A stretch of 36,565 nt of DNA, taken from NCBI GenBank assembly GCA_009929275.1, contig SAAW01000011.1:1-36565 (forward strand), given 5' to 3'. Each line of letters opens with the position of its first letter. Position 1 is the stretch's first letter. The notes under the pieces were generated by a model. That model was not told the DNA's origin and did no database searches. It saw nothing but the letters and a program-made list of their open reading frames with translations. Source of the DNA: Clostridia bacterium (GTDB lineage Bacteria; Bacillota; Clostridia; Christensenellales; UBA1242). Shown one piece after another: positions 1 to 36,565 of the stretch. Made by a program: the position numbers and the translations under genes.

Positions 1-1
1 G

Positions 2-3000
2 ATATACCCCATCACTCCGTCTTCACCAATGGCAGAAAGTTGCGATGAATGGCAGTCAAAAGGAGTGAAAAATCTTTTTGGGGAAAAGTTGCTCATCAGT
101 GAACTTCAATCGGAAGCGGGGGTCGCAGGAGCTCTTCACGGGGCTTTGAGTGCAGGGTCGCTTGCAACTACTTTCACTTCAAGTCAGGGGCTTCTTCTTA
201 TGATTCCAAATATGTATAAGATTGCGGGCGAACTGCTTCCTTGCGTGTTTCACGTTTCTGCAAGGGCTCTTTCAACGCACGCCCTTTCAATTTTTGGCGA
301 CCACGCAGATGTGATGAGTTGCAGAGGGACGGGCTTTGCGATGCTGTGTTCAAACAACGTCCAAGAAACGCAAGATTTGGCAGTGGTGGCTCACCTTGCC
401 ACTCTTAAAAGTAGTGTTCCTTTTATGCACTTCTTCGATGGGTTTAGGACTTCACATGAGATCCAAAAAATTGAAAAAATCTCAAACGAAGACTTAAAAA
501 AAATCCTGCCAAAAAATGAAATCAATGAATTTAAAAACAGAGCACTTTCGAGCACTTCCCCTCACGCTCAAGGCACTGCACAGAACCCTGACATCTATTT
601 TCAAAACAGAGAGTCGAGCAACTCATTTTATGACAATGCGATTTTAGCAGTGAAGAGTTCGATGAATGATTTATTTAAAATTACAGGCAGACAATACAAT
701 TTGTTTGACTATTATGGCGACAAAAATGCCACCGACGTTGTCGTTCTCATGGGCAGTGGAGTGGAGACGGCGAAAGACACTGTGGAATTTTTAAACAAAA
801 ATTCGGGCACAAAATATGGCGTGTTGTGCGTGCGACTATATCGTCCTTTTTCAAGCATTGACTTTTTGAGCAAATTGCCAAAAACTGTTAAAAGAATTGC
901 AGTGCTGGACAGGACAAAAGAAAGTGGTTCTGACGGCGAACCATTATATAAAGACGTGGTGACGACACTTTTTGTGAATAATAGAGCCGACATTCAAATT
1001 GTTGGCGGAAGATATGGGCTGGGGGGCAAAGAATTCACTCCACGAATGGTGAAAGCAGTGTTTGACAACCTTAAAACTGAACTAAAAAACAATTTCACTG
1101 TGGGAATTAATGATGACATTACTCATACTTCACTCTCAATCGACAACTCTTTTGACATTGACGACACATATTTTTCTTGCAAATTCTATGGCTTGGGCAG
1201 TGACGGGACTGTGAGTGCAAATAAAAACTCCATCAAAATCATTGGCTCAAACACCGACCTTAACGTTCAGGGCTATTTTGAATATGATTCCAAAAAATCT
1301 GGCAGTGTGACAATCTCGCACTTGCGTTCCTCCAAAAATCACACAAACTCGCCTTATCTCATCACAAATGCCGACTTTGTGGCGTGCCATAACATTAACT
1401 TCATTGGAAAATATGATATGGAAGACGACCTCAAAATGAATGGGACTTTCCTTCTCAATTCGCCTTATGACAAGGAAGAATTGCAAAAAGTTTTGCCAAA
1501 CAAATTTTTTGAGACATTGAAAAAGAAAAAAGCAAGACTCTTCATTGTTGACGCAAACAAGGTGGCAGAAGATGCAGGACTTTTAAAGCGAATTAATGTC
1601 GTTATGCAGGCGTGTTTTTTCAAAACGACAAATATTATCGACTATGCAAAAGTGGAAAAACTGCTCATAGACGCAGCCTCAAAGACATATGCGAGAAAAG
1701 GACAGGACATTGTGGACGCAAATGTCAGGGCGATTAAGTCTGCAACTGAAAATCTTGTGGAGATTGATTTAAGCACAATTTCCCTTAAAAATGAAAAAAC
1801 AAAAACTGAAAATCTCGACGATTATGACAAAAATTTCATCAAAGTGATTGAACATAAAAAAGGCGACAACCTGCCTGTTTCCGCTTTTGACGCTCGTGGC
1901 ATCGTTCCCACAAACACTTCCCGCTATGAAAAGCGTGGCATTTCCATTGAAAGTCCAAAGTGGCTGAGTGAAAACTGCATTCAATGTAATATGTGCTCAG
2001 CGGTTTGTCCGCACGGCGCCATTCGCCCTGCGCTTGTGAAAGATGACGATTTGACCCTTGCACCCGCAACTTTCGGCACAATCCCCGCAACTGGCATTCC
2101 AGGCTATCATTTTAGAATGCAGATTAATGTCGCCGATTGCACAGGCTGTGGCAACTGCGTGAGAGTCTGCCCTGCCATTAGAAAAGCACTCGTTATGACA
2201 AACAGTGTGGACCTAGCAAAAGCGGAAAAAGAAAATTATAATTTTGCAAAAGAAATCGAAAATCCAAAGACTATTTTTAAAGAAAACACCCTCAAAGGCA
2301 GTCAGTTCAACAAGCCATATTTTGAATTTTCTGGGGCGTGTGCGGGCTGTGGCGAAACACCTTATGTCAAACTTGTTTCGCAACTTTTTGGGAAGCGGTT
2401 GATTGTCGCAAATGCAACGGGGTGTAGCAGTATTTATTCTGGCAGTGCCCCAACTTGCCCTTACGCAAAGGATAAGAATGGATTTGGACCTGCTTTTGCC
2501 AGCAGTTTATTTGAAGACAATGCGGAGTTTGGCTATGGCATCTATCTCGCCAAAAAGAATGCTAGAGAAAAACTTAAAAATGACGCGGAAAAATTTGTTG
2601 ATGACAAAAATAACGACAAAGAACTCGTTTCACTTTTAAAAGAATGGCTTATGAATTTTGACAATGGCGAACAGTCATTTCAACTTTCAAAAAAGATTGC
2701 TCCTCTTCTTAAAAACACAAGCCTTTCTTCGCAAGAAAAAAGTTTGACGAAAGAATGTGTCTTCATCATCGGTGGCGACGGCTGGGCATATGACATCGGC
2801 TTTGGCGGACTCGACCACGTGCTTGCAAGCGGTGAAAATGTGAATATTTTGGTGCTTGACACAGAAGTCTATTCCAACACTGGCGGGCAAATGTCAAAGG
2901 CAACTCAACTCTCTGCCACGGCAAAATTCGCAAGCAGTGGAAAAAGGACTCCAAAGAAAGACCTTGGAATGATTGCAATGACATACAAAAATGTCTATGT

Positions 3001-3403
3001 GGCACAGATTGGTCTTGGGGCAAACTTAAATCAATCGGTGAAAGCACTCAGTGAAGCGGAAAGTTACGACGGGCCAAGCCTTATCATTGCCTATGCACCT
3101 TGCATAAATCACGGCATAAATATGAGTGGTGCACAAGAAGAGATTAAAAAAGCGGTGGAATGTGGCTATTGGCACCTATATCGCTATGACCCAAGAAATT
3201 TTGCAGAAAAGAAAAATCCGCTTATGCTGGACAGCGCAAAACCAACAAAAAATTATGAGGATTTTTTGAAAGGCGAGAGCAGATTCACTGCCCTTGAGAA
3301 GATTTCCCCTGAACTCGCAGAAAAACTCTTTGAAGAAAGCAAAAAGGTGGCGGAAGAAAAATATCAAACTTTGCTTAAACTTTCACAAGAAAAAATTGAA
3401 TGA
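2..3403 (+). CDS. nifJ: pyruvate:ferredoxin (flavodoxin) oxidoreductase, 5' truncated by the window edge
   Basis: Open frame runs to the left edge (IYPITPSSPMAESCDEW precedes the listed Met29). YPITPSSPM motif, two 4Fe-4S ferredoxin motifs (CIQCNMCSAVCPHGAI, CTGCGNCVRVCP), TPP domain (CAGCGETPYVKL, GGDGWAYDIGFGGLDHV). Confidence 0.95.
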   Translation: MYPITPSSPMAESCDEWQSKGVKNLFGEKLLISELQSEAGVAGALHGALSAGSLATTFTSSQGLLLMIPNMYKIAGELLPCVFHVSARALSTHALSIFGDHADVMSCRGTGFAMLCSNNVQETQDLAVVAHLATLKSSVPFMHFFDGFRTSHEIQKIEKISNEDLKKILPKNEINEFKNRALSSTSPHAQGTAQNPDIYFQNRESSNSFYDNAILAVKSSMNDLFKITGRQYNLFDYYGDKNATDVVVLMGSGVETAKDTVEFLNKNSGTKYGVLCVRLYRPFSSIDFLSKLPKTVKRIAVLDRTKESGSDGEPLYKDVVTTLFVNNRADIQIVGGRYGLGGKEFTPRMVKAVFDNLKTELKNNFTVGINDDITHTSLSIDNSFDIDDTYFSCKFYGLGSDGTVSANKNSIKIIGSNTDLNVQGYFEYDSKKSGSVTISHLRSSKNHTNSPYLITNADFVACHNINFIGKYDMEDDLKMNGTFLLNSPYDKEELQKVLPNKFFETLKKKKARLFIVDANKVAEDAGLLKRINVVMQACFFKTTNIIDYAKVEKLLIDAASKTYARKGQDIVDANVRAIKSATENLVEIDLSTISLKNEKTKTENLDDYDKNFIKVIEHKKGDNLPVSAFDARGIVPTNTSRYEKRGISIESPKWLSENCIQCNMCSAVCPHGAIRPALVKDDDLTLAPATFGTIPATGIPGYHFRMQINVADCTGCGNCVRVCPAIRKALVMTNSVDLAKAEKENYNFAKEIENPKTIFKENTLKGSQFNKPYFEFSGACAGCGETPYVKLVSQLFGKRLIVANATGCSSIYSGSAPTCPYAKDKNGFGPAFASSLFEDNAEFGYGIYLAKKNAREKLKNDAEKFVDDKNNDKELVSLLKEWLMNFDNGEQSFQLSKKIAPLLKNTSLSSQEKSLTKECVFIIGGDGWAYDIGFGGLDHVLASGENVNILVLDTEVYSNTGGQMSKATQLSATAKFASSGKRTPKKDLGMIAMTYKNVYVAQIGLGANLNQSVKALSEAESYDGPSLIIAYAPCINHGINMSGAQEEIKKAVECGYWHLYRYDPRNFAEKKNPLMLDSAKPTKNYEDFLKGESRFTALEKISPELAEKLFEESKKVAEEKYQTLLKLSQEKIE

Positions 3404-3450
3404 GTTTCATTCATTAAGTTTTCTTTTATCTTTGAAGATTTAAAATAAAA

Positions 3451-3482
3451 AGGACAACCCGACAAAAGTTGTTCTTTTTTTT
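3451..3482. terminator. rho-independent terminator between convergent genes
   Basis: AGGACAAC-ccgacaaaa-GTTGTTCT stem (one G-U pair) followed by a T tract. Confidence 0.75.
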
Positions 3483-3506
3483 ATGTTTATTTTTTAATCT
3501 TTTTCA

Positions 3507-6500
3507 CTATTTTTTGTTATTTTCGTCGTCTTTGTTTGGGCTCTCAAACTCATTTTTATATTTTTCAAGTCTTGCTCGATATTCTTCATTGTTGATTTTA
3601 TTATATGCACTTAAACGCGCTTGATGCCTGTTTCTTTTCCTTACAATTGAAACGGCGACAGAGAGCAAAATTAAACAAACTATGATTGTAACAACTGTAT
3701 AAAAAATGTTAATATTGCTGGCTATTGTCACTCTAATGTCTTCATCGGCACTGATCCCATCGAGTGATTTTGCAAAGACAAAATATTCAAACATATTGAG
3801 TTTATATTCATCTTCAAGCACCGATGTGTCCACGACAGTTCCATATGATATCTGCACTTGAAATTCATTTCCGTCTTCCATAATGAATGTTATGGTGTAG
3901 ACATTTGGAGTGTAACAAGCCAAGATTGTGCGGTCTTGCGTGGCGTTTGTAATGTTTATCGTGACATTCCAAACAGGGTCGGTTTCATCGAAAAATTCTT
4001 TCACAGGAATTTCGGGAAAATTTTCAAAAAGAAGATTTTCTCCGTGTGTCAAACTAACTGTTTCCACCAAAATACCGTCAGCAACAAAGTTTATCGTATA
4101 AGTATTTACAACGACGTCAAAAACAGTCAATTCAAAATCATCTGTCACATTTGAGATTGTGTAGCGGTTTTTGATTCCGTCTTCGTCGTCTGTGGCGATT
4201 TGCTGGGGAGTTATTTCCACTTCGTTGCCACCTGTTTGCCAAACGACGCACACTTTCATTGTTGCATAGGATTTATTATAGGCTGAAGATAGATTAATCT
4301 CAAAAGTGTAGTCATTTCCATAATCTATAAAAGTTGAATCTGCGTTGAGCGCATAAGAAGTGCTTTGTGAAGGCAAAGCAACTGAAAAAGTTTTAATTTG
4401 CCACTTGGCAAAAAGATTTTTGATTCCAGTTGAACCCTGTGTAATTTGGGTGATTTGCGTGCCTGAAAAATCACTGTTCTCATAATATCCCATAAAGTCA
4501 TATCCCACTCTTGTTGGGGTTATGAGCGAAAATGTTTGAGTTAAAATTGTATAGGACGTTTGGGCTGTTGTGCCACTTATGCTTCCGCCGTTTAAATTAT
4601 AATATATTCTATATGAATTAAGTGCCATATTTGCTTTAAATTTTGTGTTTTCCTCGATGATTTCGCTTAAGATGTTTTCAACTGTCGTCCAATTTTCGTC
4701 ATCAATTGATTTCTTCCAATTATTGAATGTATAACCCACTTTGGTTGGAGTCGCGTCAATGCCATCTGGCAAAGTGCCGACTTGGTCAAAATGCGTGACA
4801 GTTTTGGTTCTTGTGATTGAATTTTCCTCGATGATAAAAGTCACCACATAATTTCTGTATGATATAGTGTAAGAACTTCCCTCACTCACTGTAACTCTAT
4901 AATTTTCATTTTGTGACTCGGCAGTGATTTGATAATTCCCCGCACGAGTGGTGTTTGAGATGAGTCTGTCTTCATCTTCATAGCAAAGATATGTGAGTTC
5001 AAGGCTGTCACCCGTCACAAAATTCACTTCTGTCCCGTCTTCGAATTCGTATGAAACAGTGTCAAAAGTGATTTCACCATAGTAATTTTTAAGCAAAATT
5101 CCATATTCATCTTTTAGGTTTATAATCTTAATCTTAACACCGACAGGATTTATTTCAAAAATATGTTCGGTGCTGTCCAAAATAAAATCATAATTGTTTG
5201 AAAGACTGCTTGCGAGTGCAAGTGTGCCGATTGAAATTACATACTCGCCGATATTTTCACCACTTTCACGCGAAAGCAACCCCGTGAAGTCCGCAGTGTC
5301 TGAAAACACAAACCCCAGAGTTGAGAATGTTAAAACAGGGTCATTTTTGCCATATAATTTACTTTGATTGTCATTTGGAATGACGGTTAGAGTCTTCCTT
5401 GTAATCTCAAAAGTTATTTCATTATCACTATCTAAGACCAAAGTATAGTTGTTTGCCAAAAAATTCTCGTTATCAACAAGCACAAGAGTTCCAATTAAAA
5501 AGAAATATTCGCCGACATTTTCACCCGTTTGCCTTGAAAGACTGCCCGAAAAAGCAGGGACTTCATTTGAAATTTGTCCGCTATACACAAAAGAAAAACT
5601 TTCGCTTTCGCCATAGATTTTGCTTTGCTCCGCGTTAGGAGTCACAGAGAGTTGGATTGGTGAAATGGTAATCTTCGCCGTTTCATATTTTGGCGCATAA
5701 TTTTCTTTTAAAAATTCAAAACAAATATAATATTCTCCGCAATTTATTTTGCCAATATTTTCATTGCTTGACGTCCCTTCATTAAAGGCGTCACTTTTTG
5801 AAGACACTTCGCAATATCTCACAGTGTATTCTTCTTCGTCTTCTTCACCAAAATTTGGACTCAAAAAGTGAAGTTCTCCATTATAACTATCACTGATATC
5901 GGTGACAAAAGAGTCGGTTATTGTGCCACTATAAATTGTGAAATAGACTATGTTAGAATAAATTTCAAGGGTGTAATTTTCTTTTAAAAAAGGTGAATTA
6001 TCAACGGGTTCGAGCGAGCCTAATGTAATTTGATAGTTGCCAGCATCTTCGCCAGAGATTCGACTTAAACTGCCCGAAAAAGCAGGCGTTTCGCCCGAGA
6101 TTGAGTTGGAAATTGTGAAAGTAAGAGTGGGGTCATCTTCTTCATAGATTTTGCTATGCCCAGTGTTTGGAGTGATTATCAAAATGCGTGGAATAATCTC
6201 AAAAAACTTTGTTTCTTGCGCAAAAATAACTTCATAGTTATCTTTATAAAATCCGCTTTCCGCGTCGTCACTTTTTATTATATCCCCAAAAAGAGAAATG
6301 GCATATTCGCCCACATTTTCGCCACTTTCACGAATGAGAGTTGCCGAAACATTTGGACTTTGTGTTCCCTCTGTGCCAGAAAAATGATAGGTGAGAGCGG
6401 GGTCTGGGTCGCCATAGTGTTTTGTCAGTTCGTCAGCGACGACATAGAGAGTTTTTGGAGTGACTGTGTATTTGACTCCTGAAACAAAAGATATAGCATA

Positions 6501-8585
6501 GTTTGAAACTAAAAAGTTATTCTTATTGATTAAAGTCAGATTATTTTGAATGATGCTATATTCCCCAACATTATTTAGCCCTGACGAACTGAAATTCTGC
6601 ACAGAAAGCACGCCCGAAGAATTGACGCTTTCGCCAGAAACAAGCCCTGAAAGTGCCCACATTGGCAGAACATAAGACTCGCCATAGACACCCGTGACAG
6701 CATTCGGAGTGATTAAAAGAGATTTTGGGTTAATCCTAATCTCAACTTGCTCTAAAACTGTGCTGTAAAAATCTGCTGTAATCTTAATATAAACTGTGTA
6801 GGACGACACATTTCCCGAAACAATTTTGACATTTTTAATGTTTGGCAAAGTGGAAGAATAGTTGATTCCGTCTAGGCTGTATGTGACATCAAAAGTGGAC
6901 GGGGTGATGACGGAAACACTTGGGTTGTGGAGTAGCCCATCATAAGTGTAGGTGCCACCTGTCACTTCATATGTCATATCACTAAGGTCATATTTTGTTT
7001 GTATTTTCATTGGGATAACACATTCACTCGTGGTATTTTCAGTGCTTGCGCCATAGATTGTCCACGAAGTTGAAGGTTGTTGAGAAAGATATGTCACATA
7101 TGAAATATTTTGATTTGGGTTATTCGCCATATAATACAGAATTCCGTCGTCCACTTCAATGACAACGGCAAAAAAGTCCCCGTTAAGGCGTATGTCTTCT
7201 TCCACTTCAACAGTGTAATATCCCGTTTGATTTGCTGAAAAAAGATATTCGTCGCCCGAAGTTGCGAAAGAATTTTTTAATGCCACTTTATTGCTAAAAT
7301 TGTTCTTTATGCTTATTTGCGAATTGCTTGTCAGTCCATTTAATATGTAGACTCTAAAATTTGTGGTATCATAATTTTTATAAGAATTGTCATTTATATT
7401 TTTTACAACGCACATCGTGGGAACTTTAATTCGAGAGATATATTGGTTTTCAAAATTTGAGTCGATTTGATATATATTCGCAAGATATGCTGTGTTTGAA
7501 TAGGAATAGTAGGAAGTGTAGTAGACACTGTGAGAACTGTCGAAAGTGACAAATTGATTTTGATAGCCAGAGCCCGACATATTGTCATATTCAATGTAGT
7601 CTGTCAAATTCTCTCCCATACGAGTGAACCCGCAGACATTATCTTCAACAAATCTGTCATCATAAGATATGTAGAAAAATCCGCCATTCCCAAAAGTTTC
7701 ACCATAAGAATTTTGGGCAATATATGCACCTGTGTGACCATTAATCGTAACGTTGTCGTCCCACCCGACCAAAGTTACCATATGGTTTGATGATGTTTGA
7801 GTGGTGTTGCCATAATAATAATAAATATAGTTTGCTATGTATGTATTGTTAAAATACATTGACGCAGTCACTGCTCCATATGTTTTAATATGGTTTTTGA
7901 TGCTGTTTCTGTTTGCCAAAATCTTTGCTTCTGTGACACTGTCTGCAATGCCATTTGCATTGTCATAAAACTCAATCGAATTTCTTGATGGGAAATAATA
8001 ACTTTCGAGCGCGCTGAACCCCGATATTACCCTCTCGTTTGAAGTTAGTCCTGCACCATAAAAGTTCGCAAGTTGCTCGTTTGAAGCAGAACTCCAAGCA
8101 TTAATTGCACTCATACCTGATGTTTCCCACGACTGCTCGTTCACAGGCCCATTGTCACTGGAAAAATATTCATATGCCACTTCAAACGCACCACCACCAA
8201 GGCTGTCCCACCCGCGAGATGTCACAAAAACATTATAGGCAAGGTCTAGTTCTGAAAAATTGAGAGGGACACTTTTGTTGACAAGTCCTGTTGTATAAAG
8301 GGTCGTTTCAAGGGCTGTTATGGACGAAAAAGCCCAGCATAAGTCGGATTGCAATTGATTCTCAACATTTGCAGTCAGCCCCGTTGAATTATTGGGGAAA
8401 TTTATTAGACTTGTGTTGTATAAAAAATATTCGCTTGCGAGTTCACCCTGTGAAGTTGTGTTTGAAGAAGTCTGTTCGGCAACAACAAATGAGGGAGAAA
8501 AAGCAAAATTAACGGAAAAAAAAGAGATCATAAAAAATGCAATTAAGAATAAAAACATCAGTTTTTTATGTTCACTCTTTTGCAT
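3507..8585 (-). CDS. secreted C1A (papain-like) cysteine protease with lectin-like region, MBG-like repeats, InlB/Listeria-Bacteroides-type repeat and C-terminal TM anchor
   Basis: N-terminal hydrophobic signal; NQLQSDLCWAFS (Cys with Gln at -6), SNHMVTLVGWDDN (His), YIAQNSYGETFGNGGFFYISYDD (Asn); repeated PNxxQSKxYG...GSLSRxxGENVGEY modules; YYNLNGGSISG...GYDFMGYYENSDFSG...LFAKW; terminal TM VVTIIVCLILLSVAVSIVRKRNRHQ. GGAGGAAAA precedes the ATG. Confidence 0.88.
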   Translation of the reverse strand: MQKSEHKKLMFLFLIAFFMISFFSVNFAFSPSFVVAEQTSSNTTSQGELASEYFLYNTSLINFPNNSTGLTANVENQLQSDLCWAFSSITALETTLYTTGLVNKSVPLNFSELDLAYNVFVTSRGWDSLGGGAFEVAYEYFSSDNGPVNEQSWETSGMSAINAWSSASNEQLANFYGAGLTSNERVISGFSALESYYFPSRNSIEFYDNANGIADSVTEAKILANRNSIKNHIKTYGAVTASMYFNNTYIANYIYYYYGNTTQTSSNHMVTLVGWDDNVTINGHTGAYIAQNSYGETFGNGGFFYISYDDRFVEDNVCGFTRMGENLTDYIEYDNMSGSGYQNQFVTFDSSHSVYYTSYYSYSNTAYLANIYQIDSNFENQYISRIKVPTMCVVKNINDNSYKNYDTTNFRVYILNGLTSNSQISIKNNFSNKVALKNSFATSGDEYLFSANQTGYYTVEVEEDIRLNGDFFAVVIEVDDGILYYMANNPNQNISYVTYLSQQPSTSWTIYGASTENTTSECVIPMKIQTKYDLSDMTYEVTGGTYTYDGLLHNPSVSVITPSTFDVTYSLDGINYSSTLPNIKNVKIVSGNVSSYTVYIKITADFYSTVLEQVEIRINPKSLLITPNAVTGVYGESYVLPMWALSGLVSGESVNSSGVLSVQNFSSSGLNNVGEYSIIQNNLTLINKNNFLVSNYAISFVSGVKYTVTPKTLYVVADELTKHYGDPDPALTYHFSGTEGTQSPNVSATLIRESGENVGEYAISLFGDIIKSDDAESGFYKDNYEVIFAQETKFFEIIPRILIITPNTGHSKIYEEDDPTLTFTISNSISGETPAFSGSLSRISGEDAGNYQITLGSLEPVDNSPFLKENYTLEIYSNIVYFTIYSGTITDSFVTDISDSYNGELHFLSPNFGEEDEEEYTVRYCEVSSKSDAFNEGTSSNENIGKINCGEYYICFEFLKENYAPKYETAKITISPIQLSVTPNAEQSKIYGESESFSFVYSGQISNEVPAFSGSLSRQTGENVGEYFFLIGTLVLVDNENFLANNYTLVLDSDNEITFEITRKTLTVIPNDNQSKLYGKNDPVLTFSTLGFVFSDTADFTGLLSRESGENIGEYVISIGTLALASSLSNNYDFILDSTEHIFEINPVGVKIKIINLKDEYGILLKNYYGEITFDTVSYEFEDGTEVNFVTGDSLELTYLCYEDEDRLISNTTRAGNYQITAESQNENYRVTVSEGSSYTISYRNYVVTFIIEENSITRTKTVTHFDQVGTLPDGIDATPTKVGYTFNNWKKSIDDENWTTVENILSEIIEENTKFKANMALNSYRIYYNLNGGSISGTTAQTSYTILTQTFSLITPTRVGYDFMGYYENSDFSGTQITQITQGSTGIKNLFAKWQIKTFSVALPSQSTSYALNADSTFIDYGNDYTFEINLSSAYNKSYATMKVCVVWQTGGNEVEITPQQIATDDEDGIKNRYTISNVTDDFELTVFDVVVNTYTINFVADGILVETVSLTHGENLLFENFPEIPVKEFFDETDPVWNVTINITNATQDRTILACYTPNVYTITFIMEDGNEFQVQISYGTVVDTSVLEDEYKLNMFEYFVFAKSLDGISADEDIRVTIASNINIFYTVVTIIVCLILLSVAVSIVRKRNRHQARLSAYNKINNEEYRARLEKYKNEFESPNKDDENNKK

Positions 8586-8649
8586 TTTTCCTCCAAAAAC
8601 AAAATTGATTTTTATTTATTAAATGTTAAATATTATATGTATCAATATA

Positions 8650-8678
8650 AGTATAGTTATAGTATGTTTTTTAGTCAA
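8650..8678 (-). promoter_or_regulatory. sigma-A-type promoter for the giant protease
   Basis: Minus strand TTGACT-N17-TATACT. Confidence 0.65.
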
Positions 8679-8680
8679 CT

Positions 8681-8714
8681 TTTTACAAAATTTTTTGCAA
8701 AATATTTTACAAAA
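8681..8714. repeat. three 12-bp-phased TTTT(A/G)CAAAA repeats
   Basis: TTTTACAAAA at 8681, TTTTGCAAAA at 8693, TTTTACAAAA at 8705, adjacent to the -35 of the protease promoter. Confidence 0.7.
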
Positions 8715-8835
8715 CGACATTATTATTTTATTTTTTGTTTAAACTTTTTTTAAAAAATTTTTTACTGTTTTTTGTTTTGCTTTTTTATTTTCCTAATATA
8801 TACTGATTTCATTATAAGCAGTTTGGGAGAATAAA

Positions 8836-9399
8836 ATGTTTTTTGGAGTTGAAGTTGATCTTTGGTTTGTCTGCATTATTGTTGTGCTTGGCAGGATTGT
8901 GGATATGGGGCTTGCCACGATTAGAACAGTTTTCGTCGTTAAGGGCAAGTCTGGGCTTGCGGCAACACTTGGCTTTGTGGAGGCTTTCTTTTGGTTTGTT
9001 GTCGTAAAGGCTGCGTTGGATTTTAACATTTCTTTAAGTCCTGTGGTCGGCACATTTTTGATTGCAACAGTTTACTCTTTGGGCTTTGCTTTGGGGACAT
9101 ATCTTGGAGGACTTTTTTCAAAAAGGTTTATCAAAGTCAATGTTAAAGTTCAGATTGTTTTAAGCAACAAAAATGACGAAGTTGTGGAAGAACTTCAAAA
9201 CAATGGCTTTGGAGCAACAATTCTAACCGCAAAAGGTGCGAAAGAAAAGCACGAAACATATCTTATTTTTGTCGAGACAGACTCAAAAAATTTGGCAAAA
9301 TTAAAACAAATTATAGACAAAAAAGACCCCCGTGCATTCATTTCGGTGAATGAAAGCAGGAATGTTTACAACGGATATTTTGTGAGAAATGTGAAATAA
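8836..9399 (+). CDS. DUF2179/UPF0316-family membrane protein
   Basis: 187 aa, N-terminal TM segments plus C-terminal soluble domain (NGFGATILTAKGAKEKHETYLIFVE); GGGAG upstream of ATG. Confidence 0.75.
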   Translation: MFFGVEVDLWFVCIIVVLGRIVDMGLATIRTVFVVKGKSGLAATLGFVEAFFWFVVVKAALDFNISLSPVVGTFLIATVYSLGFALGTYLGGLFSKRFIKVNVKVQIVLSNKNDEVVEELQNNGFGATILTAKGAKEKHETYLIFVETDSKNLAKLKQIIDKKDPRAFISVNESRNVYNGYFVRNVK

Positions 9400-9446
9400 T
9401 TTTTTCATTATTGCACAAAAAATATAAAAAAAAATTACATATAGAA

Positions 9447-9479
9447 GAAAAAAACACCAAAATTTTGGTGCTTTTTTTT
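9447..9479. terminator. bidirectional terminator
   Basis: Perfect palindrome CACCAAAATTTTGGTG (9455-9470) flanked by an A tract and a T tract, between convergent genes. Confidence 0.8.
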
Positions 9480-9491
9480 AAAAAAATTTTT

Positions 9492-9746
9492 TTATTTGCC
9501 TAAAATATACATAATTATGTCTGTCCCAACGAGGATAAAGCCAGCGATAACAAGCATAAGTCCTATAATTTTGAAAGTGACATAAACTTTGTCGTCTTCT
9601 TTAATTTTATTCTTGTGCTTGGCGACGCGGGCGATTCTTCTGGAAAGTAGCGCTATTGCAATGCCCACAGATATGACAATCAAGCCGATGAAAACAAGCG
9701 GTTCGTCAAGGAATTGTGCTAAATTGCGACCTAATAGATTTTGCAT
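9492..9746 (-). CDS. small two-TM membrane protein of unknown function (84 aa)
   Basis: GGAGGAAGTT-ATG start region; two hydrophobic helices separated by a basic loop. Confidence 0.65.
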   Translation of the reverse strand: MQNLLGRNLAQFLDEPLVFIGLIVISVGIAIALLSRRIARVAKHKNKIKEDDKVYVTFKIIGLMLVIAGFILVGTDIIMYILGK

Positions 9747-9821
9747 AACTTCCTCCTATAATTTTTATTCACTTAATTATAGCAGTGTTTAAACATTTTT
9801 TCAATAGAAATTTTAATCAAA

Positions 9822-11444
9822 TTAAACTTCAAAATTGTAGTCATCTAAAAATTTATAGAGTTCTTGTTGCAAGACCTTAAAATGTCTGCAAATTTTGCTA
9901 AGATTTGTGACTCTAAAACTTTTCAAACTTTCAAAGCACAGGAAGCACGCCAAAATGTCATCTCTCACATTATCTTTTTTTATTCGCCTTTCAATTTTTA
10001 TCACATATTTATTCAAACTGACGCTCAGCGGTGGGGTTTCATTTAATATATAGTCCACACTTTTAAGGACGGCGCTGTGAAGATGAATATTGTTTATTTT
10101 TGTTATTTGCATATTTGGCAAGACAATTTTAAGATAGATATTGTCCTTCGTCATAACGATGACAAGTGTCGAATCAAGTCCTGCACGTTTTTGGGCGATG
10201 GAATTTTTTAGATTTGTTTTTATCCTGTCAGAAAGAAGAATAATGTCAAAAAATTCGTCAAATTCGTCCCCTTCCAATGTGGCAAGTTTTAAAAGAAGAA
10301 GATTTTTGGGACTTGAAGGTGGCGATTTTAGTGTGTAATAATAGAAAAAATCAAGGTTTTCAAGGAAAACATTTTTGAGTTCAGCAAGGCTTAAAACAAG
10401 ATAACTTTTGATTTTCGACTGGACTTTAAGCACTTCTTTAAGAGGAAGACTATAGACATATTCAAGTTTAATTTTATCTCCCTTGTTGCAAAACGCAAGA
10501 TAGTGGTCAAAAAGATATTTGTCCAGAGGATTTATTGTCTTCAAATTTATAAGAAGTCTTTTCGCTTTTTCAAATTGCCCGTCGTTCATAAGGGCAATTA
10601 TGTAATAAAAACTTAGTTCAATGTCTTCCGTTTTGTTTTTTGAAAGATAGTCTTCCATATAGACAATGGCAAGAGTAAGACTTCCCGTTTGTGCAAAAGT
10701 AAGCCCAATTTTAAACTTATCTTCCTCATTTGAAAGTGTTTTATTCCTCAATTTTTCACGAATAATTTCATAATTTTTCGTGTCGTCTATGGTGTGAAAG
10801 ATAAGGAGCAAATTGCATAAATCTGCTACTGAATCTGTGCCATAAGCGTTCAAAAGTTTGAGAGCTTTTTCAATTTCTTTTTCAAAAAAATAGGCAAGGG
10901 CGAGTTCACTTCTATTGTCTTGCATAGAAAAATTATCGTTTTTTTCATACAGTTCAATCGCCTTAGAAAACTTGCCCTCTTCCATAAAATTCCTTGCATT
11001 TTCAAGTGTAATATTTTCACTCTTATCCCCGTCGATAACAAGGAATTTTGGCTGAAGGTTTTCAAGTGTTTTAAGCCTTTCTTTTGCACTTTGTCCCAAA
11101 AGAGTTTGCCCCAAATTTGCACATTGATTGAGATAAAATCTCGCCAAAATGACATCGTCTTGCACGGCAAAATTCTCACCAAGCCCGCGAAAAACACTCT
11201 GGGTGATGAGTTCTTCTTTTAACGACAAAAAATAATATAGGTTTGAAAGTTCGAGGTTTTTGTTGAAAAAATAGGCTTGTGCCAGCATAAAATTTAAGAG
11301 ATATATTTCAGCACCTCTGCACTTTTTCTTTGCTTTAAAAAAGTAGTCAATCGCTTTTGTTATTTTGCCGTCACGCAAAAATCCACTCCCTTTTTTGAAG
11401 TAAAAATTATCATCTTTATTAAACTGTATAACGTTGTTTTCCAT
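9822..11444 (-). CDS. TPR-like repeat protein (540 aa from internal ATG)
   Basis: FYFKKGSGFLRDGKITKAIDYFFKAKKKCRGAEIYLL and ARNFMEEGKFSKAIELYEKN repeats. The listed start at 11489 is a TTG with no SD; ATG at 11444 (MENNVIQF) preferred. Confidence 0.75.
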   Translation of the reverse strand: MENNVIQFNKDDNFYFKKGSGFLRDGKITKAIDYFFKAKKKCRGAEIYLLNFMLAQAYFFNKNLELSNLYYFLSLKEELITQSVFRGLGENFAVQDDVILARFYLNQCANLGQTLLGQSAKERLKTLENLQPKFLVIDGDKSENITLENARNFMEEGKFSKAIELYEKNDNFSMQDNRSELALAYFFEKEIEKALKLLNAYGTDSVADLCNLLLIFHTIDDTKNYEIIREKLRNKTLSNEEDKFKIGLTFAQTGSLTLAIVYMEDYLSKNKTEDIELSFYYIIALMNDGQFEKAKRLLINLKTINPLDKYLFDHYLAFCNKGDKIKLEYVYSLPLKEVLKVQSKIKSYLVLSLAELKNVFLENLDFFYYYTLKSPPSSPKNLLLLKLATLEGDEFDEFFDIILLSDRIKTNLKNSIAQKRAGLDSTLVIVMTKDNIYLKIVLPNMQITKINNIHLHSAVLKSVDYILNETPPLSVSLNKYVIKIERRIKKDNVRDDILACFLCFESLKSFRVTNLSKICRHFKVLQQELYKFLDDYNFEV

Positions 11445-11511
11445 AAATAATATTATTCTTTTAAAAAATAAAAAATAGCAAAAAAGCAAATATTTTATCT
11501 AAGATATAATT

Positions 11512-11540
11512 ATTATATCTTTCTTTTGACTTTTTTGCAA
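11512..11540 (-). promoter_or_regulatory. promoter of the TPR gene, with -10 inside a palindrome
   Basis: Minus strand TTGCAA-N17-TATAAT; -10 lies in AAGATATAAT-t-ATTATATCTT (11501-11521). Confidence 0.6.
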
Positions 11541-11572
11541 AAATATATTGGATATTCAGTTGCTTTTATTTT

Positions 11573-11597
11573 CAAAAAAACAAGAGAATAACTCTTG
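11573..11597 (-). terminator. rho-independent terminator after the zinc-ribbon gene
   Basis: Minus strand CAAGAG-TTATT-CTCTTG followed by TTTTTTT. Confidence 0.8.
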
Positions 11598-11614
11598 CAT
11601 TTTTGTGTTCAAAA

Positions 11615-12310
11615 TTAGTCAATATAAACATATCTCCTGCATTGTTCACATTCTAAATAGCCATTTTCTTTTAATTTATTCATCAAAGCCGATGGGATTT
11701 CCATGCTACAACCACCACACGAATTGCCATTGAGTGGCACAAAAACTGGGAAAATTCTGTCTTGTCTTAAATGCTTATATTTTGCAAGAATTTTTGGGTC
11801 AATCTGTTTTTCCATTTCAAGCATTTGTTTTTTAATTCCATCAATTTGTGGAGCAAATTTTTTGTTTATTCCCTCAAAAGCCTCTTTGTTTTCGTTATAT
11901 TTTTGCTTGTTTAAAATGATGCTTTTTTTGTAGTGTTCAGAATTTTTGATGATTGTAGATATATTTTCCGCTTGAAAAGAAAGCGTCCTTTCAAGAGATG
12001 CAAGTTTGCTTAAAAGAGCATTGATTTCGTCAAGTTTTGCGTTTAAAACTTCGACTGTAAATGAAGACAAGTCTTCTTTGTTGAATTTGTCGAGTTCCGT
12101 GAAATTTTTTTCAAACTCTTTTTTGCAATTTTCATATTCTTTAATTGCTTTATTGGCTGTTTCGTCAAGCAGAATAAGTTGACTTTGAGAATCCTTCGCA
12201 AGAGACATTGCCTTCAATAAATTTTGTTTTGCTGGGTCTTTTTCGACCTCTCTCTCAAAGGCTAACAAGTTGCCGTCAAGTTTTTGATATTCCAATATTT
12301 TTTCAAACAT
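11615..12310 (-). CDS. C4-type zinc-ribbon, coiled-coil protein (DUF164-like)
   Basis: Long coiled coil then CGGCSMEIP...YLECEQCRRYVY; GGAGGAAAAA upstream of ATG. Confidence 0.85.
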   Translation of the reverse strand: MFEKILEYQKLDGNLLAFEREVEKDPAKQNLLKAMSLAKDSQSQLILLDETANKAIKEYENCKKEFEKNFTELDKFNKEDLSSFTVEVLNAKLDEINALLSKLASLERTLSFQAENISTIIKNSEHYKKSIILNKQKYNENKEAFEGINKKFAPQIDGIKKQMLEMEKQIDPKILAKYKHLRQDRIFPVFVPLNGNSCGGCSMEIPSALMNKLKENGYLECEQCRRYVYID

Positions 12311-12353
12311 TTTTTCCTCCTAAATCTGTTTTTCTGGCATTAAAAAATCCTTT

Positions 12354-12530
12354 TCAATGCTTAAACTTTCTTTTTAAAAAATTTTCTAATATTTTTTTCT
12401 CAAAATTTTTTTCAAAATTTATGAAATTAAGAAAGTTTGAAGTTGGTTTTTCTAAGTTAGTTTTAACAAAAAGCAAATCTATTTCTGTCAAATTTTGCTC
12501 TATGCCTACCCTCTTAGCCACAATTATATT
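12354..12530 (-). other. possible leaderless GTG-initiated small ORF (58 codons)
   Basis: TGGTCA-N17-TATAAT, 6 nt, then GTG opening VAKRVGIEQNLTEIDLLFVKTN...; no recognisable family. Confidence 0.25.
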
Positions 12531-12979
12531 ATAGAACATTTTTTCTTATTTGACCAGAACATCTTTCACAATTTTGTAACAAACTTTTTTTAAATTTGTT
12601 GCAATTCATAAATTATTTTTGAGGTTGCAAGATTAATTTTTTAACTTTTCTTGTCACATTTTTTGACAAATTTTTCCTTTTCTCTAACTTGTTTATTTCT
12701 GTGATAAAAATCTGTTTTGGCACAGAATTGTCACTTTTTTGGGGTAAATTCTCATATAAAACTTTTTTTGTAGCCACTTTAAACGAAACAAATATGTGAA
12801 AAAAAAGTCATTATTCTTGTTTTTGATTTGTCTAGGCATTTGACTTTTATGTCGATGACAAAGGCAAAGTCTAATAATTTATGTTAAGTAATTTTTTGTT
12901 ATAAAGCGTGTCTTATTTCAATGTCGGCAATGATTTTTCAGTCTTAAAGTGGCAAGTTGTTTTAATTCTTCGCCTCGTC

Positions 12980-14035
12980 TTAATCACAAAAATCTTCCAA
13001 TTTTTTGCATCTGTTTGGGTGACGAAGTTTTCTTAAAGCCTTTGCTTCAATCTGCCTTATACGCTCTCTTGTGACAGAAAATTCTTTGCCAACTTCTTCA
13101 AGCGTTCGAGGGTGAGAATCGTCTAGCCCATAACGCAGGCGGATAACTTTCTGTTCCCTTGGAGTGAGCGTGTCGATGGCAGACATAAGTTGTTCTTTCA
13201 AAATAAGTTGGGCAGCGGTTTCCACAGGGGATTTGATGCTTTCATCTTCCACAAAGTCGCCGATTTTGCTGTCTTCCTCTTCGCCGACAGGGTTCTCAAG
13301 CGACACAGGGTCTTGGGCAATCTTTTGAATTTCGCACACACGCTGTTCACTTATTCCCATTTTTTCGGCAATTTCTTTTGCAGTTGGGTCACGGCTTAGA
13401 GATTGCAAAAGTTGACGCGAAACTCTGATAAGTTTGTTGATCGTCTCCACCATATGCACAGGAATTCTTATCGTCCTTGCTTGGTCGGCAATTGCACGAG
13501 TGATTGATTGTCTGATCCACCACGTTGCATATGTCGAAAAACGAAAGCCTTTTGTGTAGTCAAACTTTTCGACTGCTTTTAAAAGCCCCAAATTCCCTTC
13601 TTGAATGAGGTCGAGCAGTTGCATACTCGTCCTTCCGACATATTTTTTGGCAATGCTGACGACAAGTCGTAGGTTTGCTTCTGAAAGTCTTTGGCGAGCG
13701 TTTTCATCTCCCTCTGCCATAAGTTTGGCATATTTAACTTCCTCATCACCAGAGAGAAGTGGCACTTTTCCGATTTCTTTAAGATAAATTTTGACTGGGT
13801 CGTCCACTTGCACTTGTTTGACAATCTCACTGATGTCTTCGAGGTCGTTTAAGTCTTCTGTTTTATTGATTTTGATGCCTTTTTCAGTGAAATAGTCTTC
13901 CACATCGGTGATGTCTTGAGCGGAAGCGTCATATTTTAAAAGACGAAGGACAATCTCCTCTTCGTTCAGGTTTCCTTTGCTTTTGGCAATCTCGGTTAGT
14001 CTGTTTATTTCTGGTTGAAATCTTTCGTTATACAT
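12980..14035 (-). CDS. rpoD: RNA polymerase primary sigma factor
   Basis: [74 protein letters not shown]; region 4.2 [30 protein letters not shown]. Confidence 0.98.
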
Positions 14036-15826
14036 TTATTTATCTCCATTTTTTATTTCTTTTGCAATTTCTGTGAGTTTTTCAGCAATCTGCCTGCGTT
14101 TGGCATTATCTGTTTCCTCTTTAAAACTTTTCATCAGTTGTTCTTGTTTCGCTTTTAGGTCTAACAAAGTAATTTTCCCTAAACATTCGTCAAAATATAC
14201 CTTTTTATTCTCATTAAAACTAGAGAAATTGAAGTTGATTATTCTTGATATATCTTCATTTTTCTCCACTTCAAAATAGTCAAAAAGTGAACTTATCGTG
14301 TATGTTTTGCCTTCAAGGTGACATTCTTTGGCAAAATCAAAAAGTTTTTGATAGTTTGGATTTTGAAAAATGAGTTTCTTTGAAAGTGCGGGAAAAGCGT
14401 ATTCTTGCTTATGAATGATGCTTGCAAGCACGAATTGAACTGCTTTATGTTCGCCTTGCGGACGAGTGATAAAATCTTTTTCTTCATTCATTTCGCCGTC
14501 ATTTTGGTGAGGGTTGTCCACTCTGTCTTTTTGCAAATCTCTTCTTAAAATGTCAATGGGAACATCTGTCTTTTCTGCCACAATTTTGAGATATATTTCT
14601 TTTTCAGAGTTGCTGTTAAGGTTTTTCAAAACTTCAAGTGCTTGCGTGATGAAGGTATTTTTTTGATAGTTGTCTTTCAAATCATTTTTAATCGAAAGGG
14701 TGTCAAGTTTATATTCAATGCTGTCTTTTGCCACTGATAATGCTTCTTTCAAGTCTTCTGCACCATATTTTTTCAAAAATTCGTCGGGGTCAAGGTTGTC
14801 TTTCAGTTTCACCACTCGAACTTCCAGCCCCGTTTCCGAAAGAACATCAATCGCCTTATATGTTGCGTTTTGCCCTGCATTATCGCCGTCAAGACACAAT
14901 ATGATTTTGCTTGTGTAGCGTTTTAGTTCGCTCGCGTGATATGGAGTAAGGGCTGTGCCCAAGCAAGCCACGGTATTTTTGAAGCCCGCTTTAAACATTG
15001 CAATAACATCTATTGTTCCCTCACAAATGATTATGTAATCAATATTTTGCTCTTTTTTGAGATTTTTGATGGTGTGAATGTTATATATTGTCTTGCTTTT
15101 ATCAAAAACTATGGTCTGGGTTGAGTTGCGATATTTGGCAAATTTGGAAGAGTCGTCTAATGTCCTTGCTGTGAACCCTATGCAATCGCCAAAAGAATTT
15201 AAAATGGGAAACATAAGCCTTGTGGCAAAGACATCATAAGGATTGCCATGCTCGTTATGTTCAATCAGCCCCGCCAACTTCATTGTTTCAAGAGAGATTT
15301 TTTCTCTTTCAAGGTGCCTGATGAGTCCATTCCAATCGGGGCTGTAGCCAATGCCAAAATATTTCACGACTTCATCTGTTAATCCTCGTTTTAATACATA
15401 TGCCGTAGCAGGTGTGTTTTGAGTTAGGTCAAGTTTTGAAATGTAATAATCTCTGGCAAGGCTGAGTGCTTTTAAGACTTTTTCTTTTTGTTTTAAAGCC
15501 TCTAAGTCGGCATTTTTGACATTAATTTCTGGCAAAGACATTCCTGCATTTTGGGCTAAAAATTTCACAGCCTCAAAAAAAGTCATATTCTCATATTTTT
15601 CCACGAACTTGATGACATCTCCACTCTCGCCACAGCCAAAGCAATGATAGAATTGCTCAACCTCATTCACGGCAAAACTGGGCGTTTTCTCAAAATGAAA
15701 AGGACAGCACGCCCAATGGGTTCTGCCTTTCTTTTCAAGAGATAATGATTTTGATATCACAGAGATGATATCATTTCTTCTTTTTACTTCCTCGATAAAA
15801 TCCGCTGGAAGACCAAAATTTGTCAA
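14036..15826 (-). CDS. dnaG: DNA primase
   Basis: CPFHFEKTPSFAVNEVEQFYHCFGCGESGDVIKF zinc finger, Toprim EGTIDVIAMFKAGF...LCLDGDNAGQNA; TTG start; abuts rpoD. Confidence 0.97.
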   Translation of the reverse strand: MTNFGLPADFIEEVKRRNDIISVISKSLSLEKKGRTHWACCPFHFEKTPSFAVNEVEQFYHCFGCGESGDVIKFVEKYENMTFFEAVKFLAQNAGMSLPEINVKNADLEALKQKEKVLKALSLARDYYISKLDLTQNTPATAYVLKRGLTDEVVKYFGIGYSPDWNGLIRHLEREKISLETMKLAGLIEHNEHGNPYDVFATRLMFPILNSFGDCIGFTARTLDDSSKFAKYRNSTQTIVFDKSKTIYNIHTIKNLKKEQNIDYIIICEGTIDVIAMFKAGFKNTVACLGTALTPYHASELKRYTSKIILCLDGDNAGQNATYKAIDVLSETGLEVRVVKLKDNLDPDEFLKKYGAEDLKEALSVAKDSIEYKLDTLSIKNDLKDNYQKNTFITQALEVLKNLNSNSEKEIYLKIVAEKTDVPIDILRRDLQKDRVDNPHQNDGEMNEEKDFITRPQGEHKAVQFVLASIIHKQEYAFPALSKKLIFQNPNYQKLFDFAKECHLEGKTYTISSLFDYFEVEKNEDISRIINFNFSSFNENKKVYFDECLGKITLLDLKAKQEQLMKSFKEETDNAKRRQIAEKLTEIAKEIKNGDK

Positions 15827-15952
15827 AAGTATTTTTAACTCCCTAAAATAATCAACTAATCTATATATACTGCGTTTCTTCGCTTTTTCTTTTTTTTATT
15901 TTCAAAATTTATTTTGTTTTTACAATTTCCCTTCAATTTAAGGTTTTTTTGC

Positions 15953-15978
15953 ATAAAAAAATGGATTTTTTAACCCAC
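15953..15978 (-). terminator. terminator downstream of fakA
   Basis: Minus strand GTGGGTT-AAAA-AATCCAT (two G-U pairs) followed by a T tract. Confidence 0.65.
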
Positions 15979-15996
15979 TTTTTTTTCTTAAAAATA

Positions 15997-17634
15997 TTAT
16001 TCAACCGATAAAATGTAGTAATAAACTGGTTGTCCTCCGCAAACTGCATTGAATTCGCACTGAGGATATATGTTTTGAAGTTTCTCTTGAAGTTTTAAAG
16101 CGTCTTCCTCTTTAATGTCGGTGCCATAAAAAAGTGTGACATTAACGGTGTTGTCGTCGAGAAGTTTGTCCACAAGCCCTTGAACAGTCTCCGTCACTTC
16201 CTTGCCTTTTGCCAAAATAGAACTGTTGTCCAGCCCAATGATCTCGCCGACACTGAGGTCAAATCCGTCAACGTGGGTGTCCCTCACTGCATATGTCACA
16301 CTGCCCGTTTTCACATTTTGCATTGATTCCATCATTGCCTCGGTGTTTTCCTCCACAGTTGCATCTGGGTTGAAAGCAAGACAAGAGGAAATGCCCTCTG
16401 GAATGCTCTTTGTTGGAATGACGACAATATTTTTCTTTGTCAGGTCTTTTGCTTGCTCGGCGGCAAGAATTATATTTTTGTTGTTTGGAAGCACAAAGAC
16501 AGTGTCGGCATTCACTTTGTCCACTGCTTCCACAATGTCATTTGCACTTGGGTTCATCGTCTGCCCGCCTTTGATGATATAGTCCACCATTAAATCTTTG
16601 AAAAGGACAGAAAAACCATCGCCAGCGGCAACTGAAACAATCCCCATTGGCTTTGAAAGTTCTTTTTTGTTTTTCTCTTTGAGAAGTTCTCTGTTTTGTT
16701 CGAGCATATTTTCAATCTTAACATTGGTTATCTCGCCAAGTTCAAGAGCAAAACCTAAGGCTTTGTTTGGCTCATTGCTGTGGACGTGGACTTTGACAAG
16801 GCTTAAGTCGCCAATGCAAATGACAGAATCGCCAAGTTCGACAAGGCGTTCGCGAAGTTTGTCAATGTCGCTCTGAGTGGTCTTTTTGTGCATATTTATT
16901 ATCATATACTCTGTGCAATAAGCAAATTGAATCTCTGCAAGATCGACAATGTTTGAATGAATACTTTTGTCTTTTTCGTAGGCACTGACAGGGTCGATTG
17001 CCTCTTCGGTGAGAGCGTCGTCGTTAGTAAGGGCCTTATAAAACCCTGTGAAAATGACGAGAAGTCCTCTGCCACCAGCATCGACAACTCCTGCTTTTTT
17101 AAGCACAGGCAACAATTCAGGTGTTTGAAGCAAAATTTCTTCGCCTTTATCAAGAACATCTTTCAAAAAAGTTTCAAAATCGCTGTATTTCTTGCAAGAA
17201 CTCTGTGCATATTCACTCATAACTCGCACAACTGTGAGAATCGTGCCCTCTTTTGGCTTCGTGACTGCTTTGTAGGCAATGTCGGCACCTTCTTTGATTG
17301 CCCTTGCAAAATCTTTTGTTTTGAGTTCGGTGCATTGACGAAAAACCGTCGCCATTCCTTTCAAAATTTGAGAAAGAATAACCCCCGAATTTCCTCTGGC
17401 TCCTCGAAGAGCGCCTTTTGTGATTGCTTCTGAAAGTGAGTCGAAGTTATTGTTAACACATTCGTTCACTTCTTTTAAAGCAGATTTGAAAGTCAAATTC
17501 ATATTTGTGCCTGTGTCGCCGTCTGGCACTGGAAAAACATTTAATGAATCCACATATTGTCTATTTTCTTCGAGCAATTTTGACGCCACGAGTATCATTT
17601 TTCTGAACATTGCTCCGCTTATTGTTTTTTGCAA
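15997..17634 (-). CDS. fakA: DAK (DhaL) domain, FakA/YloV-type fatty acid kinase family protein
   Basis: LNVFPVPDGDTGTNMNLTFKSAL, GARGNSGVILSQILKG, DAGGRGLLVIFTGF; TTG start with GGAGGGG SD. Confidence 0.9.
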   Translation of the reverse strand: MQKTISGAMFRKMILVASKLLEENRQYVDSLNVFPVPDGDTGTNMNLTFKSALKEVNECVNNNFDSLSEAITKGALRGARGNSGVILSQILKGMATVFRQCTELKTKDFARAIKEGADIAYKAVTKPKEGTILTVVRVMSEYAQSSCKKYSDFETFLKDVLDKGEEILLQTPELLPVLKKAGVVDAGGRGLLVIFTGFYKALTNDDALTEEAIDPVSAYEKDKSIHSNIVDLAEIQFAYCTEYMIINMHKKTTQSDIDKLRERLVELGDSVICIGDLSLVKVHVHSNEPNKALGFALELGEITNVKIENMLEQNRELLKEKNKKELSKPMGIVSVAAGDGFSVLFKDLMVDYIIKGGQTMNPSANDIVEAVDKVNADTVFVLPNNKNIILAAEQAKDLTKKNIVVIPTKSIPEGISSCLAFNPDATVEENTEAMMESMQNVKTGSVTYAVRDTHVDGFDLSVGEIIGLDNSSILAKGKEVTETVQGLVDKLLDDNTVNVTLFYGTDIKEEDALKLQEKLQNIYPQCEFNAVCGGQPVYYYILSVE

Positions 17635-17701
17635 CTTAATTCCCCTCCGTAATAAATACGTAAATTAAAATTAACTTTAAAAAGTTAATCTTCAAACAAA
17701 A

Positions 17702-18052
17702 TTAGACCCGAACACCAATGACTTTGATATTGACTGCGTCAACAATCATTCCAGTAAACTTCTCTACGCTATACTTAACTGTGCTTTTTAAACTATCAGC
17801 AACCGCTGTGATTGAAATGCCATATTTAAGGATAACGTTTAAGTCCACTGTTATGTGATTGTTCACACTGACAATCTTTACGCCCCGTGCAAAGGATCTG
17901 TTTTTGAAAAGTTCGCCAAAATTTTCCTTCATACTCTTCGAAACAAGGTCAACGACACCATAGCATTCAAGCGCATTAAACCCAGCAACAACCGCAATGG
18001 CATTGTTGTCTATTGTTATGTCTCCAAAAGCATTAGAAGTTTTTACGAACAT
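17702..18052 (-). CDS. Asp23/Gls24 family envelope stress protein
   Basis: 116 aa, ITIDNNAIAVVAGFNALECYGVVDLV...GVKIVSVNNHITVDLNVILKYGISI; immediately upstream of the DAK gene. Confidence 0.93.
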   Translation of the reverse strand: MFVKTSNAFGDITIDNNAIAVVAGFNALECYGVVDLVSKSMKENFGELFKNRSFARGVKIVSVNNHITVDLNVILKYGISITAVADSLKSTVKYSVEKFTGMIVDAVNIKVIGVRV

Positions 18053-18068
18053 AAAATTTCCTTTTATA

Positions 18069-18093
18069 GCAAAAAAAAGATTTCACAATCTTT
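18069..18093 (-). terminator. terminator-like hairpin in the spoVM-asp23 intergenic region
   Basis: Minus strand AAAGATT-GTGA-AATCTTT followed by TTTTT, about 20 nt before the asp23 ATG. Confidence 0.7.
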
Positions 18094-18109
18094 CCAAACT
18101 AACGGATAA

Positions 18110-18138
18110 ATAATACAACATAATTTTACTTTTTGCAA
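18110..18138 (-). promoter_or_regulatory. promoter for asp23-fakA
   Basis: Minus strand TTGCAA-N17-TATTAT, upstream of the hairpin at 18076-18093. Confidence 0.5.
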
Positions 18139-18160
18139 GTAAAAAAATTAAATTGGCGAC

Positions 18161-18250
18161 TTATTGTTCAATTTTTATGTAATGTTTTTTAAAAAGCAAC
18201 TTCAAAAATATTCCTAGTCCTTTTGGGGCTTTTATGCAATATATTTTCAT
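18161..18250 (-). CDS. spoVM: SpoVM-like 29-aa sporulation peptide (not in the supplied ORF track)
   Basis: ATG AAA ATA TAT TGC ATA AAA GCC CCA AAA GGA CTA GGA ... TAA = MKIYCIKAPKGLGIFLKLLFKKHYIKIEQ. Recalled B. subtilis SpoVM is MKFYTIKLPKFLGGIVRAMLGSFRKD; Pro9 is conserved. GAGG SD upstream; locus rpe-X-asp23-yloV. Confidence 0.85.
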   Translation of the reverse strand: MKIYCIKAPKGLGIFLKLLFKKHYIKIEQ

Positions 18251-18272
18251 TGACAGACCTCTTTTTTAGTCT

Positions 18273-18280
18273 ATTGTATG
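18273..18280 (-). promoter_or_regulatory. sigma-E/K-like -10 element upstream of the spoVM-like ORF
   Basis: Minus strand CATACAAT(A), 22 nt upstream of the ATG; no clear -35 found. Confidence 0.35.
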
Positions 18281-18299
18281 AATAAATATTGTTGTTTTG

Positions 18300-18956
18300 T
18301 TACATTGATTTTAAGTCTTTAACTGTCTTTTCAAGGTTTTTGCTTGAAAAAAGAAAGTTGCCCATAACAACCATTTTCACATTCTTTTCTTTAAGTTTCA
18401 CAATGTTTTCACTGTTCACCCCACCGTCCACTTCAATCACGATTTCCAGTTTTTGACATTTTAGATAAGCGTTAATCTTGGCTAGTCGCTCATATGTTTG
18501 AAGCAAAAACTCCTGCCCACTTTTGCCCGGCGTGACGCTCATCACAAGAAGCAAGTCGCAAAAAGGAATGAGGGGGAGAATGTCGGCTACGGGCGTTTCT
18601 GGCTTAAAACTAAGCCCCGCAAAACAGCCTTTTTTACGAATGTTTGACAAGACTTTTATCAACTTATCCTTATTTTTGAACACTTCAAAATGCACGGTGA
18701 GAATGTTCGCTCCCGCTTTAATATACTTTTTATATATCTTTTCAGGGCTCAAAGTCATCAAATGCACATCAAGCGGTTTTGTGGTCTGTTTTTTAATCTC
18801 AATAACGGTTTTATGAGAAAAAGTCTTTGCTGTCACAAACTCCCCGTCCATAACGTCGCAGTGGATATAGTCGACATCTGTGTCGTTCAATCTCTCAATA
18901 TATTCGTGCAAGTCTTCCAATTTTGGAGGGTTTGTGGATGCTGAAATTAACATCAT
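18300..18956 (-). CDS. rpe: ribulose-phosphate 3-epimerase
   Basis: DVDYIHCDVMDGEFV, DVHLMTLSPEKIYKKYIKAGANILTVHFE, VMSVTPGKSGQEFL, IEVDGGVNSENI. Confidence 0.95.
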   Translation of the reverse strand: MMLISASTNPPKLEDLHEYIERLNDTDVDYIHCDVMDGEFVTAKTFSHKTVIEIKKQTTKPLDVHLMTLSPEKIYKKYIKAGANILTVHFEVFKNKDKLIKVLSNIRKKGCFAGLSFKPETPVADILPLIPFCDLLLVMSVTPGKSGQEFLLQTYERLAKINAYLKCQKLEIVIEVDGGVNSENIVKLKEKNVKMVVMGNFLFSSKNLEKTVKDLKSM

Positions 18957-20002
18957 TTTTCTTCTTCCTTTTTGATGAATTTTCTTCTTAGTTGACCGCA
19001 GGCGCCGTCGATGTCACCTCCCAAACTTCTTCTGGTGGTGACATTAATGCCATAAGATTTCAGCACTTTTGCGAAGTTGTCAATGACTTCTGGTTTGCAA
19101 CTTTTAAAATTGTTTTCTTTCACTTCGTTTAGGTTGATAAGGTTCACAATGCAGTTTAATTTGCTGAGTTTTTTGGCAAGTTCGAGTGCGTGTTCTTTTT
19201 TTGAATTGACATTATTAATCATAATGTATTCAAACAAAATTCGTCTGTTTGTCTTTTCAAAATAATATTTGCAAGCAGAAAGTAAGTCATTCATTTTATA
19301 TGCTTTTGAAATGGGCATAATCTCACTTCTAACTGTGTCGTTTGGTGCGTGGAGAGAAAGACAAAGGTTAATCTGCCTGCCACTGTCGGCGAGTTCATAA
19401 ATTTTATCCACTAGACCGCAAGTGGAAAGAGAGATATTCCTTTCGCTGAAATAAAGTCCGTGTTTGTCTGTTGCCAAGGCTAAAAACTTCATTATATTGT
19501 CATAGTTGTCAAGCGGTTCGCCACTGCCCATAAGCACAATGTTTGTCACTTTTCGTTCTTTAATGTCACCCAAAAGATGCTTGTTTGCCACAATTACCTG
19601 AGCCATAATCTCTCCGCCTGTTAGGTTACGGACAAGCCCGTCCAGCCCCGAAGCACAAAATTTGCAACCCATTCGACAGCCAACTTGCGTGGAAACACAA
19701 AGGGTGTGCCCGAACTTATAACTCATCAAAACACCTTCAATGATGTTGCCGTCTGCAAGTTTGAATAAAAATTTCTGTGTGCCATCTGTGGACTTTTTCA
19801 CCGTTTCAATTTGCACAGGTTTGTCTTCAAAACTCTCCCCCAATTTGGCAATCAATTCCTTTGAAATGGTGGTGATTTCGTCAAGAGTTTTGCCATTTTG
19901 CAGTTCATAAAAAATCTGCTCAGCACGATATTTTGGCTGATTAAGTTTCACTAATAATTCTTTTAACTCATCAATGCTTTTGCTTAAAATGTCTTCTTTC
20001 AT
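18953..20002 (-). CDS. rlmN: 23S rRNA (adenine2503-C2)-methyltransferase
   Basis: CVSTQVGCRMGCKFCASG radical SAM motif, LMGSGEPLDNYDN, NISLSTCGLV, TTRRSLGGDIDGACGQLR. Confidence 0.97.
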   Translation of the reverse strand: MKEDILSKSIDELKELLVKLNQPKYRAEQIFYELQNGKTLDEITTISKELIAKLGESFEDKPVQIETVKKSTDGTQKFLFKLADGNIIEGVLMSYKFGHTLCVSTQVGCRMGCKFCASGLDGLVRNLTGGEIMAQVIVANKHLLGDIKERKVTNIVLMGSGEPLDNYDNIMKFLALATDKHGLYFSERNISLSTCGLVDKIYELADSGRQINLCLSLHAPNDTVRSEIMPISKAYKMNDLLSACKYYFEKTNRRILFEYIMINNVNSKKEHALELAKKLSKLNCIVNLINLNEVKENNFKSCKPEVIDNFAKVLKSYGINVTTRRSLGGDIDGACGQLRRKFIKKEEEK

Positions 20003-20075
20003 TTTTCCCTTTTTCTTTTTTCACTTTTGTTTCACTTGTTTTCGATTGTTTTAAGTTCTATATTTTAAAAAATTT

Positions 20076-21020
20076 TTAAAGTTGTGTTTTTTCATCTATC
20101 TTTTTGCCGTTTAAAAAGGCTGTCGATTTCATTTGTTTCCCGTTTTGCGGTTGAATGACGTCAAGCAGAATAAGTCCGTCCTCGCATTTCACAACAAGCC
20201 CCGTTTTTCCGCTACTTTTCACCACTTGTCCATTTTTAAATTTGCTCAAATCTAGCCCCCAAATATTCTCCGCTTTTGTGACTTTAAACACTTTAAGTTT
20301 TTCATCATCGACTTGCACCCAAGCCACAGGCCAAGGATTAAGACCTCTGACAAAGTTTTCAATTTGAAAGACAGATTTTGTGAAATCTATCTTTGCCATT
20401 TCCTTACTCAGCATTGGAAAATATGAAGACTCCTCTTCATTTTGAGGAGTAAATGTAACTTCGTTTTTTTCAAGTTTAAAAAGAGTTTCCACCAAGAGTT
20501 CTCCACCGAGTTCGGCTAATCTTGCAGACAGTTCTTCCACATTTTCGTCTTTCAAAATTGTCGTTTCTTCTTTTGAAATCATATCTCCCGTGTCCAGCCC
20601 AAGTGCCGTCTTCATAATGGTGACTCCCGTCGTTTTTTCAACGTTAATGATAGCCCAATTTATAGGGCAACTGCCACGATATTTCGGAAGAAGCGATGCG
20701 TGGACATTAATCACGCCATATGGGGCAAGTTCTAAAATATTTTGCCTCAAAATCTGCCCAAAACTTGCTGTGACAAGCACATCTGGCGAAAAAGATTTCA
20801 CCGCGTCGAAACCTTCCTTACTGATGCTTTTAAACTGCAAAACAGGAATGTTGTTTTTTTCAGCAAAAAATTTGACAGGACAGCAATTTATCTTTTGCCC
20901 TCTGCCACATTCTTTGTCGAGATTTGTGCAAACGCAAACGACTTTATGCTTGCTTTCAAGCAATTTTTTAAGCACAACAAGCGAGAAGTTGCTTGAACCT
21001 AAAAAAGCGACTTTCATCAT
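20076..21020 (-). CDS. fmt: methionyl-tRNA formyltransferase
   Basis: NVHASLLPKYRGSCPINWAIINVEKTTGVTIMKTALGLDTGDMI, FVRGLNPWPVAW. Confidence 0.97.
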   Translation of the reverse strand: MMKVAFLGSSNFSLVVLKKLLESKHKVVCVCTNLDKECGRGQKINCCPVKFFAEKNNIPVLQFKSISKEGFDAVKSFSPDVLVTASFGQILRQNILELAPYGVINVHASLLPKYRGSCPINWAIINVEKTTGVTIMKTALGLDTGDMISKEETTILKDENVEELSARLAELGGELLVETLFKLEKNEVTFTPQNEEESSYFPMLSKEMAKIDFTKSVFQIENFVRGLNPWPVAWVQVDDEKLKVFKVTKAENIWGLDLSKFKNGQVVKSSGKTGLVVKCEDGLILLDVIQPQNGKQMKSTAFLNGKKIDEKTQL

Positions 21021-21463
21021 TTTTTTCCTTTCAATAAATCGATGTATAAAATGCCGTTTAAGTGGTCGTTTTCGTGAAGAATTGCCCGTGCCAAAAAATC
21101 ACTTCCCGAAAGGGTTATTTTGTTGCCAAATCTATCCACAAATTCAACTATGACAAACTTTGGACGCGTGACGTCTGCATATTTTCCGGGGATACTAAGA
21201 CACCCTTCTTGCCCACATTGATTGCCACTTGTTTTGAGAATTTTTGGATTGATTACTTCAAAAAAATTGTTGTTTACATAGACAATAAACACGCGTTTTA
21301 AAACGCCCACTTGTGGAGCAGCAAGCCCAACTCCCTCTTTCGACAATAGCGTTTGCTTCATATCGTCAAGCAAGTTCCAAAGATTTTCGTCAAATTTGGA
21401 AACAGGTTTACAGACTTTGTGTAAAATTTCATTTTCAAATGTTAAAATTTTTAATGTTGACAT
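21017..21463 (-). CDS. def: peptide deformylase
   Basis: GVGLAAPQVG, QEGCLSIPG, HENDHLNGILY (H-E-x-D-H). Confidence 0.97.
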   Translation of the reverse strand: MSTLKILTFENEILHKVCKPVSKFDENLWNLLDDMKQTLLSKEGVGLAAPQVGVLKRVFIVYVNNNFFEVINPKILKTSGNQCGQEGCLSIPGKYADVTRPKFVIVEFVDRFGNKITLSGSDFLARAILHENDHLNGILYIDLLKGKK

Positions 21464-21583
21464 TTTTTTCCTTTTTTAATTTTTCATTTTTTTATTTTTC
21501 TTTAATTTATTCTATGATGATATTACAGTGATTTTTTTAAAACAATAATATATTATCACAAAAAGATTATAATTGCAATTTTA

Positions 21584-23770
21584 CTAACTTAAATTTTGCG
21601 GGTCATTTTCCACAAAAACTGACACCCCGTTTCTCGTCATAGTGTCGCAAATCTCATATATTTTTGGAATAAGCACACTTTCACTTCTCTTCACAATCCT
21701 GAGCATAATTTGAAAACGAAACTTTTTTTCAATTCGTTTTCGTGGGCATTTCATTGCCGAAAGATAGACAAAATCGCCACTAAATTTTTCTTTTAGTTCT
21801 TTGATTTTTGTGAAAATTGCATGGGTTTCTTCTTCCGCTTTTTTTTCAAATTCGCTCATAACAAGCACCCGAAGAAGACTCACAAAGGGCGGGAAATGTG
21901 CCACTTCACGCAAGGAGATTTCCTTTTTGAAAAATGCACCATAGTCATATGTGCTGGCACAGCGATAGGCAAAATGCTTTGGATAGTATGTCTGCAAAAT
22001 CACTTTGCCTTCGCTTTCGCTCCGCCCCGCCCTGCCGGACACTTGGGTGATGAGCGAAAAAGTGCGTTCAATGGCACGATAGTCACTGACATTTAGGCTG
22101 ACATCTGCGTCCACAATCCCCACCAAAGTGACATTATTGAAGTCGTGACCTTTTGCAATCATCTGCGTTCCCACCAAAATGGAGGGAGAAGTATGGTTGA
22201 AATTTTCGAGAATGTCAATGTAAGAATTTTTGTTTTGCGTGGAGTCGTTGTCAAGTCTGAAAATGGGGACTTCAAACATATTTTTGAGTTCTTCCACCAC
22301 TCTTTGAGTGCCAACTGCGCCAAAACGAATGGACGGACTTCCACACTTTGGACATTTGGTAAGGGCTTTATACCGCTTGTTGCAATAGTGACATTTGAGC
22401 ATATTATCTTCTTTATGATAGACAAGCGACACGTCGCAATCCTCGCATTTTGGCACATAACCACATTCCCGACACATCACAAAAGAGGAAAAACCTCGCC
22501 TGTTGATGAAAATCATCGCTTGGTGACCAGCCTTAATGCAGTTGTCCAGTTCGTTCAAAAATTTTTGCGAAAAGACTCCCGTGTTGCCAGACCTAATCTC
22601 GCCTAACATATCCACAATCTCTATGGCAGGAAGTTCCTTTTCGTTTGCTCTGTTTGTCAAACGAATAATCCTATATTCGCCCTGTTTTGCAAGATAAAAA
22701 CTCTCCACACTCGGCGTGGCACTGCCCAAAATGAGCGGGCAATTGTTGAGATATGCAATGTATCTCGCCACTTCGTGAGTGTGAAAACGCGGGTTGCTTT
22801 CGCTGTAATAACTGCTGTCGTGCTCTTCGTCGATGACGATTATTCCCACATTTTGAATGGGAGCAAAGATGCAAGAACGCGCACCAATTGCAATCTTCGC
22901 TTTGCCGTCTTTCAATCTGTTCCACTCGTCAAACCGCTCACCTTGTGACAGCGAACTGTGCAAAATGGCAACGGTGTCGCCAAAGGCATTTTTAAAGCGA
23001 GCGAACATTTGCGGTGTGAGAGAAATCTCTGGCACAAGCATAATGGCAGTCTTCCCTTTTCTCAACGCGTCTTGAATGCAATTTATATAGACTTCCGTTT
23101 TGCCACTTCCCGTGACTCCGTGAAGAAGAAAAGTTTGATATTTGCTCTTTATTATCGTATCAATCGCATCAATTTGTTGCGAATTTAGGACGATATCCTT
23201 TTTTTCAACTTTAAATTTGTTTTCAGGGCTTCTGTTTTCGTGCAAATAATATTTTGAAACATATCCTTTTTCAATCAAAGTTTTGAGAGGTGAAAGTCCA
23301 AATTTTGATGAAATTTCACTCTGTTTTGCCTCATTTTTTTCTTGCAAAAAAAGCAGGATTTCAAGTTGTTTTTTTGCTGATTTTGAAAGATTTGGCAAAG
23401 TGTCAACGTTAAGTTTAACATATTCCGTCATCTTCGCTTTAATTTTGCCACTTTTTGAAAAAGGCGGAAGAAAAAGTTTTATGGCGTCGCCAAGCCGAAT
23501 GTAGAATTTATTTTGCATAAAAAAACAAACCTTCACCATATTTTCAGATAGTAAAGGCTGTTTGTCTTCTTTTTTTATGATTTCTTTCAGTTTTGAGGAG
23601 TCGTAAGTCGAAGTATCTTTTGTGCTCACAATGTAACCGTCAATTTTTCTGTTCCCAAACGGGACGAAAACTCTCTCTCCAACAGTGACTTTCATTTCGT
23701 TTGGAACGACATAGTCAAAAGGTTTGCCAGCAATCTTAGACTCCACATTAACTATCACTTCGGCTATCAT
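21584..23770 (-). CDS. priA: primosomal protein N' (replication restart helicase)
   Basis: LLHGVTGSGKTEVYI, VIDEEHDSSYY, CRECGYVPKCEDCDVSLVYHKEDNMLKCHYCNKRYKALTKCPKCGS. Confidence 0.97.
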   Translation of the reverse strand: MIAEVIVNVESKIAGKPFDYVVPNEMKVTVGERVFVPFGNRKIDGYIVSTKDTSTYDSSKLKEIIKKEDKQPLLSENMVKVCFFMQNKFYIRLGDAIKLFLPPFSKSGKIKAKMTEYVKLNVDTLPNLSKSAKKQLEILLFLQEKNEAKQSEISSKFGLSPLKTLIEKGYVSKYYLHENRSPENKFKVEKKDIVLNSQQIDAIDTIIKSKYQTFLLHGVTGSGKTEVYINCIQDALRKGKTAIMLVPEISLTPQMFARFKNAFGDTVAILHSSLSQGERFDEWNRLKDGKAKIAIGARSCIFAPIQNVGIIVIDEEHDSSYYSESNPRFHTHEVARYIAYLNNCPLILGSATPSVESFYLAKQGEYRIIRLTNRANEKELPAIEIVDMLGEIRSGNTGVFSQKFLNELDNCIKAGHQAMIFINRRGFSSFVMCRECGYVPKCEDCDVSLVYHKEDNMLKCHYCNKRYKALTKCPKCGSPSIRFGAVGTQRVVEELKNMFEVPIFRLDNDSTQNKNSYIDILENFNHTSPSILVGTQMIAKGHDFNNVTLVGIVDADVSLNVSDYRAIERTFSLITQVSGRAGRSESEGKVILQTYYPKHFAYRCASTYDYGAFFKKEISLREVAHFPPFVSLLRVLVMSEFEKKAEEETHAIFTKIKELKEKFSGDFVYLSAMKCPRKRIEKKFRFQIMLRIVKRSESVLIPKIYEICDTMTRNGVSVFVENDPQNLS

Positions 23771-23790
23771 AATATTCCTTTATAACTCTT

Positions 23791-24003
23791 TTATTTTGTT
23801 GTTTCGTCTCCAATCTTTAAGGCAATAATCTTGTTTGAATAGATTTCTTTACATGCCAAAGAAATTGATTTTTCAGGAGAATTTTCAATTACTTCTGGGA
23901 TTTCTTTTTCAAGTTCTTTTGCCCTTTTTGACACGAGATTGGTGAGAATATATTCGTTTCCAACCTTTTTCTTCAATTCTTCGATAGGTGGGTCGATCAT
24001 CAT
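23791..24003 (-). CDS. rpoZ: DNA-directed RNA polymerase omega subunit
   Basis: MMIDPPIEELKKKVGNEYILTNLVSKRAKEL; internal ATG with upstream AAGGAAG preferred over the listed start at 24048. Confidence 0.88.
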   Translation of the reverse strand: MMIDPPIEELKKKVGNEYILTNLVSKRAKELEKEIPEVIENSPEKSISLACKEIYSNKIIALKIGDETTK

Positions 24004-24157
24004 AATAAAATTACTTCCTTTTTGTTTTGCTATTTTGCAGTTTATCACACAAAACGCACTTTTGCAAGAATATTTTGATTGTTTAAAACATTGTTTTTTG
24101 CTTTCTAATCAATATTTTTAGTCATAAAATTGCTAAAATATGTGCTTTAAAATTTTT

Positions 24158-26113
24158 TTAAAGGTGGCTTTCAAACTCATATTCGGTGAGGACGGCGACT
24201 TTAAACTGCTTTGCTTTTTCAAGTTTACTGCCGGCGTCAGTGCCTGCTATGACATAGTCGGTGTTTTTGGACACACTGCCCACGACGCTTCCGCCAAGAT
24301 TTTCTATAATCGCGGTGGCTTCGTTGCGTTTAAATTTTTCCAAGGTGCCTGTTAAGACGAACTTTTTATTATAGAAAAAGTTTTCCTTATCAATTTCAAT
24401 CATCTCTTCTTCAAGGATATTCACGCCAAAACTTTTTAGTTTTTCAATCTCCAAAATGTTTTTTTCATCGCTGAAAAAGTTCAAAATACTTTTTGCAACA
24501 ATGTCGCCAATGTCTTTGACTTCAATGAGATCAATATAACTTGCGTTTAAAATATTTTTAAGGGTTCCAAATTTCTTCACCAAATCTTTGGCAGTTTTCT
24601 CACCGACATTTTCGATGGAAAGTGAATTTATAAAATTTTTTAATTTGCAATTTTTGCTTTTTTCAATGCTAGACAAAAGGTTTGAAATCTTTTTTTCCTT
24701 AAATCCTTCCAGTCCTTTTAGGTCTGAGTTTTTCAAAGAATATAGGTCCGAAAAACTTCTAATGGCACAGAATTCGTATAAAATTTGGGCAATTTTGTCG
24801 CTTAACCCTTCAATGTTCATACAATTTCTCGTGGCAAAATATGAGATTTTGGCGACAACTTTGTCTTTGCAATCTTCATTTTCGCAAAAAAGGTTTGGAC
24901 CAACTTCAACAAGTGGACCTTTGCAAGAAGGGCAAAAAATGGGTTTTTCAATCTCTTTTGAGTCGTCGTTATCGTGCGCTAAGCCCAGAATTTCGGGAAT
25001 AACTTCGTTGCTTCTTCTCACAAAAACAAGGCTATTTATTTTCAACTTTTTCCGCATTATTTCTTCATAGTTGTTAAGAGTTGCTCGGCTGACTGTTGCC
25101 CCTGCAAGTTCCACTTCGTCGATGACTGCCGTTGGAGTGACTTTCCCCGTCCTGCCAACATTCCAAATGACATCTCTCAAAATTGTTGAAAGTTCCACTG
25201 GAGCAAATTTATAGGCAATCGCCCATTTTGGAAATTTGGCTGTAAATCCCAGTTCTTCCCTGTCTTTTAAGTTGTTTAGTTTAAGCACAAGCCCATCAAT
25301 TTGAATGTCAAGCGTCGACCTTGTCTTATCAACTTCTCTCGCAACTTCGGCGATTTCTTCAATGTTAGAGCAGATTTTGAAAAGTTTGCCCGTAAGGAAT
25401 TTGTTGTCTTTCAAAAAGTTTTGAACATCAACTTGCGTCTTAATTGCCACATTATCAGTGGAGATTATGTCATAGAAAACGACGTCAAGATTGCGTTTTG
25501 CCGTCACTTTCGGGTCAAGATTTCTTATCGCCCCCGCCACGGCATTTCTTGCATTTTTGAGTTTTTCCTGTGCTGTTTTGTTGTATTTTTCAAGGTTCAT
25601 AAGGGTGATGACACCCTCACCTGCCAAAGTGACTTCGCCCTTATATTGAATTTCAAGCGGGACAGATTTTATGGTTTTAACCTGCTCCGTCACGTCCTCT
25701 CCCACAAGTCCGTTGCCACGAGTGGACGCCTGAACGAGTTGCCCATTTTCATATTTTGCGATTATCCTAAGTCCGTCAAATTTGTATTCAAGAGTGAACT
25801 GTGGATTTGGCACAAAGGCTTTCACATCGTTCAAAAATTTTTCAAGTCCATCTTCATCGTTACACTTGTTAAGGCTGTAGAGTTGGACTTTATGCTCAAC
25901 TTTTTGAAAGCATTCAAGGACTTCTCCGCCAACTCGCCTTGTGGGTGACGACGCAAGGACAATTCCCGTCTTATTTTCAATCTCCACGAGTTCATCATAA
26001 AGTTTGTCGTAGTCGTAGTCTGCGACGATTGGATGCTCCAAAACATAGTAGTTATAGGCATATTCGTTTAGTAACCTAACGAGATATTCTTGCCTAGTTT
26101 CCTTTTCTTCCAC
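24158..26113 (-). CDS. ligA: NAD-dependent DNA ligase
   Basis: LEYKFDGLRI (KxDG), STRGNGLVGEDVT, four-Cys zinc motif CPSCKGP...CENEDC, BRCT-like C-terminus; GTG start overlapping the pcrA stop. Confidence 0.97.
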   Translation of the reverse strand: MEEKETRQEYLVRLLNEYAYNYYVLEHPIVADYDYDKLYDELVEIENKTGIVLASSPTRRVGGEVLECFQKVEHKVQLYSLNKCNDEDGLEKFLNDVKAFVPNPQFTLEYKFDGLRIIAKYENGQLVQASTRGNGLVGEDVTEQVKTIKSVPLEIQYKGEVTLAGEGVITLMNLEKYNKTAQEKLKNARNAVAGAIRNLDPKVTAKRNLDVVFYDIISTDNVAIKTQVDVQNFLKDNKFLTGKLFKICSNIEEIAEVAREVDKTRSTLDIQIDGLVLKLNNLKDREELGFTAKFPKWAIAYKFAPVELSTILRDVIWNVGRTGKVTPTAVIDEVELAGATVSRATLNNYEEIMRKKLKINSLVFVRRSNEVIPEILGLAHDNDDSKEIEKPIFCPSCKGPLVEVGPNLFCENEDCKDKVVAKISYFATRNCMNIEGLSDKIAQILYEFCAIRSFSDLYSLKNSDLKGLEGFKEKKISNLLSSIEKSKNCKLKNFINSLSIENVGEKTAKDLVKKFGTLKNILNASYIDLIEVKDIGDIVAKSILNFFSDEKNILEIEKLKSFGVNILEEEMIEIDKENFFYNKKFVLTGTLEKFKRNEATAIIENLGGSVVGSVSKNTDYVIAGTDAGSKLEKAKQFKVAVLTEYEFESHL

Positions 26114-28368
26114 TAATTTTTCTCCTCAAATAAGGTTATTGGCGCATATTCCACAGAAAGCGTTTTTGTCCCAAAGTCTGCAAAGTTTATGCTGACACAT
26201 TTTGTGACAGCGATGCCTTGATTGCTGGAAATTATCCCAATGCCAAATTTTGGGTGAGAAACTTTCAAACCAACGGCATATTTTTTGGACAAAATATTGC
26301 CAGAAGAATTTGAAATATTTTCATTTTTATTAATGGCAAAACTCTTTTTTGAAAAACTAGAAAAGTTTGAATTGACAGCGCGAAATGATGATGAAGTTGA
26401 CTCCGCAGGTTGAGCAAAAAAGTCCTTTTTCTTTTCTTCCACAATGCCACATTCAACGAGAAATCTTGAAGGAAGAAGATAGTCCCTTTTGCCATAGACA
26501 AAGCGAGATTTTGAATTTGTGATATAAAGTCTTTCCTTTGCCCTTGTGATTGCGACAAACATAAGCCTGCGTTCTTCCTCCAAATCGTTTGACGAGGAAT
26601 TCATTCTAACGATTGGGAAAAGTCGTTCCTCAAGCCCAACTATAAACACACATCTAAATTCCAAGCCTTTCACAGAGTGTATAGTTGCCAAGGTGACAGT
26701 GTTTGAAGTGTCGTCATAGGAGTCCATATCTGTGACAAGTGTTATAGACTGCAAAAACTCGCTAACGGTGCTTTTTGGGTCGTTTTTGAAGTATTCTTGT
26801 GCCATATTAAGAAAATTGTCTATGTTTAAAAGCCTTGACATATCTTCTTCGGAGTCTGTGGAATATATACTTTTAAAATCAATTGTCTTCACAAGCGACT
26901 CAATAAATTTATAGCCAGACAAGTTTTGATAGTCGTCGTCAAGTTTTTTCACCACGTCTTTGAATGGTTTGATTTTTCTTTCTAGTGTCGCGTCGAGCAT
27001 ATATTCATCTGAGTTCAAAATAAGGTTATATGGGGTTGTGTTGTGGAACTCACTAAGTTCTAAAATAGAAGATATCGTCGCTTCGCCAATGCCACGCTTT
27101 GGGAAGTTGATTATGCGTGAAAAAGAGGTGGAATCATAAGGATTCGTGAGCATTTTGAGATAACTTGTCAAAATCTTAATCTCCACTCTGTCAAAGAATT
27201 TGTTGCCACCAAACACTCTGTATGGAATGTTGTAGTTCAAAAACTTTTCTTCAAATGGTGCAGACATTGCATTCAACCTCGACAAAACAGCAAAATCGCT
27301 GAGGGAAAAACCATGGTCTTTCACAAGATTTTTGATTTGAATTGCCACAAATTCTGCCTCGTCAAACTCATTTTGTGCGTTATAAAATTGCCCTTTAAGC
27401 CCAATGTCATTCTCTGTCCAAAGTGTCTTTTCGTTTCTTAATTGGTTGTTTTTGATAAGTTTGTTCGCAAGGGTTAAAATCTGCTTTGTGGAGCGATAGT
27501 TCTGCTCCAAACGAAACATTTGAAAGTTCGCAAAATCTTTCTTAAAATCAAGGATATTTTTGATGCTCGCACCTCTCCACGAATAGATGCACTGGTCTTC
27601 ATCGCCGACGACAAAAATGTTTTTGTATTCTTTGGCGAGGAGCCTTGAAATCTCATATTGAATGTGATTTGTGTCTTGAAATTCATCGATGTGTATATAC
27701 ATAAATTTGTTTTGATATCTTTTCAAAATCTCGGGAAACTCGATAAAAAGTTTGTATGTTTTGGTGAGCAAATCATCAAAATCAAGGGCGTTATTGCTGC
27801 CAAGAAAACTCTGATAGGCAGAATAAACTTTTGTGATGTCTTCAATCTCGGGAATGTCAAGGTTCTCTTTTTGATAGTCCCAAGGTGAAAGATTTGCGTT
27901 TTTGGCACGGGAAATGTGATAACCAACTTTGCCTGCAAAATTGTCCTTTTCTATATTCAAACTCTTCAAAACATTTTTGATTGACTTTTCCTTTTCAGTG
28001 TCGGTGTAAATTGAGAAATTGCTGTCAAAATTTGAATTTGTGCCGTTTGAAGACTTCAAACTTGAAATGTGCCTGCGTAAAATGCGGACGCACATTGAGT
28101 GAAAAGTGGAGATCCAAATGTCTTCGGCTTCGTCGCCCACAAGCGAAAAAAGACGATTTTTCATCTCGTTTGAAGCTTTGTTTGTGAAGGTTATCGCCAA
28201 GATATTTTCAGGCGAAACAGAAAGGTTTTTGATGAGGTGAGCGATGCGATAGGTGATGAGGCGCGTCTTGCCACTGCCTGCCCCTGCAAGCACCATAACT
28301 GCGCCGTCGATTTTCTCTAGGGCAGATTGTTGAGAGGGATTAAGTTGTGCTAAATTAATTTTTTCCAT
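26113..28368 (-). CDS. pcrA: UvrD/PcrA-family DNA helicase
   Basis: LNPSQQSAL, MVLAGAGSGKTRLITYRIAHL, HIDEFQDTN, VGDEDQCIYSWRGA, LEQNYRS, VGLEERLFP, FVAITRAKERLYI. Start set at the internal ATG (MEKINLAQ), not the listed TTG at 28404. Confidence 0.95.
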   Translation of the reverse strand: MEKINLAQLNPSQQSALEKIDGAVMVLAGAGSGKTRLITYRIAHLIKNLSVSPENILAITFTNKASNEMKNRLFSLVGDEAEDIWISTFHSMCVRILRRHISSLKSSNGTNSNFDSNFSIYTDTEKEKSIKNVLKSLNIEKDNFAGKVGYHISRAKNANLSPWDYQKENLDIPEIEDITKVYSAYQSFLGSNNALDFDDLLTKTYKLFIEFPEILKRYQNKFMYIHIDEFQDTNHIQYEISRLLAKEYKNIFVVGDEDQCIYSWRGASIKNILDFKKDFANFQMFRLEQNYRSTKQILTLANKLIKNNQLRNEKTLWTENDIGLKGQFYNAQNEFDEAEFVAIQIKNLVKDHGFSLSDFAVLSRLNAMSAPFEEKFLNYNIPYRVFGGNKFFDRVEIKILTSYLKMLTNPYDSTSFSRIINFPKRGIGEATISSILELSEFHNTTPYNLILNSDEYMLDATLERKIKPFKDVVKKLDDDYQNLSGYKFIESLVKTIDFKSIYSTDSEEDMSRLLNIDNFLNMAQEYFKNDPKSTVSEFLQSITLVTDMDSYDDTSNTVTLATIHSVKGLEFRCVFIVGLEERLFPIVRMNSSSNDLEEERRLMFVAITRAKERLYITNSKSRFVYGKRDYLLPSRFLVECGIVEEKKKDFFAQPAESTSSSFRAVNSNFSSFSKKSFAINKNENISNSSGNILSKKYAVGLKVSHPKFGIGIISSNQGIAVTKCVSINFADFGTKTLSVEYAPITLFEEKN

Positions 28369-28374
28369 AGAAGA

Positions 28375-28404
28375 ATTATAGCACAAACTATGGCTTTTCT
28401 TCAA
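28375..28404 (-). promoter_or_regulatory. pcrA promoter, predicted leaderless
   Basis: Minus strand TTGAAG-N18-TATAAT-tcttct-ATG, 6 nt between -10 and the start codon. Confidence 0.6.
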
Positions 28405-28503
28405 TTAAATTTATGGTAAATTTTGTGATTTGTTTTATTTTATCTTTAAATTTTTTGCAATTTATTTATATTTATAACATTTTAAAATCAATTTATTTCA
28501 AAC

Positions 28504-28902
28504 TCACATTGAAAGAATTGAAGTATGTTCCTTGTAATATTTATTTTTCAATAACTTAAATTTTTGAGAGAGGTAGTTAATGTAATATTGCTTTGCTTCC
28601 ACATCAAGCGACGAAAATAAATCTTTATCGATGAGTGCCGAAATCGGGTTTTGCAGAGAGTCATTTTCAATCATTTCGCACACTTTTTGATAGAGTTCCT
28701 CATCATAAGTCCTCTTTTTTTCTTCAAAGTGTGGCCTGATTTCTTGAAGACGTTTTTGCTGACAGATATATTTCGCAAAGCACAGAGTATTGTCAATCCC
28801 ATGAGATTTGTATTCGTTTGTATAGTTGTTTTTCTTTAATCTTTCTTTGGCAATTTTCGCAAGTGTGCATATGTTGCATGACTGCTTTTCATTATTTGGC
28901 AT
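28504..28902 (-). CDS. uncharacterised 132-aa Cys-containing protein
   Basis: AAAGGAG SD before ATG; promoter-like TTGTCA-N16-TATACT (28945-28972); CNIC near the N-terminus and a second C-x5-C (CFAKYIC). Confidence 0.75.
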   Translation of the reverse strand: MPNNEKQSCNICTLAKIAKERLKKNNYTNEYKSHGIDNTLCFAKYICQQKRLQEIRPHFEEKKRTYDEELYQKVCEMIENDSLQNPISALIDKDLFSSLDVEAKQYYINYLSQKFKLLKNKYYKEHTSILSM

Positions 28903-29041
28903 AATGACAACTCCTTTATGAAAATTAAAAATATAACTTCTTTAAGTATAAATATGTGGAGTTATTTGACAAATAAAAAAACGAGAGAAAAATGACTTAT
29001 TTTGACGAAAAATAAATTAAATGTTTGAGTAAAAAAGGACA

Positions 29042-29068
29042 AAAAAAAGCACCCGATAAAAGTGCTTT
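29042..29068 (-). terminator. rho-independent terminator after rpsU
   Basis: Minus strand AAAGCAC-ttttatcgg-GTGCTTT followed by T tract. Confidence 0.75.
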
Positions 29069-29084
29069 AATTTTAAAATAAAAA

Positions 29085-29261
29085 TTACTTAAATTTCTTT
29101 TTTCTTGCGTTTATTGATTTTTTCTTTTTTGCTATAGATGGTTTTTCATATGCTTCTTTTTTTCTGATGTCGCCGATGATACCATCTTTCTGGCATTTTC
29201 GTTTAAATCGTTTGAGTGCACTTTCCAAACTCTCATTGTCGCCTACTTTAACTGTTGACAT
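29085..29261 (-). CDS. rpsU: 30S ribosomal protein S21 (58 aa, below the ORF-track cutoff)
   Basis: [70 protein letters not shown]. Confidence 0.95.
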
Positions 29262-29295
29262 ATTATCACCTCCTCAAACGCTTAAATTATGACTT

Positions 29296-29323
29296 ATTAT
29301 ACACAATTTTTGTGTTTTGTCAA
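29296..29323 (-). promoter_or_regulatory. rpsU promoter
   Basis: Minus strand TTGACA-N16-TATAAT; spacer contains inverted repeat ACACAA-AAA-TTGTGT. Confidence 0.65.
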
Positions 29324-30600
29324 ACAATTTCTTCCACAAAAATGCCGTCTTCAAAAATTTTTCCTACTTTTGCTTTGACGATTTTACCTGTCAAATCTCT
29401 TTTGGAAGTTAGAAAACACTTTACATATTCCCTTGAAAAGCCAATGAAATATTTGCCCACCTTTTGCTCCACAAGAACTTCTATATTCTTTGAAAGCAAT
29501 TTTTCTAGATACTTTTTTTTGCAATTTTGAGCGACAATTTTGAGTTTTTCTTCGCGTTGTTTTTTGACACTCCCATTAAGTTGTGGAAGTTTGCTTGCCC
29601 GAGTCCCTTCCCTTGAAGAATATATGAAAAAATGAACAGCACTGAACGAAACTTTTTCAACAAACGTAAGGGTGTTTTCAAAGTCGTCGTCTGTTTCCGT
29701 GGGATAGCCCACGATAACATCTGTGGTGATGCCAGAAAAAGGGAAAAATTGCCTGATGAGAGAAACTTTTTCATAGTAATCTTTGGTGGTGTAGTGCCTG
29801 TTCATTTCCTTTAAAACTTTGTCGCTCCCGCTTTGAAGTGACAGGTGAAAATGCGGACAAAAGTTTTCAATACTCTTTGCTTTTTCCAAAAATTCTTCTG
29901 TGATAACATTCGCTTCAAGTGAACCCAAACGGACACGCGTAGGCAAGTTTTTGAGTGCAAAAAGCACTTCAATTAGGGCGAGTTTGCCGTCAATTTTATA
30001 GTCGCTGATATTTATGCCTGTTATGACAATTTCTTTGCAATTTTTTGACAAAATTTTGGCTTCTTTCACAATACTTTCAAGCGCACGGGAGCGACTCCTG
30101 CCACGAAGATATGGAATGATGCAATAGGAACAAAAGTTGTTGCAACCGTCTTGAATTTTGACATATCCCCGCGTTCTCACGTTTGTGGCAAGGAGATTGT
30201 CCTCATATTCTTTTGAAATTTCTTGGGTTAAGTTGCCAGTTTTCCCGAAATTTTCTTTAATTTTTCCTTTCCCAAAAGTGCCGATGACGCACTGAACTTG
30301 TGGTGTTTTTAAAAATTGCTCGGAGTTATGCTCTGTTGCACAACCACACATATATATTTTAGCATCGATATTTTGCTTCAAAATTTTAGAGATAATCTGC
30401 CTGCTTTTTCTCTCCGCTTCCTGAGTGACAGCGCAGGTGTTTACAATAAAAATTTCGGCTTTTCCAAGTTTAGTAATGATTTCATATTCGCCTTGGAGAG
30501 TGTTTAAAATGCCGTCTATTTCATATTGATTTACTTTGCAACCAAGATTAATCAAGCAGACTTTTTGCTTTTTTTGAATTTTAGTAAAATTTTCCAACAT
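29320..30600 (-). CDS. mtaB: tRNA t6A37 methylthiotransferase MtaB (radical SAM)
   Basis: INLGCKVNQYEIDGI, FIVNTCAVTQEAERKSRQ, CNNFCSYCIIPYLRGRSRSR. True start likely the ATG at 30600, 1 nt after the rsmE stop. Confidence 0.93.
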   Translation of the reverse strand: MLENFTKIQKKQKVCLINLGCKVNQYEIDGILNTLQGEYEIITKLGKAEIFIVNTCAVTQEAERKSRQIISKILKQNIDAKIYMCGCATEHNSEQFLKTPQVQCVIGTFGKGKIKENFGKTGNLTQEISKEYEDNLLATNVRTRGYVKIQDGCNNFCSYCIIPYLRGRSRSRALESIVKEAKILSKNCKEIVITGINISDYKIDGKLALIEVLFALKNLPTRVRLGSLEANVITEEFLEKAKSIENFCPHFHLSLQSGSDKVLKEMNRHYTTKDYYEKVSLIRQFFPFSGITTDVIVGYPTETDDDFENTLTFVEKVSFSAVHFFIYSSREGTRASKLPQLNGSVKKQREEKLKIVAQNCKKKYLEKLLSKNIEVLVEQKVGKYFIGFSREYVKCFLTSKRDLTGKIVKAKVGKIFEDGIFVEEIV

Positions 30601-30601
30601 C

Positions 30602-31330
30602 TCAGTCCTCCAACCAAGTTGCGACACACCCGCAAAGAACCAAACTTGCCGTTTCTGTGCGAAGAATTCTTCTTCCAAGTGAAACAGAAGTGACATTTTT
30701 TAAACTGCAAAGAGTGTCAATCTCGTCTGTTGAAAATCCGCCCTCACTGCCCACGACAACGGCAATTTTTTGCGAACTATTAAGTGTGTTTAAAGAGGAT
30801 TTTAATGTTGTAAAATTTTCTTTTTCGTTTGCAAAGATAACTTTGTCAAAGTCTTTTAGTCTTTGGCACATTTCATTAAATTTGAGTGTTTTTGACACTT
30901 TTAAAAGACTTGTTCGTCCGCATTGTTTACACGCCGAAACATTAATTTTATAAAGCCTTTCAAGTTTGTTCTCATTTTCTTTTGCAATGGTGAATTTGGA
31001 AGAAAAAGGAACAATCTCGCTTGCCCCAATTTCACACAATTTTTGAGAGATAAATTCAAGTTTGTCGAGTTTTGGGAGTCCTTGAAAAAGGGTTAGTGAC
31101 ATTTTTGGATTGGCAGTGCTTTGGCTTGAACTTTCTATTTTTAAAAGACTTTTGTCTTTTAAAATCTCAATAATTTCACACAAAAACACTTCGCTCGAGT
31201 CAAAAAAACACTCAACCTTGTCGCCAATTCTTAATCTCATCACTTTGGCAAGGTGATTATGCTCTTCACCAGTCAAGGTGATTTGATTTTTAAATATGTT
31301 TTCTTTTTGTGCAAAAAATCTTTTTTCCAT
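30602..31330 (-). CDS. rsmE: 16S rRNA (uracil1498-N3)-methyltransferase
   Basis: NHLAKVMRLRIGDKVECF, VVGSEGGFSTDEID, VSLGRRILRTETASLV. Confidence 0.94.
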   Translation of the reverse strand: MEKRFFAQKENIFKNQITLTGEEHNHLAKVMRLRIGDKVECFFDSSEVFLCEIIEILKDKSLLKIESSSQSTANPKMSLTLFQGLPKLDKLEFISQKLCEIGASEIVPFSSKFTIAKENENKLERLYKINVSACKQCGRTSLLKVSKTLKFNEMCQRLKDFDKVIFANEKENFTTLKSSLNTLNSSQKIAVVVGSEGGFSTDEIDTLCSLKNVTSVSLGRRILRTETASLVLCGCVATWLED

Positions 31331-31336
31331 TCAAAA

Positions 31337-31366
31337 ATTTTAGCATAATTTTGCTTTTAAAGTCAA
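31337..31366 (-). promoter_or_regulatory. rsmE promoter, predicted leaderless
   Basis: Minus strand TTGACT-N18-TAAAAT-ttttga-ATG. Confidence 0.5.
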
Positions 31367-31521
31367 CTTTAATTAGTCCCAAAAAATACTTTTATTAACC
31401 TTTCAAGCACAAAGTTTCATTATCAATAAAGAATATTTTAAGTGAAACACCGCTTAAAATTTTACTTTTTTAAAAACTTAACTTCTCACACCCGCTATTT
31501 TTCCCCGCAATTTATTTTTAA

Positions 31522-31550
31522 GAAAAAAAAACAGGCTTTTCACCTGCTTT
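31522..31550 (-). terminator. terminator downstream of dnaJ
   Basis: Minus strand AAGCAGG-tgaaaag-CCTGTTT followed by a T tract. Confidence 0.7.
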
Positions 31551-31587
31551 TTCGTTTGTTTTTTTATAATATCTAATATGTAATTTA

Positions 31588-32739
31588 TTACAATCTTTTG
31601 AGTTTATCTTGGAATTCTTTAAACTTTTTGTATGAACTGCCCGAAATATTTTCTTCAAGTTTTTGGATAAGTTCTTTGTCAATCTTACTATATTCTTTTG
31701 GCATTTCCACACGCACTGTGACAATTAAGTCGCCATAACTTTCCTTTTGAAGAACCTTTATTCCCCTGCCTTTCAGTTTGAACACAGTGTTTGGCTGGGT
31801 GAGTGCGGGAAGAGCTAAGACATAAGTCCCGTCTGCCGTTGGAATTTTCACATTTCCGCCAAGATAAGCCGTGGTGAAAGGAATCGGCAAATCGAGCAAA
31901 AGATTGAAGCCGTCACGCTCTAAAATTGGGTGCGAAGACACAGAAACATTGATGATAAGATTGCCGTTTGGTCCATTTTTTATGGACGCATTGCCCTTGT
32001 CACGCATTGTTATAGTTTGATTATTGTCGATGCCCGCAGGAATTTTGACTGTAATCTCTTGCAAACTTTTGATTGTTCCTTTTCCGCCACAATTTGGACA
32101 TTTTTCTTTGACAACTTTGCCAGTCGCATTGCAAGTCTTGCAAGCACCAATGCTGGAAACTTGCCCAAAAATGGTGTTTTGAGTGTATCTCACTTGCCCT
32201 GTGCCGTGACAATCAGGACATGTCTCATATTCCGTGCCGTTCTTCGCGCCTGTTCCGTGACATTTGTCGCATTTTTCAACCTTATTCACCTTGAAAGTCT
32301 TTTCACAGCCAGAAACTGCTTCTTTAAAGGTTAAGTTAAGATTGATGACAATGTCTTCCCCAGGGATTTGCACTCCGCTTTGCCTTGACTTTGTTCTTCC
32401 TCCAAAAGATGAAAACATATCGAAAATGTCGTCAAATCCGCCAAATGAGCCACCGTTACCAAAACCTTCGCCAAAAGGGTTTCCATTGCCACCAAATCCG
32501 CCAAAACGAGCGTTTGGGTCGGCGGTGCCAAACTGATCATAATTTGAACGTTTATTTGCGTCGCCAAGGGTCTCATAGGCTTCATTTACTTCCTTAAATT
32601 TATGACTGCAATTTGCGTCGTTTGGGTGAAGGTCTGGGTGATATTTTTTTGCAAGTGTTCTGTAAGCACTCTTAATCTCGTCCTGACTTGCATCTTTAGC
32701 AACGCCAAGAATATTATAGTAATCTTTGTTATTTGGCAT
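31588..32739 (-). CDS. dnaJ: chaperone protein DnaJ
   Basis: DYYNILGVAKDASQDEIKSAYRTLAKKYHPDLHP, G/F-rich region, four CxxCxGxG-type zinc motifs. Confidence 0.98.
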   Translation of the reverse strand: MPNNKDYYNILGVAKDASQDEIKSAYRTLAKKYHPDLHPNDANCSHKFKEVNEAYETLGDANKRSNYDQFGTADPNARFGGFGGNGNPFGEGFGNGGSFGGFDDIFDMFSSFGGRTKSRQSGVQIPGEDIVINLNLTFKEAVSGCEKTFKVNKVEKCDKCHGTGAKNGTEYETCPDCHGTGQVRYTQNTIFGQVSSIGACKTCNATGKVVKEKCPNCGGKGTIKSLQEITVKIPAGIDNNQTITMRDKGNASIKNGPNGNLIINVSVSSHPILERDGFNLLLDLPIPFTTAYLGGNVKIPTADGTYVLALPALTQPNTVFKLKGRGIKVLQKESYGDLIVTVRVEMPKEYSKIDKELIQKLEENISGSSYKKFKEFQDKLKRL

Positions 32740-32765
32740 TATTTTTCACCTTTTTTTAGAGTTTA

Positions 32766-34607
32766 TTATTTTTTGTCATCTTCATTTTTCTTGTCTTTAT
32801 CGTCGATGATAATTTCTTCGTCGTCTTTTTTTGCCTCGTCAGTTTTTTCCTCGCCATTTTCTTTTGCGTCTTTTGATGCCTGAACATAGAGGTTTGAAAT
32901 GATGCTACTTGAACTCGTTGAAAGTTCTTCAAGCGCTTTTCTAATCTGCTCCACGTCCTCTGTTTCAATGTCCTTTTTACACTTATCAACTGCTGTTTGA
33001 AGAGTCGTTCTATCGGCTTGTGAAAGTTTATCTCCGTTTTCTTTAAGCATTTTTTCAAGAGATAAAATCATATTGTCTGCATTGTTTTTCGTCTCAAAAA
33101 GTTCTTTCTTCTTTTTGTCGTCTTCGGCAAATTTTTCGGCTTCGGTGATGGCTTCGCTGATGTCTTTTTCTGAAAGATTTGTGGAAGAAGTGATTGTTAT
33201 GCTTTGCTCTTTCTTTGTCCCAAGGTCTTTTGCTGAAACATGCACAATTCCATTTGCATCAATGTCGAAAGTCACTTCAATTTGAGGAATTCCTCTTGGT
33301 GCTGGTGGAATGTCATTGAGACTGAATCTGCCAAGGGTTTTGTTGCCGTTTGCAAACTCTCTCTCGCCCTGCAAGACGTGAATGTCAACCGCTGGCTGAT
33401 TGTCTGTGGCAGTAGAGAAAACTTGAGATTTCTTTGTTGGAATAGTTGTGTTTCTCTCGATGAGTTTTGTAAAAATTCCGCCCATTGTTTCAATCCCAAG
33501 TGAAAGTGGAGTGACGTCAAGCAAAAGGACATCTTTCACATCGCCCGACAAAACACCTGCTTGAATGGCAGCCCCAAGAGCCACACTTTCGTCTGGATTG
33601 ACGCCTTTGAAAGGCTCTTTTCCTGTTATTTTTTTGACTTCATTCACAACTGCTGGGATTCGAGTTGAACCGCCGACTAAAATAATTTTGTCTATCTTTT
33701 CGAATGTCAACTTGCTGTCTTTCATTGCTTTTTGCACAGAAACGCTTGTTTTTTCCACAAGGTCTCTTGTGATATCATCAAATTTTGCTCTTGTGAGATC
33801 ATATTCAAGGTGCTTTGGTCCAGTTGCATCTGCTGTGATGAATGGGAGGTTGATTGTCGTTTTTAGAACGCTTGACAAGTCGCATTTTGCCTTTTCACTG
33901 GCTTCCTTAATTCTCTGCATTGCAAGTTTGTCTTTTGACAAATCAATGCCAGATTTTGACTTAAAATCACTCACCAAAAGGTCCATAATCTTCTTGTCGA
34001 AATCGTCGCCACCGAGTCTGCTGTCGCCAGAAGTTGAGATAACTTCAAACACGCCCTCGCCAATCTCAAGAATGGACACGTCGAATGTTCCGCCACCAAG
34101 ATCAAACACCAATATCTTTTGATTTTTTTCTGTTTTGTCAAATCCATATGCAAGTGAAGCCGCTGTTGGCTCGTTGATGATACGCAAGACTTCAAGCCCT
34201 GCAATCTTTCCTGCGTCTTTCGTGGCTTGACGCTGGCTATCGTTGAAATATGCTGGCACAGTGATGACTGCTTGAGTCACTTTTGTGCCGAGATAACTTT
34301 CGGCGTCCTTTTTGAGTTTTTGCAAAATCATTGCAGAAATCTCCTGAGGTGTGTATTGCTTGTCTTCAATAACTGCTTTAAAATCCGTCCCCATTTCTCT
34401 TTTGATTGAAATGACGGTGTTTTCAGGGTTTGCAACGGCTTGTCGTTTTGCCACTTGCCCCACAAGACGCTCCCCTTTTGAAAAGGCTACCACAGATGGA
34501 GTTGTTCTCTCTCCCTCTGCATTTGGGATTACGACTGCAGTTTTGCCTTCCATAACTGCAACGCAGGAATTTGTTGTTCCTAAATCAATACCTATAACTT
34601 TTGACAT
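32766..34607 (-). CDS. dnaK: chaperone protein DnaK
   Basis: [47 protein letters not shown]. Confidence 0.99.
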
Positions 34608-34644
34608 AATTTTACTCTCCTTTTTTTGTCATTAATTAATAAAT

Positions 34645-35196
34645 TTATTTTGCCACAATGACTTGGCTATATTTTATAACTTTGTCTTTAAGCATGTAGC
34701 CTGCTTCAACTTCGTCGATGACTGTGCCACTTTTTGTGTGTTCCTTTTGCATCATCATCACGGCATTGTGAAAGTTTGGATCAAAAGCCTTGCCAACGCA
34801 ATCGATTTTTTTAATTCCTAAACTGTCAAGTGCGGATAAAACATTTTTTTCAATCAGATGTATCCCACTTAATGTTGCCTTGTCTTGAACAATTTTCCTT
34901 GCTTTTTTAAAAGAATCAAGAGCGGGCAGAATTGTTTTCACTGCGTCCGACACTCCCTCAAACTTCGCTTTTTCCACTTCATCTTTAAGGCGACTGCGAT
35001 AGTTTTCAAAGTCACGCTCTAAGTCTTTATAGTCATTCATCGCGTCTGCCACTTGAAGTTTTATGTTGTCATAGTCTTCTTGAGTCAAGGTGATTGTCTT
35101 AATTTCTTTTTCTCTTTCGTTGTTTTCTGTGTTTTTAGTTTTCTTTTCTGCATTTTTGTCTTCAAATATTTCATTTTTTTTGTTGTCCTGTTCCAT
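34645..35196 (-). CDS. grpE: nucleotide exchange factor GrpE
   Basis: DLERDFENYRSRLKDEVEKAKFEG, C-terminal GYMLKDKVIKYSQVIVAK; SD GGAGGAAAGT-ATG; overlaps the hrcA 3' end by 26 bp. Confidence 0.95.
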   Translation of the reverse strand: MEQDNKKNEIFEDKNAEKKTKNTENNEREKEIKTITLTQEDYDNIKLQVADAMNDYKDLERDFENYRSRLKDEVEKAKFEGVSDAVKTILPALDSFKKARKIVQDKATLSGIHLIEKNVLSALDSLGIKKIDCVGKAFDPNFHNAVMMMQKEHTKSGTVIDEVEAGYMLKDKVIKYSQVIVAK

Positions 35197-36244
35197 ACTT
35201 TCCTCCTTTTTTAAGTTTGTCTTTCAGTTCGTCCGAAACAAATTTGAGCACGCTTGCAATGTTTGCATAATCAATCCTTTCAGGACCAATGACTCCCACA
35301 GTTGCAATTCGTTTGCCGTCCAGCACGAGTGGAGTTTTGATTATGGCACAATCGTTCAAATTCCCCATTTCAACTTCATCGCCAATGTTCACGCTTATGC
35401 AATCGCTGTTTTCTTTAATCTCCATAAGGTTTTTGAGTTTCTCGTCATCGTCCAAAATACTCAAAATATTCTTTGCATTTTCAACATTTTTAAGTTCTTT
35501 GTTCTCAAGCAATTTTATGATGCCCTCGTTGCTGACTTTGCTCTTCGTTTTGTGATAATAGACGTCAAGCACTTGAAGCACAAGTTTGAAAATGCCCTCA
35601 TATTCTTTCATACTCTTTTTGATGCCAAGGCTAAAATTGTCGACGTTTTGAGTGAGAAATTTGATGCTGTTGCCTGCAAAAATGCTGGTGAAAACTTGTG
35701 AAGCATTGTCGCAATCCTGTTTTGTGATGTTTCCCTGTGCGAAGATTGTGTTTGAGATTGCCCCAATGTTTGTTTCAATAAGCACAAGAATTTGATTGTT
35801 TAAAAGATAAATTGTCTTAATTCCTTGCACCAAAAGATTTTCAAATCCGTCGAACATAAACACCGTTGGATAGTTCGTTGTCGTCGACACCACTTTTGAA
35901 ATGGCTTCGACAATCTCTGAAAGATTTGTCGAACGCGAAAACATCTTGTTTTTAATCTCGCTTAAATCTTGCCCGTTGCATTTGATGTCTAACAAAGTTT
36001 CGTTCACAAAAAATCTGTAGCCTTTCGTTGTGGGAACTCGTCCGCTTGAAGTGTGGATTTGTTTCAAAAATCCCATTGCTTCCAGTGCGTTCAACTCGTT
36101 CCTAATTGTCGCCGTGGACAAGTCGTGAAGTTCAGTTTGCTGGACAAGCAGGCTTGTTATGGGGCTGGCAAGTTTGATGTAGTTGTCGATGGCACTATAA
36201 AGAATGACTTTTTTTCTCCTAGACAATTCTGGTGAATTTTCCAA
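35171..36244 (-). CDS. hrcA: heat-inducible transcription repressor HrcA
   Basis: LSTATIRNELNALEAMGFLKQIHTSSGRVPTTKGYRFFV; heads hrcA-grpE-dnaK-dnaJ; TTG start with AGGAGGAG SD. Confidence 0.96.
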   Translation of the reverse strand: MENSPELSRRKKVILYSAIDNYIKLASPITSLLVQQTELHDLSTATIRNELNALEAMGFLKQIHTSSGRVPTTKGYRFFVNETLLDIKCNGQDLSEIKNKMFSRSTNLSEIVEAISKVVSTTTNYPTVFMFDGFENLLVQGIKTIYLLNNQILVLIETNIGAISNTIFAQGNITKQDCDNASQVFTSIFAGNSIKFLTQNVDNFSLGIKKSMKEYEGIFKLVLQVLDVYYHKTKSKVSNEGIIKLLENKELKNVENAKNILSILDDDEKLKNLMEIKENSDCISVNIGDEVEMGNLNDCAIIKTPLVLDGKRIATVGVIGPERIDYANIASVLKFVSDELKDKLKKGGKYGTGQQKK

Positions 36245-36339
36245 AAGTTTTCTCTCCTCCTCTTTGCAAAACTAATTTTGAAACACTGAAAAGTGTATGT
36301 TTTGATTATATACTTTTTAGCACTTCAAAATTGCATATG

Positions 36340-36366
36340 TTAGCACTCGTTTGATTTGACTGCTAG
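36340..36366. promoter_or_regulatory. degenerate CIRCE element (HrcA operator)
   Basis: TTAGCACTC-N9-GACTGCTAG versus consensus TTAGCACTC-N9-GAGTGCTAA: left arm 9/9, right arm 7/9. Confidence 0.8.
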
Positions 36367-36370
36367 CACT

Positions 36371-36398
36371 ATTATATGCAATAAAAACAAAATGTCAA
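36371..36398 (-). promoter_or_regulatory. hrcA operon promoter
   Basis: Minus strand TTGACA-N16-TATAAT, directly upstream of the CIRCE element. Confidence 0.8.
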
Positions 36399-36565
36399 AC
36401 AGTTTATGACATTTTTTTAAAAATTTTTAAAAGATTTTTTTTATGTTTTTTTAAATAAAAAAACACCCTAAATTAAAACAAGTTTTTATATGTTGTTTTT
36501 TAAAACGGGCATTTTTAATCAATTTTTTTATTATATAAATATATATTTTTAAAATAACATAATTT

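Follow-up and report, generated by a model that had tools for sequence, protein, structure and literature searches.

The window is the whole stretch of DNA that was analyzed and is 36,565 nucleotides long. It contains a small spoVM-like gene on the minus strand, between rpe and asp23. The gene and the features around it are the following.

15997..17634, minus strand: yloV (DAK2/FakA-like), beyond asp23; TIGR03599, 7e-186
17702..18052, minus strand: asp23/yloU, the conserved downstream neighbor; 2.6e-27
18161..18250, minus strand: spoVM-like gene, 29 codons plus stop, ATG start, TAA stop, product MKIYCIKAPKGLGIFLKLLFKKHYIKIEQ
18258..18261, minus strand: Shine-Dalgarno sequence GAGG, 7 nt 5' of the spoVM-like ATG
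18273..18280, minus strand: -10 element of mother-cell type, CATACAAT; in 65 of 69 family loci a CATA lies no more than 80 nt before the start, against 30 expected from shuffles
18298..18301, minus strand: candidate -35 element AACA of sigma-K type (C at the discriminating position), spacer 17 nt, taken from the family logo
18300..18956, minus strand: rpe, ribulose-phosphate 3-epimerase, the conserved upstream neighbor; Pfam 1.8e-53

The candidate -35 element of the spoVM-like gene overlaps the rpe stop codon. A preliminary description of this DNA had proposed the ORF, a GAGG ribosome-binding site, and a position between rpe and asp23(yloU)-yloV as expected of spoVM. The coordinates, strand, translation, and stop were as it gave them, the ribosome-binding site was found, and the neighbors were matched by family models. 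Read at the sequence level, the ORF of 29 residues is a genuine protein-coding gene that carries no annotation. SpoVM is a tiny membrane peptide that serves as a platform for spore coat assembly. It is a paradigm of geometric (curvature-based) protein localization.

Two other ORFs of the window were noted. The first (3507-8585, minus strand) encodes 1692 aa and reads like a secreted protein. Its start is signal-like, one stretch (CWAFSS...) is papain-like cysteine peptidase in character, repeats are numerous, and a membrane segment lies at the C terminus. The second (28504-28902, minus strand) encodes 132 aa with paired cysteines and has no significant Pfam or NCBIfam family.

The spoVM-like peptide carries a net charge of +6. 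Its relatives are mostly 21 to 33 aa long and reach 39 aa with N-terminal extensions in some genera. The B. subtilis SpoVM sequence used as reference was verified against PDB 2MVH. Nine of the first 13 residues are identical to it (M1, K2, Y4, I6, K7, P9, K10, L12, and G13), the number given in the preliminary description. Residues K2, I6, and I15 are functional in B. subtilis SpoVM, I6 in SpoIVA binding (PMC5607322). The query has K2 and I6, and its residue 15 is Phe, a hydrophobic residue at a position that is L, I, F, or V in 68 of 69 family loci. Pro9 is invariant in known SpoVM and has a role in membrane curvature (PMC5607322). It is present in the query, in 68/69 family loci, and in 40/40 loci sampled outside the family. 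Also conserved across the 69 family loci are I3 (68/69), K7 (66/69), and K or R at position 17 (68/69), and position 6 is I, F, V, W, or L in all 69. One locus (L088, in G094) has His in place of the otherwise invariant Pro9 (MKIYCFKAHKLFRPLLKLLFHKCYIDM). Residue 5, which is Thr in B. subtilis, is a Cys in 64 of the 69 family loci and in 40/40 sampled from the order's other families.

The C-terminal half had been described as divergent. It is not recognizably SpoVM, yet it is kept within the genus as [KR]K[HY][YF]I. Helical amphipathicity lent no support beyond what composition gives. The hydrophobic moment of residues 10 to 23 was moderate, at 0.37 versus 0.49 in B. subtilis, and unremarkable beside shuffles (P=0.28).

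Homology to SpoVM was assessed with a leave-genus-out profile built from other genera only and free of any sequence of the window's genus. The window ORF matched at E=3.2e-14 and was the sole significant match among 1053 stop-to-stop segments (next, 0.24). The same profile recovered B. subtilis SpoVM (2.3e-5). Run against all PDB chains, the family profile retrieved SpoVM entries only (2MVH at 3.5e-4 and 2MVJ at 0.25). Within the matched stretch, the 2MVJ chain differs by an Ala as residue 9, and it scored 9 bits below 2MVH. In an NCBIfam scan of 45 homologues, 39 matched SpoVM_broad, and the sole other family was a second SpoVM model. One related family member exceeded the SpoVM_broad cutoff (34.1 versus 31 bits).

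The query peptide searched alone against NCBIfam also matched SpoVM models only (E 0.007). Its score, 16.4 bits, is below the curated cutoff of 31 bits, which is an annotation threshold and not a biological property. Standard annotation would therefore miss the gene. The lone peptide had no match in Pfam or, with phmmer, in the PDB, because single-sequence searches are insufficiently sensitive. These results support, at the level of homology, the earlier interpretation of the product as a divergent SpoVM.

The peptide was found in 125 of the 147 genomes of the same family that were searched, covering 36/42 genera, at E <= 0.1, a threshold at which some of the weakest matches may be chance. A broader profile adds genomes that were missed at first, for example G001. 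In the nearest genomes, the rpe-asp23 interval contains ORFs of the same pattern (MKIYCFKVPKCLSFLLKTCLKKHYISFD, MKIICIKAPKGLVPLLKIIFRKHYIKFD, and the GTG-start VKIICIKMPKPLSFLAKLLLKKHYIKLN). Members without ATG or with other residues were recovered by reading the intergenic ORFs, not by regular expression. A less divergent family member is MKIYCIKMPKFLSSIIKLIFGKKVLKSD. Within the genus, pN/pS was 0.30 in frame, and the other two frames gave 0.96 and 1.71. Differences at codon positions 1, 2, and 3 numbered 202, 118, and 362. By these measures the frame is under purifying selection. As judged from the profile matches, the divergent SpoVM is present in about 36 of the family's genera and also in other families of the order. 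Genome sizes in the family are mostly about 0.8 to 1.5 Mb.

Where rpe or asp23 is in reach, the gene sits in most genera beside rpe, asp23-yloV, or both. By gene order, the locus is the ancestral rpe-(thiN)-spoVM-asp23-yloV arrangement with thiN missing. In genera g34 and g41, the spoVM-like gene adjoins spoIVA. SpoIVA was found in 141/147 family genomes. The window's own genome encodes a full-length SpoIVA of 492 aa (663 bits to TIGR02836), which ends in NEGKGGIICILL at residue 492 and so has Gly at 486. This residue is implicated in the SpoVM-SpoIVA interaction of B. subtilis (PMC5607322). Across the order, SpoVM-like matches were present in 120/189 genomes with SpoIVA and in 4/28 without it (odds ratio 10, p=8e-7).

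The same genome encodes Spo0A, SigA, SigE, SigF, SigG, SigK, SigH, SpoIIID, and SpoIIIAA, an inventory from family searches that is not exhaustive. It also holds two diverged copies of a block of recX-like, acpS-like, and MazF/EndoA-like nuclease genes (L242 and L243, on G000 contigs C77 and C97). The two copies could come from a mixture of strains, from a contaminated assembly, or from a duplication.

The preliminary description had named three findings that would speak against it: a frame broken in relatives, no SpoVM model match, and a genome lacking sporulation genes. The frame is kept in relatives, SpoVM models are the sole NCBIfam matches, and Spo0A, SigE, SigK, and SpoIVA were found. 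It had left a choice between sporulation ancestry or capability and a repurposed amphipathic peptide. Sporulation ancestry or capability agrees with the regulators and SpoIVA, capability in the sense of a genomic prediction; the repurposed peptide is disfavored.

The peptide is also encoded in two incomplete genomes of genus g4 (90% and 76%), in which the searches detected neither SpoIVA nor SpoIIID. Either the assemblies have a gap here or the partner has truly been lost. In both (L138 in G003 and L139 in G044), the ORF has a sigma-K-type promoter and is convergent with rpe at 14 to 20 nt. G044 has a strong SpoIIIAA match.

The upstream regions of 64 loci were aligned on CATA. They have A at -19 and C at -18 in 86% of loci, and the -10 element is CATAwwATA. 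The usual spacer in the family is 16; that of the window is 17. The motif mAC-N14-18-CATA was found at 54/69 spoVM loci versus 3.3 expected from shuffles. It was found upstream of asp23 at 1/35 loci, of yloV at 0/43, and of rpe at 0/26.

The promoters of sigma-K and sigma-E are closely alike; their -35 elements differ by one base pair, the C of sigma-K being read by Arg and the T of sigma-E by Gln (PMC517825). The window's own SigE retains the diagnostic Gln (LQSYISR) and its SigK retains the Arg (SRSYISR), so the specificity residues are kept. The sigma-E control used was spoIVA, in place of SpoIIIAA. Counted alike, spoVM promoters were K-type (-35 C) at 51/69 loci and E-type at 5/69, with 3.2 and 5.8 expected by chance. 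The spoIVA promoters of related genomes were E-type (-35 T, ATA) at 29/49 and K-type at 7/49, with 4.2 and 1.9 expected. The two genes differ in promoter class with Fisher p of about 1e-10 and 1e-9, counts in which loci within one genus are not independent. Outside the family, spoVM was K-type at 10/40 loci and E-type at 1/40; many of the others seem to follow the upstream gene closely.

SpoIIIAA had no motif before the chosen ORF, perhaps because other genes precede it. In G021, the SpoIIIAA match (C1:424002-424703) lies in an open frame of 24,268 aa, which is probably masked sequence and not a gene. As a sigma-K positive control, TIGR02853 (dpaA) had weak matches only, with no family member above the cutoff. 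The strict sigma-K motif matched twice in the window's own genome, both times inside an endoribonuclease-like coding ORF.

The spoVM gene of B. subtilis is controlled by sigma-E (PMC517825), and that of C. difficile is sigma-E dependent (PMC5607322). The gene here has a mother-cell-type promoter that looks like the sigma-K type, and a later switch-on is therefore predicted in this order. Spore formers of this order may have moved spoVM from the early sigma-E regulon to the late sigma-K regulon while spoIVA remained under sigma-E. We hold this move tentatively, at just short of an even chance.

Three other explanations were weighed. An ORF that arose by chance in AT-rich intergenic DNA would fit a reading frame of 29 codons that is unannotated and has weak single-sequence similarity. 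We reject it. Chance would not keep the frame across some 36 family genera and beyond under purifying selection (pN/pS 0.30), return E=3e-14 from a profile of other genera, and supply a ribosome-binding site and a promoter. It is also improbable that a SpoVM-derived amphipathic peptide has lost its coat role and been repurposed, for a membrane or envelope function or as a leader peptide of asp23-yloV. The divergent C-terminal half, the adjoining asp23-yloV (non-sporulation genes), and the ORF retained in g4 would suit such a peptide. Against it, SpoIVA is nearly universal in the family and lies next to the gene in two genera, and most genomes without SpoIVA lack the peptide. The mother-cell-type promoter precedes the ORF and not asp23, yloV, or rpe, and the gene is not tied to asp23. 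Repurposing outside sporulation is disfavored because of the SpoIVA linkage and this promoter.

The third explanation bears on timing only. The gene would encode a genuine SpoVM and depend on sigma-E for transcription, like its counterparts in B. subtilis and C. difficile, its K-like -35 element would be a permissive variant, and its timing would be unchanged. This is a serious possibility, though on balance we doubt it. The two promoter classes are one base pair apart, and sigma-E also recognizes some sigma-K promoters (PMC517825). The window's spacer is 17 and not 16, and neither dpaA nor the strict-motif matches in its own genome provided an independent sigma-K positive-control gene. Unchanged timing sits poorly with the discriminating base, which is C at 86% of the spoVM loci aligned, when spoIVA has T in 29/49 with 4 expected. 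The diagnostic Gln and Arg are retained in the genome's own SigE and SigK, and the order's other families also have more K-type than E-type promoters before spoVM (10/40 versus 1/40).

The best explanation is that the gene is the spoVM orthologue in a SpoVM subfamily that is divergent and had gone undetected, with a presumed mother-cell and SpoIVA role and perhaps later timing. We give it a probability of about 0.88. It draws, at the level of genomic sequence, on the conserved and selected frame, homology to SpoVM, the locus, co-occurrence and occasional linkage with spoIVA, and the mother-cell-type promoter. The peptide would be made in the mother cell. It would form a strongly basic helix, kinked at Pro9, within the outer membrane of the forespore. 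Its N-terminal face (K2, I6, and K7) may recruit or anchor the SpoIVA ATPase, in which Gly486 is kept. Anchored SpoIVA would allow the coat basement layer and the cortex to form on the convex forespore surface. With a sigma-K-type instead of a sigma-E-type promoter, the peptide may come into play at a later stage than B. subtilis SpoVM does. If spoVM has switched to sigma-K, SpoVM would be a late, post-engulfment component and not the cue by which curvature first draws SpoIVA to the forespore. SpoIVA would then reach its place in some other way, as it does in C. difficile, whose SpoVM is largely dispensable.

SpoVM itself is known. What appears to be new is a widespread divergent subfamily, mostly under annotation thresholds, and the predicted switch of promoter class. 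Galperin et al. (2012) left open whether distant versions of SpoVM exist in Clostridia in which searches had failed (PMC3533761), and the divergent SpoVM described here would be such a version. Retention of sporulation in reduced genomes has been reported as unexpected for UBA1242 (PMC12306168). The gene adds to the evidence that gut Clostridia with genomes of roughly 1 Mb keep the full complement of sporulation regulators. The analysis yields an alignment and a profile, and it predicts, in testable form, that a morphogenetic protein has come under a different sigma factor.

Among known families, NF033436 (SpoVM_broad) is the best and essentially the sole NCBIfam match for 39/45 members, and most members tested singly, the query included, fall under its 31-bit cutoff. 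Like B. subtilis SpoVM (PDB 2MVH, 26 aa), the peptide is basic, begins MK-x-Y-x-IK-x-PK-x-LG, and has K2, I6, K7, and Pro9. The operon neighbors rpe, asp23/yloU, and yloV are also shared, as is a SpoIVA with Gly486. Unlike B. subtilis SpoVM, it has 29 aa, Cys5 for Thr5, Ala8 for Leu8, Gly11 for Phe11, and an unrelated C-terminal [KR]K[HY][YF]I tail, and its promoter is of sigma-K type and not sigma-E type. The C. difficile SpoVM is likewise clostridial, has Pro9 and Ile6, and is encoded by a small, easily missed gene (PMC5607322). It binds SpoIVA in vitro (PMC5607322). Its gene is sigma-E dependent, lies near rpmB, and is largely dispensable (PMC5607322), whereas the gene in the window lies between rpe and asp23 and has a promoter of sigma-K type.
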